From Acetomicrobium sp. S15 = DSM 107314 (GTDB taxonomy: Bacteria > Synergistota > Synergistia > Synergistales > Thermosynergistaceae), in NCBI RefSeq assembly GCF_016125955.1, contig NZ_JADEVE010000336.1, forward strand, positions 62,001 through 126,000: a stretch of DNA of 64,000 nucleotides, given 5' to 3'. The notes below the pieces were generated by a model. The model was not told where the DNA came from, ran no database searches, and was given only the letters and a program-made list of their open reading frames with translations. Below, one piece after another: positions 1-64,000 of this stretch; positions within the stretch are counted from its first letter, which is position 1, and each line of letters begins with the position of its first letter. The translations under genes were made by a program, and so were the position numbers.

Positions 1-346
1 GCTCCTCAAGCGGCGGTGCGAGGCTGTAAAAAGGGCCGGCGTAAAGCCGGAAGAGGGGCTCGTTTTGCTTTTTATGGACGTCCGACGGGCGATTCGATGG
101 CTGGACAAGAGAGGGTATTCCTTCAGTGTAGTCTTTGCCGATCCGCCTTACGATTCATCTTGGGCTATCGAGACGCTTAAACTGCTCGCGTCGAAAAGAG
201 GTCTCGTCCGCCCCGGCGGCGTTATAATGTTGGAGAGGTCGAGCAGGGAGATAATGGACGGCATACCCGAATGCCTTCAACTTGTCGACGAGAGGCGGTA
301 CGGCGATACCGTCCTTTCGACGTTTAGATTCGTCGAGGAGGATTGA
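1..346 (+). CDS. rsmD: 16S rRNA (guanine966-N2)-methyltransferase RsmD, C-terminal part
   Basis: The 5' end lies outside the window; the reading frame is open from base 2 and stops with TGA at 344-346. The visible 114 codons contain the DPPY catalytic motif of N2-guanine/adenine methyltransferases at bases 140-151, followed by a typical RsmD ending (a glycine-rich turn, then a LERS-type strand). RsmD methylates a guanine of 16S rRNA during assembly of the small ribosomal subunit. The coaD start lies 1 base downstream and its ribosome binding site is inside the last rsmD codons. The rsmD-coaD pair is widespread in bacteria, which supports both names. Confidence 0.85.
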   Translation, partial: LLKRRCEAVKRAGVKPEEGLVLLFMDVRRAIRWLDKRGYSFSVVFADPPYDSSWAIETLKLLASKRGLVRPGGVIMLERSSREIMDGIPECLQLVDERRYGDTVLSTFRFVEED

Positions 347-347
347 T

Positions 348-830
348 TTGGTAAAGGCGGTCTATCCCGGATCTTTCGATCCTATAACGAATGGGCACGT
401 TTATATAGCAGAGAGGGCCGCCTCTCTCTTCGATGAGCTCGTCGTGGCCATCCTCGTAAACCTGCAAAAGAAGGCCACCTTCACCGTCGACGAGCGCTCC
501 TCCATGGCGCGCGAGGCTCTTATTCATCTACCCAACGTAAAGGTCAAGGCTTTCGACGGGCTCCTCGTCGACTTCATGCGCCAAGAGAGAAGCCGCGCCA
601 TCATCAGGGGGCTGCGGGCCCTTTCAGACTTCGAATACGAATTCCAGCTGGCTCAGATGAACCGGGAGCTCGCCCCGGAGATCGAGACGCTCTTCATAGT
701 GACGGAAGCCAGATATTCATACCTTTCGAGCAGCGTCGTGAAAGAAGTCTTCAGCTTCGGCGGCGCTATCCAGGATATGGTGCCGCCTGGCGTATACAGG
801 CGGCTGCGCGAGAAGTTCCCTCGTTTTTAG
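348..830 (+). CDS. coaD: phosphopantetheine adenylyltransferase CoaD
   Basis: This 160-residue protein matches CoaD in length and begins with the family signature: YPGSFDPITNGH holds the first nucleotide-binding strand and the T/HxGH-type catalytic motif. The later YSYLSSSVVKE segment is the second conserved nucleotide-binding motif. CoaD transfers AMP from ATP to 4'-phosphopantetheine, the penultimate step of coenzyme A synthesis, in the cytoplasm. I chose the TTG at 348 because GAGGAGG at 335-341 sits 6 bases upstream and because the product then begins MVKAVYPGSF as in the family; an in-frame start at 282 would add residues that only shadow rsmD. It is translationally coupled to rsmD. Confidence 0.95.
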   Translation: MVKAVYPGSFDPITNGHVYIAERAASLFDELVVAILVNLQKKATFTVDERSSMAREALIHLPNVKVKAFDGLLVDFMRQERSRAIIRGLRALSDFEYEFQLAQMNRELAPEIETLFIVTEARYSYLSSSVVKEVFSFGGAIQDMVPPGVYRRLREKFPRF

Positions 831-838
831 TAGTTGTC

Positions 839-2053
839 TCAAGGGTCCATGACGGGCGTGCTTCTCGTCTCGCGGCCCGGGTCTGGGCTATCGACGAGGA
901 GTTCCCACATTTCAGACGCCCGGCGTTCCAGGGCTAACATATCAGAGGCATAGCGGTTTTCGGGAAGCGATGCCCTGCTTATTACGGGGAGCCTGGCTGT
1001 CGAGCGCATCTGTTTGAGGATGGCCCTTCCACAACCGTCAGCCCCTATAAGCCGTATGTAGGCAGGGCCTAAGCGTTGGTAAGCTCTGTTAGTCCAGTGA
1101 TTCACCCCGAGGAGGATGTGGATGAGGTGGCGCTGCAATCGCCCCCGGGGATAGCGCCGGCATGCCAGGCTTGAAATCAGCTCCTCGAAGCTGCGACACT
1201 TCCACGCCTCCCTTAGGATGCGCTTTTCGAGCCCCTCTTTCATCTCGGCATATCCCTTCAGCTCTGACGCCTCTGAGCGGATGATTACAGTCCGCACCAT
1301 GCGCCACAGCCTGTCCCAGGAATAAAAAAGCCTTCCTTCGGCAGCGCATCGGCGCAGGATTGTCATGGTCGACGGAGGGACCGAATCAGAAACCTCGTCC
1401 CATTTACCATGCCATAGCGAGCGCCTTACGGCTGTGGCGCTGGCCGTAGGTCCGGGTTTAATATCGTGGTAAAGGGCCCCGATGCGCTCGACGGGGACAA
1501 CTTCAATGGGATAGCCCTTTTCCCTTATCCTTTTCATGTATGCGATGGCCAGGATGTTGTTCGATTGAGACATCACGGCGAATGCACCAGGGAGGAGCGA
1601 ATCCACGGCGCGGGCTTGAGATTCCACGAAGGAACAGCCTTGGGATAGCATTTGACGCAATGCATCCTTGAATGGCTGCGTCTCGTGAGTTAGAATATCT
1701 ACGATCGCTTCAACGTTTGGATCTTTTGCGTTTTCCATCCCGAATGCTAAGTGGGAGACGATGCCTGTGGAAGCCAAAATGTCTATCGCTCCTGCCGCGA
1801 AGACGCCTGCGTTATGGCAGGAAAAGGCTGTGGGCAACTCCAGGACGAGATTAGCTCCAGAGGCGAGAGCCATGCGCGCTCGTTCCCACTTGTCTGCTAT
1901 CGCCGGTTCTCCCCGTTGGACGAAGTGCGAAGAAAGCACTACGACTACCGCGTCCGCTTTTACGATCTCCCTTGCTCGGGAGAGATGAAAGGCATGGCCG
2001 TTATGGAGGGGATTGTATTCCGCCACGATTCCTACCACGCGAGGGAGGTTCAT
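839..2053 (-). CDS. tmcAL: TmcAL/YlbM-type tRNA(Met) cytidine acetate ligase
   Basis: A 404-residue nucleotidyltransferase-like protein beginning with VGIVAEYNPLHNGH, the HIGH-like ATP-binding motif of the YlbM family, followed by the conserved SSHFVQRGEPA and NLVLELP segments. In Bacillus subtilis this family (TmcAL) activates acetate with ATP and acetylates cytidine 34 of elongator tRNA(Met). The length matches the family (about 400). It is convergent with coaD, with 8 bases between the two stops, and divergent from the acetate kinase gene, which uses the same substrate. The role is taken from the family. Confidence 0.85.
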   Translation of the reverse strand: MNLPRVVGIVAEYNPLHNGHAFHLSRAREIVKADAVVVVLSSHFVQRGEPAIADKWERARMALASGANLVLELPTAFSCHNAGVFAAGAIDILASTGIVSHLAFGMENAKDPNVEAIVDILTHETQPFKDALRQMLSQGCSFVESQARAVDSLLPGAFAVMSQSNNILAIAYMKRIREKGYPIEVVPVERIGALYHDIKPGPTASATAVRRSLWHGKWDEVSDSVPPSTMTILRRCAAEGRLFYSWDRLWRMVRTVIIRSEASELKGYAEMKEGLEKRILREAWKCRSFEELISSLACRRYPRGRLQRHLIHILLGVNHWTNRAYQRLGPAYIRLIGADGCGRAILKQMRSTARLPVISRASLPENRYASDMLALERRASEMWELLVDSPDPGRETRSTPVMDP

Positions 2054-2141
2054 TTTCTACTCGTCCTCCTCGATGAGCTCAAGTGACAGGAAACATTGTA
2101 CCCTCCTTTGAGAATAACTAAAAGCTGGGAGGTCGTATCTA

Positions 2142-3347
2142 ATGAAGGTGTTGGTATTGAATTGCGGGAGTTCTTCCATCAAGTATCAGGTTTTTGACAT
2201 GCGGACAGAAGAGGTGTTGGCAAAGGGGCTCATCGAGCGCGTAGGTATAGAGGGGTCCAGGATCAAACACCAGAACATGAGGGCGGAGGAGCTCAAGCAG
2301 GATGTGAGCGTGCCAAACCATAAAGTCGGTGTCAAACTGCTGCTGGACCTGCTCGTCGACGAGACGCATGGCGTGCTGAAGAGCCTGGACGAGATTGTAG
2401 CCGTAGGACATCGCGTCGTCCACGGAGGAGAGGCCTTTGCGAGGTCGGTAATCGTGAGCAAGGAGGTTTTGGACGCTGTGGAGGACTGCGTGCCTTTGGC
2501 CCCCCTCCATAATCCGGCCAACCTCATGGGGATAAGGGCTATGATGGATACGCTGCCGAATGTGCCACAAGTGGCAGTATTCGATACGGCATTCCATCAA
2601 ACAATGCCGCCTCATGCCTATATGTTTGGTCTGCCTTACCGCTGCTACAAGGAGTACAAGGTGAGGCGTTACGGCTTCCACGGCACCAGCCATTATTATG
2701 TGGCCAACAGGGCTGCCGAAATGCTCGGGCGGCCGGTGGAGGATTTGAAGATCGTCACATGTCATTTGGGCAACGGCAGTTCTCTGACGGCTGTTGACGG
2801 AGGCAAGTCGGTAGACACCTCTTTGGGCTTCGGCACCGTCCCGGGTGTCATTATGGGGACGAGGTCCGGCGATTTGGACCCGACTGCGATCCTGTACATC
2901 ATGGAGCAGGAAGGACTTGACTCCAAAGCCATGAGCCATATCCTCCACAAGGAGAGCGGTCTCTTGGGCCTCACCGGCATAAGCAGCGATTTGAGGGATG
3001 TGGAAGCGGCAGCTGAGTCTCAAAACGAACGGGCCCTCTTGGCCATTGAGATGCTGGCTTACGGGGTGCGGAAATACATAGGGGCCTATGCTGCGGCGAT
3101 GGGCGGGCTCGATGCGATCGTCTTCACGGCCGGCATAGGTGAGAACTCGGATGTCATACGCGCCAAGGCGTGCGAGGGTTTGGCCTTTTTGGGCGCCAAG
3201 CTGGATTCGAATAAAAACAAGGTGCGCGGAAAGGAAGCCTTTATCAGCACTGACGATTCAAAGGTCGCCATCCTGGTGGTTCCCACAAATGAAGAACTGG
3301 TGATCGCTCGCGACACCTGGGCTTTGGTCTCCGATGCCGCTCGATAA
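2142..3347 (+). CDS. ackA: acetate kinase
   Basis: A full-length acetate kinase of 401 residues. It starts with VLVLNCGSSSIKYQ (phosphate-binding strand of the ASKHA fold), followed by GHRVVHGG, DTAFHQTMP, RYGFHGTSH, HLGNGSS and the C-terminal FTAGIGENS motif. It converts acetyl phosphate and ADP to acetate and ATP, or the reverse. The start at 2142 is preceded by GGGAGG at 2128-2133. No pta gene is adjacent. In this setting it is likely the ATP-yielding step of acetate-forming fermentation downstream of 2-oxoacid oxidation. It is divergent from tmcAL, with 88 bases between the starts. Confidence 0.97.
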   Translation: MKVLVLNCGSSSIKYQVFDMRTEEVLAKGLIERVGIEGSRIKHQNMRAEELKQDVSVPNHKVGVKLLLDLLVDETHGVLKSLDEIVAVGHRVVHGGEAFARSVIVSKEVLDAVEDCVPLAPLHNPANLMGIRAMMDTLPNVPQVAVFDTAFHQTMPPHAYMFGLPYRCYKEYKVRRYGFHGTSHYYVANRAAEMLGRPVEDLKIVTCHLGNGSSLTAVDGGKSVDTSLGFGTVPGVIMGTRSGDLDPTAILYIMEQEGLDSKAMSHILHKESGLLGLTGISSDLRDVEAAAESQNERALLAIEMLAYGVRKYIGAYAAAMGGLDAIVFTAGIGENSDVIRAKACEGLAFLGAKLDSNKNKVRGKEAFISTDDSKVAILVVPTNEELVIARDTWALVSDAAR

Positions 3348-3375
3348 ATGTCGTTTCTAAACGGGGGATCCGGTC

Positions 3376-3744
3376 ACGATTTGCGGCATAGGCGTTGACA
3401 TCTGTTCTATTTCCCGCATCGAGAGGGCGCTGACAAGAGACGGTTTCCTTAAAAAAGCCTTTGTGCCCGAGGAGATCGAGTACGCTCGCCGTAAACGCCG
3501 TCCTGCTGTGCATCTTGCGTCGGCCTTCGCAGCGCGCGAGGCGCTTGCCAAAGCTTCAGGCTTGGGCCTTGCCAAGATGGGACTTCGTGAGGCTTGGGTG
3601 AGAAGGGATGAGGTAGGTGGTCCTCGAATTTGCCTTTCGCCCGCTCTCGAAGAGGAGTTCGCCAAAAAGGGGATTCGTAAAATTTGGCTAAGTATAAGCC
3701 ACGAAGGCGATTTTGCCGTCGCTGTGGTGGTATTGGAGGATTAG
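3376..3744 (+). CDS. acpS: holo-[acyl-carrier-protein] synthase AcpS (non-canonical start)
   Basis: The frame encodes CGIGVDICSISRIERAL, the N-terminal strand of AcpS with the magnesium-binding Asp, then the FAAREALAKA helix with the second metal-binding acidic residue, and ISHEGDFAVAVVVLE at the end. AcpS moves 4'-phosphopantetheine from CoA to acyl carrier protein. No ATG, GTG or TTG lies between the in-frame stop at 3358-3360 and the essential GVD motif. Aligned with Bacillus AcpS (MIYGIGLD), ACG at 3376 takes the place of the initiator ATG; ATT at 3379 is the alternative. A G-rich stretch (3363-3367) could act as a weak ribosome binding site. The length from 3376 is 122 residues, normal for the family. 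The first canonical start (GTG 3463) would remove the active site. Confidence 0.8.
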   Translation, partial: TICGIGVDICSISRIERALTRDGFLKKAFVPEEIEYARRKRRPAVHLASAFAAREALAKASGLGLAKMGLREAWVRRDEVGGPRICLSPALEEEFAKKGIRKIWLSISHEGDFAVAVVVLED

Positions 3745-3748
3745 GCGC

Positions 3749-5281
3749 ATGATCGGACTCTATAGCGCTGAAGCAGCGAGGGCCTGTGACGAGCAGGCCG
3801 CAAGTCTCCTCGGTTTTTCTGGCGCGGTGATGATGGAAAATGCCGGAAGGAACGCTACGGATGCGCTTTTGGAGGAATTCCCCGGTATCGACGAGGTGTG
3901 CATTTTTGCCGGACCTGGAAATAACGGCGGCGACGGATTCGTAATAGCGCGTCACCTCCTCGTTCGAGGCATACGTTCCACCGTTATTTTAGCTTTCCCA
4001 GAAGAGCGATCTAAAGGCGATGCGGCGCTGAACCTCGCCATAGCAAGGCGATGCGGGATTCCGATTTTATCCTCTCGTGAAATGTCCGACGAGGCAATAA
4101 GCGAGATCGTGTCCAGATCCGACCTCGTAGTTGACGCCCTGCTTGGCACGGGAAGTTCCGGACCACCGAGGGGCGAAATTGGGCGATTGATACGTCTGAC
4201 GCCCAAAGCCAGGCGCGTAGCTGCCGTGGACATACCGAGCGGCATAGACGCGTCAACTGGGGCTGTGGCGGCTGAGGCGGTGTGGGCAGATCTCACAATT
4301 ACCATGCTAATTCCAAAGGTGGGGCTTTTCGTGATGCCGGGGGCGGATTACGCAGGCAAGGTCTCAGTGGTAGATATAGGAGTTCCGCTCGAATCCTTGT
4401 CGCTGCCGGCTGCCGAGGTCAATGCCATAGAAAGGCTCGATGCTGCGCGCATGCTTCCTCCTCGTCCCATGAATATGCATAAGGGAGACAGAGGTTGCGT
4501 GGCGATAGTCGGCGGTTCGTCCATCTATAAGGGAGCCCCGCTGCTGGCCGCGCTGGGCGCCCTCAGGGGCGGAGCGGGGATAGCGTTATTGGTGCTCCCG
4601 GAGGAGATTTCTATGCCGCTGGCTGCCGCGCTGCCGGAAGCCATCATCTTGCCTGCACCGTCTCGCGAGGGCGGTTTGGCTCAAGAGGCGTGGGAGGGCG
4701 TTATAGTTCCGTGGTCTAAGAGGATAGATGCTCTCGTAATAGGTCCCGGCATGGGACGCGGCAAAGAGGCGATGGCCTTGGTGAGGCGCGTCTGGGATGA
4801 ATGGAGAGGCCCGATGGTGGTCGATGCCGATGCTCTGTATTGCTTGAGTCAATCCGGAGAATTGCATCGCAGAGACGACGTGATGCTTACGCCTCACGAG
4901 GCTGAAGCCGCGAGATTGTTGGAGAGCGATGCGTCATCCGTTGGCAATGCCCGCCTTGCTGCGGTCAAGGCGCTCGCCGAGCGATACGGGCCCGCACTGT
5001 TGAAGGGTCCTCGCACGCTGATCTGCGATGGCCGACAGACAGCGGTGATTTTAGAAGGTCATCAGGCGCTATCCGTTCCGGGGTCCGGCGACGTGTTGAG
5101 CGGCCTGGTCGGCGCCTTCATGGCAATGGGGCTTTCTCCTTATGAAGCCGGCGTCGTCGGTGCTCACATCCACGGCAGGGTCGGAACTATTTTGTACGAA
5201 GAGGGCGGATTCGACGGCCACTTGGCCAGGGAGATAGCGGACCATATCCCACGGGTCGTTGAGGAGCTGCGCTATGTATAA
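3749..5281 (+). CDS. nnr: bifunctional NAD(P)H-hydrate epimerase / ADP-dependent dehydratase
   Basis: A 510-residue fusion of two repair enzymes. Residues about 1-210 form the YjeF_N epimerase domain, with GPGNNGGDGFVIARHL as the NAD(P)HX-binding loop. Residues about 225-505 form the ribokinase-like dehydratase domain with VIGPGMGRG, VVDADAL, LTPHEAEAARL and the catalytic GSGDVLSG motif. Together they convert damaged hydrated NADH/NADPH back to the active cofactors. The start ATG at 3749 follows GGAGG at 3735-3739; upstream codons of the open frame overlap acpS and are not needed. Only 4 bases separate it from the acpS stop, and the acpS-nnr pairing is common in bacteria. Confidence 0.95.
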   Translation: MIGLYSAEAARACDEQAASLLGFSGAVMMENAGRNATDALLEEFPGIDEVCIFAGPGNNGGDGFVIARHLLVRGIRSTVILAFPEERSKGDAALNLAIARRCGIPILSSREMSDEAISEIVSRSDLVVDALLGTGSSGPPRGEIGRLIRLTPKARRVAAVDIPSGIDASTGAVAAEAVWADLTITMLIPKVGLFVMPGADYAGKVSVVDIGVPLESLSLPAAEVNAIERLDAARMLPPRPMNMHKGDRGCVAIVGGSSIYKGAPLLAALGALRGGAGIALLVLPEEISMPLAAALPEAIILPAPSREGGLAQEAWEGVIVPWSKRIDALVIGPGMGRGKEAMALVRRVWDEWRGPMVVDADALYCLSQSGELHRRDDVMLTPHEAEAARLLESDASSVGNARLAAVKALAERYGPALLKGPRTLICDGRQTAVILEGHQALSVPGSGDVLSGLVGAFMAMGLSPYEAGVVGAHIHGRVGTILYEEGGFDGHLAREIADHIPRVVEELRYV

Positions 5282-5507
5282 ACGCAGGCACAAGATCGAT
5301 TGGGATGAGGAATTCAAAAAGACCACCCGCAGCCGTTTGAGGGGCGTCAGGGCTACGGCTGTGGCGTTTGTGGCTGTAATCTTATTTTTAGCCGCTGTAA
5401 AGGTTACCCATAGAGAACTTCCCATGGGTGAGCTATTTTTGGTGATGGGCGGGCTCGCTGCAGGTACATTTATACTCATTTTGTTGGGCAGAAGGAGCAG
5501 CAAATAA
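5274..5507 (+). CDS. small two-helix membrane protein, unknown
   Basis: I do not recognise this 77-residue protein. It has a very basic and acidic hydrophilic N-terminus (about residues 1-26), a hydrophobic helix at about 27-43, a short polar turn, a second hydrophobic helix at about 55-71 and a basic RRSSK end. This predicts a hairpin in the inner membrane with both ends in the cytoplasm. The start ATG overlaps the last codons of nnr by 8 bases and the stop overlaps the tsaE start (TAATG), so it is translated with its neighbours. The tight coupling on both sides argues that it is real. No function can be assigned. Confidence 0.7.
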   Translation: MYKRRHKIDWDEEFKKTTRSRLRGVRATAVAFVAVILFLAAVKVTHRELPMGELFLVMGGLAAGTFILILLGRRSSK

Positions 5508-6025
5508 TGGGGGTAGCTCCTGAAGGGATGACGCCTTTTCATTTCGTCTCGCACTCAGAGGTCGAGACGATTTTTATGGGTACGCATATCGGCGCGGTGC
5601 TGTATCCGGGATTGGCGGTGTTATTGGAAGGAGAGCTCGGCACTGGCAAGACGACGTTAGTCCGCGGCATGGCGGAGAGCCTCGGTATTTCGGGCGTGCG
5701 AAGCCCGTCTTTTACGATAATCAACGAATACGAAGGCAGAGAGCGCGTTGCTCACGTCGATCTCTTTCGCCTGAGCTCAGATGAGGTGGAAATGCTCGGG
5801 TTGGAGGAATATCTCGACGGAGGGTATATTTTGCTCGTGGAATGGCCCGCACCGGCTCTGAAGGAACGCCTCTCGGAATATTGGAGTGTGACGATCGAGT
5901 TTCTCCCACAAGAGGGCGAGTGCGCGAGGAGGATATCAATATATGCCTGCGGCGAGAGAGCCTGTGAAGCTCTAAGAAACGCTTGTGAGCGCCTTTGTAA
6001 GGTGACGAAACGACAATGGCGTTAG
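5507..6025 (+). CDS. tsaE: tRNA threonylcarbamoyladenosine synthesis ATPase TsaE
   Basis: A 172-residue P-loop protein with Walker A GTGKTTL at about residues 45-51, followed by RSPSFTIINEY and HVDLFRLS (switch region and Walker B-like Asp) and LVEWP near residue 110, all typical of TsaE/YjeE. TsaE binds the TsaB-TsaD complex and supplies ATP hydrolysis for t6A37 modification of tRNAs that read ANN codons. It overlaps the preceding small membrane gene by 1 base and the tsaB start by 10 bases. TsaE is usually about 150 residues; here there is a Cys- and Arg-rich C-terminal extension of about 20 residues. Confidence 0.93.
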   Translation: MGVAPEGMTPFHFVSHSEVETIFMGTHIGAVLYPGLAVLLEGELGTGKTTLVRGMAESLGISGVRSPSFTIINEYEGRERVAHVDLFRLSSDEVEMLGLEEYLDGGYILLVEWPAPALKERLSEYWSVTIEFLPQEGECARRISIYACGERACEALRNACERLCKVTKRQWR

Positions 6026-6687
6026 TGCTTGGCATAGATTGTTCTACTCTATGGACTTGTGTGGGCTGCGTTCAGGGTGGCTCCCTTTTGGGCGAGATCA
6101 ATGTGAACCTGGGCAGGAAAGAGGCTTCCTCCCTTCCGCTGCTCGTTCAAAACCTCTTGAGGTCGGTCGACAAAGGGTTTTTAGACATAGATCTGATATC
6201 CGTCACCACTGGCCCCGGATATTTCACGGGTCTCAGAGTTGGCGTGTCTTACGCTTGTGCGCTGGCGGAGGGATTGGGCGTCTCCGTCGTTTCGGTCTCG
6301 TCGCTCGAGGCCATAGCCTTTGATCTTTTGGAGGAGGGAGCCCTGGTCGTCCCGGTAATTTGGGCCAGGGGGAAATATGCGTACGCCGCGGCTTACACCA
6401 TGAAAGAAGGGGAGGTGGAAGCCGTTATATCTCCTGTCTCCCTGTTGTTTGATACATTAGAAAAAAGCGTGAAAAATGTTGATCGTAGTAAAAGAATCGC
6501 GTGGGTAGGGGATGATTTAGCGAGGTTTCCAGCGCCCGCGGTCGGGGAGCGCCTCTTAAATCGTCACGGGTGCAGGGGAAGCAGCGTGGCGCTAATAGGA
6601 GAAAGGAGACGAGATCTTGCACTCTCTCCTGATGCTGTGCGCATCCTTTATCTGAGAGAACCTCAAATTGGACCGACGAAAGAATAG
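6016..6687 (+). CDS. tsaB: tRNA threonylcarbamoyladenosine synthesis protein TsaB
   Basis: A 223-residue ASKHA-fold protein that starts with LVLGIDCSTLWT and contains SVTTGPGYFTGLRVGVSYA, the diagnostic TsaB motif. TsaB is a catalytically inactive paralogue of TsaD and acts as a scaffold for TsaD and TsaE in t6A formation. It overlaps tsaE by 10 bases and ends the acpS-nnr-tsaE-tsaB run. The partners tsaD and tsaC are not in the window. The C-terminal third (residues about 150-223) is divergent, as is usual in this family. Confidence 0.9.
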   Translation: MALVLGIDCSTLWTCVGCVQGGSLLGEINVNLGRKEASSLPLLVQNLLRSVDKGFLDIDLISVTTGPGYFTGLRVGVSYACALAEGLGVSVVSVSSLEAIAFDLLEEGALVVPVIWARGKYAYAAAYTMKEGEVEAVISPVSLLFDTLEKSVKNVDRSKRIAWVGDDLARFPAPAVGERLLNRHGCRGSSVALIGERRRDLALSPDAVRILYLREPQIGPTKE

Positions 6688-6750
6688 TAGCAATTATCGG
6701 TATTTATTGAAAAGTTTGCCAAAATTTTATACAAGACCTATCATTGCCGC

Positions 6751-6779
6751 TTGATTTATACATTATCCCGTGGCATAAT
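6751..6779 (+). promoter_or_regulatory. probable sigma70-type promoter of korDABC
   Basis: A TTGATT -35 box (6751-6756) is separated by 17 bases from a CATAAT -10 box (6774-6779), in the gap between tsaB and korD. Transcription would begin near 6787 and leave a leader of about 36 bases before the korD ATG. A weaker pair, TTGAAA (6707) and TATACA (6728), lies upstream with a 15-base spacer. Called from the sequence only. Confidence 0.5.
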
Positions 6780-6822
6780 GTTGAAGATTGTGATTACATG
6801 GGCAAATCTGGCGAGGGGGGAG

Positions 6823-7038
6823 ATGGAAAGCGTGGCGAGGAAGTTTTCTGTGACCATCAATACTGCCTGGTGCAAGGGGTGTGGCCTCTGTGTTGCGATC
6901 TGTCCCAAGTCCGTCCTGGAGCTTAACGAGCACATCAAGGCAGAGCCAGTGCGAATGGAAGATTGTATAGGATGTCACCAGTGTGACTATTCGTGTCCGG
7001 ACCTGGCCATCACGGTGACAAAAGAGGGGAGTGATTGA
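6823..7038 (+). CDS. korD: 2-oxoacid:ferredoxin oxidoreductase, ferredoxin (delta) subunit
   Basis: A 71-residue protein with two 4Fe-4S binding motifs, CKGCGLCVAICP and CIGCHQCDYSCP. It is the electron-transfer subunit of a four-subunit 2-oxoacid:ferredoxin oxidoreductase, probably passing electrons from the thiamine site to free ferredoxin. I chose ATG 6823 because GAGGGGGG at 6813-6820 sits just upstream; the frame is open back to 6751, but that part overlaps a good promoter and has no family resemblance. It is the first gene of korDABC, 3 bases before korA. The gene order points to the 2-oxoglutarate class, although other 2-oxoacids are possible. Confidence 0.88.
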   Translation: MESVARKFSVTINTAWCKGCGLCVAICPKSVLELNEHIKAEPVRMEDCIGCHQCDYSCPDLAITVTKEGSD

Positions 7039-7041
7039 GAT

Positions 7042-8175
7042 ATGGCTGAGGTGGCATTTTGGCAAGGCAACAAAGCGATAGCGATGGGAGCTATAGCCGG
7101 CGGATGCACATTTTTTAGCGGCTATCCCATAACCCCGTCTTCGGAGATAGCCGAGACATTAGCGGAGGAATTGCCGAAAATCGGCGGTCGGTTCATCCAG
7201 ATGGAAGACGAAATCGGCGGCATAGCTGCAGCCATAGGGGCGTCCATAGCCGGTCGCAAGGCCATGACAGCCACGTCTGGTCCCGGATTCTCGTTGAAAC
7301 AGGAAAATTTGGGGTTGGCGTATATGGCCGAGATACCGCTCGTGGTGGTCGACATCATGAGAGGCGGTCCGTCTACGGGACTGCCCACCAGGGTATCGCA
7401 GCAAGATGTGATGCAGGCGAGATGGGGGACTCACGGCGATCACGCTACCATAGCCTACGCTCCTTCGTCAGTGCAGGAGTGTTTCGAGCTGACAATAGCA
7501 GCTTTTAATGCGTCTGAGCGCTTCCGTCAACCCGTCATCATATTGGGCGATGAAGTTGTGGGGCACATGAGGGAAAAGATCGTCATCCCAGATGCCGGGT
7601 CGTATCAGGTGGTAAACAGAAAGCGCCCAACTGCAGATCCGGAAGACTTCGTGCCTTATAAGCCCGATCCGAGCGACGATGTTCCGCCGATGGCTTCCTT
7701 TGGAGACGGTTATCGATGGCACGTAACCGGTCTCACTCACGATGAATGGGGTTTTCCCACGGACGAGCCAAGCGAGATCGAAACCAAGATAAAGAGGCTC
7801 GTGCAGAAGGTCAATCGCTTCCGCAAGGATATCGTGCGATACGAGGTTTTTTACGGGGAGGACGCGAAGGTATTGATTGTTTCCTACGGCAGCGTGGCAC
7901 GATCCTCCTTGAGGGCAGTGCGAGAAGCCAGGCAAAAAGGGCTCAAGGTCGGGCACTTCAGACCTATAACGCTTTGGCCCTTTCCTGACGAGGAGCTTAA
8001 AGAACTGGCAAGTCAAGTCGACGTCGTGATAGTGCCCGAACTGAACTGCGGCCAGATGCTCCTCGAGGTCGAAAGAGCCGTAAATGGAAAAGCTCCCGTC
8101 GTGGGCAAGAGCTTGGTAAACGGCGAACTGTTCCAGCCCTCGGATATACTTTCTGCCATCGAGGAGGTGGCTTAG
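7042..8175 (+). CDS. korA: 2-oxoacid:ferredoxin oxidoreductase alpha subunit
   Basis: A 377-residue alpha subunit holding the pyrimidine-binding and transketolase C-like domains. FFSGYPITPSSEIAE near residue 30 and TATSGPGFSL are the standard KorA motifs for binding 2-oxoacid and thiamine diphosphate. The YRWHVTGLTHDEWG segment near residue 225 is typical of the KorA/VorB group. It catalyses oxidative decarboxylation of a 2-oxoacid, probably 2-oxoglutarate, to its acyl-CoA with reduction of ferredoxin. It follows korD after 3 bases and abuts korB without a gap. Substrate choice cannot be read with certainty from sequence. Confidence 0.9.
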   Translation: MAEVAFWQGNKAIAMGAIAGGCTFFSGYPITPSSEIAETLAEELPKIGGRFIQMEDEIGGIAAAIGASIAGRKAMTATSGPGFSLKQENLGLAYMAEIPLVVVDIMRGGPSTGLPTRVSQQDVMQARWGTHGDHATIAYAPSSVQECFELTIAAFNASERFRQPVIILGDEVVGHMREKIVIPDAGSYQVVNRKRPTADPEDFVPYKPDPSDDVPPMASFGDGYRWHVTGLTHDEWGFPTDEPSEIETKIKRLVQKVNRFRKDIVRYEVFYGEDAKVLIVSYGSVARSSLRAVREARQKGLKVGHFRPITLWPFPDEELKELASQVDVVIVPELNCGQMLLEVERAVNGKAPVVGKSLVNGELFQPSDILSAIEEVA

Positions 8176-9000
8176 ATGCCTTCTAAAGAAGTATTGGACT
8201 GGTTGCGCGTAGACTTTTTCCCTCACATCTGGTGCCCGGGCTGCGGGCATGGCATCATCATGCATGCGCTGTTGCGCGCCTTGGCGTCGCTCGGTTGCGA
8301 GAAAGAAAGGACCGTAATAGCCTCCGGTATCGGATGTTCCAGCCGCATGCCGGGTTACATAGACGCCTGCACCGTTCATACGACTCATGGGCGCTCTCTC
8401 GTGTTCGCCACCGGCATTAAGCTTGCCAATCCCGAACTTACGGTGGTAAATGTTATGGGAGACGGCGACTGCGCTGCTATAGGAGGCAATCATTTCATCC
8501 ACGCCTGTCGCAGAAACATAGACATCACTGCGGTGGTCTTAAACAACTCTATATATGGCATGACGGGAGGCCAGGTGTCTCCCACAACGCCCATAGGAGC
8601 TTATGCCACGACAGCGCCTTATGGCGCCATAGACCCGCCCTTTGACCTGTGCAATTTGGCCGCCGCTGCGGGGGCTACGTACGTAGCCAGAGCCACGGTG
8701 GCGCAACCTCAACTCGTAGAGCAGTACATCAAGAAGGGGATTCAAAACAAAGGGTTTTCCGTGGTAGAAGTAATGACTCATTGCCATACCCAGTTCGGCC
8801 GCAGGAATAAGCTCCCCCGTCCGATAGACAACATAAACCGCTTCAAGCAGGTGAGCGTCACGAAGACGAAGGCTGATGCCATGAAGCCGGAGGAATTGGA
8901 AGGGAAAATTGTAATAGGCGAACTGATGGATAGGAAAAGACCCGAATATGTCGAACAATACCTCAGGCTCATCGAGAGGGCAAGGGGGCAAGTCGCATGA
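8176..9000 (+). CDS. korB: 2-oxoacid:ferredoxin oxidoreductase beta subunit
   Basis: A 274-residue beta subunit that carries the thiamine diphosphate-binding domain. WCPGCGHG near residue 20 supplies conserved Cys residues. GIGCSSRMPGY and VMGDGDCAAIGGNHFIHACRRN form the TPP/Mg-binding GDG motif, and NNSIYGMTGGQVSPTTP completes the cofactor pocket. It works with KorA in the catalytic core. The ATG directly follows the korA stop, and its own stop overlaps the korC start by 4 bases, so the operon is translationally coupled. Confidence 0.93.
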   Translation: MPSKEVLDWLRVDFFPHIWCPGCGHGIIMHALLRALASLGCEKERTVIASGIGCSSRMPGYIDACTVHTTHGRSLVFATGIKLANPELTVVNVMGDGDCAAIGGNHFIHACRRNIDITAVVLNNSIYGMTGGQVSPTTPIGAYATTAPYGAIDPPFDLCNLAAAAGATYVARATVAQPQLVEQYIKKGIQNKGFSVVEVMTHCHTQFGRRNKLPRPIDNINRFKQVSVTKTKADAMKPEELEGKIVIGELMDRKRPEYVEQYLRLIERARGQVA

Positions 9001-9542
9001 ACGAACGTTATGAGATACGCATCGCCGGATCCGGCGGGCAGGGAGTCATCTTGGCTGCGGTCATCCTCGGAGAGGCAGCTGCCCTTTACGAAGAGGGCCT
9101 AAACGTCGTTCAAGCTCAGGCCTATGGGCCGGAGGCGCGAGGCGGGGCATCGAAATCTGAGGTGGTCATATCGAGAGAGCCCATCGATTATCCGAAAGCG
9201 GTCTCGCCGAAGCTCCAGGTCGTCTTGACCCAGGCGGCGTGTGATAAATACGCCTCGGATAACGCTGCAGATGGCATTCTAATCCTCGATGACTTTTACG
9301 TCACCAAGCTGCCAGATATAAAGGTTAAAACCCTCTGCCTTCCCATAGTTAGAACAGCCCGCGATGCGATCGGGCGCGAGGTCGTGGCTAATATGGTGGC
9401 CTTAGGGGTCATAGGGAAAGTTTTGGAGCAATGGGGCCTGTTGCGTCCCGAATCCGTCAAGAAGGCATTGTTAGCGCGCGTCCCTAAAGGAACCGAAGAG
9501 CTCAACGAAAAGGCCTTCGAGGCCGGCTACGCTTTGTTGTAG
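8997..9542 (+). CDS. korC: 2-oxoacid:ferredoxin oxidoreductase gamma subunit
   Basis: A 181-residue gamma subunit beginning with RIAGSGGQGVILAAVILGEAA, the hallmark of the pyruvate/ketoisovalerate oxidoreductase gamma domain, followed by AQAYGPEARGGASKSEVVIS, which contacts coenzyme A. It completes the four-subunit Kor enzyme. It overlaps korB by 4 bases (ATGA). No clear terminator follows; the methyltransferase gene starts 28 bases later and may share the transcript. Confidence 0.93.
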   Translation: MNERYEIRIAGSGGQGVILAAVILGEAAALYEEGLNVVQAQAYGPEARGGASKSEVVISREPIDYPKAVSPKLQVVLTQAACDKYASDNAADGILILDDFYVTKLPDIKVKTLCLPIVRTARDAIGREVVANMVALGVIGKVLEQWGLLRPESVKKALLARVPKGTEELNEKAFEAGYALL

Positions 9543-9570
9543 ATTCGAGAGGCCATAGATCCCCCCGACC

Positions 9571-10914
9571 ATGCGCATAAAAGTAGAAAAGATGAACAGC
9601 CGAGGGCAGGGCATAGGGAGGATCGATGGCCTCGTAACATTTGTGGACGGCGCACTTCCCGGCGAAGAAGTTGAGGCCGAAGTGGTTTTGCGCAAGCGCG
9701 ATTATGCTGTGGCCAGGGCGGTTTCCATCTCATCGCCGAACTCCGAGAGGAGAAATCCTGTATGCCCGCACTTCGGCTCTTGCGGTGGCTGCCAGCTGCA
9801 ACATGCCTCGTATGATTACCAGTTAAGCCTAAAGGCTGAACTCGCGGCAGATGCCCTGCGGAGGATAGGTGGTTTTAGCTCTCCCCAGATAAATCCTTGC
9901 ATCCCAAGCCCAAAGAGCATAGGCTATCGGAACAAGGCCTCCTTTCCCATAAGAAAACAAGGTGGGCAAGGGACGATCGGTCTTTTCCGAGAGGGTAGCC
10001 ATCGAGTTGTGCCGGTAACTTCTTGCCCGGCTGTCGAGGATTTGATTCAACGGATATTTTCTCACTTCCGTTCGCTCATGAGTGAAAGTGAGCTTCCGGC
10101 GTACGACGAGAGATCTCACCTCGGGCTCTTAAGGCATCTGGTCGTTAGAGTGGGGAGCTTTACGGGAGAAGCCCTCGTTGCGCTCGTAGTGGCTAAAGAG
10201 CCCGATGCCGACGAAAGGGCGAAGCTTAAAGCCATAGTCGAGGCAATGGCTTGCGCCTTTCCATCGCTTCGGGGTTTCGTCTTGAATGTAAATCGAAACG
10301 AGGGGAACTTCATTTGGGGCAGTAAAAATCGGACCCTTGTAGGTAAGGATGAGCTCGCGGAGCATCTGGACGATTTTTCTTTTACTTTCAGCGCCGCCTC
10401 GTTTTTTCAGGTCAACTCTTATCAAGCGCTCGACCTCTATCGATTTGTGGCCTCCGAGTTGGGGGGTGCCGGTGGTGGTAGGGTATTAGAGTTATATAGC
10501 GGCGTGGGAAGCTTGACGGCATTCTTGGCCAAAGGGACCGAAGAGGTGACGGCGGTAGAAGAGGATGCCGACGCGGTTCGTTATATGAGAGACAACATGG
10601 CCCGAAACGGTCTGTGCAACGTTAGGGCGCTCTGCGGCAGGGCGGAGGATACGGTTCATCTGTGGCACGATTGGGCGCCCCAAACAGTGGTGTTAGATCC
10701 GCCGCGCTCCGGCTGTCATCCGAAGGTGATAGCCGGTTTGGTCAGCGTGGAGCCGAGAAAGATAATCTATGTATCGTGCAATGCGGCCACGTTAGCCAGA
10801 GACGCAGCTGGTCTGTGCGAGCGGGGATATGCCGTAACCTGCGTGCAGCCTTTCGACATGTTCCCACAGACCGCGCATGTGGAATGCGTGGCTGTTTTTT
10901 CGCGCCACTTGTAA
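9571..10914 (+). CDS. rlmD: 23S rRNA (uracil-C5)-methyltransferase, RlmD/RumA family
   Basis: A 447-residue enzyme with three recognisable parts. An N-terminal TRAM domain covers about residues 1-58. Iron-sulfur ligands follow in CPHFGSCGGC with a fourth Cys further on. A class I methyltransferase domain comes last with ELYSGVGSLT (SAM binding), VLDPPRSGCH and the catalytic Cys in YVSCNAATLARD. The family makes 5-methyluridine in 23S rRNA, or in tRNA for some Gram-positive relatives, so the exact target base is uncertain. The start ATG at 9571 is preceded only by a weak G-poor region. The pyr promoter begins 2 bases after the stop. Confidence 0.88.
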   Translation: MRIKVEKMNSRGQGIGRIDGLVTFVDGALPGEEVEAEVVLRKRDYAVARAVSISSPNSERRNPVCPHFGSCGGCQLQHASYDYQLSLKAELAADALRRIGGFSSPQINPCIPSPKSIGYRNKASFPIRKQGGQGTIGLFREGSHRVVPVTSCPAVEDLIQRIFSHFRSLMSESELPAYDERSHLGLLRHLVVRVGSFTGEALVALVVAKEPDADERAKLKAIVEAMACAFPSLRGFVLNVNRNEGNFIWGSKNRTLVGKDELAEHLDDFSFTFSAASFFQVNSYQALDLYRFVASELGGAGGGRVLELYSGVGSLTAFLAKGTEEVTAVEEDADAVRYMRDNMARNGLCNVRALCGRAEDTVHLWHDWAPQTVVLDPPRSGCHPKVIAGLVSVEPRKIIYVSCNAATLARDAAGLCERGYAVTCVQPFDMFPQTAHVECVAVFSRHL

Positions 10915-10915
10915 G

Positions 10916-10944
10916 TTGCGCGATGATTGATATGCTGGTATAAT
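10916..10944 (+). promoter_or_regulatory. promoter of the pyr operon
   Basis: A TTGCGC -35 box (10916-10921), a 17-base spacer and a perfect TATAAT -10 box (10939-10944) with the extended TG two bases upstream. Transcription would start near 10951, giving a leader of about 134 bases before pyrR that must cross the hairpin at 11024-11060. Confidence 0.75.
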
Positions 10945-10950
10945 CCGCCT

Positions 10951-11084
10951 AAAGTTGTAGGGGGAGATTTGTCCGTCATGTCGGGTAAAAGGATTAAATT
11001 AAGTCTTGTTCTTGGTTTCAAGAGGCTGAACCGCTTTTAGGCGGTTCAGCCATTTTTTTTACCGTAGAAAAAGGAGGGAAGTAT
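10951..11084 (+). promoter_or_regulatory. pyr leader, probable PyrR-responsive attenuator
   Basis: The leader lies between a strong promoter and pyrR and contains a full intrinsic terminator. Just before and inside the terminator's 5' arm is a GAGGCT core resembling the end of the PyrR-binding loop consensus. Bases 11014-11020 can pair with 11027-11032 around an AGAGGC loop with one bulged T. That hairpin competes with the terminator for the same bases. This fits transcription attenuation by PyrR in response to UMP, but which hairpin PyrR stabilises cannot be decided by eye. Confidence 0.55.
11024..11060 (+). terminator. intrinsic terminator in the pyr leader
   Basis: An 11-bp perfect stem (GGCTGAACCGC at 11024-11034 with its complement at 11041-11051), a 6-base loop and a run of eight T at 11053-11060. 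It stands downstream of the pyr promoter and 24 bases before the pyrR start codon. Confidence 0.9.
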
Positions 11085-11630
11085 TTGACAAAGAAGATAT
11101 TGATGGTGGCGGAGGAGATGGACAGAACAATAAGCCGCATAGCCTACGAGGTGGCGGAACACCTCAAAGGCCTCGACGACGTCGTGATAGTCGGCGTGCA
11201 GAGGCGCGGCGTGAGCCTTGCCAAAAGGCTGCAGAAAAGCTTTCGCGACATGGATGGCGTTGAAGTGCCGATGGGAGAGCTCGACATCACTTTGTATCGC
11301 GACGACTTGACGCTCCTTCAAGACCAGCCTCTAGTCCGAAGCACCTCGGTTCCCGTAAATATCACCGGAAAACGCATACTCCTGGTGGACGACGTAATAT
11401 TCACGGGCAGGACGGTGAGGGCGGCGCTCGACGCGCTGATGGACTTGGGGCGTCCTTCATTAGTGCAATTAGCCGTTTTGGTAGACCGAAACAATAGGGA
11501 ATTACCCATACATCCCGATTACGTGGGACTAAAGATTTCGACCGACAAAAGCGACGTCGTCGAGGTTAGGGTAAAAGAATGGGATGGCGATGACCAGGTG
11601 ATCCTGTGGGAAGACGGTGGTGAAAGGTAA
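11085..11630 (+). CDS. pyrR: bifunctional pyr operon regulator / uracil phosphoribosyltransferase PyrR
   Basis: A 181-residue type I phosphoribosyltransferase with the PRPP loop LVDDVIFTGRTVRAALDAL near residue 100 and GVQRRGVSLAKRL, both typical of PyrR. PyrR binds UMP and the pyr mRNA leader and attenuates the operon; many members also make UMP from uracil and PRPP. The TTG start at 11085 follows AAGGAGGG at about 11070-11077. It is the first gene of the operon, directly behind the leader terminator, as in Bacillus and relatives. Its stop overlaps the pyrB ATG by one base. Confidence 0.95.
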   Translation: MTKKILMVAEEMDRTISRIAYEVAEHLKGLDDVVIVGVQRRGVSLAKRLQKSFRDMDGVEVPMGELDITLYRDDLTLLQDQPLVRSTSVPVNITGKRILLVDDVIFTGRTVRAALDALMDLGRPSLVQLAVLVDRNNRELPIHPDYVGLKISTDKSDVVEVRVKEWDGDDQVILWEDGGER

Positions 11631-12559
11631 TGCCGTGGAAACGCAAGCACCTCATCGATGTGGACGACTGGGAGAGGGAAGATTTCGAGCTCCTCTTAGA
11701 GCAGACTTCGAACATGGATTCGATCCTCGATCGCTCTATAAAAAAGGCCCCGGCGCTCAGGGGTAAGATAGTAGTCAACATATTCTACGAGCCCTCTACG
11801 CGGACGCGCACCTCCTTTGAGATAGCCGGCAAACTCTTAAGCGCTGACGTCATAAACTGGACCGCTTCGGGTTCCAGCGCGGCCAAGGGCGAGTCGCTTC
11901 GCGACACGATATGGACGCTCGAGGCGATGGGCGCGGATGCCGTTGTCATTCGACACGGCGAGGTCGGCGTGCCATATTATTTGGCAGAAAAGCTAAAAAA
12001 AGCTTCCGTCATAAACGGCGGTGACGGAACTCATGCCCATCCTACCCAAGCATTGCTCGATCTGTATACGGCCTGGAGGGAACTCGGATCTCTGGACGGC
12101 AAAAAGGTGGCCATAGTAGGAGACATCTTGCACAGTCGAGTTGCCAGAAGCGACATATACGCCTTTAAAGCGGTGGGAGCCGAGGTGTGTTTGTCGGGTC
12201 CTTCTACGCTTATGCCGACAGATATAAATTCGCTAAATGCTACATATGAGCCGAATATAGCCGAGGCGATCGATGGAGCGGATGTCGTTTACATGCTCCG
12301 TATCCAAAGGGAGCGCCAGGATGCCGGATTGTTCCCGTCGTTGGACGAATACCACAAGCGCTACGGCCTTACGGACAAGCTTCTCGGGAAAGCTAAAAAG
12401 GGAGCGCTGGTGATGCACCCGGGACCCATAAACAGAGGCGTCGAAATCGCTTCCTCTGTGGCGGACGGGCCTCAGAGCTTCATATTGAAGCAAGTAAGAG
12501 CTGGCGTAGCTGTCAGAATGGCGTTGCTTTATCTAATGCTTGGAGGGGTGAAAGAATGA
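11630..12559 (+). CDS. pyrB: aspartate carbamoyltransferase catalytic subunit
   Basis: A 309-residue catalytic chain with FYEPSTRTRTSFE near residue 50 (carbamoyl phosphate binding), HPTQALLDLYT (carbamoyl phosphate and aspartate contacts) and the late HPGPINRG motif. It condenses carbamoyl phosphate with aspartate to make N-carbamoyl-aspartate, the first committed pyrimidine step. No pyrI regulatory gene is adjacent, so the enzyme is probably a simple trimer controlled through PyrR. It overlaps pyrR by 1 base and pyrC by 4 bases. Confidence 0.97.
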   Translation: MPWKRKHLIDVDDWEREDFELLLEQTSNMDSILDRSIKKAPALRGKIVVNIFYEPSTRTRTSFEIAGKLLSADVINWTASGSSAAKGESLRDTIWTLEAMGADAVVIRHGEVGVPYYLAEKLKKASVINGGDGTHAHPTQALLDLYTAWRELGSLDGKKVAIVGDILHSRVARSDIYAFKAVGAEVCLSGPSTLMPTDINSLNATYEPNIAEAIDGADVVYMLRIQRERQDAGLFPSLDEYHKRYGLTDKLLGKAKKGALVMHPGPINRGVEIASSVADGPQSFILKQVRAGVAVRMALLYLMLGGVKE

Positions 12560-13878
12560 AATGGCTCGTCAATGGGAGACTCTTTGACGGCGAGCTCCTG
12601 CGCGAAGGTCTGTGTGACCTCGTTATAGATAAGGGGAGAGTGGCCAAGATCGCCCCTGCTGGGCGCTTTGTGCCGCCTGAGGGAGCTACAAGGATCGACC
12701 TCGATGGCCGCATATTAGCCCCTGGCTTCATAGATTTACACGCTCACCTGCGCGATCCGGGACAGGAGTGGAGAGAAGACATAATTTCTGGGTCGCGCGC
12801 TGCTGCGGCGGGCGGCTTTGCGACAGTGGTGGCTATGCCGAACACGGATCCGCCTATAGATCGCTCCTCGCTCGTGCGCTATGTGTTGGAAAGAGGCCAA
12901 AGCGCGGGGGCTGCCCGCGTGCTTCCAGCTGGAAGCGTGACCAAGGGAAGGCACGGCCAGGAGCTGGCAGAGATGTGGTTTATGGCGAATGAGGGGGCGG
13001 CCATCTTTACCGATGACGGCCTTCCCGTTTCGACCGCCCATCTTTTGAGGACGGCTCTGCTATATGCCGACGATCTCGGCATGGCTATAATGGAACACCC
13101 GGAGGAGCTTTCCTTGACGAAGGATGCCCAGGTGAATGATGGCCCGTGTGCGGCGCGGAGCGGCCTAAAAGGAGCGCCTAAGGCGGCCGAACTGATAGCC
13201 GTCGAGAGGGGGATCGCCCTGGCAAAGGATACGGGCGCTCATCTTCACCTGACGCACCTGAGCGCCAAAGAATCCTTGGAGGCAGTGCGTCGGGCCAAGA
13301 AGGATGGGATAAATATAACGTGCGACGTCACGCCCCATCACCTCACGCTCGATGAGTCTTTGATAGAAAAGAGCGGCTACAGCGCAGCATACAAGGTAAA
13401 TCCGCCACTTCGTACAGCGCACGATTTAGAAGCACTTTGGGAAGGGCTGGCCGATGGGACCGTCGATGCCATTGCCACCGATCACGCACCTTATCACCTG
13501 GACGAGAAAGACCTTCCATTCCAAGAGGCTGCTTCTGGCATCGCCTCGCTGGAATGCGCCGTGGCTGTTGTCTTAGACGCTTGGCTTAAGCGCGGCAAAC
13601 CATTCGGGATCGAGCGCCTCTTACGGCTTTTTACCGCCGGGCCGGCTTCCGTGCTCCGCAAATCGGATTTGGGAAGGATCGAGGAGGGGAGCGTCGCAGA
13701 CATTACGGCCTTGGATATCGGCAGAGAACGTCGGGTAGAGGCAAAACGCTGGGAGAGCAAAGCGCGCATCACTCCATGGGAGGGTGCCGCGCTTTGCGGG
13801 TGGCCCGTCATGACGATGCGCGAAGGCAAGGTGATCTGGGTCGACGGAGATAGTAGGCTCCATGCAGAGCGAGATTGA
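12556..13878 (+). CDS. pyrC: dihydroorotase
   Basis: A 440-residue class I dihydroorotase of the amidohydrolase superfamily. The metal-binding motif DLHAHLRDPGQEWREDI lies near residue 58, further zinc-binding His residues lie in TCDVTPHHLTLDE, and ATDHAPYH near residue 305 carries the catalytic Asp. It cyclises N-carbamoyl-aspartate to dihydroorotate. It overlaps pyrB by 4 bases (ATGA) and pyrK by 17 bases. Confidence 0.96.
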   Translation: MKWLVNGRLFDGELLREGLCDLVIDKGRVAKIAPAGRFVPPEGATRIDLDGRILAPGFIDLHAHLRDPGQEWREDIISGSRAAAAGGFATVVAMPNTDPPIDRSSLVRYVLERGQSAGAARVLPAGSVTKGRHGQELAEMWFMANEGAAIFTDDGLPVSTAHLLRTALLYADDLGMAIMEHPEELSLTKDAQVNDGPCAARSGLKGAPKAAELIAVERGIALAKDTGAHLHLTHLSAKESLEAVRRAKKDGINITCDVTPHHLTLDESLIEKSGYSAAYKVNPPLRTAHDLEALWEGLADGTVDAIATDHAPYHLDEKDLPFQEAASGIASLECAVAVVLDAWLKRGKPFGIERLLRLFTAGPASVLRKSDLGRIEEGSVADITALDIGRERRVEAKRWESKARITPWEGAALCGWPVMTMREGKVIWVDGDSRLHAERD

Positions 13879-14641
13879 ATTTTGCGACGAAGGGGCGATT
13901 TTGTCGGCGAAAGAGCCCTTGGGAGATGGATTGGCACATTTGACGTTTCAGGCGCCGCGTATCGCCAAAGCCGCCCGTCCAGGACAATTCGTCATGCTTT
14001 ATCCCCTCTCTGAGGCGCGCTCCTGTGATCCGCTGTTGGGAAGGCCTATGGCTATAGCCGGAGCGAGTGGAGGAGCAGTAGAGATTTGCCTTTCCTTAGC
14101 AGGAAGGGGCACAGAGATCATTCATTCCCTTCCGATCGGCGTCAGCTGCAGGATGCGCGGCCCGTTGGGCTCCGGTTTTTCGGCGCCGCAGGGCAAAATT
14201 ATGCTCGTAGGTGGGGGCATAGGAGTTGCCCCCCTTGTCTTTGTTAGTGCCTTTTATGGCCCGTCGGCACCCTCGATGCGCTTCGTGATGGGTGTCCCTC
14301 ACAGAGGGTGGGAATCCTTCGTCAACTGGGTGGGCAGGCGAGTCCAGGCTCTGCATGTGTGGTCAGACGACGGAAGCATCGGCGAAAAGGGAAGCGCGGT
14401 GGACGCGGCTTGTGCCCTTTACAGTGGCGAGGAAATATGGACGTGCGGTCCTGTGGCCATGTTGAGATCTCTCGTCCGGCGCATCTCATGCGCCCGCATC
14501 TACGCGAGCCTCGAACGGCGGATGGCTTGCGGTTACGGGGGGTGTCATGGCTGTGTCGTGCCCACCGCAAACGGCCCCAAGCGGGTTTGTCGCGATGGAC
14601 CGGTCTTTGATGCTGAGGAGGTCTGCTGGGATGAGCTCTGA
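13862..14641 (+). CDS. pyrK: dihydroorotate dehydrogenase electron transfer subunit PyrK
   Basis: A 259-residue ferredoxin-reductase-like protein with an FAD-binding RPGQFVMLYP region near residue 40, a GGGIGVAPL nucleotide-binding turn near residue 118, and a C-terminal 2Fe-2S site built from the Cys residues of MACGYGGCHGC and a later Cys in KRVCRDGP. PyrK passes electrons from PyrD to NAD+ in class 1B dihydroorotate dehydrogenase. Its presence beside pyrD shows that the enzyme is the NAD-linked anaerobic type. It overlaps pyrC by 17 and pyrD by 11 bases. Confidence 0.95.
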   Translation: MQSEIEFCDEGAILSAKEPLGDGLAHLTFQAPRIAKAARPGQFVMLYPLSEARSCDPLLGRPMAIAGASGGAVEICLSLAGRGTEIIHSLPIGVSCRMRGPLGSGFSAPQGKIMLVGGGIGVAPLVFVSAFYGPSAPSMRFVMGVPHRGWESFVNWVGRRVQALHVWSDDGSIGEKGSAVDAACALYSGEEIWTCGPVAMLRSLVRRISCARIYASLERRMACGYGGCHGCVVPTANGPKRVCRDGPVFDAEEVCWDEL

Positions 14642-15569
14642 AAGGTCTTCTCTTCGATGTCGTGTCGGTGGTCTCGATCTCAGGTCTCCGATCATAGCAG
14701 CTTCGGGGACGTGGCCCCATGATCCGTCATTTTGGCGCGGCGAGTTGACAGCGGGGCTTGGAGCCATCTGCACCAAGGGTATCACGAGAAACAGGCGAGA
14801 GGGCAACAGGGGGATTCGCCTGTGGGAAACACCGTGCGGATTGCTCAACAGCATAGGGTTACAGAACAGCGGCGTCGAGGCTTTTATTTCGGGCGAATTG
14901 CCAGAGATCGGCAGCCGCGACGTGTCGCTCATAGCCAATGTGGCCGTAGAAGATCTCCCTTCCCTTGCGGAGGTGCTCAAGCTTCTTGCCTCTGTAAAAG
15001 ACCAGATAGATGCCGTTGAACTCAACATATCTTGTCCGAACGTAGACGAAGGCGGGATTGCTTGGGGATCTAACCCCGAGAGCACGGCAAAGGCTGTAGC
15101 CTGCGCGCGCTCTCTTTGGGGCGGTCCGCTTTGGGTCAAGCTTACGCCCCACGCTTGCGACATTGTCAAGGTGGCCACCAGTGCCCAAGAGTGCGGCGCG
15201 GACGCTTTGGTGGTCGCCAATACGTGGCTCGGCATGGCCATAGACGTGGAAAGCGAAAAACCGGTCTTCGATAGGGTCGTAGCTGGCCTTTCCGGTCCTG
15301 CGGTCTTTCCGTTGGCACTGCGGTTGGTCTGGGAGGTGGCAAGGTGCGTCTCTATCCCCGTGATCGGATGCGGAGGCATAGCGGAGGCAAGGGATGTCGT
15401 GGCGATGCTGTTTGCAGGCGCGTCAGCAGTGGAGATGGGCACTGCTCTTTTTTTAGATTTAAACTTACCGGCAAAATTTACACTGATATTAAAAGAATAC
15501 ATGCAACGCCATGGCTACGCCTCGACAGAGGAAATGGTCGGAGTTGCATCGCACGCTGGAGGGATTTAA
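14631..15569 (+). CDS. pyrD: dihydroorotate dehydrogenase 1B, catalytic subunit
   Basis: A 312-residue FMN-binding TIM-barrel enzyme with IIAASGTWPHD near the start, NISCPNVDEGG and WVKLTPH in the middle, VVANTWLGMAID and a phosphate-binding GCGGIAEARD near the end. It oxidises dihydroorotate to orotate, with electrons leaving through PyrK. I chose ATG 14631, which follows GAGGAGG at 14615-14621; an in-frame start at 14547 would only add residues that shadow pyrK. It overlaps the pyrK end by 11 bases. Confidence 0.94.
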   Translation: MSSERSSLRCRVGGLDLRSPIIAASGTWPHDPSFWRGELTAGLGAICTKGITRNRREGNRGIRLWETPCGLLNSIGLQNSGVEAFISGELPEIGSRDVSLIANVAVEDLPSLAEVLKLLASVKDQIDAVELNISCPNVDEGGIAWGSNPESTAKAVACARSLWGGPLWVKLTPHACDIVKVATSAQECGADALVVANTWLGMAIDVESEKPVFDRVVAGLSGPAVFPLALRLVWEVARCVSIPVIGCGGIAEARDVVAMLFAGASAVEMGTALFLDLNLPAKFTLILKEYMQRHGYASTEEMVGVASHAGGI

Positions 15570-15570
15570 C

Positions 15571-16284
15571 ATGAAGGATGGACCGTCTTTGATATTGGCC
15601 TTGGACTTGAAAAGCCTCGACGAAGTGGAGATGTTGCTGTCGCGCGTAGGAGACATGGTTGAGCATATCAAAATTGGACCGCGCCTCCTCCTTTCGGGCG
15701 GCCCCCAATGGGTCGCTTCTCTCGCCAGCAAGTGGAGGGTGTTTTTGGACTTAAAGCTCCATGACATACCCAACACCGTCAGAGGCGCAGTCGAGGCGTT
15801 GTGCAATATGGGCATCTGGGCCGTAACCGTCCATATTGCCGGGGGCAGGGATATGATGAGCTCTGCGATCGAGGCGAGGAGCTCCGAGGGTCCTTTGTTG
15901 TTTGGCGTGACGATTTTGACGAGCCTCGACGAAGCCGGGTGGCGCGCGGTTTCCCCTGGATCCAGTATGGATGAATGCCTGAAGGCACGAGCGAGCCTTG
16001 CGGCCGAGGTAGGGCTTGACGGGGTAGTGTGTGCGCCCACAGATCTACCTTCGGTGCGCACAATTATCGGGAGCCGGTGCGTTACGGTCGTTCCTGGCAT
16101 AAGATTTGCCCCTCACCTTGACGATCAGAGGCGCACGTCACATCCGTCTGAAGCCGTGAGGATGGGCGGGGATTTCCTCGTGGTGGGACGCCCGATACTC
16201 GAATCCCCGGATCCGCGGAGCGCGATCGATCGGATAAAAGAGGAAATGGAGGAGGGATGGCGTTGCAGGAAGGCGGATCTATAG
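15571..16284 (+). CDS. pyrF: orotidine 5'-phosphate decarboxylase
   Basis: A 237-residue decarboxylase with ALDLKS at the N-terminus and the catalytic FLDLKLHDIPNTV motif near residue 58, which carries the Asp-Lys-Asp network, followed by a late VVGRPIL phosphate loop. It decarboxylates OMP to UMP. The start ATG at 15571 follows GGAGGG at 15558-15563, one base after the pyrD stop; the open frame continues upstream into pyrD but has no family resemblance there. It overlaps pyrE by 28 bases. Confidence 0.95.
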   Translation: MKDGPSLILALDLKSLDEVEMLLSRVGDMVEHIKIGPRLLLSGGPQWVASLASKWRVFLDLKLHDIPNTVRGAVEALCNMGIWAVTVHIAGGRDMMSSAIEARSSEGPLLFGVTILTSLDEAGWRAVSPGSSMDECLKARASLAAEVGLDGVVCAPTDLPSVRTIIGSRCVTVVPGIRFAPHLDDQRRTSHPSEAVRMGGDFLVVGRPILESPDPRSAIDRIKEEMEEGWRCRKADL

Positions 16285-16841
16285 AATCTAAGCTGATAGC
16301 TATGATGAGCGCGAGCGGCGCACTTTTGGAAGGGCACTTTCTCTTGACCTCTGGGCTTCATAGCGGCAACTACCTACAGTGTGCTATGTTATTGCGTTAT
16401 CCTGAAAACGCGGCGTTCGTAGGTGAGGCAATAGGCCGACAAGTGGCTAAGTTGAATCCGGAGGTGATCGTCTCGCCAGCCTTGGGAGGCATTATAGTGG
16501 GACATGAAGTGGCAAGGTGGTTGGGGGTGGAGTTTTTGTTCTGCGAGAGGGAGAATGGCAAGATGAAGCTCAGACGCTTTCCTCATCCTGGACACAGGAG
16601 AGCCGTGGTGGTTGAGGACGTTATAACCACCGGCACGTCCTCTCGCGAAGTGGGAGAGTACATCGCTCAGGGAGGAGCTGACTGGGTGGGCACGGCTTGC
16701 ATAGTTGACAGAAGCGGCGGTAAGGCTGGTTTTCCTACGCCGCTTTTCTCTCTGTGGCGCGTGAGCTTTCAGACGTACGAGCGCGACTTGTGCCCTCTCT
16801 GCAGGGCCGGCATTCCTCTGGTAAAGCCGGGCAGCCGATAA
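16257..16841 (+). CDS. pyrE: orotate phosphoribosyltransferase
   Basis: A 194-residue phosphoribosyltransferase with GHFLLTSGLHSGNYLQC near residue 26, which is typical of OPRTase, PALGGIIVGHE, and the PRPP loop VVVEDVITTGTSSREV near residue 120. It joins orotate and PRPP to give OMP. A GGAGGAGGG purine run just upstream of the ATG serves as the ribosome binding site, lying inside the end of pyrF. It completes the de novo pathway from carbamoyl phosphate; carbamoyl phosphate synthetase genes are not in the operon. Confidence 0.95.
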   Translation: MALQEGGSIESKLIAMMSASGALLEGHFLLTSGLHSGNYLQCAMLLRYPENAAFVGEAIGRQVAKLNPEVIVSPALGGIIVGHEVARWLGVEFLFCERENGKMKLRRFPHPGHRRAVVVEDVITTGTSSREVGEYIAQGGADWVGTACIVDRSGGKAGFPTPLFSLWRVSFQTYERDLCPLCRAGIPLVKPGSR

Positions 16842-16846
16842 GGAAA

Positions 16847-17629
16847 TTGGTAAAATTAAAAATAATCGTTATTTTTTTACTTATACTGTTCTGCACTGTC
16901 TCTCCCGTCGAGGCGTGGGAGCTCGCGGTTTCTGATCCGTGGCTGGCCGTGGTCGCGCGTTTTGTGGGCGGGACGGCTGTGCAGGTGCGGCCACTTGCCA
17001 CGTGGGGAGACCAAGGCGAAGTCATGGCCCTGCGGCAGAAGACCGATGCTAACGTTCCTACCCTTAGGCTCGTTTGCACGAACCCCAAGAATGGGACAAA
17101 ATGCCTTTACAGTGTGCTACCTGTCCCAGGAGAGAAGATGGGATCCCTGTTTTTCGATCCTGCCTCCCTTCCCTTTATCGGGCAACGCCTGCTACAGTTG
17201 TTGAGCGAGTGGGACCCCGGAAACTATTCTCTGTTTCAGAGGAGGTTGGCTGAGTTTCAATCCCGCCTCGATGGGAATTTGGCCATAGGGAGGAAACTGA
17301 TCGCAGGGCTTCCAATATTAGACCTCACTTTTCTGACGACCCCCTGGTTACAGGCTGCCTCGGGCGATCTCCTGCGCCCGCCCGAGGGCCATTTTGAGAC
17401 CTGGAGGTGCGGGGAAGGGACAGGTCTCTTAGAGGAGTGGCTTTCGAGGGCGCAAAAAGAAAAGAGGACAGTCGTGGCCGATGTGTGGACTCCTGCCGTA
17501 GTGAAGGATAGGCTCGCTAATTTCACGGGGTCGGTCGTCTTTCCTCCTCCCTCTCTTGATTTGGAGTGGACGCTCTACCTCCACGACCTTTATCTCGCAC
17601 TCATATCAGCTACCGCCGACCGATCTTGA
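16847..17629 (+). CDS. divergent ZnuA-like solute-binding protein (metal-ligand His residues missing)
   Basis: This 260-residue protein has a hydrophobic N-terminal signal (KIIVIFLLILFC; the Cys falls in a lipobox-like spot, though signal peptidase I cleavage after VEA is also possible). The mature part follows the plan of cluster A-I metal-binding proteins: a first strand with VGGTAVQVRPL, then FFDPASLPFIGQRLLQLL and LSEWDPGNYSLFQRRLAEFQSRLD, which match the WLDP and LDPxNAxxYxxN helices of ZnuA relatives. The usual metal-binding His positions (near residue 50 and before the FFDP motif) are replaced. The TTG start at 16847 has only a weak AAGGA upstream. It lies 5 bases after pyrE with no permease or ATPase gene nearby. 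Function is not assigned. Confidence 0.6.
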   Translation: MVKLKIIVIFLLILFCTVSPVEAWELAVSDPWLAVVARFVGGTAVQVRPLATWGDQGEVMALRQKTDANVPTLRLVCTNPKNGTKCLYSVLPVPGEKMGSLFFDPASLPFIGQRLLQLLSEWDPGNYSLFQRRLAEFQSRLDGNLAIGRKLIAGLPILDLTFLTTPWLQAASGDLLRPPEGHFETWRCGEGTGLLEEWLSRAQKEKRTVVADVWTPAVVKDRLANFTGSVVFPPPSLDLEWTLYLHDLYLALISATADRS

Positions 17630-17630
17630 G

Positions 17631-18443
17631 TTATATGGGTTTTGCCGTGCGCAGGCGATATACTGCTGCGGCTGTTATGCTCAAGTCTCCCTCTGCAGTG
17701 GATACAACGAGCGCTCCGTCTGGACCTATGGCTTTTGCGACGCCGCGCAACGCCTTTTGGCCCGATTCTACGACGACCTCCTGACCGAGCGTGCCGCAGC
17801 GCCGTTCGTATTCGTGCAATAGCTCCTCTTTTTTCCCTTCATACAACGTTTCTTTTGTCCAGCGATATATCTCTTTTGTTATGGCAGCTACGAGTTCTTC
17901 CCTGCAAACTTCATGCCCGAGGATGTCGCATAGCGAGGTAGCCTGCTCTCGTAATTCATCGGGGAGAAGGTTCGGTAGGATATTGACGTTGACTCCTACG
18001 CCGATTATGGAGTAGATGACGCGTTCTCCGACGGCGGTCGTCTCGCCCAAAATGCCGCACAGTTTTTTTTGGTCGTATAAAATGTCGTTCGGCCATTTAA
18101 CTTGAACTGCGAGACCGTAAACTTTCCCCATCGCTTCTGAAACGGCGACGGCGGCTGCAAGGCTTAGGAGCTGCGCGTCGCTTAGGGGGATAGTCGGGCG
18201 CAGTATGGTCGACATGTAAATCCCGCCTCTTTCGGGGGAAAACCAACGCCTGCCCAGCCTTCCGCGTCCGTTGCTTTGGCATTCTGCGAGCACTAACGCC
18301 CCTTCAGGAGCTCTGCTTAGTGCGAGCTCTTTGGCCAATTCCTGGGTAGAAGAGAGCGTTTCTCTGAAAAATATAGGATGGCCGAAGGGGCAAGACGTGA
18401 GCGCTTTTTCGATGACTTCGAGATCTAAATTGCGCGTGCTCAA
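17631..18443 (-). CDS. birA: biotin-[acetyl-CoA-carboxylase] ligase, monofunctional
   Basis: A 270-residue biotin protein ligase with SSTQELAKELA near residue 30, the biotinyl-AMP loop NGRGRLGRRWFSPERGGIYMS near residue 58, VKWPNDILYDQKKLCGIL near residue 116 and a C-terminal SH3-like domain ending EGDLSITAAAVYRLR. There is no N-terminal winged helix, so it should not act as a repressor. The start is TTG with GAGAGGAG about 11 bases upstream. It converges with the solute-binding gene, with a single base between the two stops. Confidence 0.93.
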   Translation of the reverse strand: MSTRNLDLEVIEKALTSCPFGHPIFFRETLSSTQELAKELALSRAPEGALVLAECQSNGRGRLGRRWFSPERGGIYMSTILRPTIPLSDAQLLSLAAAVAVSEAMGKVYGLAVQVKWPNDILYDQKKLCGILGETTAVGERVIYSIIGVGVNVNILPNLLPDELREQATSLCDILGHEVCREELVAAITKEIYRWTKETLYEGKKEELLHEYERRCGTLGQEVVVESGQKALRGVAKAIGPDGALVVSTAEGDLSITAAAVYRLRTAKPI

Positions 18444-18852
18444 ATTATGTCAGACTCCTCTCTATAGTGCTGTAAATTCCACCGTCAACGAGATAAATGG
18501 CCGTCTCGGCTTTAGGCGATAGCGCAGGCGCTAAAAGGAACCGAACAGGAGGAGTAAATTGCCGATGACCGAAGTAAAGATAAACTCTATAATAATCTCT
18601 TCTTCCAATCTTCGTAGATAAGGAGCGCTTCCGATCCGAAGAGCGCCGTCGGCTGAGTGTCCTATGCAGCCGTTGAGGAATAAAGAAAGAACATCGGCGG
18701 CGCCGATCGATATGAGAGATCGAAAAAGCCCTAAGGTCTACGATAGCCGATATGGCACGAGGTTAATAAAACCATCGGCAGCAATGATATAATAAATTAC
18801 AAATTCTTTTTGGACAGAATCTGAGTAAAATCTTTTTATGGGAGGCTTTGCC
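18444..18852. other. 409-bp gap between birA and prfB, no recognised gene
   Basis: This divergent spacer holds the prfB promoter at its right end. The plus strand has a strong AGGAGGAG near 18549-18556 ahead of a very short frame (ATG near 18566, MTEVKINSIIIS, 18 codons). The minus strand has a 66-codon open stretch across about 18530-18730 that reads like protein but has no ATG or GTG start; both may be remnants of a lost gene. A GC-rich imperfect hairpin spans about 18622-18646. I found no RNA family, tRNA or repeat that I could name. Confidence 0.4.
18785..18793 (+). promoter_or_regulatory. extended -10 promoter of prfB
   Basis: TG, one base, then a perfect TATAAT (18788-18793). The best -35 candidate is TTAATA at 18763-18768, with a long 19-base spacer, so the extended -10 is the main evidence. 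Transcription would start near 18800, about 53 bases before the prfB ATG. Confidence 0.5.
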
Positions 18853-19966
18853 ATGAATATGTTACCCGTTTCTACGACGATGGAAGAACTGCGCTCGATC
18901 TTCCGCGAGCTGCAGGACAGCCTTTGACCCCCTTGAACTTGAAAGTCAGGTCAACGATCTATTAGCCGACAGTTCTTCTCCCGAGTTTTGGTCGCGATCT
19001 GACTCCAGCGAAAAACTAAGAGCTTTGTCTCGCATCCAGGAAAAATTAGACCTTTGGAAGAGGCTGAGCCGTGAATTCGAAGAGGTCGAAGCGCTTGCGG
19101 AAATCTTAGACGAAGAAGAGGATCCGGAGTTGTTGGAGGAGTTTTACTCTCGCGCAAGGGCGCTGAAAGATGAAATCGAATCGTTCCAGATAAAACTCCT
19201 AATGGACGAGGAGCATGACAATTGCAATGCCATATTGAGCATTCATCCTGGAGCGGGGGGGTTGGACTCTCAGGATTGGGCCAAAATGCTTTTGCGCATG
19301 TACTTGCGCTGGGCGGAAAGGCGCAAGTATGATGCGGAAGTGGCAGAATTGCTCGAGGATGAAGGGGCTGGCATCAAGTCTGCCACCGTCTTTATTAAGG
19401 GCCAGTTTGCATATGGTTATTTGAAGGCGGAGCGCGGCATCCATCGCCTGGTGCGCATATCTCCCTTCGATGCCGCAAGAAGACGGCATACGAGCTTTGC
19501 CTCCGTTGAAGTGCTGCCCGAGCTTCCAGAGGACGTAGATGTCGAAATCCGCCCGGAAGATCTCAAAATAGATACGTTTAGAGCGAGCGGCGCAGGCGGC
19601 CAATACGTGAACATGACGGACTCGGCGGTGCGCATAACCCACTTGCCTACAGGTTTAGTGGTGAGTTGCCAAAAAGAGCGCTCACAGCACATGAACAGGC
19701 AGGTGGCGATGAAGATCTTGAGGGCGCGCCTATATGAACTTCGCCTTCAGGAACGACAGGCAGAGCTGGAGGCGATTCAGGGTGAGAAAAAGGAGATAGG
19801 CTGGGGCAACCAGATCCGCTCCTATGTTTTGCACCCTTATACGCTGGTGAAAGACCATCGCACCGGCGTAGAGATAGGCAATGTAGCCGCTGTACTCGAT
19901 GGAGATATAGATCCTTTCATCGTGGCTTTTTTGAAAAACCACAAGGTCAATACTATGAATAGGTGA
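18853..19966 (+). CDS. prfB: peptide chain release factor 2, with programmed +1 frameshift
   Basis: The gene is read in two frames: codons 1-24 at 18853-18924, then a +1 shift at an in-frame TGA (18925-18927), then 18926-19966, giving 370 residues. The joined protein has the RF2 pattern: LVRISPFDAARRRHTSF with the SPF anticodon-mimic motif and SGAGGQYVN with GGQ at residues 248-250. RF2 releases the chain at UGA and UAA. GGGAGG at 18840-18845 sets the ATG start. Low RF2 lets the ribosome shift at TGA and make more RF2, a well-known autoregulation. The next gene starts within its stop codon. Confidence 0.97.
18914..18928 (+). promoter_or_regulatory. RF2 programmed +1 frameshift site
   Basis: The CTTTGAC slippery element (18922-18928) matches the conserved RF2 site: peptidyl-tRNA on CTT slips to TTT and the ribosome resumes at GAC. 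An AGGA (18914-18917) just upstream takes the place of the internal Shine-Dalgarno that stimulates the shift. Confidence 0.95.
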
Positions 19967-21723
19967 TGAAGATTACCATGCGTAAGACATTTAAGGTGTT
20001 AACCCTTATCTTTTTTTACTTTACCGTCGTATGTACAACGGCGAAAGGAAGCCCCTTTGTACCGGCAGAGCCAATCCTTCCTGTAAACGAGGTAAGGCCA
20101 GGTATGAAGGGAGAGGTTCATACTGTCGTGAAGGGAACCGAAGTTATCTCCTTCCCGGCGGAAGTGCTCAGCGTGGTTCCCCAATCTGACCATCCGAAAC
20201 AGCTCATCTTGATTCGAACGAGCGGCCCTCTGGTGGAGCGAATCGGGGGGATCGCCGCCGGAATGAGCGGTAGCCCATTTTTCATCAATGGCAAGCTCGT
20301 GGGCGCTATAGGATACGGCTGGGAGTTTAGCGATCATCGACTTGGCCTCGTGACGCCGATAGAGGAGATGGCTTCCGTGTTGGACTGGCCTGAAGCCATC
20401 CCGCCATTTAGTCTTTCCTCTCCGCCCCAGAAGGAGCGGTTGCCCGAGGGAGCCATCTCGGAGGCAGGCACCAAGATGGCTCCGCTGGTGACTTCGGGCA
20501 TAAGCACGAGAGGAGCCCGACTAATCGGCGATTCGCTCAACTTAGATGCGATCTCCTTGCCTTCTTCGAGCGAAGGAGGCCTTCCTGTGGAGTATAAGGC
20601 TTCCCTTAAACCCGGCGACTCGGTTGGGGCGCTTTTGGCCTGGGGGGATGTAACAGTGGGAGCTACCGGCACGTTGACGGCCGTCGGTAAGGATGGGCGC
20701 TTCGTGGCCTTTGCTCATCCCTTTTTAAACCGCGGTTCTGTAGCGTATCCCTTGAGCCGTTCCTGGGTGCATGAAGTTATACCCAGCGTGCGCAGCCCCT
20801 TTAAGCTCGGCACCCCTATCAGCATAGTGGGCATGATTACACAAGACCGACCTCAAGCCATAGGTGGGAGACTGGGGTTTTTCCCTCCGGCGGTTGAGGT
20901 TTCCCTGCGCTTCCGCAACCAAGATACCGGCGCCGAAGTCGCCAAACGGTTCCAAATGGTCGATGACCCTTTCCTGATCAGTGAAGTGGCCCCCGGAGCC
21001 GTAATGGGGTTATTGGATGATCTATGGGGACGGGTGGGCGAAGGCACGATCAGATTCACCTTCACAGTGGAGGGGGGCGGCTTCCCGGGGAAGTTCAGCA
21101 TGAGAAATGTCTTCTTTTCCGATAAAGATGCAGCCCAAATCTTGACGAATGAGGTTAAAGGCCTTGTATCTATATTTGTTTTGAACCGATTTCAGGAAAT
21201 TCGCCCTCTCGGCTTTCATCTCGACGTTGAGGTGACAAGACTTCCTAAGATCCTGTACATCGAGAATTTAGAGGTAGAAAACCGGAGCGTTAAACCAGGC
21301 GACGAGATTCCAATTAAGGTGACGTTGAGGCCCTATCGCGGCGAGGCTCAAGTCAGGAATTTCTCGCTTCGCGTGCCGGAGGGGACGAGCGGAAGATGTG
21401 AAGTGATAGTGAGAGGTGGAGGCATAGCTGAGCCGGAGCAGAGATCCCTTTATGAGGGATGGCGGTCCATAAGGAGTCTGACCCAACTTCTCAAAGAGCT
21501 CGAAGCCAAAGAGTCGAACGACCAGATTATAATCGAGCTTTTAAGATATGAGGGAGCCGGTAAAGGAGTGGACTCAGAAATAGAGGAAGAACCCGAGCTG
21601 GTCAGCGAGATGAAGGAGAAGCGCATGAAGGAAGGTTCCCTTAGAGTTTTTCGCTCTTCTTACTATGTAGAGGGGTTGTTGCGAAAAGCCATAACAGTAG
21701 AAGGTGAAGAAGCTGAAGATTAA
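19966..21723 (+). CDS. SpoIVB-like peptidase S55 domain protein, exported
   Basis: A 585-residue protein with an N-terminal signal helix (about residues 8-26). Next is the segment that opens S55 domains (VNEVRPGMKGEV), the serine motif GGIAAGMSGSPFFINGK (Ser 101 and Ser 103) and, later, VAFAHPFLNRG with His 251. Ser-then-His is the order seen in the large non-sporulation S55 families. The C-terminal half (about 300-585) is beta-rich and ends in an acidic coil. The start is ATG 19966, overlapping the prfB stop (TGATG); ATG 19978 is also possible. It stands 17 bases before mlaE and probably shares its transcript. Substrate unknown; the active site is inferred from the motif. Confidence 0.75.
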   Translation: MKITMRKTFKVLTLIFFYFTVVCTTAKGSPFVPAEPILPVNEVRPGMKGEVHTVVKGTEVISFPAEVLSVVPQSDHPKQLILIRTSGPLVERIGGIAAGMSGSPFFINGKLVGAIGYGWEFSDHRLGLVTPIEEMASVLDWPEAIPPFSLSSPPQKERLPEGAISEAGTKMAPLVTSGISTRGARLIGDSLNLDAISLPSSSEGGLPVEYKASLKPGDSVGALLAWGDVTVGATGTLTAVGKDGRFVAFAHPFLNRGSVAYPLSRSWVHEVIPSVRSPFKLGTPISIVGMITQDRPQAIGGRLGFFPPAVEVSLRFRNQDTGAEVAKRFQMVDDPFLISEVAPGAVMGLLDDLWGRVGEGTIRFTFTVEGGGFPGKFSMRNVFFSDKDAAQILTNEVKGLVSIFVLNRFQEIRPLGFHLDVEVTRLPKILYIENLEVENRSVKPGDEIPIKVTLRPYRGEAQVRNFSLRVPEGTSGRCEVIVRGGGIAEPEQRSLYEGWRSIRSLTQLLKELEAKESNDQIIIELLRYEGAGKGVDSEIEEEPELVSEMKEKRMKEGSLRVFRSSYYVEGLLRKAITVEGEEAED

Positions 21724-21740
21724 AGTTCTCGCCGACGGAG

Positions 21741-22538
21741 ATGTCGAATAGCAACGAAAGACCTGGTTTCATTGTAGCAATCGGCAGAGGAACCATCGCC
21801 TTTTTGGAAGTATTGGGATGTTACGTAGTTTTTGCATGTAGGTCGCTGGGCGGCCTATGGCGACATACATGGAGCTTGCGCGATCTCGTGGAACAGTTGG
21901 AAAGAGTGGGCGTTGGTTCTGTTATCATGGTCTCCATAACCAGCGCGTTTACGGGTATGGTCATGGCCGTTCAGACTTTAGATCAGTTTTTGCGATTCGG
22001 CGCAGGTGAATATATCGGCGGCGTGATCGCTTTGAGCCTCATAAGGGAAATGTCGCCAGTGCTAACGGGACTTGTGGTAGCTGGGCGCGTGGGGGCGTCT
22101 ATGGCTGCCGAAATCGGCACCATGCGGGTCACAGAGCAGCTCGATGCCCTCAAGGCTTTTGGCCTGAACGACGAGGTTTTTGTGGGGGCGCCGAGAATAG
22201 TGGCTTCGATGATAATGCTGCCCGTATTGACGATCTATTCCTTCGCCGTCGGCATAGGAGGAGGCTATCTCTATGTGGTGGCCCATGGCGTGCATCAGAG
22301 CACTTTTAGGCGATCTATCGAGGTCCTTGTAGATCCTTACGACGTCTACGGCGGTTTGTTAAAGGCTCTTATTTTTGGCCTAATCATAGCGACCGTGGCG
22401 TGTAGTGAGGGTTTCCGCGCCGGCAACGGTGCCAAAGGGGTCGGCGAAGCTACTACTCGAGCTGTTGTGTGGGGTGATATGTTAATTTTGGTCTTCAACT
22501 ATTTCCTCTCCACCTTCCTCTTCGGGGGTGGGGGTTAG
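21741..22538 (+). CDS. mlaE: MlaE-type phospholipid ABC transporter permease
   Basis: A 265-residue integral membrane protein of the MlaE family with about five or six helices. Diagnostic segments are ITSAFTGMVMAVQT, LIREMSPVLTGLVVAGRVGASMAAEIGTMRVTEQLDAL (split here across residues about 95-135) and the late ACSEGFRAGNGAKGVG. MlaE forms the inner-membrane core that moves phospholipid under control of MlaF. Its last base overlaps the mlaF GTG. No separate mlaA, mlaB or mlaC is nearby. Confidence 0.93.
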   Translation: MSNSNERPGFIVAIGRGTIAFLEVLGCYVVFACRSLGGLWRHTWSLRDLVEQLERVGVGSVIMVSITSAFTGMVMAVQTLDQFLRFGAGEYIGGVIALSLIREMSPVLTGLVVAGRVGASMAAEIGTMRVTEQLDALKAFGLNDEVFVGAPRIVASMIMLPVLTIYSFAVGIGGGYLYVVAHGVHQSTFRRSIEVLVDPYDVYGGLLKALIFGLIIATVACSEGFRAGNGAKGVGEATTRAVVWGDMLILVFNYFLSTFLFGGGG

Positions 22539-23305
22539 TGGAGGAGATATTAAGGGTAAGAGAGGCATTTAAGCGGTTCGATGATCATCAAGTGCTTAAG
22601 GGCGTGAGCTTCTCGCTGGCTGCCGGCGAAGCGATGGCTTTAATGGGGCCATCCGGGTGTGGGAAAACCACGGTCTTGCGCCTCGTCTTGCGCCTCGTTG
22701 ATATCGAAGATGGAGAAGTTCATCTATTCGGCCACAACGTAGCCGAAGCAGACGAGGAAGAACTAATCGAACTGAGGCGAAGGATCGGTGTCGTCTTCCA
22801 AGGAGGGGCGCTTTTTGACTCGATGAGCGTGGGAGAAAACGTGGCCTTTCCGTTGTATTATTGCTTGGGGGTCAAAGATAAAAAAGCCGTAAGTGAACGT
22901 GTCGAGGAAATCCTGACAGCCGTGGGACTCGAAGGCGCAGAGAGCCTTCTTCCAGCTGAGCTATCCGGCGGGATGAGAAAGCGCGTTGCAATCGCGAGGG
23001 CATTGGTTTATCGTCCTCGGTTATTGCTTTTGGACGAGCCGTCTACGGGGCTTGATCCGATCACGGCAAGGCTCATAGACGAGCTCGTTTTGAAGTTGAA
23101 AGAGACGTTTAATGTTGGCGTGCTCATGGTCACTCACGACATAGTTTCTGCTCTCGGCGTCAGCGATAAGATATCCTTAATGGATGAAGGTCGCATAGTA
23201 TGGGTTGGCACGCCCCTTGAGTGGCATAAGTCGCAGGACCCGAATGTCTTGCGATTCGCCTCTGGACTCAGAGCCGTGAGGAGAGGTGGGCAGGTTGAGC
23301 CGTGA
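22538..23305 (+). CDS. mlaF: MlaF-type phospholipid ABC transporter ATP-binding protein
   Basis: A 255-residue ABC ATPase with Walker A GPSGCGKTTVL near residue 38, the Q-loop in VVFQGGALFDSMSV (the GALFDS stretch is typical of MlaF), signature ELSGGMRKRVAIARAL and Walker B LLLLDEPSTGLDP. It hydrolyses ATP in the cytoplasm to drive MlaE. The GTG start overlaps the mlaE stop; TTTAGTGGAGGAG gives little room for a separate binding site, which suggests translational coupling. It overlaps mlaD by 20 bases. Confidence 0.95.
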   Translation: MEEILRVREAFKRFDDHQVLKGVSFSLAAGEAMALMGPSGCGKTTVLRLVLRLVDIEDGEVHLFGHNVAEADEEELIELRRRIGVVFQGGALFDSMSVGENVAFPLYYCLGVKDKKAVSERVEEILTAVGLEGAESLLPAELSGGMRKRVAIARALVYRPRLLLLDEPSTGLDPITARLIDELVLKLKETFNVGVLMVTHDIVSALGVSDKISLMDEGRIVWVGTPLEWHKSQDPNVLRFASGLRAVRRGGQVEP

Positions 23306-24644
23306 GCTGAAGGTCGGGATAGCAACCTTCGTTGCCTTGGCGCTACTCGGAGGGTTGGTCTTCGTCACGGGCGGCAAATGGTGGCGAGAAAAAGGTTACG
23401 AAATAGAAGTGCTTTTGGAAGACGCCTCCGGTCTCAAAAGCGGTTCTCCTGTTTACATATCGGGCGTTGAGGGAGGGTACGTGATAGGGGTGTCTTTGAT
23501 TCCCGCAAGAGCGTCGGTCAAGATATCGGTGCGCGAGGGGTATAAAATACCAATCGACAGCAGCTTCATAGTTGACAGGGGAGGATTGTTGGGGGAGGCC
23601 AACTTGAAGATCTACAGAGGGCAGAGCGAAGAATATCTTTCGCCCGGGAGCAGCGTCAACGGAAGGTCCCAGCCTGGAATGGACGAGTTGGTCGCTGAAG
23701 TGCAAAAAAATCTCCAGATCATGGAGGACATCTTTAGTAGGATAAAAGAGATCATGGACGATCAAGAGATTTGGGAGGCCTTTAGGAAAGCCTCTATAGA
23801 TCTCCCTCATCTCATTGCAGATGTGCGGGTGGCGATGCAACGCCTCTCGAACGTTGCAGATCAAGGAAAAGCCTTCCTTGAAAGAGTTCAGACAGACGTT
23901 GGCGTCCTCACCGAGCGTTGGTCCAGCCTGTCGGGAACGCTGGAGGGGGTTGTAAAAGAAAACGACGAAGACTTGAGGATGACTATAACGAAGCTGAGAT
24001 CGTCTGTGGAACGGATAGACTCAATAATAACCGATTTCGACGTTGATGGAGAAGGCGGGAAAGATTTGAGGCGCGCTGTAAAGGGGCTGGGGGACGCAAC
24101 CCAGAGCCTCGCTGAGTTGGCGAGAAATCTTGACGCTGCTTTATTTGAAGATGGAGAAGGAAAATTGCCTGCTCTTTTAGAGGATGTAACGGAAACAACA
24201 TCACAGGCCAGTGAGCTTTTGAAAGAAGTGCAATCTTATCGGATTAGCGGAAGAACCTACGTTCATCAGATGACCTCTGGCGAGGATGAAGAGCTCATGA
24301 TGGATGTGGGTTTAGATATAGGTAAGGTAAACTCCCCGTGGTTCCTTCGTCTCGCGGGCGAGGACTTGGGATATGATGACGCATTTACCGGTGCCTTCGG
24401 ATACCGTGCCAGATGGGGTGAGCTATGGGGAGGCTATGTCCACGGAGATCTGGGCGGTGGAGCGCTTTGGGACATGAAGACGATCGGCCTGCCGCTCGCC
24501 ATTTCTTGGCAGTGGTGGGATGAAGATGGGGGAAAATGGTATGTCCAAGGCGAGTGGCGCGTTACAGACCGTTGGGGGCTATTCTATCGCCATTACGAGG
24601 GCGATGATGACACGGAATCGGTCGGCGTCTCCTATAGATTCTGA
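23286..24644 (+). CDS. mlaD: MCE-domain protein MlaD with long helical linker and C-terminal beta-barrel-like domain
   Basis: A 452-residue protein, far longer than the 180 residues of Escherichia coli MlaD. A single membrane helix (about 12-28) is followed by one MCE domain (about 38-115: LLEDASGLKSGSPVYISGV through GLLGEANLKI). A long amphipathic helical region (about 135-310) leads into about 130 residues of alternating, aromatic-rich beta strands that end YRF with a terminal Phe, as in outer-membrane barrels. This matches the plan described for Veillonella parvula MlaD, where one protein bridges both membranes. GTG 23286 is used; TTG 23295 with AGGTGG upstream is an equally good start. 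Confidence 0.85.
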   Translation: MGRLSRELKVGIATFVALALLGGLVFVTGGKWWREKGYEIEVLLEDASGLKSGSPVYISGVEGGYVIGVSLIPARASVKISVREGYKIPIDSSFIVDRGGLLGEANLKIYRGQSEEYLSPGSSVNGRSQPGMDELVAEVQKNLQIMEDIFSRIKEIMDDQEIWEAFRKASIDLPHLIADVRVAMQRLSNVADQGKAFLERVQTDVGVLTERWSSLSGTLEGVVKENDEDLRMTITKLRSSVERIDSIITDFDVDGEGGKDLRRAVKGLGDATQSLAELARNLDAALFEDGEGKLPALLEDVTETTSQASELLKEVQSYRISGRTYVHQMTSGEDEELMMDVGLDIGKVNSPWFLRLAGEDLGYDDAFTGAFGYRARWGELWGGYVHGDLGGGALWDMKTIGLPLAISWQWWDEDGGKWYVQGEWRVTDRWGLFYRHYEGDDDTESVGVSYRF

Positions 24645-24659
24645 GGGAGGGCATAAGAA

Positions 24660-25262
24660 GTGTTCGTAACATTCGAGGGGATCGATGGAGCAGGCAAGAG
24701 CACTCAAGCGGCCCTCTGCGCAGAGTGGTTAGGGGGGCTTTTGGGAGATTCAAATATCCTCTTGACCAAGGAGCCGGGAGGCTGGCCAGGGGGAGAGAGT
24801 TTGCGCGATGCGCTGCTTTCTGGGGGTTTGAGCGATCCCTGGGGTGAGCTCTACGTGTTTTTGGCCGACCGTCTAGAGCATGTAAAAAGAGTAATCAGAC
24901 CGGCTTTGGAGGAGGGCAAAACCGTAATTTGCGAGCGCTATATAGATTCCACTCTGGCCTATCAAGTGTGGGGAAGAGGGTTGTCGCTCAAGAGAGTTAA
25001 TGAATTAATCCAATGGCACAATTTCCCCATGCCAGATCTCACTTTGCTCTTCGACCTTCCCCTCGAAGAAGCCTTGCGTCGTATGAATGCGAGAGGAGAA
25101 AGAAACGAGTTAGAGGGCGAGGTTTTTCTCTCGCGCGTCCGCGAGGGGTACAAAAGCATAGCAGGCGAGCATGATAGGATCAAAGTGGTGGACGCCGCTT
25201 TGGATGTGTGGTCTGTTCATGAAATTGTGCGCGACATAATCGCGCGATGCTTGTTCCAATGA
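24660..25262 (+). CDS. tmk: thymidylate kinase
   Basis: A 200-residue P-loop kinase with EGIDGAGKSTQAA at the N-terminus, the nucleoside-binding CERYIDSTLAYQ near residue 92 and LTLLFDLPLEEALRR near residue 125. It phosphorylates dTMP to dTDP. The GTG start at 24660 is set by GGAGGG about 8 bases upstream. It begins a tmk-yaaR-holB-ricT block like the one in Bacillus subtilis, minus yaaQ. Its stop overlaps the yaaR ATG (ATGA). Confidence 0.96.
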   Translation: MFVTFEGIDGAGKSTQAALCAEWLGGLLGDSNILLTKEPGGWPGGESLRDALLSGGLSDPWGELYVFLADRLEHVKRVIRPALEEGKTVICERYIDSTLAYQVWGRGLSLKRVNELIQWHNFPMPDLTLLFDLPLEEALRRMNARGERNELEGEVFLSRVREGYKSIAGEHDRIKVVDAALDVWSVHEIVRDIIARCLFQ

Positions 25263-25693
25263 AGGTCGATCGATCCAAGAGAAAAAACGAATGGGAGACC
25301 CAAAAAGCTTTACGCGGTCGCCGCGATCTCGTGGGTGCGGCCTCCGGCGTCGAGAGCGGGGGATTCGAGGACCATTTTGCTTCAGCTGAGATTGCGTCAT
25401 TGCTCGAAGAGCTCGAAGAATTGTCGGATCAGCTCATCCGTTTTCCGTCGCAATTACTCCTGGGCAAGTATAAGAAGTTGGTAAGGGTGTTGCTCCAGAT
25501 GGCCGTAGAGGGGATGCGAATAAAAAAGGAACTTCGGTGGAAGCGCTCGGAAAGGACGCTTCTGTTGGCAGTAGAAAAAGCCGATTCTGCGCTCGATTCC
25601 CTTGAGAAGGCCATCCTCAGAGAGTCCGAAAGGGTGGAGATTTTGAAACTTGTGGAGGAGATCAAAGGTTGCCTGATCTCTCTCTTTTTGTAA
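25259..25693 (+). CDS. yaaR: YaaR family (DUF327) protein
   Basis: A 144-residue, mostly helical, charged protein. The C-terminal LGKYKKLVRVLLQMAVEGM and ERTLLLAVEKADSALDSL segments fit the YaaR/DUF327 family, as does its place between tmk and holB, which is the same as in Bacillus subtilis. The biochemical role of YaaR is not established. ATG 25259 overlaps the tmk stop; the frame opens a few codons earlier inside tmk. It overlaps the holB start by 25 bases. Confidence 0.75.
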   Translation: MKVDRSKRKNEWETQKALRGRRDLVGAASGVESGGFEDHFASAEIASLLEELEELSDQLIRFPSQLLLGKYKKLVRVLLQMAVEGMRIKKELRWKRSERTLLLAVEKADSALDSLEKAILRESERVEILKLVEEIKGCLISLFL

Positions 25694-26583
25694 GAGAAAG
25701 CAGCGCTTTTCAAAGTTTAAAGGAGGCATCTCTGCAGGGCAAGAAGCCTCATGCAGTTGCTTTTGTGGCGCAAGCCCCCCTGCACGAAACTGTTTTAGCC
25801 GAGGTGGGCAAGCTCTACCTCTGTGAGGGCGGCAGTGGCGAAGATGAATGTCGGTCTTGCCGGGCTTGGGATGGAATTAGCCACCCCGATCTCATAATGG
25901 CTGGCTCTTTTGACAGACCTCCTGGAATTGACGACTGCCGCCGCATGTCGGCTGAGCTTTTTCTTGCTCCGGTCGTATCGCCATTGAGACTGGGCGTGAT
26001 ATGTGCTGCCGATAGACTGTCGTTACCGGCTGCCAACAGCCTTTTGAAAATAACCGAGGAGCCTCCGCAAAAGGGGGCAATTCTACTTTTGATGGAAGAA
26101 GCCAAGCTCATCCCTACGCTCCAAAGTCGAGTCTGGACCTTTTCGTTATACGGAGTACAACCTCTTTCTCCCTTGTCCTTGCCGGTTGGATGGGAGGAGT
26201 GGTTGAAACTGCTCAGCAAGCTTCAAGATATGGAAAGCAGCGAACTTGACTTGACGCTCATGCGCTTGTCCATGGGGTGTTTGGAGGAGGGACTTATCGA
26301 TATGGCCCAAGAGATTGAGGAGCTACGCCTGATCTCCTTTAGAGGTCATCTTGATCCTGCTATGGTGGCAGATTTCCTTTTTGCCTTGTTTGAGGAGGGT
26401 ATATCAATTGAGGACATATCTTGTGATCTTTGGCAAGCCGCGTTACCTGGGCTTGCTTCGCGCGGAGGACGAAATCTGCGAAGGGGTTTCGAAGAGAGCT
26501 TTCGTGGTGATCAATACAAGCAGAGGCGCGGAAGTGGCGGTAGTAGCCGGAGAACTCTCCGAGGAACAGGTGGAGCGCTATAG
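25669..26583 (+). CDS. holB: DNA polymerase III delta' subunit (HolB)
   Basis: A 304-residue clamp-loader subunit. It has a Cys cluster at about residues 52-65 (LCEGGSGEDECRSC, a zinc-binding region with one ligand less obvious than usual), HPDL, SLPAANSLLKITEEPP and LQSRVWTFSL in place of the usual SRC motif. A Walker A motif is missing, as expected for delta'. Start TTG 25669 lies inside yaaR. Unusually the frame runs 176 bases into ricT, and the last 40 residues are Arg/Gly-rich and look out of place, so the original protein probably ended near residue 265. Confidence 0.82.
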   Translation: MPDLSLFVRESSAFQSLKEASLQGKKPHAVAFVAQAPLHETVLAEVGKLYLCEGGSGEDECRSCRAWDGISHPDLIMAGSFDRPPGIDDCRRMSAELFLAPVVSPLRLGVICAADRLSLPAANSLLKITEEPPQKGAILLLMEEAKLIPTLQSRVWTFSLYGVQPLSPLSLPVGWEEWLKLLSKLQDMESSELDLTLMRLSMGCLEEGLIDMAQEIEELRLISFRGHLDPAMVADFLFALFEEGISIEDISCDLWQAALPGLASRGGRNLRRGFEESFRGDQYKQRRGSGGSSRRTLRGTGGAL

Positions 26584-27565
26584 CAAATGTTATACCGCCG
26601 CCGACGGGAATGGCGCACGAGACAACGTAGTACCGCTGCAAGAGGTCTCCTTAATCCGCGCCGCTACCGAAGATGAGATAAAGGCGATGCAGCTTCATAG
26701 AGAAGAAGAGGACGCTATCCTTATAAGGGCCCGGGAGCTGTTGCGGCTACACAAGCTCCCCATGAAATTAGTAGACGCGGAATTCATCTTAGATAGGAAG
26801 AAGTTGTTTTTTTATTTTACCGCGGAGCAACGAGTCGATTTTCGTTCCTTCGTCAGAGACCTGGCCAGGGAGTTCCATACGCGGATAGAGCTGCGCCAGA
26901 TAGGTACGCGAGATGAAGCGAAGGTGGTAGCAGGCCTTTCGCCGTGTGGGATGCCTTGTTGTTGCGGCTACTGGATGCATCGTTTCTATCCTGTGTGCAT
27001 CAAGATGGTAAAGGAGCAGAATTTAGCCTTGAACCCCGCCAAGATCTCCGGTCTCTGTGGCCGTCTCATGTGTTGCATAGGCTATGAGCATGCCAACTAC
27101 GCCGACCTCTGGAAGGATCTGCCATCTCCGGGCTCCAAGATCAAGACCGACTCGGGAGCTTTTGTTGTAGTAGGCGTTGACGTAAACCAGAGAGCAGCAC
27201 GGGTTTTGACCCCCGACTCCATAGAACTCCGCGTGCCGGTGGGCGAGTTCGAAGAGTTTAAAGAACGCGTTATGAGGGGAGAACGGTGGGACGGAGGAAA
27301 ACCTACGTTTCCAGTGAGCGCTGGTCTGTCTGACATAACGGAAGCCACGGATGCAATCGCCTGCAATTCGACGGTTTCCCGTGACGCGCCTCTTCAACCA
27401 TCCGATAACAAAAGGCCCGAGGATGAGAAGAACAAGGCTAAGAGAAACCGCCGCAAAAAGAGAAACACGTCTGCGCCTGGGAAGGGTCGTCCAAACGAAA
27501 AGAATACCAAATCTCCTAAGCCCGATGCCGCTAAAGAAAGGGCACGAGATCGGCAAAGCGGGTGA
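26408..27565 (+). CDS. ricT: RicT/YaaT, PSP1-domain protein
   Basis: A 385-residue protein with the PSP1 domain: VVINTSRGAEVAVV near residue 30 and later KLFFYFTAEQRVDFRSFVRDLA. It also has a Cys-rich core (LSPCGMPCCCGYW then SGLCGRLMCCIGYEH) that matches the conserved cysteines of RicT. In Bacillus RicT joins RicA and RicF in a 4Fe-4S complex that supports RNase Y-dependent mRNA processing. The Lys/Arg-rich tail (about 330-385) is low complexity. TTG 26408 is chosen because GAGGAGGG at 26391-26398 precedes it at normal spacing. It overlaps holB by 176 bases. Confidence 0.88.
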   Translation: MRTYLVIFGKPRYLGLLRAEDEICEGVSKRAFVVINTSRGAEVAVVAGELSEEQVERYSKCYTAADGNGARDNVVPLQEVSLIRAATEDEIKAMQLHREEEDAILIRARELLRLHKLPMKLVDAEFILDRKKLFFYFTAEQRVDFRSFVRDLAREFHTRIELRQIGTRDEAKVVAGLSPCGMPCCCGYWMHRFYPVCIKMVKEQNLALNPAKISGLCGRLMCCIGYEHANYADLWKDLPSPGSKIKTDSGAFVVVGVDVNQRAARVLTPDSIELRVPVGEFEEFKERVMRGERWDGGKPTFPVSAGLSDITEATDAIACNSTVSRDAPLQPSDNKRPEDEKNKAKRNRRKKRNTSAPGKGRPNEKNTKSPKPDAAKERARDRQSG

Positions 27566-27571
27566 GCCAAG

Positions 27572-28492
27572 ATGGCCATACTTAACCTCCTCAAGGAAAA
27601 ACTGAAAAGTGTCAAAGGTAAGTGGAGCGAGGGGGTGTCTGCACTTTTCGATCTGCGCTCGGTTGACGAGTCCTTTTGGGAAGACTTAGAGGCGCTTCTC
27701 ATAGCTGGTGATGTCGGCATAGATACCGCCTCTTCCCTTGTAGAGGAACTGAAAGAAAGGGCCAAAGAGGAAAACATCAGAGACGCTATGGCCCTGAAAG
27801 AGCGCTTTGCTTCCATGTTAATAGATCGAATTCAAGCGATAGGCGGCGCAGGCGAACCCTTAAGAGTTAAAGGTAGACCTTCGGTGGTCATGATTGTCGG
27901 AGTCAATGGCAGCGGCAAAACTACGACAGCTGCAAAGCTCGCAGCGCTTTGTAAGAAAGAAGGCAAAAATGTCATATTGGCGGCGGCCGACACGTTCAGG
28001 GCAGCAGCAGTGGATCAGCTCAAGATTTGGGGCGATCGCATAGGCGCGAGGGTTGTGGCGCACCCGCCGGGCGGAGACGCCTCAGCCGTCATATATGACG
28101 CAATCCACGCAGCTCGCGCTTCCAAAGCCGATCTGGTTATAGCTGATACGGCAGGAAGACTGCACACCAAGCATAACCTCATGGAAGAATTGAAGAAGAT
28201 GAAGCGCGTTATAGATAGGGAAATCCCGGGCGAACCGTCGGAGGTCTTGATAGTTTTGGATGCCGTTACTGGGCAGAACGGTTTTGCCCAAGCTTCGGCA
28301 TTTCATAAGGCTCTCTCTCTGACAGGGGTGGTGCTCGCCAAATATGACAGCACCGCTAAGGGCGGGATCATAATAGCCGTGGCAGATAGGCTTGGCCTTC
28401 CGATACGATATGTGGGCTTGGGCGAATCGATAGATGATCTATGTCTCTTTGACCCACAGTCATTCGTGAAGGGCTTGCTTGACATGGATTGA
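27572..28492 (+). CDS. ftsY: signal recognition particle receptor FtsY
   Basis: A 306-residue SRP GTPase. The N domain is helical (about 1-95). The G domain contains GVNGSGKTTTAAKLA (110-124), DTFRAAAVDQL, DTAGRLHTKHNLMEEL and LAKYDSTAKGG. There is no acidic A domain, so membrane binding probably depends on the short amphipathic N-terminus. It receives ribosome-SRP complexes at the inner membrane. It starts 6 bases after ricT and overlaps the open frame of the next gene only if that gene uses an early start. Confidence 0.95.
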   Translation: MAILNLLKEKLKSVKGKWSEGVSALFDLRSVDESFWEDLEALLIAGDVGIDTASSLVEELKERAKEENIRDAMALKERFASMLIDRIQAIGGAGEPLRVKGRPSVVMIVGVNGSGKTTTAAKLAALCKKEGKNVILAAADTFRAAAVDQLKIWGDRIGARVVAHPPGGDASAVIYDAIHAARASKADLVIADTAGRLHTKHNLMEELKKMKRVIDREIPGEPSEVLIVLDAVTGQNGFAQASAFHKALSLTGVVLAKYDSTAKGGIIIAVADRLGLPIRYVGLGESIDDLCLFDPQSFVKGLLDMD

Positions 28493-28514
28493 ACACATAG
28501 GAGATCAGTTGAGA

Positions 28515-29249
28515 ATGAGTAAAAAAATCGCTGATGAGATTACAGTTAATGAAGCCTTATGCCTTCTTTTTCGCCACAAGGCTGCGGCTATTTCCGTTTG
28601 CCTCAATGAAAGTTCGTTCTGCGTCCGACAAGAAGAGCTCATTGCGGCTATGGAACGCGGCTTTGGCAGCTCCCCGTTGGGACATTGGCTCGAAAGTTCT
28701 CATCGATGCACGGGCGAAATCGAGGATTTTTCTTCCGATGAAAGCATAGTTTTAGTGGAAGGAGCATCGTGTCGCCTCGTTAAGGCATCCGAATTGAAAA
28801 GGGCGACCGCAGGCGAGGGCTGTCCCGCATGGGTGGATTTGCCCTTCCCTTTGATCCACAGAAACGCTGCGGGCAAGCTTTCGATGAACAGCGTTGCCAG
28901 AGGTCTGCTCGAAGGAGAATATATACTGCCCTCCATCTTAGACCAAGCCTTAAAGGACAAGGAAACCCTTTGTGTCGTAAATGGCAGATCTTTTCTGCTC
29001 CGCCATCTCGGCCACGGGTATTTTACGATTGAAGATATCGATGAAGAGGTGGAGTTGGCTCGTGAAATAATATGGCAGGCGGCTGTGGGAAAAGCGTTGT
29101 TGGAACGCTTGGAACGAGAGGGCGTGAAGGTCGGGCAGCTTCCCGACAGAGACTTCCCCACTAACGGCGTGGACGGAGAGTTGATTTCGTGTTCATGGGG
29201 AGATACGCCTTTGGGCTATCTTCTCCTCAAGTTTCAAGAGAGGAGGTAA
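28515..29249 (+). CDS. unknown cytoplasmic protein with a PAS-like segment
   Basis: I do not recognise this 244-residue protein. It has no signal or membrane helix. Residues 10-60 (VNEALCLLFRHKAAAISVCL onward) look like a CBS-type helix-strand unit. Residues about 115-140 (WVDLPFPLIHRNAAGKLSMN) resemble the opening of a degenerate PAS domain. The C-terminus repeats a similar strand pattern. ATG 28515 follows AGGAG at 28499-28503; an earlier in-frame start at 28479 lies within ftsY. It sits in the ftsY-purB run, 8 bases before the DUF4416 start. Domain likeness is weak and read by eye. Confidence 0.6.
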   Translation: MSKKIADEITVNEALCLLFRHKAAAISVCLNESSFCVRQEELIAAMERGFGSSPLGHWLESSHRCTGEIEDFSSDESIVLVEGASCRLVKASELKRATAGEGCPAWVDLPFPLIHRNAAGKLSMNSVARGLLEGEYILPSILDQALKDKETLCVVNGRSFLLRHLGHGYFTIEDIDEEVELAREIIWQAAVGKALLERLEREGVKVGQLPDRDFPTNGVDGELISCSWGDTPLGYLLLKFQERR

Positions 29250-29257
29250 GTTGGGCT

Positions 29258-29767
29258 TTGTCCCCAGCAGTTAAGCTCTTTGCTGGCTTTCTCTACCCCG
29301 ACGAAGACACGTTCTCGTCTGCCTTGGATCGCTTGCAGGCATTATGGGGTGACGTCCAGCACATCAGTTCGACTTTCTCCTTCGAGCATACAGATTACTA
29401 TGCGCAGATATCTCCCCATCTTTTGCGGCGTTTCGCCTCTTTCTGTGGGCTTCGCCACGCCGGCAAACTATCGCGGTGGAAGCAGCAGGCAATAGAAACG
29501 GAAAGACAAAGCGGGACTCCGAGGCGAATCAATATCGATCCGGGGTACATCGATGGCGCAAGGGTTGTTTTGGCTTCTACAAAAGACCACGCGCATCGCA
29601 TATACCTGCGAGATGGCATATACGCAGAGGTAACGTTGCGCTTTCGCCAGGGCGGGTGGCTTCCCTTCGATTACACATTTCCCGACTTCAGGAGCGGCGC
29701 TTATGATGCCTTTTTGGGTTTGGTGCGCGAGGATTGGAAGAAAGAAAGGAGAGAAGGACAGATTTGA
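29258..29767 (+). CDS. DUF4416 family protein
   Basis: A 169-residue protein with the DUF4416 pattern: PAVKLFAGFLYPDED at the start, SFEHTDYYAQ near residue 40, RRINIDPGYIDGARVVLAST near 87, DHAHRIYLRDGIYAEVTLR and WLPFDYTFPDFRS. The function of the family is unknown. TTG 29258 is preferred because the family begins at this PVKLF strand and AGGAGG at 29241-29246 precedes it; the open frame extends upstream to a GTG at 29189 inside the previous gene. It overlaps purB by 4 bases. Confidence 0.8.
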   Translation: MSPAVKLFAGFLYPDEDTFSSALDRLQALWGDVQHISSTFSFEHTDYYAQISPHLLRRFASFCGLRHAGKLSRWKQQAIETERQSGTPRRINIDPGYIDGARVVLASTKDHAHRIYLRDGIYAEVTLRFRQGGWLPFDYTFPDFRSGAYDAFLGLVREDWKKERREGQI

Positions 29768-31062
29768 TAGAACGTTATCAAACAAAAGAGATGGCCGAAA
29801 TATGGTCAGAGGAGAGCCAATACCGAAGCTGGCTCGAAGTTGAGTTGGCCGTGTGTCGCGCTTGGATGGAACTTGGCGCGGTGCCGGAAGAGGCATTTCG
29901 CCAGATAGAGGAGAAAGCCTCGTTCGATGTGGAACGAATAAAGGAAATCGAAAAGGTCGTCCAACACGATGTGATCGCCTTCGTATCGAACGTGGCGGAA
30001 AACGTGGGTGAAGCGGGGCGGTATGTTCACCTGGGTCTCACGAGCAGCGACGTGCTCGACACCGCCTCGGCATTGCGCCTCAAGAAAGCTACTTCTACCT
30101 TGTTAGACTCTCTCGAAGCGCTTAGGCGATCGGTCCTCGAGCGGGCCTGGACATTTAAAGACTCACTCTGCGTCGGCCGCACGCATGGGGTGCATGCGGA
30201 GCCGATGACGTTCGGGCTAAAGCTCATCAACTGGTATGATCAGCTCGGGCGGGATGCGAAGCGCCTTGAAATGGCGAGGGAAGAAATTTCCTGGGGCAAG
30301 ATATCGGGCGCCGTAGGTACATATGCCCATTGCCCTCCAGAGATCGAAGCGAGGGCTTGTGCGGTTTTGGGCCTGAGGCCAGCTGCGGTATCCAATCAAA
30401 TATTGCAGCGGGATGCTCATGCTCATCTGTTGGCCGTCCTCGCTATAATGGGTACTGCCGTAGAGCGGATGGCCCTGGAGATAAGACACCTTCAGCGCAC
30501 TGAGGTCTTGGAGGCGCTTGAACCCTTCGGCAAAGGGCAAAAAGGCTCAAGCGCCATGCCGCATAAGCGCAATCCCATCACCTGCGAGCGGCTCTGCGGG
30601 ATGGCAAGGTTGCTTCGAGGCTACGCCCAAGTGGCGATGGAAAACGTGGCGTTATGGCACGAGCGCGATATAAGCCACTCGTCCGCAGAGAGAGTCATAT
30701 GGCCAGATGCCTTCCACATCGCCCACTACATGCTTAAAACTACGCAGAGGGTCGTAGTTGGGATGGAAGTGGACGCGAAGCGCATGGAAGAGAACCTCAA
30801 CCTGACCAAGGGGCTCATATTCAGCCAAAGCGTCTTGTTGACCCTCGTGGATGCCGGCATGGCGAGAGACGAGGCTTATGCTGTGGTCCAGGAGGATGCG
30901 ATGCGCGCGTTCAAGGAGGGCATTCCTTTCATCGATGTCTTAAGGGCGGACGAACGCGTAACCGCTCGTATCGGAGAGAGCGATCTCAAGAAAGCCCTTG
31001 ACCCCAAAGGATATCTGAAACACATAGATGATATTTTTGGGCGTTTCACTCGCCCTGAGTAG
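29764..31062 (+). CDS. purB: adenylosuccinate lyase
   Basis: A 432-residue member of the fumarase/aspartase superfamily with GLTSSDVLDTASALRL near residue 87, VGRTHGVHAEPMTFG near residue 137 and the signature GSSAMPHKRNPITCE near residue 260. It acts twice in purine synthesis, splitting fumarate from SAICAR and from adenylosuccinate. TTG 29764 overlaps the DUF4416 stop and gives the family N-terminus (IERYQTKEMAEIWS). An AAAGGAGAG purine run lies upstream. Confidence 0.96.
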   Translation: MIERYQTKEMAEIWSEESQYRSWLEVELAVCRAWMELGAVPEEAFRQIEEKASFDVERIKEIEKVVQHDVIAFVSNVAENVGEAGRYVHLGLTSSDVLDTASALRLKKATSTLLDSLEALRRSVLERAWTFKDSLCVGRTHGVHAEPMTFGLKLINWYDQLGRDAKRLEMAREEISWGKISGAVGTYAHCPPEIEARACAVLGLRPAAVSNQILQRDAHAHLLAVLAIMGTAVERMALEIRHLQRTEVLEALEPFGKGQKGSSAMPHKRNPITCERLCGMARLLRGYAQVAMENVALWHERDISHSSAERVIWPDAFHIAHYMLKTTQRVVVGMEVDAKRMEENLNLTKGLIFSQSVLLTLVDAGMARDEAYAVVQEDAMRAFKEGIPFIDVLRADERVTARIGESDLKKALDPKGYLKHIDDIFGRFTRPE

Positions 31063-31084
31063 AAAATAGAAAGGGGTGCGCAGT

Positions 31085-32080
31085 ATGGCCGTTCCCGATA
31101 GGAATATGGCCCTTGAGCTGGTAAGGGTAACCGAGGCTGCGGCGATGGCGGCAGGGAGGTGGATGGGCAGAGGCGATAAAAACGCTGCCGATGGAGCGGC
31201 AGTGGAGGCGATGCGTTTCGTACTCAACACCGTCCGCATGGACGGGGTTGTCGTCATAGGGGAAGGGGAAAAGGATGAAGCACCTATGCTCTATAACGGC
31301 GAGCGATTGGGAAGCGAATCCGAGCCCAAGGTCGATATAGCCGTAGATCCGATCGACGGCACCCGGTTGACAGCTATGGGCTTGCCTGGTGCTGTTAGCG
31401 TGGTGGCTGTAGCCGAGCGCGGTACGATGTACGATCCGCGCCATATCTTTTACATGAACAAAATAGCCACAGGCCCCGAAGCGGCGGGTGAAATTGACAT
31501 CGAAGCGCCGGTGCGCGAGAACCTCGCCAGAGTGGCGAAGGCAAAAAGGAAGTCTGTGGAAGATATTGCCGTGGTGATACTTGACCGTCCACGCCATGAA
31601 GGCCTGATAAAAGAGGTAAGGAGCGCTGGCGCCAGGATAAGACTGATTCAGGACGGAGACATTTCTGGCGCTCTCACTACCTGCATATCGGGAAGCGGCA
31701 TCGACCTTCTCCTCGGCATAGGCGGTTCTCCTGAGGCCGTCGTGTCTGCCTGTGCCATTAAGTGCGTGGGAGGGAATATGATGTGCAAACTATGGCCCCG
31801 CAATGATGACGAGGCTTCGCGATGCCGCGAGCTCGGAATGGATCTTGACGCCGTGTTAGGCCTCGATGACCTCGTAAATAGCGATAATGTCTTCTTCGCT
31901 GCCACAGGCGTGACCGACGGAGAACTGCTGCGCGGCGTTCGTTATGAAGGGGAGCATATACGAACTCATTCGCTCGTAATGCGCTCTTTGAGCGGCACAA
32001 TCCGATATGTAGAGGCTATACACCGCCTCTCTAAACTTCAGACTATAAGCGACATATCTTACGGTCCGCGCTTCGCTTAG
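31085..32080 (+). CDS. glpX: class II fructose-1,6-bisphosphatase
   Basis: A 331-residue GlpX-type phosphatase with [19 protein letters not shown] at the start, [18 protein letters not shown] near residue 55 and [15 protein letters not shown] near residue 85, which carries the Asp-Pro-Ile-Asp-Gly metal-binding motif. It hydrolyses fructose-1,6-bisphosphate in gluconeogenesis. ATG 31085 follows AAAGGGGTG and gives the usual N-terminus; a codon string upstream to 31076 is not needed. The gene starts 22 bases after purB. A new promoter follows it for the tRNA. Confidence 0.95.
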
Positions 32081-32125
32081 AACGCTCCTCAAGCTGCACT
32101 TAAATAAAGGCAAAGGCGACTGCGC

Positions 32126-32154
32126 TTGCCAATGACAAACGGACCGATTATAAT
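32126..32154 (+). promoter_or_regulatory. promoter of tRNA-Gly
   Basis: TTGCCA (32126-32131), a 17-base spacer and a perfect TATAAT (32149-32154). Transcription would begin near 32161, 14 bases before the mature tRNA. Confidence 0.8.
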
Positions 32155-32174
32155 ACGAACTACAATATAAACAT

Positions 32175-32250
32175 GCGGACATAGCTCAGCTGGTAGAGCA
32201 TCGGCTTCCCAAGCCGAGGGTCGCGGGTTCGAATCCCGTTGTCCGCTCCA
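32175..32250 (+). tRNA. tRNA-Gly (anticodon CCC)
   Basis: A complete 76-base cloverleaf. The 7-bp acceptor stem pairs GCGGACA with TGTCCGC. The D arm is GCTC...GAGC, the anticodon stem TCGGC/GCCGA encloses the loop TTCCCAA, and the T arm contains GGTTCGAATCC. CCA is encoded and the discriminator is T (U), as in glycine tRNAs. It reads GGG codons. It has its own promoter and terminator and stands alone between glpX and the ATPase operon. Confidence 0.96.
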
Positions 32251-32260
32251 GGGAAAGGGG

Positions 32261-32288
32261 AGGGGGAGGGAAATCCTCCTCCTTTTTT
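32261..32288 (+). terminator. intrinsic terminator after tRNA-Gly
   Basis: A 9-bp stem with one G-T pair (32261-32269 with 32275-32283), a 5-base loop and a run of T to 32288, starting 10 bases after the tRNA CCA end. Confidence 0.85.
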
Positions 32289-32572
32289 ATATTTTGCACA
32301 GAGGACGAGAAAGCCGAACTATTACATCGCTCGGTGATTATAGACATGAGCATGACTCGGTGTAGTGTCTCGATTTTTTTGGTCCTCATGCTTGCAGAGT
32401 TATAGGGGTTGCAGGCACTGAATGTGCAGAAATTACAATCGTGTGGTTAGTGATTTGTAGACTAAAATCTGAAATTTGACTTAGCTTAGTGATAGATAGT
32501 AATATACACTTTGTCTGTGTTGCGAGTTTAAGCATAAAAACTACACAGTTGTTTTTGTAGGAGGTAAATATA
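32289..32572 (+). other. 284-bp spacer ahead of the V-ATPase operon
   Basis: No gene is seen on either strand. The right half holds the operon promoter and a strong AGGAGG. The left half contains a separated inverted repeat, AGCATGA at 32349-32355 and TCATGCT at 32386-32392, with a T-rich loop; its role is unknown. The spacer is more A+T-rich than its flanks. Confidence 0.5.
32476..32505 (+). promoter_or_regulatory. probable promoter of the V-ATPase operon
   Basis: TTGACT (32476-32481), an 18-base spacer and TAATAT (32500-32505). Transcription would begin near 32512, about 60 bases before the first start codon. Confidence 0.55.
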
Positions 32573-32905
32573 TTGCCTGATGATCTTATGAGCAAGATAA
32601 AGGACACGGAATCTGAAGCCCGGCGAGTTATAGAAGAAGCCAGGAAAGAGGCGCGCCGTATAATTTCCGAGACCAAGGCAAAGGCCGAAAAGATGCTCGA
32701 GGAGACCAATCAACGAGCGCGATCGGAATATCGCGAGGCGATAAATCGTATCGAGAAAGAAGCAGAGGTTGCCTCCCAGAAGATCGTCGAAAAAAGCATT
32801 GCCGAGAGTCGCAAGTTTATCGAGAAACACCGCTCTATAGTTCCTGAGATAGCTGTTTGGTTGGCTGAAGAGGTGAGGACAAGGTATGGCCATAGTAGAG
32901 CTTAA
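32573..32905 (+). CDS. ntpF: V-type ATPase peripheral stalk subunit G/H
   Basis: A 110-residue protein that is almost entirely a charged heptad-rich coiled coil (about residues 5-95), as expected for subunit G/H (NtpF in Enterococcus). It pairs with subunit E to form the peripheral stalk and binds subunit I. TTG 32573 follows AGGAGG with 8 bases between. It is the first gene of the operon, the same place as ntpF in E. hirae, and overlaps the subunit I gene by 20 bases. Coiled coils diverge fast, so the name rests largely on length and position. Confidence 0.8.
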   Translation: MPDDLMSKIKDTESEARRVIEEARKEARRIISETKAKAEKMLEETNQRARSEYREAINRIEKEAEVASQKIVEKSIAESRKFIEKHRSIVPEIAVWLAEEVRTRYGHSRA

Positions 32906-34889
32906 GCATGTTGACCTCTTGGTTCACTCGTCAGTCGAGAATGAGGTTGCGGCTGAAATTCAACGGCTGAGCTTCTGTGAACCTATTTCGCTTATCGGAG
33001 AAGAAGAAGACCGATCATCTCATGCAGCTAAAATGCGATTCTACGAGGAAAGGTTATCCGACGCCCGATTCGTCCTACGATTTTTAGAACCGTATTATCA
33101 AGGGAAAGAGGATAAAATAGCGTGGCTTCTGGGCGAAAGACCCAAAAGACGGTGGGAGGAGCTGGTCGGTTCAGAAAGTCAGCTCGCTCTTCAAGATTTG
33201 AGCCAGCGATTGCGGTCAATAGAGCGCAGAATGGCCGAGTTGCGTTCGGAGCTTTCAAATTTACAGGCGCAAAAAACCTTGTTGAAGCGGCTCAGTGGCT
33301 TTCCTTATCCTCTTGCCATCATTTCCGGCACAGATACCCTGAGTGCCCAAATTGGTACGATTGCCGTAGAAGAGATCCAGTCTCTTTTGGATTTACTGAA
33401 GAGCAACCTCGATCCCCAAAAATGCGAATGGTTCATTGCTCCGCCGCAAGGCAAGGATAAGGATACTCTTGTAGTTATTATCTATTTGAAGGATCTTGAT
33501 TCATCTATAGCGGAGATAAGCGAAAAATGCAAGCTCTCAAGCGTTGAATTGCCGCGAGAACTTAAAGGCAAGATAGAAGACGAAATAAGAGGTATCGACG
33601 AGAAGGAAGAAAGGCTTTTGAGTGAAAGGGAAGATCTTGAGCTGGAGATTCAAAATGCGGCGGAACGTTATATTCCAGCAGTTAGAGAGCTTCACGATTA
33701 TTACACCACCCTCAAAGACCGACATCAGGCCCTAAGCGAAGGCAAACATAGCGATCAGACGTCTTTCTTGAGCTTTTGGGTTCCGTTGCCCTGTATAGAT
33801 CTTTTTAAGCAGAAGTTAGCGCGGTGGAGCAACATGATGGAGATGGGGATCTATGATCCGCTGCCTCATGAAGAACCACCGATCATTCTAACAAACCCTC
33901 GACTTATCCAACCATTTGAGCCGCTGACCACGCTATACGGCTTGCCCGCCTATGGAGGGGTTGATCCTACGCCTCATATGTCGCCCTATTTCTGTCTCTT
34001 TTTCGGTTTTTGTCTGGGCGATGGGGTCTATGGGGTCGCCTTGGCTTTGCTTTCTGCCTATTTGCTTTTACGATATGACGTTAAGGGTGGCTTAAAGCGC
34101 TTTTTAACGCTCTTTTTACTGTGCGGTTTGTCTTCGGTAGCGATAGGAGCGCTCACCGGGTCCTGGGCTGGAAACGCGATCGACGCGTTCGGCATTTTGA
34201 GACCCTTAAAGCCACTCAAAGACGCCGTGATGGTAGGCGACCCGACGAGCGATCCGCTTTCTTTCTTGGCAGTGGCCCTTGCCTTGGGCATTGTACAGAT
34301 CCTCTACGGCCTATCTTTGGCCTTCGCGGACGCCTGGAGAAAGGGTGATCGCTTAGGAGCGGTGGGCGACAAGGGGAGTTGGATCGTCCTGATAATAGGA
34401 CTTCTCCTTTGGGGAGGAGGGGCAATGGGTTATCTGAGCGGCGCTTTAGGGAATATAGGAAAGCTGTTAGCGATAGTCGGTGCGATCACGATAGTGGCCA
34501 CGCAAGGCAGAACGAGAAAGAACCCCATTGCGAAAACATTGGTCGGACTGATCAGCCTCTACAACATAACATCCTATTTGGGTGATACGTTGAGTTATAG
34601 CCGTTTGCTCGCTTTAGGCATGGCCAGCGCAGTCGTCGGGATGATCATAAACACCCTTTCGGGGCTGCTCTCCGGTATTCCTTGGGTTGGACCCATCTTG
34701 GGCGTTTGCCTCTTCATTATGGGGCACATTTTTAGCTTGGCAGTGAACTCCTTAGGAGCTTTTGTGCACTCCTTACGCCTTCAGTATGTAGAGTTTTTTA
34801 GTAAATTTTATTCGGCCGGCGGACGACCCTTTCGTCCACTGTGTTACGAGATGCGTTATATATCTTTAGTTGATGAGGAAATAAAGTAG
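32886..34889 (+). CDS. ntpI: V-type ATPase membrane subunit I (a)
   Basis: A 667-residue stator subunit. The first half (about 1-340) is cytoplasmic with long coiled coils (about 90-130 and 225-280). The second half (about 355-640) has seven or eight membrane helices with PHMSPYFCLFFGFCLGDG, YNITSYLGDTLSYSRLLALG and LGAFVHSLRLQYVEFFSKFY. Arg 573, in YSRLLALG, is the helix Arg expected to face the ring Glu of subunit K during ion movement. It links the rotor ring to the peripheral stalks. Confidence 0.95.
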   Translation: MAIVELKHVDLLVHSSVENEVAAEIQRLSFCEPISLIGEEEDRSSHAAKMRFYEERLSDARFVLRFLEPYYQGKEDKIAWLLGERPKRRWEELVGSESQLALQDLSQRLRSIERRMAELRSELSNLQAQKTLLKRLSGFPYPLAIISGTDTLSAQIGTIAVEEIQSLLDLLKSNLDPQKCEWFIAPPQGKDKDTLVVIIYLKDLDSSIAEISEKCKLSSVELPRELKGKIEDEIRGIDEKEERLLSEREDLELEIQNAAERYIPAVRELHDYYTTLKDRHQALSEGKHSDQTSFLSFWVPLPCIDLFKQKLARWSNMMEMGIYDPLPHEEPPIILTNPRLIQPFEPLTTLYGLPAYGGVDPTPHMSPYFCLFFGFCLGDGVYGVALALLSAYLLLRYDVKGGLKRFLTLFLLCGLSSVAIGALTGSWAGNAIDAFGILRPLKPLKDAVMVGDPTSDPLSFLAVALALGIVQILYGLSLAFADAWRKGDRLGAVGDKGSWIVLIIGLLLWGGGAMGYLSGALGNIGKLLAIVGAITIVATQGRTRKNPIAKTLVGLISLYNITSYLGDTLSYSRLLALGMASAVVGMIINTLSGLLSGIPWVGPILGVCLFIMGHIFSLAVNSLGAFVHSLRLQYVEFFSKFYSAGGRPFRPLCYEMRYISLVDEEIK

Positions 34890-34912
34890 AAGAAGGGAGT
34901 GTGACGGTTTTA

Positions 34913-35386
34913 ATGGAATTGGGTATGGTGTTTACAATCTTGGGTGCTGCTTTGGCTACAGGTCTTGCTGGCATAGGATCGGCTATCGGAGTAGGCATTG
35001 CGGGTGAGTCTGGGGCTGGCGTGCTCACCGAAGACCCTGGCAAATTTGGTTTGGTGCTCCTCCTTCAGGCGCTGCCGGGGACTCAGGGCATTTACGGTCT
35101 GCTCACGGCATTTTTTGCGATAATGAAGGTTGGGCTTTTGGGCGGGGCTCCTGCGAGTTTGACCGTATGGCAGGGATTAGGGATCATGTTCGCCTGCGTA
35201 CCCATAGCTATAGGCGGATATCTTTCTGCCATCTCTCAGGGAAAGGCGTCAGCCTCGTGCATTCAGCTGATCGCCAAGAGACCTGGAGAGATAGGCAAAG
35301 CCATCATTTTGCCGGCCATGGTTGAGACGTACGCAGTATTGGCGCTTTTGATGAGCATAATTCTCTTGAATGGCATACAGATATAG
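34913..35386 (+). CDS. ntpK: V-type ATPase proteolipid subunit K, Na+ type
   Basis: A 157-residue rotor subunit made of two fused helical hairpins. The first has GAALATGLAGIGSAIGVG and lacks a carboxylate; the second carries the ion-binding Glu 138 in VETYAVL. PGTQGIYG (Thr 57, Gln 58, Tyr 61) and Gln 109 in ISQGKA line up with the Na+ ligands of Enterococcus hirae NtpK (Thr 64, Gln 65, Gln 110, Glu 139). This predicts Na+ translocation. ATG 34913 is chosen; GTG 34901 is closer to the AAGGGAG and cannot be excluded. Confidence 0.93.
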   Translation: MELGMVFTILGAALATGLAGIGSAIGVGIAGESGAGVLTEDPGKFGLVLLLQALPGTQGIYGLLTAFFAIMKVGLLGGAPASLTVWQGLGIMFACVPIAIGGYLSAISQGKASASCIQLIAKRPGEIGKAIILPAMVETYAVLALLMSIILLNGIQI

Positions 35387-35404
35387 CCTGTAGGGGAGAC
35401 AATT

Positions 35405-35995
35405 ATGGCCTTGCAGGATATTGTAACTAAGATAGAGTCAGATGCCCGTCAACAAGCTAAGGAAATCGTTGAGAAGGCTCAAGAACAGGCAAAAACGATC
35501 CTCTCCGAGGCCGAAAAAGAGGCCCGTGAAATAGAAGAGGAATGGCGCAAGAGGTATCAGAGGGAAAGGGATGGAATATTTAAACGGCGAGAAATTGTGG
35601 CCCATTTGGACGCCAGGAAGCTGCGCCTTGCAGCACAAAGAGAATTGATCGATGAGGCTTTCGCCGAAAGCATCAACAAGTTACAGCAACTTAATGGTGA
35701 AGAATATACAAGCTGGATGAGCGCTCTCCTTGAAGAAGCCCTTCAGAGTGTTGAGAATAAGCGTGGCGAAGTATTATTGTGTGAGAAAGAGAAAGTTCTC
35801 AATGAGGGATGGATCAGGCGCTTTAACGAAGAACATGGCACCAATCTTGTTATTGCAAAAGAAAGGCTCAGCGCGTCTGGTGGCTTTCTGCTGAGAATTG
35901 AAAGGGTGGAAGTGAATTGCACTTTTGAGAAGTTGGTTGATTTCGTCCGCGATGATTTGGAACCAGAGGTAGTGCATCGCTTCCTTGCCAGATAG
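35405..35995 (+). CDS. ntpE: V-type ATPase subunit E
   Basis: A 196-residue peripheral-stalk protein with a long N-terminal coiled coil (about 1-90) and a globular C-terminus (about 100-196) ending VNCTFEKLVDFVRDDLEPEVVHRFL, which is typical of subunit E. It pairs with subunit G/H and caps the catalytic head. The ATG at 35405 follows GGGGAGAC. It begins 18 bases after ntpK and is followed after 2 bases by ntpC. Confidence 0.9.
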   Translation: MALQDIVTKIESDARQQAKEIVEKAQEQAKTILSEAEKEAREIEEEWRKRYQRERDGIFKRREIVAHLDARKLRLAAQRELIDEAFAESINKLQQLNGEEYTSWMSALLEEALQSVENKRGEVLLCEKEKVLNEGWIRRFNEEHGTNLVIAKERLSASGGFLLRIERVEVNCTFEKLVDFVRDDLEPEVVHRFLAR

Positions 35996-35997
35996 GC

Positions 35998-37020
35998 GTG
36001 AACGAGATGACGGGAAATAAGGCGTTCGTTTATGCAATAGCCAGGCTTAAGGCGATGGAAAATCGCCTTCTCGATCGCGGTATATTTCAGCGCATGATCG
36101 AGAGCGAAGACGTCCAAGCAGCCCTTAGGATTCTTGGCGAGACCAGCTACGCGAAATGGTTTTCCTCTTCCGAGGCGGATATTTCCTTTGATCAGGTGTT
36201 GGACTCAGAACTGCAAAGCTTTTATGACGAAGTGGAGAAGTTTGTGCCCGATAATTCTCTCATTTTGCTCTTTCGCTTACCTTACGATTACCACAACGTC
36301 AAAGTGGTTTTGAAGAGCTTCATATCACAACGGTTGGGCGGAGAGAAGCGCTGGGATCTTTTGACTCCCCTTGGTTCCATCCCCACGGATGATCTCGTTT
36401 TGGCCATCGAAACCGAAGATTTTAGCTTCCTTCCTTATGGGTTCAATGTCCTTTTGCCGCAATGCCTTTCTTTGTGGGAGCAGTCACGCGATATGCTGGA
36501 GATCGAGCGCATCTTGGATGCCCATCTTTTTAATAGCCTCGTCGCTCTGTCTAAAAAGTTGCCCTACGACGGCATTGACTATTATGTGAAAGATAAGATA
36601 GATGCCGAAAACATCCGGACGGCGCTCAGGCTCAAGCGGGCAAACACCGAGGCAAATAAGATATCTGGGTTTTTCCACGAAGGAGGCACCTACACGCCAG
36701 ATCTGTTAATGCGCCTGATCGAGGAGCCTTTGGAAGGATGGCAAAGGATCCTATCGTTTGGTGACGCCGTGAGCGCTTTAGAGTCTTTGCAGGAGGTTCA
36801 TCAAGAAGCCGAGATGTTAGTGCAGCTGGAAAGGGTCTTAGATGATTTTCTTACAAAAATTTTAGACAAATGTCGCTATGATGCTTTTTCTCCGGAGCAA
36901 ATATTACGCCACATCCATCTCAAGGAGACGGAGATAAAGAATTTGAGGATTACTCTTGTGGGAAAAACGAGCGGTGTCAGCGGAAATGTTATAAGGGGGT
37001 TGCTGCGATATGTCCCCTAA
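35998..37020 (+). CDS. ntpC: V-type ATPase subunit C (d)
   Basis: A 340-residue all-helical protein of the V-ATPase C/AC39 family with FVYAIARLKAMENRLLDRG near the start, FRLPYDYHNVKVVLKSF near residue 90, DIDYYVKDKIDAENIRTALRLK-like text near 200 and ETEIKNLRITLVGK near the end. It forms the socket that joins the central stalk to the proteolipid ring. GTG 35998 opens the frame; ATG 36007 (MTGNKAFVYA) is nearly as likely. Its end overlaps the subunit F gene by 11 bases. Confidence 0.9.
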   Translation: MNEMTGNKAFVYAIARLKAMENRLLDRGIFQRMIESEDVQAALRILGETSYAKWFSSSEADISFDQVLDSELQSFYDEVEKFVPDNSLILLFRLPYDYHNVKVVLKSFISQRLGGEKRWDLLTPLGSIPTDDLVLAIETEDFSFLPYGFNVLLPQCLSLWEQSRDMLEIERILDAHLFNSLVALSKKLPYDGIDYYVKDKIDAENIRTALRLKRANTEANKISGFFHEGGTYTPDLLMRLIEEPLEGWQRILSFGDAVSALESLQEVHQEAEMLVQLERVLDDFLTKILDKCRYDAFSPEQILRHIHLKETEIKNLRITLVGKTSGVSGNVIRGLLRYVP

Positions 37021-37342
37021 AGGGCTTTATATGGCTGCGCTGGGAGATTATGAAAGCGTGCTGCCACTTCAAGCCGTGGGCATACAGTCCTTCATCGTCA
37101 AAGAAGACATATCCGAGGTGGAGCTCGGTAAGTTGTTGCATCGCCTCATGGATGGCCAATGTGCGGTGGTCTTTGTAGTTGAGTGGCTATTCGAGCAATA
37201 CGCTCATTTGATAGATGAATTTGTCAGCAATAGCGAGATCAGCGCTATCCCCATACCGAACGTCAAAGGTTCGCGAGGAATTGGCGCAGAGTTGATTAGA
37301 CAGTGGGTGGAACAAGCAGTAGGCATGGACATATTCTCATGA
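37010..37342 (+). CDS. ntpG: V-type ATPase subunit F
   Basis: A 110-residue alpha/beta protein of the ATP-synt_F family. MAALGDYESVLPLQAVG at the start and AVVFVVEWLFEQ near residue 52 fit, as does PIPNVKGSRGIG near 85. It attaches to subunit D in the central stalk. It corresponds to NtpG of E. hirae by position, between C and A. A 57-base gap follows before subunit A. Confidence 0.88.
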   Translation: MSPKGLYMAALGDYESVLPLQAVGIQSFIVKEDISEVELGKLLHRLMDGQCAVVFVVEWLFEQYAHLIDEFVSNSEISAIPIPNVKGSRGIGAELIRQWVEQAVGMDIFS

Positions 37343-37399
37343 AAAATAACCTTCTTTCTGTCCTCCTATCCATGCTATGCACTTTTGGAGGTGACAATA

Positions 37400-39184
37400 T
37401 TGGCTAATATCGTAGGAGTCATATCGCGGATATCGGGCCCCCTCGTTGTGGCGAGCGGCATGTCGGGCGCATCTATGTATGAGGTTGTTCGCGTAGGAGA
37501 GCTTGGCCTTGTGGGAGAGATAATCGAGCTGAAAGGAGATACGGCTTCGATTCAGGTCTATGAGGAAACGTCTGGATTAAAGCCAGGAGAACCCGTCGTA
37601 GCTACTGGAGCCCCTCTGAGCGCTGAACTTGGACCAGGTTTGATCGAGCAGATATACGACGGCATACAGAGGCCTCTCAATATCATCGAAAGCGAGACCC
37701 AAAGCCCCTACATACCACGAGGCATCACTTTGCCAGCCCTTGATCGAGAAAAAAAATGGGATTTCGAGCCGCGCGTAAAAGCGGGCGAAGATGTGGAGCC
37801 CGGTGCTATCCTCGGCGTGATTCAAGAGACCATTCTCGTCGAGCATCGCGTCGTCCTTCCTCCCGGGGTTAGCGGTAAAGTGAAGGATATAAAATCTGGC
37901 AGCTTCACTGTGGAAGACGTCATAGCCGTAATCGAAGGTGACGGCTGCGCCCATGAGGTGAGAATGTTACAACGCTGGCCCGTAAGGCAACCGCGCCCCG
38001 TGGCGAGGAGGCTTCCGCCAGTCGTTCCACTTCTCACTGGACAGCGCGTCATCGATACGTTTTTCCCTATAGCCAGGGGCGGGACGGCATGCGTGCCTGG
38101 ACCTTTCGGCTCTGGCAAGACTGTCATCCAACATCAGCTCGCCAAGTGGGCGGATGCGGAAATAGTGGTCTACATAGGATGTGGCGAGCGGGGCAACGAA
38201 ATGACCGATGTGCTCTTAGAGTTCCCGGACCTTGAAGACCCGCGGACGGGAGAGCCACTCATGAAGAGGACAATCCTCATAGCCAACACCTCGAATATGC
38301 CTGTGGCTGCAAGGGAAGCCAGCGTATATACGGGTATCACCTTGGCCGAGTATTATCGCGATATGGGCTACTCCGTAGCCCTCATGGCCGATTCAACCTC
38401 TCGGTGGGCAGAAGCGCTCCGGGAGATCTCCGGCAGGCTCGAAGAGATGCCTGGAGAGGAAGGATACCCGGCATATTTGGGAACGCGCTTGGCCTCGTTT
38501 TACGAAAGAGCCGGTAGGGCTATATGCCTAGGAAAGGATCAAAGGGAAGGGTCCATAACGGTTATCGGGGCGGTCTCTCCTCCAGGAGGAGACCTTTCTG
38601 AGCCGGTGAGCCAAAATACGCTGCGCGTGACCAAGGCCTTCTGGGGATTAGACGCCAACCTAGCCTACCAGCGGCATTTTCCGGCCATCAATTGGCTCGA
38701 TAGCTATTCCCTCTACGTCGATCGCTTGGGAGAATATTGGGATGAGCGATATGACGGCGAATGGAGCGCGCTGCGCACGGAAGCCATGTCGATCTTGGAG
38801 GACGAGGATAGGTTGAGGGAGATCGTACGCTTGGTGGGTATAGATGCTCTCTCTAAGGAAGAGAGGCTGCTCCTTGAAACCGCCAAGTCGCTCAGGGAAG
38901 ATTTTCTACACCAAAACGCCTTTCACGAGATCGATACTTACGCCTCTATGGACAAGCAATTCCGCATGTTGCGCATCATTCTCACATTCCACCGCGTGGC
39001 CATGGAAGCGTTGAAGAGGGGGGCGCAGCTCAAAGACGTAACAGAGCTGGAAGTCAGAGACAAAATAACCAGGATGCGCTATATAGACGAGAAAGAGCTG
39101 GAAACGCTCGATACCTTAGAAGAAGAGATCAAGTCACAGGTAGGCCAGCTTGTTCCTGCGGAGGATGATATCTATGTTGCCTAA
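37400..39184 (+). CDS. ntpA: V-type ATPase catalytic subunit A
   Basis: A 594-residue catalytic subunit with the P-loop GPFGSGKTV at residues 234-242, [38 protein letters not shown] and the long non-homologous insert (about 120-190) that marks A/V-type A subunits. It hydrolyses or makes ATP in the A3B3 head. TTG 37400 is chosen because GGAGGTGA at 37387-37394 lies just upstream. It overlaps subunit B by 11 bases. Confidence 0.97.
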
Positions 39185-40601
39185 GGAGTATCGAACTATA
39201 AATAGCCTCTCCGGTCCGCTTATGATGGTTGAAAAGGTCGCAGATGTGAGATATGACGAATTGGTCGAGATAGAGCTATCAACCGGAGAGAAGAGAAGGG
39301 GACGGGTTCTCGAAGTGACTTCCGATATGGCCTTGGTGCAAGTTTTCGAAGGCACAACCGGCATAGATGTGAAGACCACCAAAGCTACCTTTCTCGGGAA
39401 AGTCCTCACGTTGCCGGTGAGCAGGGATATATTGGGTAGGGCCTTCAATGGTAGAGGAGACCCGATAGATGGGGGGGTTTCTATACTGCCTGAGAAGCGC
39501 CTCGACGTAAACGGTTATCCCATGAACCCATACTCCCGTGACTATCCGTCGGAATTCATCCAGACGGGCATTTCAACGATAGATGGCATGAATCCTTTAG
39601 TGAGAGGGCAAAAGCTACCCGTATTTTCCGGCAGCGGAATGCCGCACAACAACATCGCTGCACAGATAGCCCGTCAGTCTACGGTGCTGAGCGGACAAGA
39701 AACGTTCGCCGTTGTCTTCGCTGCCATGGGTATCACTTTCGAGGAGGCCTCCTTCTTTATGGAGGACTTCAGGCGCACAGGAGCGATAGAGAGGACAGTC
39801 ATGTTCTTGAACCTTGCGGATGACCCGGCAATTGAGCGCATCATGACGCCACGACTTGCCCTCACCTGTGCGGAGTATCTGGCCTTTGACCTCGACATGC
39901 ACGTTTTGGTCATCTTAACAGATATGACGAACTATTGCGAGGCTTTGAGAGAGATATCCGCCGCCCGCAAGGAAGTTCCTGGAAGAAGAGGGTATCCGGG
40001 TTATCTATACACCGACTTAGCGACCATGTACGAAAGGGCGGGCAGGCTCAAGGGCAAAAGTGGTTCTATAACGCAGATCCCAATACTTTCCATGCCGGAG
40101 GACGACAAGACCCACCCCATACCGGACCTAACCGGATATATAACAGAGGGGCAGATAATCCTGAGCCGCAGCCTTCACAGAAAGGGAATATATCCCCCCG
40201 TTGACGTACTGCCATCGCTTTCACGCTTAAAAGATAAAGGCATAGGTGCTGACAAGACTCGAGAAGACCATGCAGATCTCTTAAATCAGCTGTTTGCCGC
40301 TTACGCCAGGGGGAAAGAAGCGAAGGAACTTGCCACGATCCTCGGAGAGGGAGCTTTGACAGAAGAAGACAAGGCCTTCGCGGCATTTTCTGACGCCTTC
40401 GAGGATAGATATGTGCGTCAGGGAGAGTATGAAAACCGCAGTATAGAGGAGACTCTTGATTTAGGTTGGGAACTTTTGACCTTGATCCCGACGAGGGAGC
40501 TCAAGCGAGTACGGGATGCCTATATCGAAAAATATTTAAAACCGAAAATAAAACAGGACAATGAAGGAAAAGCCGAAGAGGCGGTCGTGCAGAATGCTTA
40601 A
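39174..40601 (+). CDS. ntpB: V-type ATPase regulatory subunit B
   Basis: A 475-residue subunit with an N-terminal barrel (about 1-75), [23 protein letters not shown] (shown here across two motifs near residues 130-150) and [17 protein letters not shown] in place of a true P-loop, as expected for the non-catalytic B subunit. [19 protein letters not shown] and [20 protein letters not shown] are also diagnostic. ATG 39174 lies inside the end of ntpA with GGAGGAT upstream. Confidence 0.97.
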
Positions 40602-40615
40602 GGGAGAGAGGCAGT

Positions 40616-41242
40616 ATGGTCAGCAAGCTTAAAGTAAACCCCAATCGCATGGAGCTCTCACGGCTCAAAAAAAGGCTAGCCGTAGCGAGGCGGGGGCATA
40701 AGCTCCTCAAGGATAAACAAGATGCCCTCATCAAGGAGTTTCTCGCTAAGGCCAGGGCGACGCGCGAAAAGAGAGGCGAGCTTGAGGCTGAGTTAGCGAG
40801 TTGCTACCAAAGCTTCTTGATGGCCCGAGCGCAAATGTTGCCTGCGATGCTCGAACAGGCCCTGCTCTTTGCTATCGGGCAGTGCGAGATACGTAGGTCT
40901 TTTCGCAATGTAATGAGCGTCTCAGTTCCTCGCTACGAAGTTACGCAAGAGGGCGGCAGGCTCAATTACGGCCTTGCCATGACTTCGGGCAGCTTGGACG
41001 TGGCGCTTGAACGGTTTACCGCTTTGTTGCCGAAGCTGGTCGACCTTGCTGCGGAGGAGAAAGCCCTTCGCCTTATGGCCAAGGAAATAGAGCGCACCAG
41101 AAGGCGTGTCAACGCCCTTGAACACGTACTGATTCCGTCTTTCGAGGATGCGATCAAAGAGATAACGATGAAGCTCGACGAGATGGAGCGCTCTAACTTG
41201 AGTCGCCTCATGGTCATAAAAGAAATAGTTCGAGCTCATTAA
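40616..41242 (+). CDS. ntpD: V-type ATPase subunit D
   Basis: A 208-residue central-stalk subunit, nearly all coiled coil. It has the family N-terminus VNPNRMELSRLKKRLAVARRG and C-terminal RRRVNALEHVLIPSFEDAI. It rotates inside the A3B3 head together with subunit F. It begins 14 bases after ntpB and closes the ATPase set; no ntpH or ntpJ gene follows. Confidence 0.95.
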   Translation: MVSKLKVNPNRMELSRLKKRLAVARRGHKLLKDKQDALIKEFLAKARATREKRGELEAELASCYQSFLMARAQMLPAMLEQALLFAIGQCEIRRSFRNVMSVSVPRYEVTQEGGRLNYGLAMTSGSLDVALERFTALLPKLVDLAAEEKALRLMAKEIERTRRRVNALEHVLIPSFEDAIKEITMKLDEMERSNLSRLMVIKEIVRAH

Positions 41243-41248
41243 AAAGTC

Positions 41249-41779
41249 ATGAGCGATGAAGTTCGTCCCGCTATAATTTCATATGATGGCGCAATGCCCA
41301 ATATAGCAGAGGGCGTATTTGTAGCGCCTTCTGCAGTGATTGTGGGAAATGTGACATTGGAAGAAGAATCGAGCGTCTGGTTTCAGGCGGTCATCCGCGG
41401 CGACTTAAACGGCATTTGTATCGGTAAGGGCACCAACGTTCAGGACGGATGCGTAATACACGTCACCTATGAACGAGGAGTGAGCGTAGGAGAAGGAGTT
41501 ACGATCGGCCACGGAGCCATCCTTCACGGATGCACCATAGAAAGTAGATGCCTCGTGGGTATGAGGTCGACCGTGCTCGACGGTTCTTATATAGGCGAAG
41601 AGTCGATAGTGGCGGCTGGAAGCCTCGTCACTGAGAATAAAAAATATCCACCGCGCAGTCTAATCATGGGAACTCCTGCAAAAGTGGTGCGCAGTTTGGG
41701 CAGTGACGACATAAAGACGATCCTCGCCTTTGCCAGTTCGTATTTGGAGCTGGCAAAGCACTATAGGGGCCTCCTATAA
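41249..41779 (+). CDS. gamma-carbonic-anhydrase-like hexapeptide-repeat protein
   Basis: A 176-residue left-handed beta-helix protein of the YrdA/PaaY/gamma-carbonic-anhydrase group. It has PSAVIVGNVTLEEESSVWF, AVIRGDL with the conserved Arg/Asp, NVQDGCVIHV and IGHGAILHGC, whose His residues are the metal ligands, and MGTPAKVVR at the end. Whether it hydrates CO2 is unknown; many relatives have no measurable activity. It starts 6 bases after ntpD and probably shares that transcript. It overlaps cheR tail to tail by 19 bases. Confidence 0.85.
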   Translation: MSDEVRPAIISYDGAMPNIAEGVFVAPSAVIVGNVTLEEESSVWFQAVIRGDLNGICIGKGTNVQDGCVIHVTYERGVSVGEGVTIGHGAILHGCTIESRCLVGMRSTVLDGSYIGEESIVAAGSLVTENKKYPPRSLIMGTPAKVVRSLGSDDIKTILAFASSYLELAKHYRGLL

Positions 41780-42570
41780 AGGAACGCCCCCGGCGAGACA
41801 AAGCCGATTTCTTTATATTCGAATATGTGTTCCGTTGCCCCGACCATTAAATATCCGCCAGGCTGTAAGGCGGTATAGAATTTGCGGTAGAGTTTAGACT
41901 TCGCTTCTGGCGAAAAATAAATTACTACATTGCGGCATAAGATCATGTCATACCACCTTTCAGGGAAAGGGTCTTTTAGCAGATCCTTCACAGAGAAGCA
42001 TACGCGCCTTTTTAGTATATCTTTTACCTGATACAGTTCCTTCCCTTTCGGTTCGAAGTACCGTGGCAACCATTCCTTTGGCACATTGACCAACTGGCGC
42101 TGATGATAAACGCCGTCCATCGCTTTTTTGAGGGCGTTTTCGTCTATATCCCAGGCATCGATGGGTTGAGAATCGTCGAGATTTGCTTCATTGGCCAGCA
42201 TCGCAAGGGAGTAGGGTTCTTCGCCGGTAGCAGCTCCAGCACTTAAAAATCTTAATTTTTTGCTCCTTCTAAGATTAATAAGCTCAGGTATTACGATATC
42301 CTTGAGATGCCACCATCGTGGAGGATTTCGAAAGAACTCCGAGACGTTGATCGTCAAATAATCGAGGAATTCTCTTAGTTTTTCTGGATCTTTGGAAACA
42401 TAATCGTAGAATTGATCATACGAATTCATGCCCCATCGCTGCATTAGCATATGTGCTCTGCGATGGATTTGGTATTTATAGGCATCAAGGTCAAGACCAG
42501 TCAACTCGCGAATGCGCCGCTTGAATATGTCGTACTCCGGGGGAGCCGGGTAGGGCTTTTCTTCCCTCAT
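41761..42570 (-). CDS. cheR: chemotaxis protein methyltransferase CheR
   Basis: A 269-residue enzyme with the helical CheR N-domain (about 12-80, FLDYLTINVSEFFRNPPRWW) and a methyltransferase domain with FLSAGAATGEEPYSLAM, AWDIDENALKKA and DMILCRNVVIYFSPEAK. CheR methylates glutamates of chemoreceptors using S-adenosylmethionine. ATG 42570 is preferred, since GGGAGGA precedes it by 5-6 bases; ATG 42591 would add 7 residues. No other chemotaxis gene is near. It is divergent from rnpB. Confidence 0.92.
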   Translation of the reverse strand: MREEKPYPAPPEYDIFKRRIRELTGLDLDAYKYQIHRRAHMLMQRWGMNSYDQFYDYVSKDPEKLREFLDYLTINVSEFFRNPPRWWHLKDIVIPELINLRRSKKLRFLSAGAATGEEPYSLAMLANEANLDDSQPIDAWDIDENALKKAMDGVYHQRQLVNVPKEWLPRYFEPKGKELYQVKDILKRRVCFSVKDLLKDPFPERWYDMILCRNVVIYFSPEAKSKLYRKFYTALQPGGYLMVGATEHIFEYKEIGFVSPGAFLYRRPL

Positions 42571-42640
42571 GTCTTTCCTCCCGTGTGTCATGCTTTTTTA
42601 ACCTTGCTTATTCTACCTGGAAAATAGGCTTTTGATGATA

Positions 42641-42646
42641 TATAAT
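42641..42646 (+). promoter_or_regulatory. -10 box of the rnpB promoter
   Basis: A perfect TATAAT 12 bases before the predicted 5' end of the RNase P RNA. No good -35 box lies at normal spacing (TGGAAA at 42618-42623 is the best). Confidence 0.5.
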
Positions 42647-42657
42647 TCTTCATAAGT

Positions 42658-42990
42658 AAGAGTATTCTATGCGATCGCTCCTTTGCGAGGAGAGGAAAGT
42701 CCGGGCTCCATAGGGCAGGACGCTGGATAACGTCCAGTGGGCGCAAGCCCAGGAGAGTGCCACAGAGATATACCGCCTTCTTCGAAAGAAGGTAAGGGTG
42801 AAAAGGTGGGGTAAGAGCCCACCAGCCGCGGGGCGACCCGCGGGCTAGGTTAACCCCGTCCGGAGCAAGGCCAAATAGGGAGGGTTGAGGCTGCCCGCTG
42901 ACCTCCGGGTAAGGCCGCTTGAGGACGAGCGCAAGTTCGTCTCCAGATAAATGATCGCGCAATACAGAACCCGGCTTATGGGGTGCTCTT
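42658..42990 (+). ncRNA. rnpB: RNase P RNA, bacterial class A
   Basis: The sequence has the universal RNase P RNA elements in order: GAGGAAAGTCCGGGCTCC (conserved region I), a GGCGCAAGCCC hairpin, CCACAGAGA, GGTGAAAAGGTG, AAATAGGGAGG and the closing ACAGAACCCGGCTTAT (conserved region V). The 5' AAGAG can pair with the 3' CTCTT to form P1. The ends are set from that pairing and may be off by a few bases. It is the catalytic RNA that matures tRNA 5' ends. A short ORF on the opposite strand here is an artefact. Confidence 0.95.
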
Positions 42991-43021
42991 GCTTCGTTAT
43001 ATAGGTCTTAAGTCCTTACTT

Positions 43022-43056
43022 GTCCAGAGACAAATAGGTCTCTGGACTCTTTTTTT
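43022..43056 (+). terminator. intrinsic terminator after rnpB
   Basis: A 10-bp perfect stem (GTCCAGAGAC at 43022-43031 with its complement at 43038-43047), a 6-base loop and a T-rich tract to 43056. Confidence 0.92.
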
Positions 43057-43064
43057 GACCATCT

Positions 43065-43098
43065 TTGGGATTTGGTGGAATATTGTGGAAGAAAGTGG
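43065..43098 (+). promoter_or_regulatory. MraZ operator: tandem GTGG repeats at 10-bp spacing
   Basis: GTGG occurs at 43075, 43085 and 43095, with TTGG at 43065, all exactly 10 bp apart, immediately before mraZ. MraZ is known to bind direct repeats of a (G)TGG core spaced one helical turn apart and to repress its own dcw operon. A TTGACC at 43055-43060 is a possible -35 box, so the repeats would cover the promoter. The start site is not certain. Confidence 0.75.
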
Positions 43099-43104
43099 CA
43101 TAAT

Positions 43105-43536
43105 ATGGCTATGCTGATAGGATCTTATGAACATCGCCTGGAAAGCAAGGGTCGTCTTGTCTTACCAGCTCGCTTTCGCGAAGATCTGGGCGATAATCTC
43201 GTGGCCTCTATCGGCATAGAACATTGTATCGCCGTATATTCTTTGGACCGCTGGTCAGAACTTTTCGAAAAACTCAAATCGCTGTCGTATTCAAAAGAGC
43301 GAAGCAGGGCTTTTTTGCGGCTTTTCCTGGCGATGGCCCACGAGATATCGGTGGATCCCACTGGCAGGGTTCTGATACCGCAGCCGCTCCGGGATCATGC
43401 GTCTTTGAAAAACAGGGTTTGCATAACCGGGGTTGGCGATCACCTTGAGATATGGGATTACGACCTGTGGGAGGAGTATAGATCCCGTGCGCTGAGCGAC
43501 TTTCCTCGAATAGTTGAGGAGGTGGGCGGGTATTGA
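43105..43536 (+). CDS. mraZ: transcriptional regulator MraZ
   Basis: A 143-residue protein with two MraZ/AbrB-like repeats: LIGSYEHRLESKGRLVLPARFRE at the start (seen as SKGRLVLPARFRE) and DPTGRVLIPQPLRDHASL near residue 88. MraZ forms a ring that binds tandem repeats ahead of the dcw cluster and represses it. ATG 43105 is chosen; ATG 43111 (MLIGSYEH) agrees slightly better with other family starts. It overlaps rsmH by 4 bases. Confidence 0.94.
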   Translation: MAMLIGSYEHRLESKGRLVLPARFREDLGDNLVASIGIEHCIAVYSLDRWSELFEKLKSLSYSKERSRAFLRLFLAMAHEISVDPTGRVLIPQPLRDHASLKNRVCITGVGDHLEIWDYDLWEEYRSRALSDFPRIVEEVGGY

Positions 43537-44438
43537 CCGACCACGTTCCGGTGCTGCTGGAAGAGGTCATAGCTCTTCTTTCAAAACATCCACACCTCAA
43601 GCGTGTGGTAGATGCCACGGTGGGGCTGGGCGGCTACGCCGAGGCCATACTCTCTCGTTTTCCCGAAGCTTTTCTTCTGGGCATCGATCGAGACGAAGAG
43701 GCTCTCGCCATAGCGAAAGACAAGCTTTCTCGCTTCGAGGGTCATTTTTGCCTCGTGCAAGGTGATTTCGCCGAGATCGCTTCGCACTTAAAGGTTAAGG
43801 GATGGGACAGAGTTGACGCTATAGTGTCGGATTTGGGCGTTTCTTCGTTGCAGCTCGATCGTCCAGAGCGCGGATTTTCCTTCGACAGAGAAGGCCCTTT
43901 GGACATGCGCATGTCCCCATCTGAGAACGTCACTACCGCAGCTCAACTCATCAATGAACTATCCGAAGATGAACTCGCCAGAATTTTCATCGAATATGGA
44001 GAGGAAAGATTCGGGAAGAGGATGGCTCGGGCCATAGTGCGCTGGAGGAGTAGTAAAGGTCCAATAACCACTACCAAAACCTTGGTGGAGGTTATCAGGT
44101 CCTCTCTTCCTGCACCGTTGCAACGCAAACTTGGACGACATCCTGCTCGTCGCGTCTTTCAGGCGTTGCGCATCGCGGTAAACGGCGAGCTCGAAGCGTT
44201 GAAGGCTATGTTGAAAAGTTCTTGCAGTGCGCTATACCCAAGCGGACTCATTATAGTAGTGAGTTACCATTCCTTGGAGGATCGCATTGTAAAGAGGCAC
44301 TTTTTAATGTGGCAGCACGAAAACCTGGGCAAGGTCATTTTCAAAGGCCCGTTGACGCCAAGCGCTGAGGAAATAGAGAAGAATCGCAGAGCGAGGAGCG
44401 CGAAACTCAGGGCGTTTCAATTGACTTCAGATCCTTAG
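43533..44438 (+). CDS. rsmH: 16S rRNA (cytosine1402-N4)-methyltransferase RsmH (MraW)
   Basis: A 301-residue methyltransferase with HVPVLLEEVIALL at the start, VVDATVGLGGYAEAIL (SAM binding), DLGVSSLQLDRPERGFSF near residue 107 and SYHSLEDRIVKRHF near residue 250. It methylates C1402 of 16S rRNA. The TTG start at 43533 overlaps the mraZ stop (TTGA). It follows mraZ in nearly all dcw clusters. Confidence 0.95.
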   Translation: MTDHVPVLLEEVIALLSKHPHLKRVVDATVGLGGYAEAILSRFPEAFLLGIDRDEEALAIAKDKLSRFEGHFCLVQGDFAEIASHLKVKGWDRVDAIVSDLGVSSLQLDRPERGFSFDREGPLDMRMSPSENVTTAAQLINELSEDELARIFIEYGEERFGKRMARAIVRWRSSKGPITTTKTLVEVIRSSLPAPLQRKLGRHPARRVFQALRIAVNGELEALKAMLKSSCSALYPSGLIIVVSYHSLEDRIVKRHFLMWQHENLGKVIFKGPLTPSAEEIEKNRRARSAKLRAFQLTSDP

Positions 44439-44456
44439 CCGGAGGAGAGAAGAAAA

Positions 44457-44867
44457 ATGGAAGGCTCTATCGGTTCCGAGGAAAGAAGAAGTCGCTGGGA
44501 TCTGCGTAAGGTTAAATGGGGAGTAGCAGCATTGGTCTTTTTATACGCCGCGCTGCTCTTGGGCTTAGGGGGATTGCGACTCTATGCCATGCACCTGGGA
44601 TTTCAACTCGTTTCCCTCGAGAGGGAGATAGATCTCCTCTCGAGGGAGGACCTCAGGCTGGCGAATGAATTGGTTTACCTCATGTCTCCCGATCGCATTC
44701 ATCGCTACGCCTGCGAAAAGCTCAAGATGACGCATGCGAATTCTCTCTACGTAGTTGTCGTGCCGAGCGTCGTATATCCACTCCCGGAGAACGAGGCCTC
44801 TATTTTTGCGAAAGGTGAAGGTAAGGGCGCCGCCGGTTTTACGGCGAGGGCCAACGCCGAGGATTGA
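44457..44867 (+). CDS. ftsL: FtsL-like cell division protein
   Basis: A 136-residue bitopic protein with a cytoplasmic N-terminus, one membrane helix (about 23-42) and a short coiled coil (about 50-75, LEREIDLLSREDLRLANEL) that ends in the SPDRIHRYACEKLKM segment, a pattern shared by FtsL proteins. FtsL joins FtsB and FtsQ to activate FtsWI. Sequence identity in this family is low, so the assignment rests on topology and on its place between rsmH and ftsI. The Gly/Ala-rich tail is not conserved. Confidence 0.75.
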   Translation: MEGSIGSEERRSRWDLRKVKWGVAALVFLYAALLLGLGGLRLYAMHLGFQLVSLEREIDLLSREDLRLANELVYLMSPDRIHRYACEKLKMTHANSLYVVVVPSVVYPLPENEASIFAKGEGKGAAGFTARANAED

Positions 44868-44891
44868 AGACTCCCGCGGAGGTATGATGAT

Positions 44892-46541
44892 GTGAGGGAG
44901 AGGCTACCTTGGCTATTAATTGGCCTATTTTTTGTTCTCGTGGGCTGGCGCATAGTAAACGTGCAACTCTTGCCAGACCCTAGGGTGGTAGCTCAGGCCG
45001 ACCAACAGTACTGGGCACAGGTATCGATAAGCACGGGACGTGGAACCATCGAAGACCGAAATGGCTTTCCGTTGGCCATTTCTGCTCCGTCAATTAGTCT
45101 TTTTATAGATCCTCTATATTGGAACCCGAGCAGGGCGAACGAACTTTCATCGCTTTTAGCGCCAGAAGAAATAAGAGAGATCTCAAGGCCTTTGGAGGGG
45201 CGCTTCCGGTGGCTCGCCCGCAAATTGGAGCCGGAAAAGGCCGATAAAATTATGCGCTTATCACTTCCCGGGATCTTTGCGATAAAAGAAATGAAACGCA
45301 CGTACTCAGGCGGCAAATTGGCGGCCCATGTGGTGGGTTTCGTGGACATTGATGATAGAGGGTTGGCTGGTATAGAATACGAATGGGATCGTGTGCTTTA
45401 CTCTCCGCCCCAGGCCAAAGTCCTCTTGCGCAATGCTGCTGGCAATCTTTTGGATGTACTGCCGTCTCATTTGATGTCGCATGGAAGGGGTAGCGTGCAG
45501 GTGACCATAGATGCCAGGATCCAATATATAGTTTCAAGGCATCTGGCCAGAGGGGCGGAGCGCCACAAGGCCCAATGGGGAACAGTCATATGTATGGATC
45601 CACGGGATGGAGCTATATTGGCTATGGCCAGTTGGCCCACTTTCGATCCAAACAATCGAAAGGAGTTGGCCTTCCCTGAACTGACCCGCAATAATGCCAT
45701 CAACAGGGTGTACGAACCCGGCTCGACGTTTAAACCGGTAGTGATGAGCTTAGCCCTGGAACAGGGATATGTGTCGTCGAAGAGGGAGTTTCACTGCCGA
45801 GGAGAGGTCAAAGTGGCTGACGGTATGATACGCGACATTCACAGGGGTGGTCATGGCAAACTAACGCCGTTGGACATCATAGTGAAATCCTGCAACGTCG
45901 GTATGGCTCAGGTCGGCATCATACTTCCATCCAGAGAGACATATTCTTGCCTGAAAGAGTGGGGCTTCGGCATCCCTACTGGCATAGAGCTTGGGGGGGA
46001 AGAAGGTGGGTTAATCAACCCGCCCGAAACGTGGCGAGGTGTGACGCCGGCCAACATAGCTATCGGTCAAGGGGTTGCCATAACGCCTTTACAGTTAGTG
46101 AGGGCTTTTTCTGCTATCGCAAACGGAGGAGTGCTTTTGCGTCCTTATCTCGTAGAGCGTGCCTTCGACGCCAGGGGACGTTTGGTTCATGAGGGCAAGA
46201 GGGAAGCTTTAGCGCGTGTTTTGTCGCCTGGCACAGCGAGTTGGATGCGAGGAGCGCTCCGTAATGTGGTGCTCAATGGAACAGGCGTGAGGGCGAACTC
46301 GTCCCTCGTCGAGGTGGCAGGCAAAACAGGCACCGCTCAGGTAGCCAAGGGCGGTTTATACGAGAAAGGACGGCACGTGGCATCGTTTGCGGGCTTCTGG
46401 CCCTTCGAGGATCCGCGCTTCGTCATGATTGTAGTTATAGGAGATCCGAAAGAAGGAGGATATCAAGGGGGCGAGGTGGCAGCCCCCATTTTTAGGGATA
46501 TCGTCGATGAAATTACTGCGAGCCGATTGGAGCAAACATAA
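44892..46541 (+). CDS. ftsI: FtsI-type penicillin-binding protein (septal transpeptidase)
   Basis: A 549-residue class B penicillin-binding protein. One N-terminal membrane helix (about 5-22) is followed by the pedestal domain (about 40-190) and the transpeptidase domain. Catalytic motifs are S278-T-F-K, SCN at 333-335 and K478-T-G-T. The GTG start has GGAGG at 44878-44882. It crosslinks septal peptidoglycan together with FtsW. There are no PASTA domains. Confidence 0.95.
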   Translation: MRERLPWLLIGLFFVLVGWRIVNVQLLPDPRVVAQADQQYWAQVSISTGRGTIEDRNGFPLAISAPSISLFIDPLYWNPSRANELSSLLAPEEIREISRPLEGRFRWLARKLEPEKADKIMRLSLPGIFAIKEMKRTYSGGKLAAHVVGFVDIDDRGLAGIEYEWDRVLYSPPQAKVLLRNAAGNLLDVLPSHLMSHGRGSVQVTIDARIQYIVSRHLARGAERHKAQWGTVICMDPRDGAILAMASWPTFDPNNRKELAFPELTRNNAINRVYEPGSTFKPVVMSLALEQGYVSSKREFHCRGEVKVADGMIRDIHRGGHGKLTPLDIIVKSCNVGMAQVGIILPSRETYSCLKEWGFGIPTGIELGGEEGGLINPPETWRGVTPANIAIGQGVAITPLQLVRAFSAIANGGVLLRPYLVERAFDARGRLVHEGKREALARVLSPGTASWMRGALRNVVLNGTGVRANSSLVEVAGKTGTAQVAKGGLYEKGRHVASFAGFWPFEDPRFVMIVVIGDPKEGGYQGGEVAAPIFRDIVDEITASRLEQT

Positions 46542-46591
46542 CTGCGGGAATGGACAAGTGTAAGACAAAATGCACAAAACGGAGGATAAAT

Positions 46592-48148
46592 ATGGAGAGC
46601 CATAATCTTACGATAAACGAAACGCATGTATCGGCTGATAGCGGCAAAGCTATATTCCCGTTGCGCAAGTTATGCATGGAGCTCGACGAACGGAAGGCCC
46701 CTTTTCGCCTTGTAGGGAACGACAGCGATGTATTCGTAATCGACACCTTCAGCGATAGCCGAAGGCCCATCAAGGGTGGGCTTTTTTGCTGCGTTAAGGG
46801 AGAGCATCTCGATGGGCACTTATACGCTAAAGACGCCGTCCGTGCCGGAGCCACTGCCCTTCTTTGTGAGAGGGAGTTGCCGGATATCGACGTACCTCAA
46901 CTTGTAGTCTCTGATGCCAGGAGGGTTATGGGGCTCTGCGCTGCCATCATCCACGGTTATCCAGCGGAGAAACTCGTGATGCTGGGAGTGACCGGCACCA
47001 ACGGCAAGAGCACCACCACTATCTTGATAAGGAGCTTTTTGGAAAGCAGAGGCATCCGCTGTGGGCTTTTGGGGACAATCTTTTACAGCGACGGCGAAGA
47101 CGAGCCGGCCGATCGCACTACGCCAGAAGGACCGGAAATCCAGCGTTGGCTGAGCAAGATGGTCAAGAAAGGATGCAAGGCGTGCGCCATGGAAGCCTCT
47201 TCTCATGGGCTACAGCAAGGAAGACTGGAGGGTTGCCATTTCGACGGAGCGGCCTTCACGAACTTGACGCCTGAACACTTGGATTATCATGGAGATATGG
47301 AGAGTTACTTTAGAGCAAAATCACTATTGTTCGAGCGATACATGAAAGAAGATTGGCGCGGGGCATCGAACGCCGATGACCCTTATGGCAAAAGGTTGCT
47401 TTCTCGTTATCCGGATCGCCTCCTGCCATATAGTTTAAAAGGCCCAATCGAAGGCGGAGTATGGGGGTCGGTCAAGGGGGCAAGTTTTGATCGATTGACC
47501 ATGGACATCTTTCTGCCGAGTGGCGAGTCGCTCATTGAGGTTCATATTCCCATGATAGGCCTCTATAACGCGTATAATGTGCTGGCCGCTGTGACGATGG
47601 GGTGGTCGCTCGACATTCCTCTTTGCGATATGAAGAAAGTCTTAGAGAATGCCCCTCTCGTTCCTGGCAGGATGGAGCGATATGTTTTTCCAAACGGTCC
47701 TTGCTGCGTCATCGACTACGCTCATACTCCTGATGCGCTGGAAAATGTGTTAAAAGCTCTGAAAGAGGTCAGCCGTGGGAGGCTTATAGCAGTCTTCGGC
47801 GCCGGAGGCGAGCGATTTGCTGAAAATCGCCCGAAGATGGGGGAAGTGGCAGCCCGGTTGGCGGATTTTATAATGGTAACTATGGATAATCCGAGGAGCG
47901 AAGATCCCAACTCGATAGCTGAACAAATTGTAACGGGCATTCGCGCCAGCGGATACAATACTCCCTATGAGGTAATCTTGAACCGAACAGAAGCCGTCTG
48001 TACGGCATTGGACATGGCAAACGAAGGGGATGTGGTCCTGCTCGCGGGCAAGGGCCCAGAGCAGTATATTATAATCGGCAAGGAGCGCATTCCCTATAGT
48101 GATTTGGAGGCCGTTAAATCATGGGCAAGGAAGAGGAATCTGAATTAG
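46592..48148 (+). CDS. murE: UDP-N-acetylmuramoyl-tripeptide synthetase MurE (DAP type)
   Basis: A 518-residue Mur ligase with VTGTNGKSTTT (ATP loop, near residue 133), MEASSHGLQQGR, NLTPEHLDYHGDME and the DNPRSEDP motif near residue 430. DNPR is the motif of MurE enzymes that add meso-diaminopimelate rather than lysine. ATG 46592 is chosen because GGAGG at 46581-46585 precedes it; an in-frame ATG at 46550 lacks a good binding site. The start of murF overlaps its end by 28 bases. Confidence 0.95.
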   Translation: MESHNLTINETHVSADSGKAIFPLRKLCMELDERKAPFRLVGNDSDVFVIDTFSDSRRPIKGGLFCCVKGEHLDGHLYAKDAVRAGATALLCERELPDIDVPQLVVSDARRVMGLCAAIIHGYPAEKLVMLGVTGTNGKSTTTILIRSFLESRGIRCGLLGTIFYSDGEDEPADRTTPEGPEIQRWLSKMVKKGCKACAMEASSHGLQQGRLEGCHFDGAAFTNLTPEHLDYHGDMESYFRAKSLLFERYMKEDWRGASNADDPYGKRLLSRYPDRLLPYSLKGPIEGGVWGSVKGASFDRLTMDIFLPSGESLIEVHIPMIGLYNAYNVLAAVTMGWSLDIPLCDMKKVLENAPLVPGRMERYVFPNGPCCVIDYAHTPDALENVLKALKEVSRGRLIAVFGAGGERFAENRPKMGEVAARLADFIMVTMDNPRSEDPNSIAEQIVTGIRASGYNTPYEVILNRTEAVCTALDMANEGDVVLLAGKGPEQYIIIGKERIPYSDLEAVKSWARKRNLN

Positions 48149-49563
48149 AACACGATCGAGGGCGCCCACGTTTAGGTGAAGTTGCCAAAGCGGTAACGGC
48201 TCGCCTTTGGGGGCCAGACATCGCTTTGCCCGCTTTTTGTGCGGATAGCCGCGAGATTCGCCCGGGCAATGGTTTTGTGGCCTTGCCCGGGAAGAGAAAG
48301 GACGGGCACGCCTTTATAGAAGAGGCCTTGAAGAAGGGGGCCAAAGCGGTCGTAGCGCGCTTGGAAGATGCGGATAAGCTCTCAGGCGATTATCCCAACG
48401 TGGCCTTCCTCGGCGTTGCAGATACGTTGGAAGCGCTCGTGGAGATGGCAAGATTTTATCTGCGTTGGGTGAGGCCGAAAGAAGTAATAGCAATAACCGG
48501 CAGCGTGGGAAAGACCACGACGAAAAAGCTCTTGAGTCAAGCCTTGTCTGTGCAATTTAAGGTATGCGCATCGGAGAAGAGCTATAACACGCTCATAGGA
48601 TGCTCATTGGCCATACTTTCCATGGAAAGCGACGCAGATATCTTGGTCTTAGAGATGGGCACGAACGCGCCTGGCGAGATAGCGATGCTCGTGAAATTCT
48701 TTCCGCCCACCCTCGGCATTATTACAGAAATTGCTCCATCTCATCTCGAAGGGCTTGGAAGCATCGAGGGTGTCCTGCAAGCTAAGTTGGAGTTGCTCGG
48801 ATCCGGCAGGCTTTCAGTTTTGTCTTATAATTTTGATAATACTACACTTCGTAGCGCCTTGAAGGCCGCAAACAAAACCTTGAACTTCATCTCGGTGGGA
48901 TATGAACACGGCTCTGCCTGGCGCATCCTGTCCTCGAAAGTCTTCATCGACGACAGAGGTCCACGTCTTAACCTCCTCTTGGAACACGGAGGCAAGACGT
49001 TCGTTCTGGAAAGTGCCCTGTGGGAGAGACAATATTCCTATGCGCTCGCCTTTGCCTTGGCGGCCTCTTACCACTGTGGTGTTCCTGCTGAAGCCGCTAT
49101 AGCTGCAATTGAGGAGGTTTTGCCCGAAAAGGGCAGAGGGCACACATGGATGGGTCCCCATGGGGCCTGGATCATAGACGAGTCTTATAATGCAAACCCC
49201 GCCTCTATGATCGCCTCTATCGACAGCGCGTCACTCCTTCCTTGCAAAGGGACGCGCTGGGCCCTTCTCGGGGGGATGAAGGAACTCGGGGGGGAAAGCG
49301 ACTTATGGCATAGAAGTGTAGTCGAAAGGTTGCGCTCCTTCGGCAAGGCGCTTTTGTTAGGAGAGGAATGGAAGGGCACGTTAGCAGATGAAGATGATCG
49401 TTTCAGACTCGTATCGAGCATAGAAGAAGGATGTGCCATACTTGACGCCTCTTTGAAGCCCGGTGATTTGCTTTTGGTAAAGGGATCGAGGGCGTATGGC
49501 CTGGAAGAGGCGTTGAAAAGCTGGGAGGAGAGGGAATGCTGCTCTCTGGCGTGGCAATCGTAA
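48121..49563 (+). CDS. murF: UDP-N-acetylmuramoyl-tripeptide--D-alanyl-D-alanine ligase MurF
   Basis: A 480-residue Mur ligase with ITGSVGKTTTKKLL near residue 123, EMGTNAPGEIAMLV near 178 and DESYNANPASMIASI near 345. It adds D-Ala-D-Ala to complete the UDP-MurNAc pentapeptide. The gene starts within murE and overlaps mraY by 28 bases. The D-Ala-D-Ala ligase gene (ddl) is not in this cluster. Confidence 0.95.
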   Translation: MGKEEESELEHDRGRPRLGEVAKAVTARLWGPDIALPAFCADSREIRPGNGFVALPGKRKDGHAFIEEALKKGAKAVVARLEDADKLSGDYPNVAFLGVADTLEALVEMARFYLRWVRPKEVIAITGSVGKTTTKKLLSQALSVQFKVCASEKSYNTLIGCSLAILSMESDADILVLEMGTNAPGEIAMLVKFFPPTLGIITEIAPSHLEGLGSIEGVLQAKLELLGSGRLSVLSYNFDNTTLRSALKAANKTLNFISVGYEHGSAWRILSSKVFIDDRGPRLNLLLEHGGKTFVLESALWERQYSYALAFALAASYHCGVPAEAAIAAIEEVLPEKGRGHTWMGPHGAWIIDESYNANPASMIASIDSASLLPCKGTRWALLGGMKELGGESDLWHRSVVERLRSFGKALLLGEEWKGTLADEDDRFRLVSSIEEGCAILDASLKPGDLLLVKGSRAYGLEEALKSWEERECCSLAWQS

Positions 49564-50510
49564 CTGCGATCTCCGGCCTTTTTCTCCAAGAGATATGGAT
49601 ACGCTGTCTGCGTCGCCTGCGAATAGGCCAGGTGGCGAAGTGGTACGGCCCCCAAGGGCACACCGCAAAGACCGGCACACCTACTATGGGCGGCGTAGTT
49701 TTTCTGGCGCTTCCCCTCCTGGCTTTACTTCTCTCACCGAATGAAGATATTGCCGCAAAAGAATTGTTCAGTATATGGGGGTTGCCGTGGTTGGCTGCTG
49801 CTGTGGGTCTATTTGACGATCTGCTTAAATATATGCGCCGCTCAGGCGAAGGTTTAAGCAGTCTTCATAAGCTTTTATGGCAGGCAGCGGTGGTGCTCCC
49901 CTGGGCTATTTTTGTGTCGCTGAATATGAATATATTCCTCTGGCACGGATTGCGCCTACAGCCGCTTTTAGCGTGTCTCTTGCTGTCATTTTTGACGGTG
50001 GGTTTTTTGAACGCCGTGAATGTGACAGATGGGCTTGACGGTCTGGCAGCAGGCAGTGCCGCCATATCCTTCGCCGTCCTTTTATTCTGCTTCCGCGTTC
50101 CGCGCGTCATGCTCCCGGCCGTTGTAGGGCTTTGCGCCGCAGGATCGTTTTTGTGGCATAATGCCTATCCGGCAAAGGTCTTTATGGGAGACGTCGGAGC
50201 TCACTTTTTGGGCGGCCTGCTCATGAGCGCGACGATCCAAAGCGGTCCGATCTTCCTCATTGTACCGTTGGGATGGCTCTTCGGAGTGGAGGCGCTCTCC
50301 GTGATCGTCCAAATAATCTCGTTAAGGCTTTGGGGGCGGCGAATCTTTCGCATGAGCCCTCTGCACCATCACTTTGAGCTCTTAGGTTGGCGCGAGACGC
50401 ATATCGTGGCGCGGTTTTGGATATTTCACGCCTTGGGAATGGCTTTATTGTTTATGTTGGCGCACGCGCTCTTTGGCCCTTTTCCTGAAGTGCAGGGGGT
50501 GACACCATGA
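49536..50510 (+). CDS. mraY: phospho-N-acetylmuramoyl-pentapeptide transferase MraY
   Basis: A 324-residue protein with about ten membrane helices. HTAKTGTPTMGG near residue 46, LFDDLLKY near 92, NAVNVTDGLDGLAAGS near 160 and the late MSPLHHHFELLGW carry the Asp and His residues of the active site. It transfers phospho-MurNAc-pentapeptide to undecaprenyl phosphate, making lipid I at the inner membrane. It overlaps murD by 4 bases. Confidence 0.96.
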   Translation: MLLSGVAIVTAISGLFLQEIWIRCLRRLRIGQVAKWYGPQGHTAKTGTPTMGGVVFLALPLLALLLSPNEDIAAKELFSIWGLPWLAAAVGLFDDLLKYMRRSGEGLSSLHKLLWQAAVVLPWAIFVSLNMNIFLWHGLRLQPLLACLLLSFLTVGFLNAVNVTDGLDGLAAGSAAISFAVLLFCFRVPRVMLPAVVGLCAAGSFLWHNAYPAKVFMGDVGAHFLGGLLMSATIQSGPIFLIVPLGWLFGVEALSVIVQIISLRLWGRRIFRMSPLHHHFELLGWRETHIVARFWIFHALGMALLFMLAHALFGPFPEVQGVTP

Positions 50511-51847
50511 AGTGTTGTGAGCGCGTAACCGTGGTAGGCGGAGGAGTAAGCGGCACCACCCTCGCCCTTTTGGCCAAAAAGATAGGGCACCCCGTCTTCG
50601 TCTCAGAGAAAGACAAACTTTCTCCGGAGCGCAAGGACTTGCTCGCAAACGCTGGAATACCTTGGGAGGAGGGGCATTCAGAGCGTGCACTCCAAGCCGA
50701 CCTTATGCTTTTGAGCTCTGGCATTCCTCCCTATGCTCCTCTAGTGTTGGCAGCCCAGAAACAGGGCATAACAGTTATAGGAGAGGTGGACTTTGTGGCG
50801 CCTCATTTGAGGGGCAAGACGATAGGCGTAACCGGGAGCAATGGAAAGAGCACTACGACAGCGCTCCTCGGCTATCTTTTAGCCGCCTGCGATCTGAAAG
50901 TAGCCGTGGCTGGGAATATAGGCAACCCTTTGGCCGATTTTGCCTTTACTCCCTACGACTATATAGTCATCGAACTATCAAGCTTTCAGCTACACTGGTC
51001 CAAGGCATTCCATGCCGATCTCGCTATAGTGACCAACTTGAGACCTGACCATCTGAATTGGCATGGCAGCGCAGCCTCTTATTTTTGCTCCAAAGGGCAC
51101 CTCGTTGAGCTCAAAAAACCTTCGGCCTGGTTGATCTCACAGGCGGAGGCGTTGAATTTGCTTCCGCCTTGCGATTTAGAGCGCGCAACGTTCACTGTGC
51201 ATTCTGAAAGGGAGGGGGTAGACCTCCCTAACCGCATCATTTTGGGAGAAAGAACAGTCCTCTTGGAGAGGGGGGGGAAGAGGGCAGAATTGTTCGCTTT
51301 TCGTGATCTCGCCATTCTTGGGCACCATAACGTAGAAAATGCCGCCATGGCTATGGCCGCCGTCGCATTGTTAGGTGAGGACGTCTCGCGAGCGAGGGGA
51401 GCACTTGCCTCGTTTAAGGGATTGCCGCACAGGTGCGAAGAGGTGGCCCGCAAAGGGGGCGTGCTCTTCGTGAACGATTCAAAGGGCACCAACGTTGCCG
51501 CTGCTGTGACTGCATTGCAATCTCTCAACGGAAAGAAGATCGTGATTCTCGGAGGGCGCGGTAAGGGAGAAAGCTACGAATTGCTCGCCAAGGCAGTAGC
51601 TGAAGAGGCGAAAGCGGCGGTGCTATTAGGAGAAGAGAGAGAAGAGATAGGCAAGGCACTGAGAGGTGTTGGCTTTACAGCCTTTTGCTTTGTTTCCGAT
51701 ATGGAAGAGGCGGTCAAATATGCCTATAACATCGCCAGACCAGGCGATGTGGTACTCTTGTCGCCGGCTTGCACAAGTTGGGATATGTACAGCAATTTCG
51801 AGGAAAGGGGCAATCATTTTAAGCGGTTGGTGAGCGAGTTGGCTTGA
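50507..51847 (+). CDS. murD: UDP-N-acetylmuramoylalanine--D-glutamate ligase MurD
   Basis: A 446-residue Mur ligase with an N-terminal Rossmann-like domain (VVGGGVSGTTLALLAKK), the ATP loop VTGSNGKSTTTALLG near residue 112, NLRPDHLNWHGSA and VNDSKGTNVAAAV near 326. It adds D-glutamate to UDP-MurNAc-L-Ala. The ATG overlaps the mraY stop. FtsW follows 20 bases after its stop. Confidence 0.95.
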   Translation: MKCCERVTVVGGGVSGTTLALLAKKIGHPVFVSEKDKLSPERKDLLANAGIPWEEGHSERALQADLMLLSSGIPPYAPLVLAAQKQGITVIGEVDFVAPHLRGKTIGVTGSNGKSTTTALLGYLLAACDLKVAVAGNIGNPLADFAFTPYDYIVIELSSFQLHWSKAFHADLAIVTNLRPDHLNWHGSAASYFCSKGHLVELKKPSAWLISQAEALNLLPPCDLERATFTVHSEREGVDLPNRIILGERTVLLERGGKRAELFAFRDLAILGHHNVENAAMAMAAVALLGEDVSRARGALASFKGLPHRCEEVARKGGVLFVNDSKGTNVAAAVTALQSLNGKKIVILGGRGKGESYELLAKAVAEEAKAAVLLGEEREEIGKALRGVGFTAFCFVSDMEEAVKYAYNIARPGDVVLLSPACTSWDMYSNFEERGNHFKRLVSELA

Positions 51848-51867
51848 AAACTCGAGGAGGCCCGGCG

Positions 51868-52992
51868 ATGCAAGAAACGAGGCCAAGGGATGGCCTAAAA
51901 ACGGATCCGCTTTTGTTTCTGATCCCGCTCGTCTTGAGCGTGATAGGGGTAGTGATGATCACGTCCGCTACCAGCTATTCATCTCTTGAGCGCTTCGGAT
52001 CGCCGTGGGTCTTGGGCTTAAAACAGCTCAAATGGCTCTCGGTATCTTTAATGGCTATGGTGATGGTCTATTCGGTCCCGCTGCATATGTGGAGAAAGAT
52101 AGCGCCCGTCTTGTGGTTGCTGGCATTAGCGGCTACGTGGGCTACCTTGTTTCCCGGAATCGGCAGGAGCGTCGGGGGAGCAAGGCGTTGGCTGAGCGTA
52201 GGAGGTTTTTCGTTCCAGCCCCTTGAGGCTCTTGCCCCAGCCTTTTCCATATACTTGGCTTTTATCATGAGCGAGAAATCTTCGAAGGGTAGGGCCTTTT
52301 TAAGATGCTTAACGGTAGCAGCTTTTTCCACACTCCCGCTCTTCTTCCAGCCGAACGCCGGCGGAGTATTGTTGATATTCACTCTGGCAATGGGCATATA
52401 CGTGATCAATCATGGTTGGCGTTACCCTATCTTGGCAGGTGGCATAATGGTGGCAGCTTTTTTGTGGCTGACGATAGCCGAGGAGTACAGGAGGCGGAGG
52501 TGGGTTGCATTTCTCGACCCGTGGAGCGACCCATTGGATAAGGGCTTTCAAATAATACAGGGACTTATTGCATTCGCCAACGGCGGCTTCTGGGGCGTCG
52601 GCTTGGGACGAGGCCTTCAAAAACTTCAATATCTTCCGGCGATGCATACGGATTACATCTTGGCCATTGTGGGGGAGGAAACAGGCCTCATCGGCACGAT
52701 GTCGCTCCTTTTGGTTTACGCGCTATTCTCTTGGAGGAGCTATTCTCTGTGGACAGCGTTGGATGATCCGTCTATGAAATCGCTGTTGTGGGGACTTATC
52801 CTCTCCTTGTTATTGCCTCTCTTCATCAACCTGGCTGGCGTACTCAAAATGGCCCCCCTTTCTGGGATGCCGCTTCCTTTTTTGAGTTATGGCGGCAGTT
52901 CGTTGCTTTTCATGTGGATGAGGGTAGGCATCATGTTGAAGATATCCTCCCAATTCAAAGCAAAAGAGCGGGTGGTCGACTTCTATGATTAA
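51868..52992 (+). CDS. ftsW: FtsW-type septal peptidoglycan polymerase
   Basis: A 374-residue SEDS-family protein with about ten membrane helices. GGARRWLSVGGFSFQPLE near residue 107, FQIIQGLIAFANGG near 230, AIVGEETGLIG and PLPFLSYGGSSLL near 340 are diagnostic. It polymerises lipid II glycans together with FtsI. ATG 51868 is chosen because GAGGAGG at 51854-51860 precedes it; an earlier TTG at 51844 lies in the murD end. Confidence 0.94.
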   Translation: MQETRPRDGLKTDPLLFLIPLVLSVIGVVMITSATSYSSLERFGSPWVLGLKQLKWLSVSLMAMVMVYSVPLHMWRKIAPVLWLLALAATWATLFPGIGRSVGGARRWLSVGGFSFQPLEALAPAFSIYLAFIMSEKSSKGRAFLRCLTVAAFSTLPLFFQPNAGGVLLIFTLAMGIYVINHGWRYPILAGGIMVAAFLWLTIAEEYRRRRWVAFLDPWSDPLDKGFQIIQGLIAFANGGFWGVGLGRGLQKLQYLPAMHTDYILAIVGEETGLIGTMSLLLVYALFSWRSYSLWTALDDPSMKSLLWGLILSLLLPLFINLAGVLKMAPLSGMPLPFLSYGGSSLLFMWMRVGIMLKISSQFKAKERVVDFYD

Positions 52993-54058
52993 CTTGTTGA
53001 TCGTGGCAGGGGGAACGGGAGGGCACATATGGCCATCTATAGCCTTCGGCCGGTGGGTTGAGCGCAATGCCGGCGCGAGGGTTACTTTCATCTGTGGCAA
53101 CAGACCGATTGAGCGCGAGATCTATTCGTGGGCCGGGGTAAATCCGATAATCCTGCCGCTCTCCGGATCGCCGCTTGGCAAGATGAAGGCTTTTGTTTCA
53201 AGGAGTGCGGATGCTGTGCTCTCTGCAATAAAGGCTTGGGAAATAATAAAAGAGACCGATGCAGACTTGTGTTTGCTTTTCGGCGGTTATGTTTCAGCAC
53301 CCTTCATTCTGGCCAGTCGGATCAAAGGGGTTAAAGCAGTCATACACGAGCAAAACGCCATCGCAGGAAGGGTAACACGCTTGGCGTGGCGAACGGGTAT
53401 TCCTGTCTTATCTGGCTGGAATCGCTGTAGGCCTTTCCCTCCCGGAACTTTTACGAGTGTGGGGATACCGGTCAGAAAGATAGAAGAGCTCGAAGCTGCA
53501 GAGGGGTGGAAGAGGCTGGGCTTGTCGGGGTCGCCCTTTAACCCTCCGAGGGTTTTAGTTATGGGAGGTTCCCTTGGAAGCGTTTCGTTGAAAGAAATCG
53601 CTATCGGGCTTTCCAGACGTCCGGAATTCACATCTTGGGGCTTTATTATCGTCGGATTTCCATCTACCCATGAAATGTTGCCCCAAAACGTGATATCCTT
53701 ACCTCGTGTATGGGATATATCGGCACTCTTCAGCCTGGCCTCGATAGCTATAGTTCGAGGCGGTGCCTCCACGCTCGCTGAGCTATTGGCTTATAAACTG
53801 CCAGCGATCGTTGTGCCGTGGAAAGAGGCTGTTGGAAACCATCAGGTCGAAAACGGGCGCTGTTTCGTAGAGCTCGGCGGCGGAAAAATGTGGACGGAAC
53901 GTGAACCGATCGAAAACCTTGCCGCCATGTTGCAGGAACTTGCAGAGATTACAGCGTCGGAAGCCAGGTGTTATGACGTTTATGAAACGGTTTGTAGCAA
54001 AATGTGGGGACGACTAATGTCTTTCTTTTCGTCGAAGGGAGAGGATTTTATTGTTTGA
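52985..54058 (+). CDS. murG: UDP-GlcNAc:lipid I transferase MurG
   Basis: A 357-residue GT28 glycosyltransferase with VAGGTGGHIWPSIAFG at the start, LLFGGYVSAPFILA and IHEQNAIAGRVTRLA in the N-domain and GGSLGSVSLKEIA and VRGGASTLAELLAYKLPAIVVPW in the C-domain. It makes lipid II on the inner face of the membrane. The usual SRxGA is RGGAST here. It overlaps ftsW and murC by 8 bases each. Confidence 0.95.
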   Translation: MINLLIVAGGTGGHIWPSIAFGRWVERNAGARVTFICGNRPIEREIYSWAGVNPIILPLSGSPLGKMKAFVSRSADAVLSAIKAWEIIKETDADLCLLFGGYVSAPFILASRIKGVKAVIHEQNAIAGRVTRLAWRTGIPVLSGWNRCRPFPPGTFTSVGIPVRKIEELEAAEGWKRLGLSGSPFNPPRVLVMGGSLGSVSLKEIAIGLSRRPEFTSWGFIIVGFPSTHEMLPQNVISLPRVWDISALFSLASIAIVRGGASTLAELLAYKLPAIVVPWKEAVGNHQVENGRCFVELGGGKMWTEREPIENLAAMLQELAEITASEARCYDVYETVCSKMWGRLMSFFSSKGEDFIV

Positions 54059-55520
54059 GTCTCTGGACGTGGAGACGTTGAAGAAAATAAAATCTGCGCA
54101 CCTTTTGGGCGTAGGTGGAGCTGGCATGAGCGGCCTTGCCTTGCTCCTGGAAGAGATGGGGCTTCGTGTGTCAGGGTGCGATGCCACCATAACGTGTTAT
54201 ACCCAAAAACTCAAAGAGAAAGGAATCGAAGTTGCGTTAGGACACGATGTGAGGCATTTAGACGAATATTCACCTGATCTCGTCATTTACAGCAGCGCTA
54301 TACCCGAAGGAAATGGCGAAATGAACAAAGCTATTGTCAGGGGAATACCAGTGATGAAACGAGCCGAGATCCTGAGTCTGATCTTTAATTGCAAACGTGG
54401 GATTGGCATAGCCGGAACTCACGGCAAGACCACTACCACCTCCATGATATCCATGATACTCGAGGTAGCGGGGTTCGAGCCCACGATGGCAATAGGCGGT
54501 GAGGTTACAGATATAGGCGGTAATGCGAAGTTGGGGAAAGGAGATTACATGGTCTGCGAACTCGACGAGAGCGATAGGGCCTTTGAACTGTTCCGTCCCG
54601 CTATGACCGTGATAACCAACATTGACTGGGACCATGTAAATATGTATTCATCCCTCCTGGAAGTCATCCACGTCTTTAAGCACTTTGTAAATTGTCGCAA
54701 AGATGGCGCCCCACTGATCCTTTGCGGGGAAGACAAAGGGACACAACTATTGATGGAGCATATCGACAGATCTAAGGGCAAGATCGTCACATACGGCTTT
54801 GGCAGCGGTTGGGATTGGGGGGCGAAGGAGCTGCACCCCAAATTTGGGGGAGGCATAAGTTGCATGGTTATGCGCAACGGCGCGGATGTTGGCGTGCTCG
54901 ATTTGGCCGTCTCGGGCGAACACAATGTCTTGAACGCCCTTGCGGCCTGCGCCGTAAGCTATGAGCTCGGCATTCCTTTCGAGGTGTGTCGGTCTGTCCT
55001 CGGATGCTTTAGGGGTGCGAAGAGGAGGCTACAGCACCTCGAGAATTACAATGGGATCGACTTCTTTGACGACTATGGTCACCATCCCAGAGAAATAGAG
55101 GCTACGCTTCGGGCCTTGAAGAGTATATTCCCTGGGCGTAGAATCGTCGTCATATTTCAGCCGCATCGTTATACAAGAACAGCTGCGATGTATAAGGAAT
55201 TCGCCAGGGTTTTGGCTGAGGTGGATTTCCTCCTTCTCATGCCTGTATATCCTGCTGACGAACGACCGATAGACGGCGTTTCATCGGAACTTATAGCACG
55301 CGAGCTGAGGGATAATCTAAACTTTCACAACCTCTTGACCTGTTATGGCGATGTGACCGAAGAAGATGCCATAGGAACCATTGGGGAATTTCTGGAAGCC
55401 GGCGACCTGCTCCTGACGCTCGGAGCGGGAGATGTCGATCTTTTTGGCGAAAGGGTTTTGGAAGCTGTGAAGGCAAAGGCTCACCTTGGTGCGCCAATAG
55501 CTGCGGGCACGAACACCTAA
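54051..55520 (+). CDS. murC: UDP-N-acetylmuramate--L-alanine ligase MurC
   Basis: A 489-residue Mur ligase with LLGVGGAGMSGLALLLEEMG at the start, GIAGTHGKTTTTSMI near residue 122, NIDWDHVNMYSS and FDDYGHHPREIEATLRAL near 340. It adds L-alanine to UDP-MurNAc. The TTG start at 54051 lies within the end of murG with GGAGAGGA upstream. murB, often fused or adjacent to murC, is absent; the next gene is the FtsQ-like gene, 15 bases downstream. Confidence 0.95.
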   Translation: MFESLDVETLKKIKSAHLLGVGGAGMSGLALLLEEMGLRVSGCDATITCYTQKLKEKGIEVALGHDVRHLDEYSPDLVIYSSAIPEGNGEMNKAIVRGIPVMKRAEILSLIFNCKRGIGIAGTHGKTTTTSMISMILEVAGFEPTMAIGGEVTDIGGNAKLGKGDYMVCELDESDRAFELFRPAMTVITNIDWDHVNMYSSLLEVIHVFKHFVNCRKDGAPLILCGEDKGTQLLMEHIDRSKGKIVTYGFGSGWDWGAKELHPKFGGGISCMVMRNGADVGVLDLAVSGEHNVLNALAACAVSYELGIPFEVCRSVLGCFRGAKRRLQHLENYNGIDFFDDYGHHPREIEATLRALKSIFPGRRIVVIFQPHRYTRTAAMYKEFARVLAEVDFLLLMPVYPADERPIDGVSSELIARELRDNLNFHNLLTCYGDVTEEDAIGTIGEFLEAGDLLLTLGAGDVDLFGERVLEAVKAKAHLGAPIAAGTNT

Positions 55521-55535
55521 GGGTCTTGGCAGTGG

Positions 55536-56306
55536 ATGTCGGCTCGTGGAGTCCTTTTGCTTACAGCTGTACTTTTAGGGTCACTCTTTCGCATAGAGGA
55601 AACATGCGGATGTCTGCGCTTGAAAGGCGTGGCGATTGTGCCACCTCATCGAGGCATGGAAGAGATACTGGGTCAAGAGCTAAAGGGATTGGAAGAACAC
55701 GTATGGCCCTTTGCTCTTTTCGATATGCCTCGGTTTGTGGAAAGGGTTGTATCGGTCTATCCGGTGGAGGCAAGTTGGGAAATCAGCGGATGGGGCAAAA
55801 TTGAAGTGCGCATAAAATCATTAGAACCATTTTGCGCAGTGGTATGGCGGGATCAACGATGGCTCGTGGCCAAGAATGGGAGGGTGTGGCGGTTTGACTT
55901 GCCGGAGTGGAGAGAGGTCGAGACATCCCAAGACAAAGCGCTTCCTTTGATCTACTGGGGAAGCGACATGCCGCCATTAATTTCTAAAGAAGACAAAGGC
56001 AGCGTTTATGCCTTGGCATTTTCGGTCGATAAGCTAACGCGATGGCTATCGGCGGTTGAGGAGACCAACCGAATGGGCGAGCTATCTTCGCTGAAATTCT
56101 ATCGTGCAGGGGGCGACGTATTTGTCGAGGTCAGGGTGAACCTGAGGGGGAGGGAAGTTGTTGTGCGCACGAGAGATGAGCCGGAGTCGTGGGGGGTTAT
56201 ATCCAAGGCGGCGTTGCAGCTCCTTTCGGAAAGTACGAAGGGGAACTTATTGCTCGATGCTTCATACAAAGATAAGATAATTTTGAAAGAAATTGCCATC
56301 CCGTGA
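55536..56306 (+). CDS. ftsQ: FtsQ/DivIB-like cell division protein
   Basis: A 256-residue protein with one N-terminal membrane helix (about 5-20). A POTRA-like region follows (about 25-100: LKGVAIVPP through WGKIEVRIKSLEPFCAVVW), then the WLVAKNGRVWRFD strand pair that opens the FtsQ beta domain. FtsQ holds FtsL and FtsB in the divisome. The name depends on domain order and its position between murC and ftsA; overall sequence identity to known FtsQ looks low. Its cytoplasmic N-terminus is only a few residues. Confidence 0.78.
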   Translation: MSARGVLLLTAVLLGSLFRIEETCGCLRLKGVAIVPPHRGMEEILGQELKGLEEHVWPFALFDMPRFVERVVSVYPVEASWEISGWGKIEVRIKSLEPFCAVVWRDQRWLVAKNGRVWRFDLPEWREVETSQDKALPLIYWGSDMPPLISKEDKGSVYALAFSVDKLTRWLSAVEETNRMGELSSLKFYRAGGDVFVEVRVNLRGREVVVRTRDEPESWGVISKAALQLLSESTKGNLLLDASYKDKIILKEIAIP

Positions 56307-56344
56307 CCTATTGTAAATAGGGCACAGGAAAGGGGCGTGTGAAT

Positions 56345-57646
56345 ATGTATGAAGATGTAGAAATTATAGCAGGCCTCGACCTGGGCACTTCAAAGATAGC
56401 TATTGTAGTGGCTGAAAGGGGAACCCGCAGCGGCGATGCCCAGATAATCGGAGTTGGGTGTGCCCCCTCTAAGGGCATACGCAAGGGAGTGATCGTGAAT
56501 TTAGAGCAGGCGGCAGAATCGGTTCGTCATGCTGTTGCAGATGCGGAGGCTATGATAGGCTTGAGTTTGCGGAATTTCACAGTGACCACCAGCGGATCCG
56601 AAGTTTCGAGTATTCGCTCAAAGGGGATGATATCGCTCGGACGGGCACCTCGTCAGGTTACCGAGCACGACTTAGAAAGGGTCATAGAGGCTGCACTTTC
56701 TGACGTTGTGGTGCCGAGTAATCATTGGAGTGTCCATGTCATGCCCGTCGGATTTGCCATAGATGGTCAGAAAGGAATAGATGATCCCTTGGGCATGACC
56801 GGCATTCGCCTGGAGGCCGAGGTCCAGTCCGTAGTAGTGCCGATGGCTGTGGTTCAAAATGTGATAAATTGCGTGGAGATGGCGGGTTACGCCGTGACAG
56901 GGTTGGTGTTGAAACCGTTAGCGAGCGCTCTTGGAGTTCTGTCTGCTGAGGAGGCCATCGCTGGGACCGCTGTAGTCGATGCGGGCGGAGGAACTACGAG
57001 CATTTCCGTCTACAGCGAAGGCAGCCCCCGGAAGTTGGGCGTGATACCCGTGGGTGGAGACCACATTACCAACGACATAGCCTGCACTCTTAAAATACCG
57101 ATAAGCAGGGCCGAGGAGATAAAGAAGGCCGTTTCCCTGGTGGAAGAGGGCGAGGTGCTCGAAGATGAGCTCGAATTTGAAGTGAGGGGGAAGAGCTACT
57201 CTTGTACTGTAGGGGAAGTGCTTGAGGTTATAGCGTGTCGCATGGAGGAGCTGTTCGGGACGCTCATCAGGAGGGAACTGGAGGAGTGCGACGTTTCCCT
57301 CTTGCCCGGTGGGATCGTGCTAACCGGGGGCGTCTCTTTGATGCCCGGCTTAGATGAATACGTGGCAGAACTGCTGGATTGTCCGGTGCGCATCGCACCA
57401 CCTCTCGATGAGCAGCGCATGCCACCGGGGAAGAACGATTCTTCCTTTGCCTCTGCTGCCGGCATCATTCGCTATGTCTTGGAAAGAGAACGGAATCCAT
57501 TTCGATACCTGAGCCCTTCGCTGGAACTCGCAGTAGATCGGAGCATTCAGAAGAGCAAGAAGGGTTTGTCCAGAAGGAGGGAACCAGCCTATTCCGTTCA
57601 AAAGGCTTGGGGTTCTATTAAAAAATCGCTAAAGGAGCTCTTTTAG
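56345..57646 (+). CDS. ftsA: cell division protein FtsA
   Basis: A 433-residue actin-like ATPase with AGLDLGTSKIAIVVAE at the start, an SHS2-type 1C insertion (about 85-160), VVDAGGGTTSISVYSEG near residue 210 and GIVLTGGVSLMPGL near 325, and a C-terminal amphipathic helix (AWGSIKKSLKELF) for membrane binding. FtsA anchors FtsZ. ATG 56345 is 9 bases from AAAGGGG; GTG 56339 is the other option. ftsZ follows after 22 bases. Confidence 0.95.
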   Translation: MYEDVEIIAGLDLGTSKIAIVVAERGTRSGDAQIIGVGCAPSKGIRKGVIVNLEQAAESVRHAVADAEAMIGLSLRNFTVTTSGSEVSSIRSKGMISLGRAPRQVTEHDLERVIEAALSDVVVPSNHWSVHVMPVGFAIDGQKGIDDPLGMTGIRLEAEVQSVVVPMAVVQNVINCVEMAGYAVTGLVLKPLASALGVLSAEEAIAGTAVVDAGGGTTSISVYSEGSPRKLGVIPVGGDHITNDIACTLKIPISRAEEIKKAVSLVEEGEVLEDELEFEVRGKSYSCTVGEVLEVIACRMEELFGTLIRRELEECDVSLLPGGIVLTGGVSLMPGLDEYVAELLDCPVRIAPPLDEQRMPPGKNDSSFASAAGIIRYVLERERNPFRYLSPSLELAVDRSIQKSKKGLSRRREPAYSVQKAWGSIKKSLKELF

Positions 57647-57668
57647 GGCATTTGAGGAGGGGTCTTCG

Positions 57669-58811
57669 ATGGACCTGTTTGAGATCGAAGGTGCGAAACA
57701 ACTTTTCAGGGAAAAGATCAAAGTGGTCGGTGTGGGAGGAGGAGGTTGCAATGCCCTCAACCACATCATCGCAAGCAATGTGCAGGGCGTCGAATTCATT
57801 GCCGCCAACACGGACATAGCCCATTTGGATCAGAGCCTCGCGGAGAAAAAACTTATACTGGGCAGGGAGTTGACGCGCGGTCATGGCGCGGGCGCCAACC
57901 CAGAAATCGGGATGAAAGCAGCGAAAGAGTCCATAGACGATATCAAGGAATGTCTGAAAGAAGCTGATATGGTATTCCTCGCCACCGGCATGGGAGGGGG
58001 TACAGGAACAGGTGCCACTCCCATAATAGCTGAGGTGGCAAAAGAAATGGGCGCTTTGGTGGTTGCTGTCGCCACCAAGCCGTTCTTTTTTGAAGGGCGC
58101 ACTCGCATGTCTCAGGCTTTAATGGGGATAGAGAATCTAAAGAGTAAGGTGGATGCCCTCATCGTGATTCCCAACGACAAACTCTTTGAAATAGCTGACG
58201 CCAAGATGCCGCTACCGGATGCCTTCAAACTGGTCGATGAAGTGCTGCGCCAGGCCGTCCAGGGGGTCACAGATCTCATCTTGCGTCCGGGGCTGGTCAA
58301 TGTAGATTTTGCTGATGTCAAAGCGGTTATGAGCAATGCTGGTGCTGCAATAATGGGTATTGGCGAGGGGCGAGGGGAGACGCGAGCTACCACCGCCGCC
58401 ATGGCAGCTATTAACAGTCCTCTGATGGAAGTGCCAATGAGAGGAGCGAAAGGGTTGTTGTTCAACATAACGGGTGGGTCCACCGTGAGCATACACGAGA
58501 TAAAGGAGGCCGCCCAGGTGATCACCGAAGCAGCTGACGAAGACGCCACGATCATATGGGGGCATGTGCTCTCTTCTGATTCCGATGACAAGCTGCAGAT
58601 CACCGTCATAGCCACGGGGTTTTCGACAACGGAGGTCGCCTCTTCGAGGAGCGCAAAGCGCCGCAGCCGCCTCTCGCTGGAGGAAACCGATGCCAGGGCG
58701 ACGCCTGAGGAGGATCTATTTCGCTTGAGCGGTGCTCCTCTCAACCATCTTGACATTCCCTCGGTCATACGGCGCAAACGCTCTAAAGACAGAGCTGGGG
58801 GATCCGCTTGA
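57669..58811 (+). CDS. ftsZ: cell division protein FtsZ
   Basis: A 380-residue tubulin-like GTPase with GVGGGGCNALNHII near residue 21, the tubulin signature GGGTGTG at 109-115, VNVDFADVKAVM and a conserved C-terminal tip (LDIPSVIRRKR) that binds FtsA. It polymerises to form the division ring. The acidic-to-basic linker (about 325-365) is variable. A GAGGAGG precedes the ATG. The next gene begins on the base after the stop. Confidence 0.97.
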   Translation: MDLFEIEGAKQLFREKIKVVGVGGGGCNALNHIIASNVQGVEFIAANTDIAHLDQSLAEKKLILGRELTRGHGAGANPEIGMKAAKESIDDIKECLKEADMVFLATGMGGGTGTGATPIIAEVAKEMGALVVAVATKPFFFEGRTRMSQALMGIENLKSKVDALIVIPNDKLFEIADAKMPLPDAFKLVDEVLRQAVQGVTDLILRPGLVNVDFADVKAVMSNAGAAIMGIGEGRGETRATTAAMAAINSPLMEVPMRGAKGLLFNITGGSTVSIHEIKEAAQVITEAADEDATIIWGHVLSSDSDDKLQITVIATGFSTTEVASSRSAKRRSRLSLEETDARATPEEDLFRLSGAPLNHLDIPSVIRRKRSKDRAGGSA

Positions 58812-60335
58812 TTGATTCGCCCTGACCTTGAAACGGCAGGAAGGCGCAGCCGGTTTTTTACCTGGGAGCCATTTCGCAGAGAAGAGACCACACTCTTCGA
58901 TCTTCAGACCGGCGGAAGCATCCCGTGGGCATTGCTCTATCCATCCTCGTATGAAGTAGGCATGTCCAATCTGGGGCTTCATTACATCTTTTTCGGACTT
59001 AAACAGAATGGCATGGGTGTCGAACGAGTTTTCCTGAGTCCTTCATCGCTATCTGTCGATGGGGGGAGGCGTCTCCGCGACTTCGCTGTAATAACTGCGA
59101 GCGTCGCCTATGAAGTCGATGTCTTAGCCTTGACGAGGATCCTCGGCAGAGAAAAAATCCCGCTGTCTTGGGATGAAAGAGCAAAAACGGATGGCCCCAT
59201 TATAGGCATAGGAGGAGCGCTTACCTATATAAATCCGCTCATCTTTTCCGGTTTGGCCGACTTTGTGGTCCTCGGGGATGGAGAGACAGCATTGCGAGCG
59301 GTTGTAAAAGCAGTGCGCGAGGCGATGCCATACAGCCGTAGGGACAAGCTATGGGCCGATCTTTCAGACCATCCGTCCATTTACGTTCCGGCTGTCCATA
59401 ACACCCTCATTGATAACGGAGTGGAATTGGGCAAGGTGCGTGGCCATTGTCCAAGCTTGGGAGATCTCTTAGGACATAGCCTTTGGCTCACGCCGCATGC
59501 CGCCTTCGGAAAGACTTTGTTGGTTGAGCTTCAGCGGGGGTGTGCGAGACGATGTCCATATTGCACAATCCCTGCCTGCTTTGGGAGTGATAGAAAACAA
59601 CCTGTTGAAATTGTCAAAGAAAAAATCGAGGCGCTGCAGCGCCGCTTTTCCTTCGATCGGGTTGGCTTGGTTACTCCCGAGGCAAGCGATTATCCTTATC
59701 TCGACGACCTACTGGACTTTCTTGAAGGTTTAAACTGCAGCGTATCCTTTGCCTCTCTGAGGCTGGACGCCTTGACATCTAAAATGGTGCGAGCGCTCGT
59801 TGCGGGCGGCAGGCGCGGTTTGACTGTGGCACCGGAGTGCGGCAGCGATGCCCTGCGATACTCGCTGGGAAAGCCTTTCTCCAATGATACGATAATAGAA
59901 ACCCTAAGTATGGCTGCGGATGAAGGCGTGCGCTCCGTGAAGTTATACTTCATGGTGGGTCTTCCTGGCGAAAGAGACGAAGATGTTGCTCAGATAGCTG
60001 ACTTGGCGCGATCGATACGCGATTCTGCTCGCCTGAAAGTCGTACTTGCCGTCAACCTTTTTGTGCCTAAGCCGCATACGCCGTGGTCTGGGGCCGCTTT
60101 TTTGGGACAAAGAGAAGGCAAACGGCGCCTCGCGCTCCTCAAAAAAGCCCTGCGAGGAGACAGCAAAGGCATAGAAGTCAGGGAGGGAGGAGTAAGAGAG
60201 GCAGCTGTCGAATATCGGCTGACCTGGGCTACGCTTCAAGATGGCGTTTGCCTGGCAACAAAGGGGAGGTTTTGCGATTGCTTCCCAAATGCGAGAGAAA
60301 CGACGATGGAATTGTCCTCGCTCGGCCTCTCTTGA
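58812..60335 (+). CDS. radical SAM protein with N-terminal B12-binding-like domain
   Basis: A 507-residue radical SAM enzyme. The N-terminal part (about 30-190, LLYPSSYEVGMSNLGL and IIGIGGALTYINPLIFSGLADFVVLGDGE as two separate motifs) has the Rossmann pattern of cobalamin-binding-like domains. The radical SAM core has ELQRGCARRCPYCTIPA with the CxxxCxxC cluster ligands near residue 245, then VAPECGSDALR and YFMVGLPGERDED. It belongs to the family found next to TIGR03936-type proteins, whose substrate is not known. TTG 58812 directly follows the ftsZ stop. It may be co-transcribed with ftsZ. Confidence 0.8.
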   Translation: MIRPDLETAGRRSRFFTWEPFRREETTLFDLQTGGSIPWALLYPSSYEVGMSNLGLHYIFFGLKQNGMGVERVFLSPSSLSVDGGRRLRDFAVITASVAYEVDVLALTRILGREKIPLSWDERAKTDGPIIGIGGALTYINPLIFSGLADFVVLGDGETALRAVVKAVREAMPYSRRDKLWADLSDHPSIYVPAVHNTLIDNGVELGKVRGHCPSLGDLLGHSLWLTPHAAFGKTLLVELQRGCARRCPYCTIPACFGSDRKQPVEIVKEKIEALQRRFSFDRVGLVTPEASDYPYLDDLLDFLEGLNCSVSFASLRLDALTSKMVRALVAGGRRGLTVAPECGSDALRYSLGKPFSNDTIIETLSMAADEGVRSVKLYFMVGLPGERDEDVAQIADLARSIRDSARLKVVLAVNLFVPKPHTPWSGAAFLGQREGKRRLALLKKALRGDSKGIEVREGGVREAAVEYRLTWATLQDGVCLATKGRFCDCFPNARETTMELSSLGLS

Positions 60336-60388
60336 AAGCTTTAAAACGGCTTAATGAAAGCCATGACGTATTTTAGGAGGGATCATAA

Positions 60389-61015
60389 ATGAAAAGAAGG
60401 GATAAACGCTATAGAGAACAGCGCTTGATGTTCGCCTTCGGGCAGATCATGCTACCCCTCGTCGGCATAGTTGCAGTAGCCATTTTGATCTTGGGCATAA
60501 AGATGTTTTTCTTGCCGCCAAAGAGTGGGGACACGTCGAGGCCGGCGGTCAAACAAGAGGAACCCGTGTCCGCCTCCGTGCCTAAGCAGAATAGCGTTCC
60601 TTCGTCATCCGCTGCTAAAGAAGCGCCGAAGGGAAAAGTTGTGATGGCGGTGCCGGTCGGCAAAGCTCCCGCTACGGAGCAGGGCGTAAGCCCGTCCAAA
60701 GCTGAACCGCCTACGCCGTCAAACATCGCCACGAGTAAGACAACATCCGCTGTTGCGCCACCCGCTACCTCTGCGGCCAAGGAGACGAAGTGGTGCGTTC
60801 AGGTTGGTTCCTTTACAGAAAGGGCAAGGGCGGAGAGCGTGATGCGGTCTTTGAAGGAGAAAGGGTACAACGGGCTAATCGCACAAGTTGAAGTCTCTGG
60901 CAAGACGTACTTCAGGGTCAGAGTGCCGGCGGGCAACTCCAGAGAAGAAGCCAACGCCTTGGAGAACAAGCTCAATGGCGACGGATTTCCCACGCTGGTA
61001 ACCCCGATGAACTGA
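60389..61015 (+). CDS. SPOR-domain membrane protein
   Basis: A 208-residue protein with a basic cytoplasmic N-terminus, one membrane helix (about 20-41), a Pro/Ala/Ser/Lys-rich linker (about 45-130) and a C-terminal SPOR domain (about 133-208, WCVQVGSFTERARAESVMRSL). SPOR domains bind denuded septal glycan, so it probably sits at the division site, which agrees with its place after ftsZ. GGAGGG precedes the ATG. It is similar in plan to FtsN/DamX, but I would not use those names. Confidence 0.85.
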   Translation: MKRRDKRYREQRLMFAFGQIMLPLVGIVAVAILILGIKMFFLPPKSGDTSRPAVKQEEPVSASVPKQNSVPSSSAAKEAPKGKVVMAVPVGKAPATEQGVSPSKAEPPTPSNIATSKTTSAVAPPATSAAKETKWCVQVGSFTERARAESVMRSLKEKGYNGLIAQVEVSGKTYFRVRVPAGNSREEANALENKLNGDGFPTLVTPMN

Positions 61016-61027
61016 AAGCAAAAGACT

Positions 61028-62257
61028 ATGGCAGGCATTATTCAGACGCTCCTTCGTCGAACAGAAGCCATAGACCGGGTATCCGACCTTTTGTCCTTTC
61101 CTTGGAATACGGCGGCTGCTCTTATGCCTTTGAAGGATGCCGTTGGTGGACTTTTGTACGATAGCGTCCGCGCTCCTCATCCTTATCCGCCTTTTTCCAG
61201 AAGCCTGCGCGATGGGTTTGCATTGCGCAGCGAAGATGTGGCGGGTGCATCTCCGTCCTCTCCGGCTTTTCTCAGACTTGCAGGTGAAATTTCAATGGGC
61301 GATATGGCATCGAAACCCTTAGGCCCCGGCGAGGCTTTTTCAATCCCCACCGGCGGCGCATTGCCCTTAGGAGCAGATGCGGTCGTGATGGTTGAAGACT
61401 CCATTGTAGGCGGTCCTTTTGTGGAAATCGGCAGAGCCGTACAACGCGGAGACAATGTCATTCAAGCTGGAGAAGACGTGAAATGCGGAGAGGTGCTGGC
61501 AGAACGAGGGGAAGTTGTGGACTTCCGTATCGTTGGCCTCCTTGCTTCTTTTGGCATCGTTGACGTGCCATTAATCGATCTAAATATAGGCATATTGAGC
61601 ACAGGAGACGAGATCCTTGAAGCGTCAGTTGCAGAGCTGCCACCTGGGCGAGTACGCGACGCCAATAGCTGGACGCTCTTCGCTCTGCTCAAACTTAAAG
61701 GTTTTGTTGCGCATTTTTTGGGCATCGTCAAGGATGACCCGAAAGCCCTAAAAGACGCGCTTGAGAAAGCCTGGAACGGGTGCGATGTGATCCTGATAAG
61801 CGGCGGCTCGTCCGTCAACGCCAGAGACTACTGTTCTTCCATCCTCGAAGGAATGCCTTCGCCCGGCCTTATGGTAAGAGGCCTTAATATAAGGCCGGGA
61901 AAGCCAACCCTTATAGCTGGGTCGGTTGGGGGTAAAAAACGACTGGCCATCGGCCTCCCTGGGCATCCCCTTTCGTGTGCTATCGTGGCTCGCGTAGTCT
62001 TGTTGCCGCTATTACAGCGCCTTGTAGGCATTGGCTCGGAAGACGTAGTGCTTAAAATGCCGTGCGGGGAAGATGTGCATGGACAGGCCGGAGTAGAGGA
62101 GTTCGTGCCTGCAAGAGTGCACGACGGCATAGCTACGCCCATGATGGCGAAATCAGGCTATGTCGGTGCCATGCGCCGTACCGATGGCCTTATAGTTTTG
62201 CCGCCCGATCGCGAGACGGCGCGAAAGGGCGAGGAGGTAGAGTTTATTCCATGGTGA
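61028..62257 (+). CDS. moeA: molybdopterin molybdenumtransferase MoeA
   Basis: A 409-residue MoeA with PPFSRSLRDGFALRSEDV near residue 55, IPTGGALPLGADAVVMVED near 107, ILSTGDEILE near 197, ISGGSSVNARDY near 258 and NIRPGKPTLIAG near 285, plus a C-terminal beta domain. It inserts molybdate (or tungstate) into adenylated molybdopterin. It starts 12 bases after the SPOR gene and overlaps the second moeA gene by 7 bases. Presence of two moeA genes often goes with separate Mo and W use. Confidence 0.92.
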   Translation: MAGIIQTLLRRTEAIDRVSDLLSFPWNTAAALMPLKDAVGGLLYDSVRAPHPYPPFSRSLRDGFALRSEDVAGASPSSPAFLRLAGEISMGDMASKPLGPGEAFSIPTGGALPLGADAVVMVEDSIVGGPFVEIGRAVQRGDNVIQAGEDVKCGEVLAERGEVVDFRIVGLLASFGIVDVPLIDLNIGILSTGDEILEASVAELPPGRVRDANSWTLFALLKLKGFVAHFLGIVKDDPKALKDALEKAWNGCDVILISGGSSVNARDYCSSILEGMPSPGLMVRGLNIRPGKPTLIAGSVGGKKRLAIGLPGHPLSCAIVARVVLLPLLQRLVGIGSEDVVLKMPCGEDVHGQAGVEEFVPARVHDGIATPMMAKSGYVGAMRRTDGLIVLPPDRETARKGEEVEFIPW

Positions 62258-64000
62258 AGGCAAAGTATGAACATCTTTCGATAGCTGAGGCATGGGAGCT
62301 GCTCTATATGGTGTTCAATGAGATGATAGAAGAGCCGTCGATAGAGGTTCCTCCCGAAGAGGGGCTTTGGCATGTATTGGCCGACGATGTGCAAGCCGAG
62401 CGCAACATCCCTCATCACCCGGTCTCTGCGGTCGATGGTTACGCCCTCAAGTCCGACGCTACGAGCAACGCGTCCCCTGCCACGCCGGCTATCCTCAAGC
62501 CCCATGAGTATTCATGGATCAACACCGGCGGCGCATTGCCCTTAGGGGCAGATGCCGTAGCAATGGTAGAAGATACCTCCCTCAAGGAGGATGGCGACCT
62601 TTACGTCTATCGCGCCCTTACATTGGGATCGAACGTTCGCCCAGTGGGCGAGGATGTGACTAGGGGCGATGTGATAGCTTACGAAAAAGACCAGGTGACG
62701 CCATCTCTGTGTGCGCTTTTCGTAGCCTGCGGCGTCAGACGCATAAAGATAAGAAGGCGACCGAAGAGCGTATATATCCCAACAGGGGACGAGATCGTAT
62801 CGCCAGAGAATCTCACACAAGATCAAGAGTTGCCTCCGGGCAAAGTGATAGATAGCAACTCCGCTCTATTGCGCAGTCTCTTCGATGGGTGGGGTATGTC
62901 GCTCGATGTTCACTCGCTTTTGCCCGACGATAAGGGACTCATAAGGGAAGCCATAAGGAAAGCTGCGGGACAGTATGATTTGATCCTTGTGGGAGCGGGG
63001 TCCGCCAAAGGCGAGAAGGATTACACCGCTCCGGCCATAGCTGAAGAGGGAAAGTTATTGCTTCACTGGTTACGCATGAGACCCGGCCGCCCCGTGATCA
63101 TAGGTGAGGTCAACGGCAAACCTGTAGTGGGCCTTCCGGGCTTTTCTATGTCGACGATGGCGGCGGCATGGACCATAGTATATCCGATCCTATCCCTGCT
63201 CTCTGGAATGGACATCTCGAGGGAGGAAATTTTGAGACGCGCCATAAGCGCTGTGGAGGCGGTCAACGTAAACCTGCTCTTGCCGCATTCATCGCCCCAA
63301 GGCGTGGAGGAATGGCTCAGACTGAAGGGCGTTCAAATCGGCGAAATGCGCTATGTCTGGCCACTCAAGTCCGGCGCAAGCTCCATTTCCTCAATGGCCG
63401 GAGCAGATGCCTTTGCGCTGTTGCCGGCTGAAGCGACCGAGTATCTGAAGGGCGAGCCTGTGTTGGCCTATTTTGTGCTTTCCGTGCCTTGGGAAAGTCG
63501 AGCCTTATTCCAAGGGTCGGACGATCCGGCATTTAGGCGCCTTGTGCGATACGTTCGCCATGAAGGAGCCGACCTTGCAATCAGAAACGTCGGAAGCCTC
63601 GGCGGTATCGCGGCTCTGTCAAGAGGAGAAGCTCACATGGCTGCCTGCCATCTTTTAGATCCGGCGACCGGGCGTTATAACGATAGCTATATCGATGCGT
63701 TAAAGCCGCACGATCGGAAGTGGATCAGAAAAGTCGTGTTTTTGCGATCGCAAGGATTTATTTTAAAGGAAGGCAATCCGAAAGGTATAAAGGGCGTAGA
63801 AGACCTCGCCAGAAAAGACGTCCGCATAATAAACCGCCAGCCCGGAGCGGGAACGAGGGTTTTGCTGGACTATTTACTGCGCGAGTCCGGCATTTCGCCT
63901 TCACAGGTTCAGGGGTATAATGTCCAGACAAACACCCACATAGACGCTGCAGCGAGAGTAGCATGGGGGCTTGCGGATGTCGCAGTCGGCGTCAAAGCTG
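62251..64000 (+). CDS. MoeA-like protein fused to a periplasmic-binding-protein-like domain, 3' truncated
   Basis: The frame is open for 583 codons from ATG 62251 to the window end without a stop. The first part (about 1-400) is a second MoeA with HHPVSAVDGYALKSD, NTGGALPLGADAVAMVED, YIPTGDEIVSPEN, VGAGSAKGEKDYT and MRPGRPVIIGEVNGKPVVGLPG. After about residue 430 a PBP_like (COG1910-type) domain follows, with LAIRNVGSLGGIAALSRGEAHMAACHLLD and INRQPGAGTRVLLDYLLRE seen as separate motifs. Such fusions occur in anaerobes and may sense or handle molybdate or tungstate; the function is not proven. It overlaps the first moeA by 7 bases. Confidence 0.85.
   Translation, partial: MVKAKYEHLSIAEAWELLYMVFNEMIEEPSIEVPPEEGLWHVLADDVQAERNIPHHPVSAVDGYALKSDATSNASPATPAILKPHEYSWINTGGALPLGADAVAMVEDTSLKEDGDLYVYRALTLGSNVRPVGEDVTRGDVIAYEKDQVTPSLCALFVACGVRRIKIRRRPKSVYIPTGDEIVSPENLTQDQELPPGKVIDSNSALLRSLFDGWGMSLDVHSLLPDDKGLIREAIRKAAGQYDLILVGAGSAKGEKDYTAPAIAEEGKLLLHWLRMRPGRPVIIGEVNGKPVVGLPGFSMSTMAAAWTIVYPILSLLSGMDISREEILRRAISAVEAVNVNLLLPHSSPQGVEEWLRLKGVQIGEMRYVWPLKSGASSISSMAGADAFALLPAEATEYLKGEPVLAYFVLSVPWESRALFQGSDDPAFRRLVRYVRHEGADLAIRNVGSLGGIAALSRGEAHMAACHLLDPATGRYNDSYIDALKPHDRKWIRKVVFLRSQGFILKEGNPKGIKGVEDLARKDVRIINRQPGAGTRVLLDYLLRESGISPSQVQGYNVQTNTHIDAAARVAWGLADVAVGVKA

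Follow-up and report, generated by a model that had tools for sequence, protein, structure and literature searches.

A probable ACG start codon for acpS, shared by two species of the Synergistales

The small gene acpS is required by bacteria for fatty acid synthesis, and its copy in the stretch of Acetomicrobium sp. S15 = DSM 107314 DNA analysed here (64,000 nucleotides, hereafter the window) raises the question of where its translation begins. The mechanical list of open reading frames holds the gene only as 3463–3744, a product of 93 amino acids that does not contain the GIGVD motif. Read directly, the frame continues after its 5′ limiting stop (Table 1) through ACG 3361, GGG, GAT, CCG, GTC 3373, ACG 3376, ATT 3379, TGC, GGC and ATA 3388 to GGC GTT GAC at 3391–3399. 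There is no ATG, GTG or TTG between TAA 3358–3360 and the GIGVD motif (3385–3399), just as the original prediction had claimed for the interval from the stop to GVD; the earliest canonical start of the frame is GTG 3463, internal to the protein.

Family models and the N-terminal GIGxD motif, present in this frame as GIGVD and conserved in relatives, place the product of 3376–3744 in AcpS, with a predicted enzyme activity. It scores 74.4 bits with TIGR00516 (cut-off 59.8) and 46.2 bits with PF01648 (cut-off 25). A PF01648 search matched no other protein in the window genome or its congener, and the idea that another PPTase renders this acpS copy dispensable was accordingly set aside for both.

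Table 1 Features of the acpS locus in the window
Feature	Positions	Strand	Basis or remarks
ackA, upstream neighbour of acpS	2142–3347	+	TIGR00016
16-codon ORF in a different frame, its ATG abutting the ackA stop; origin of the putative frameshift	3348–3398	+	sequence
In-frame stop TAA, 5′ limit of the acpS frame	3358–3360	+	sequence
GGGGG, Shine–Dalgarno-like run	3363–3367	+	complementary to CCUCC in the 16S tail, with one G–U pair
GTC, rival start codon	3373–3375	+	Shine–Dalgarno spacing 4; column occupied by ATG in 2 of 145 loci
ACG, proposed start codon	3376–3378	+	start column in 139 of 145 loci; Shine–Dalgarno spacing 7; same in congener
acpS, predicted holo-[acyl-carrier-protein] synthase	3376–3744	+	ACG 3376 to stop TAG 3742–3744
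ATT, rival start codon	3379–3381	+	Shine–Dalgarno spacing 10
NAD(P)H-hydrate epimerase/dehydratase gene, downstream neighbour of acpS	3749–5281	+	TIGR00196 and TIGR00197

The non-canonical start looks inherited

The family of the window is represented by two genomes, both drafts (438 and about 150 contigs). The second, Synergistales bacterium 54_24, is a separately assembled MAG of another species, referred to here as the congener, with a DNA identity to the window of 91.2% over 8.7 kb and 90.3% over 43 kb. The congener agrees with the window at all 26 bases of 3358–3383, a stretch that holds the stop and the G run as well as GTC, ACG and ATT, so the absence of a canonical start is common to the two species. 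At about 91% identity, simple arithmetic gives such an unchanged run about once in eleven by chance, and identity alone is therefore no sign that every base is under selection. The dN/dS ratio between the two genes is 0.24 over 3379–3741 and 0.34 over the few sites of 3379–3462, 5′ of GTG 3463. The latter value indicates that the N-terminal part is maintained as protein and, judged by these ratios, acpS is under purifying selection, that part included.

The original prediction had left room for a sequencing error or a recent ATG-to-ACG mutation. Both are very unlikely, because the same ACG occurs in a second, separately assembled species; the comparison with a close relative that had been proposed as a check returned ACG at the position of 3376. 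A sequencing or assembly error, or decay of the gene, could appeal to the draft state of both genomes, but it would have to accommodate identical bases in two species, an intact frame under purifying selection and the lack of a second PF01648 protein in either genome, and we give it almost no credence. The non-canonical start looks real and inherited, as the sister species has the identical oddity.

ACG lies in the start column of the order

An AcpS search over 180 genomes of the order gave matches in 145, at 146 places, and we compared the start regions of the 145 acpS loci other than that of the window, leaving out the 35 genomes with no match. The column of ACG 3376 holds ATG in 98 loci, GTG in 23 and TTG in 18, that is, a canonical start in 139 of 145. 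Six loci depart from this: the congener has ACG, L013 and L026 carry ATG one codon earlier, L014 and L015 (genomes G014 and G023) lack a canonical start at that place, and L094 is truncated by a contig end. The Synergistales enzymes with a canonical start share family, N-terminal motif and start column with AcpS of the window, whereas their genes use ATG, GTG or TTG where that of the window has ACG. The expectation that ACG 3376 falls at the Met position of Bacillus AcpS was borne out: query residue 2 aligns with residue 2 of PDB chain 1f7l_A, which we take to be Bacillus subtilis AcpS, and ACG corresponds to its residue 1.

Relatives with ATG at 3376 had been named as the observation that would count against a missing start. 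ATG is found there in other families of the order and is absent from the one congener. This distribution points to ACG as a derived state that arose before the window species and the congener diverged.

Spacing and the choice among ACG, ATT and GTC

The 16S tail of the window genome reads GGATCACCTCCTTTCT, and pairing of its CCUCC with GGGGG amounts to −5.7 kcal/mol by the script's hairpin evaluation, a weak Shine–Dalgarno interaction. Spacing was taken as the number of bases that separate the start codon from the position facing the 5′ A of ACCUCC, which places GTC, ACG and ATT at 4, 7 and 10. An own-genome reference was formed from 26 window genes with one Shine–Dalgarno-linked canonical start, chosen by strongest pairing; spacing is 7 or 8 in 10 of these, 10 in 3 and 4 in none. 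A spacing of 8 is seen for ackA, the gene downstream of acpS and the ATA of infC. Across the order, 85 of the 139 acpS genes have an ungapped Shine–Dalgarno sequence, with a modal spacing of 5–6; spacing 4 occurs in 9, 7 in 6 and 10 in 4. The start column and own-genome spacing favour ACG, and order-wide spacing does not separate ACG from GTC.

A start one codon later, at ATT 3379, would yield a protein one residue shorter (fMet-CGIGVD). ATT 3379 is also conserved in the congener, and ATT is better known than ACG as a natural start: it is an accepted table-11 start and opens E. coli infC, with ATC serving in Streptomyces infC (PMC5472188). One E. coli reporter study puts ACG at 0.1–1.5% of ATG, against 7.2–21.6% for a group that includes ATT; it records no signal for ATT in another context, and its authors note that the values of non-canonical codons differ between contexts (PMC6925171). 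Shorter AcpS N-termini exist among the models, the NF011257 match setting in at profile position 3 and query residue 5. Set against this are the low counts for spacing 10 in both reference sets and the use of the preceding column as the start in 139 of 145 loci, which leave ATT an unlikely choice.

A start one codon earlier, at GTC 3373, would make ACG the codon for Thr2 (M-TICGIGVD). GTC does serve as a start in Streptomyces sigR, where IF3 keeps expression low (PMC5472188). N-termini resembling MTICGIGVD occur at L033 and L034, though the search pattern itself contained TICGIGVD; the order includes two loci whose ATG sits at the GTC column, and spacing 4 is about as common as 7 among the order's acpS genes. 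However, no own-genome reference gene has spacing 4 and those two loci are the only ones of 145 to use the column, so that GTC merits little credence. ACG is favoured over ATT by alignment column and Shine–Dalgarno spacing, short of proof. RNA structure at the acpS start was considered separately and rejected, 3330–3420 folding more weakly than shuffles (z +1.53).

Initiator tRNA and infC

In both genomes the initiator-type anticodon stem lies within a tRNA-Met gene whose anticodon is CAT. The pattern GGGCTNNNAACCC, used to look for an initiator tRNA of different anticodon, occurs at nine places in the two genomes, and the idea was rejected: among the eight places examined (the ninth, on G001 C141, was left out), only the two with CAT lie in tRNA genes.

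The gene infC, which encodes IF3, is present in both genomes (L154 on G000 C415, match 92428–92922; L153 on G001 C30). In each, its frame opens directly after a TGA adjoining its Shine–Dalgarno sequence, and there is no ATG, GTG or TTG ahead of the conserved N-terminal region. The most likely infC start in both is an ATA whose spacing from GGAGGU is 8. With infC lacking a canonical start and ATA at its Shine–Dalgarno sequence, the lineage already seems to have one indispensable gene that begins on a rare codon.

Like the window acpS, infC exists as a single, indispensable gene, has a Shine–Dalgarno sequence and keeps a conserved non-canonical start. The infC start differs from ATG in its third base, and the gene regulates itself by way of IF3; the acpS start differs in its second base, and acpS has no evident feedback. 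The sigR gene (PMC5472188) too is functional, keeps a non-canonical start and was overlooked by annotation, but it is a laboratory-tested regulatory gene with GTC, held low by IF3, whereas acpS is a housekeeping enzyme gene with ACG. Model mRNAs with AUG, AUU and ACG are among the materials of an in vitro IF3 study (PMC8266586); the available part of a further paper yielded no ACG data (PMC10158994).

An unlikely +1 frameshift and the control frames

A different route into the acpS frame would begin at ATG 3348 and shift by +1 on the G run, adding an N-terminal extension. ATG 3348 and the G run are both conserved in the congener, and prfB in the same window indicates that +1 shifting exists here. 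Yet ATG 3348 has no Shine–Dalgarno sequence, the three substitutions that fall in its frame are all non-synonymous, the G run is already explained as a Shine–Dalgarno sequence and the ACG column is the start in 139 of 145 relatives. The two marks of programmed +1 frameshifting of the prfB kind, an upstream Shine–Dalgarno sequence and a selected upstream frame, are thus both missing at acpS, and we regard this route as highly improbable. A prfB-like shift at 3393–3399 (CGT TGA C), where the frame of ATG 3348 ends, was also rejected, because the TTGAC there simply follows from the codons for Val and Asp, and such a shift would put other residues in place of the conserved GIGV.

The prfB gene itself (18853–19966) has the classical programmed +1 frameshift, with ATG 18853, CTT TGA C at 18922–18928 and RF2 in the next frame.

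As a control, 51 conserved frames were taken from the 43 kb common to the window and the congener. Two lack any canonical start (18451–18762 and 32107–32286, both minus strand) and are assumed to be shadow or intergenic frames. In five, the first canonical start lies more than 30 codons in, acpS (34) being one. Another (18857–19963, 56 codons) belongs to prfB, for which a +1 frameshift is known; those at 12397 (53) and 16152 (35) overlap the frame before them in their 5′ stretch, and that at 6766–7155 on the minus strand (31) lies opposite the plus-strand ORF 6751–7038.

Proposed mode of initiation

We consider it probable that acpS is translated from ACG 3376 by weak initiation with the ordinary initiator tRNA, GGGGG acting as the Shine–Dalgarno sequence. 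The rare-codon start that the original prediction had listed as one option thereby gains support from an ACG shared by two species, the 139 of 145 start column and the Shine–Dalgarno spacing. The ribosome would be positioned by GGGGG 3363–3367, and the initiator tRNA (anticodon CAU) would pair with ACG across a second-position mismatch, so that the protein begins with fMet. Initiation would be weak, IF3 discriminating against the codon. The ancestral gene would have had ATG, GTG or TTG at the position of 3376, with the change occurring before the two species of the family split. The change would have been tolerated, presumably as little AcpS enzyme suffices. We infer from sequence that ACG rather than ATT or GTC is the codon used, as we do the yield and any regulatory role or IF3 control.

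With no canonical start, conservation of that state in one congener and a Shine–Dalgarno run at a suitable distance, acpS of the window has the features of genes with non-canonical starts of the infC and sigR kind, and our best reading is that it extends this small class in bacteria. If so, a conserved ACG would bring to the list of natural bacterial starts a codon that mismatches at its second position. Hecht et al. (2017) reportedly covered all 64 codons in E. coli. Our literature search, whose scope excluded most subscription papers, found no report of a natural bacterial ACG start and nothing linking acpS or its enzyme name with start codons. The window acpS would offer a simple reporter system for how far initiation drifts in a single-copy gene.

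A second candidate and divergent AcpS-like proteins

G014 and G023 are complete, single-contig genomes of one genus, in a family other than that of the window. In their acpS loci (on C1 of each), a perfect AAAGGAGGU precedes, with a spacing of 7, a CTG that stands two codons 5′ of the usual column, about 15 bases ahead of position 1501, and the nearby canonical codon, a GTG, falls within the Shine–Dalgarno sequence. From this spacing in two nearly identical sequences, CTG seems most likely to be the start of both genes. A third member of the genus, G005 (L018), has ATG at the usual column. The CTG loci suggest that a rare acpS start may have arisen more than once in the order. A broader proposal is that the acpS of the Synergistales has switched to non-canonical starts on more than one occasion (ACG here, CTG elsewhere) and that weak, IF3-sensitive initiation sets the level of the sole PPTase, tying ACP activation to the translation machinery; we hold it to be speculative and rather improbable.

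Six of the no-match genomes were tested with PF01648 and four gave a positive (L168–L171, in G004, G028, G002 and G017), which indicates that the window AcpS query misses divergent members. Divergent AcpS-like enzymes thus exist in the order, and the PF01648 protein of G017 has an in-frame TAG.

Follow-up and report, generated by a model that had tools for sequence, protein, structure and literature searches.

A minimal MlaEFD locus in Synergistales encodes a long MlaD with a predicted outer-membrane barrel

The window analyzed here, a 64,000-nucleotide stretch of the Acetomicrobium sp. S15 genome, contains an mlaE-mlaF-mlaD gene set on the forward strand. The first gene, mlaE (21741 to 22538, +), encodes a 265-residue permease that matches Pfam MlaE (PF02405; 2.4e-72) and scores above the cut-off of TIGR00056. 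The product of mlaF (22538 to 23305, +) is an MlaF-like ATPase, which matches ABC_tran (5.4e-35) and, below that model's cut-off, the MlaF model PRK11831 (3.9e-50). The third gene, mlaD (23286 to 24644, +), has a start that overlaps the end of mlaF and encodes a long MlaD, in which residues 36 to 109 match Pfam MlaD (PF02470; 1.1e-11). With MlaE and MlaD above the curated Pfam cut-offs and an ABC ATPase adjacent to them, the set has the composition of an MlaEFD-type MCE lipid ABC transporter. Directly upstream of mlaE lies a gene for an exported-looking homologue of S55 (SpoIVB-type) peptidases (19963 to 21723, +; Pfam PF05580, 7.6e-11), which carries the motif GMSGSP.

In the list of open reading frames for the window, mlaD is a frame of 452 codons, and the earlier note had taken this whole span as the gene. 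The span stands, but the start is likely to lie slightly further downstream. The GTG codon at 23286 has next to no space upstream for a ribosome-binding site, and the purine-rich AGGAGA at 23279 to 23284 is well spaced for TTG at 23295, which is also the start position of most relatives in the MlaD alignment. Because both the spacing and the relatives favor TTG 23295, the protein probably has 449 rather than 452 residues. MlaD is conserved outside the genus at 30 to 39% identity, and the observation is therefore more than chance. The nearest named record, "Synergistales bacterium 54_24", has an MlaD that is 93% identical, and a viral-contig scan and a plasmid search turned up no useful relative.

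MlaD can be divided into four parts. A hydrophobic stretch recognized by eye and aligned in relatives forms the N-terminal membrane helix (residues 6 to 35; 23301 to 23390, +). It is followed by a single MCE domain (residues 36 to 109; 23391 to 23612, +), identified by Pfam PF02470 and by PDB matches to Mce1, MlaD, and YebT chains, and by a helical region (residues 131 to 317; 23676 to 24236, +). The family-averaged hydrophobicity of residues 133 to 317, derived from an alignment with an effective sequence number of 18, showed strong helical periodicity (z = 8.2 versus shuffles) that peaked near 102 degrees per residue, which comes close to a heptad-like hydrophobic seam. In line with this, the profile match to the solved Mce1 chains (8fed) runs from the MCE domain into this region, which is also modeled as helices, at low confidence, in a full-length AlphaFold prediction made from a two-sequence alignment (mean pLDDT 37.3). 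The remainder of the protein is a C-terminal strand-rich domain (residues 318 to 452; 24237 to 24641, +). We found the same plan in 29 Synergistota MlaD proteins, with 95 to 96 residues in the MCE domain, 159 to 202 in the helical region, and 132 to 141 in the C-terminal domain. A membrane helix, one MCE domain, about 175 helical residues, and about 130 strand-forming residues ending in Phe had been proposed from the sequence at first sight; the analysis bears this out, with about 187 helical and 135 C-terminal residues and a final Phe. Among the relatives, one MlaD (L013, genome G014) carries a 14-residue insertion in the helical region, equal to two heptads, and in family f10 this region is about 20 to 30 residues shorter.

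The C-terminal domain has the character of a beta structure. Residues 318 to 452 showed beta alternation at 180 degrees (z = 2.9, p = 0.0035) and no helical periodicity, and about 10 strands could be counted by eye. This alternation is modest and by itself insufficient to demonstrate a membrane barrel, because the soluble MCE domain scores close behind (z = 1.8). AlphaFold gave a mean pLDDT of 38.3 for residues 318 to 452, again from two sequences, and neither this model nor the full-length one is informative on the fold or on a barrel. A profile of the domain searched against PDB and Pfam produced nothing significant; the sole Pfam line, OMP_b-brl (E = 0.42), aligns at the extreme end of that model. 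These observations leave room for two other arrangements, namely, a soluble beta domain or a domain that pairs across a hexamer to form one composite barrel capping the tunnel, comparable to the single strands contributed by Mce1 chains. Alternation of this kind cannot tell soluble from membrane sheets, and the domain is without a family or structure match. Precedent exists as well, since most long MlaD proteins are predicted to be barrel-less and Mce1 ends in a composite six-stranded barrel (PMC10665443). We nevertheless consider either arrangement unlikely, given a C-terminal signal conserved in the family, the presence of BamA in the host, and a length of 132 to 141 residues per domain, which gives each chain room for about 10 strands of its own.

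The C-terminal signal provides the best evidence for a location in the outer membrane. BAM recognizes outer-membrane proteins through the pattern polar-x-Gly-x-x-hydrophobic-x-hydrophobic. The last eight residues of MlaD, S-V-G-V-S-Y-R-F (residues 445 to 452; 24618 to 24641, +), fit this pattern, and they also match a strict form of it, polar-x-G-x-x-hydrophobic-x-aromatic, anchored at the C terminus. The strict signal, including a terminal Phe, was present in 26 of the 29 Synergistota MlaD proteins, and in an alignment of 17 sequences G447, Y450, and F452 were invariant. The window and 28 further loci yielded 462 stop-to-stop frames 200 codons or longer; among these, the strict pattern occurred 15 times, always in MlaD and in none of the approximately 445 other frames. 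Outside Synergistales, three of four complete MlaD proteins from families f11 and f12 carried it as well. Together, these results support insertion of MlaD into the outer membrane, and we regard residues 318 to 452 as a predicted outer-membrane barrel. The signal is sequence evidence, independent of structure prediction, in support of MlaD ending in the outer membrane, and it adds a second deep diderm lineage with such support.

The host had been proposed to be diderm. LpxC was detected in all 41 Synergistota genomes and BamA in 40 of them. The genome under study contains both, with a cluster comprising BamA, LpxB, LptF/G, and open reading frames that read as LpxD, LpxC, FabZ, and LpxA. Because LpxC, BamA, and this lipid A and LptF/G cluster are present, the host, a member of the Synergistales, is very probably an LPS-bearing diderm, as proposed. 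LptD (PF04453) had no match in any of the 41 Synergistota genomes, although LpxC was found in every one, and we read this as poor sensitivity of the model or divergence, not absence, or else as replacement. TamB was not detected in this genome and was found weakly in 14 of the 41 genomes. Directly 3' of its bamA gene, the genome encodes a 410-residue protein (L088, 9751 to 10983) with a strand-like C-terminal part and no Pfam match.

We then asked which other Mla components the genome encodes. Rated 99.87% complete, it contains a single MCE protein, and profile searches detected no MlaA, MlaC, or MlaB in it, while E. coli and Caulobacter, used as controls for MlaA and MlaC, were positive. The earlier note had described an mlaEFD set without mlaA, mlaB, or mlaC at this locus and had named an MlaC/MlaA pair elsewhere as evidence against its reading; the absence of matches extends to the whole genome, and no such pair was found. 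MlaA, MlaB, and MlaC, which mark the six-component E. coli Mla system, are thus missing from the set detected here. The MlaFEDB-MlaC-MlaA systems of E. coli and A. baumannii share homologous MlaE, MlaF, and MCE domains with the Synergistales system, but E. coli MlaD is short (183 residues), and the system needs the MlaC shuttle and a complex of MlaA with porin, none of which was found here.

A closer counterpart is known from Veillonella parvula. Grasekamp and colleagues described a V. parvula MlaEFD system without MlaA and MlaC; its MlaD has 419 residues, and in it a membrane helix and an MCE domain precede some 150 helical residues and a barrel predicted to have ten strands (PMC10665443). 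On fractionation, a construct carrying the barrel was recovered with the outer membrane, mutant phenotypes were described, and the long MlaD was proposed to be an ancestral trans-envelope bridge (PMC10665443). Such barrel-bearing MlaD proteins are reported to be widely distributed in diderm Terrabacteria, and phyla with LPS but no Mla are noted as well (PMC10665443). The two systems are alike in consisting of three genes, with no MlaA, MlaC, or MlaB, in an LPS-bearing diderm. Judged by the published plan, their MlaD proteins are also alike, with similar lengths, a transmembrane helix, one MCE domain, a helical part of 150 to 190 residues, and, at the C terminus, a beta domain with about 10 strands. 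The likeness to V. parvula had been put forward beforehand, and the Synergistales system agrees with it on every sequence feature that was conclusively tested. They differ in phylum and in gene neighborhood, which is tolC-tamB in V. parvula and the S55 peptidase gene upstream and tmk downstream here; moreover, the location of the barrel was shown by experiment in V. parvula, whereas in Synergistales both the barrel and its location are predicted from sequence. We therefore file the Synergistales MlaEFD, on the basis of these shared features, as a probable further member of the V. parvula-type minimal systems with a long MlaD. The trans-envelope reading of MlaD is not new in kind, as the literature already contains it for Veillonella and, more generally, for diderm Terrabacteria.

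Taken as a whole, we assign a probability of about 0.8 to the reading that this locus encodes the minimal MlaEFD system of LPS-bearing Synergistales, in which MlaD bridges the inner and outer membranes through its C-terminal barrel. Six MlaD chains would form an MCE ring on MlaE2F2, and their helices would continue as a hydrophobic tunnel that crosses the periplasm. A fully helical stretch of 187 residues, with a rise of 1.5 angstrom each, could reach a length of about 28 nm at the most, which is enough for a periplasm of the width found in V. parvula, 24 nm (PMC10665443). Each C-terminal domain would be inserted by BAM as a barrel of roughly 10 strands; the barrels would anchor the tunnel and take the place of MlaA and MlaC. 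According to the Veillonella authors, a narrow 10-stranded barrel would itself not pass lipid (PMC10665443). The mycobacterial Mce1A-1F complex (8fed) resembles this arrangement in having an MCE ring followed by long helices that form a tunnel, and the sequence match reaches the helical part. In contrast, it is a heterohexamer, contributes one strand per chain to a composite barrel, and belongs to another type of envelope. The earlier description of MlaD as a one-protein trans-envelope bridge fits the diderm host, the MlaEFD-only gene content, the V. parvula plan, and the beta-signal; "one-protein" is too loose, however, since a homohexamer of MlaD would form the bridge and MlaE and MlaF would drive it.

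The cargo would most likely be phospholipids, probably carried back from the outer membrane. A periplasm-spanning bridge could also work as an exporter or move another hydrophobic substrate, with the barrel acting solely as an anchor. The direction of transport was controversial until recently even for the E. coli-type Mla system (PMC10665443), and related MCE systems carry other lipids, such as cholesterol. The phenotypes of the V. parvula mutant and its tamB suppressors, however, fit retrograde phospholipid transport, and we consider an exporter or a different substrate improbable.

MlaD and MlaE were detected in the identical 19 of 41 Synergistota genomes, a lower bound, since both are missing from a few genomes that belong to mla-positive families but are incomplete. 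The order birA-prfB-S55 peptidase-mlaE-mlaF-mlaD-tmk-holB-ricT was kept in all 16 mla-positive Synergistales loci compared, so that the S55 gene directly precedes mlaE in each of them, and S55-mlaE-mlaF-mlaD is also kept in family f11, outside the order. A working role of the S55 homologue in the Synergistota Mla system, for example in cutting or gating a trans-envelope MlaD bridge, seems to us very unlikely; if it had one, the machine would have four components, not three.

Relatives lacking mla keep LpxC and mostly keep the S55 gene. In four loci (L043, L046, L048, and L052) mlaEFD is cleanly gone between the S55 gene and tmk, whereas in three others (L047, L053, and L044) an M18-like aminopeptidase gene, recognized by eye, occupies the site; LpxC is present in all seven. 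A different lipid transporter replacing mlaEFD was considered for these relatives and rejected, as the locus shows either no gene in place of mlaEFD or the aminopeptidase gene. In a tree of the S55 proteins, well-supported branches force two or more changes of the mla label. Loss is the simpler reading, because the mla gene set is present in f11, and lineages that retain LPS genes would then have lost mlaEFD on at least two occasions. Such Synergistales families, with LPS genes but mlaEFD lost, offer a natural comparison that could reveal what takes the place of retrograde lipid transport. Further upstream in the window, an exported-looking protein of 291 residues without a Pfam match is encoded at 16754 to 17629, and many Synergistales have it at the syntenic position between pyrE and birA.
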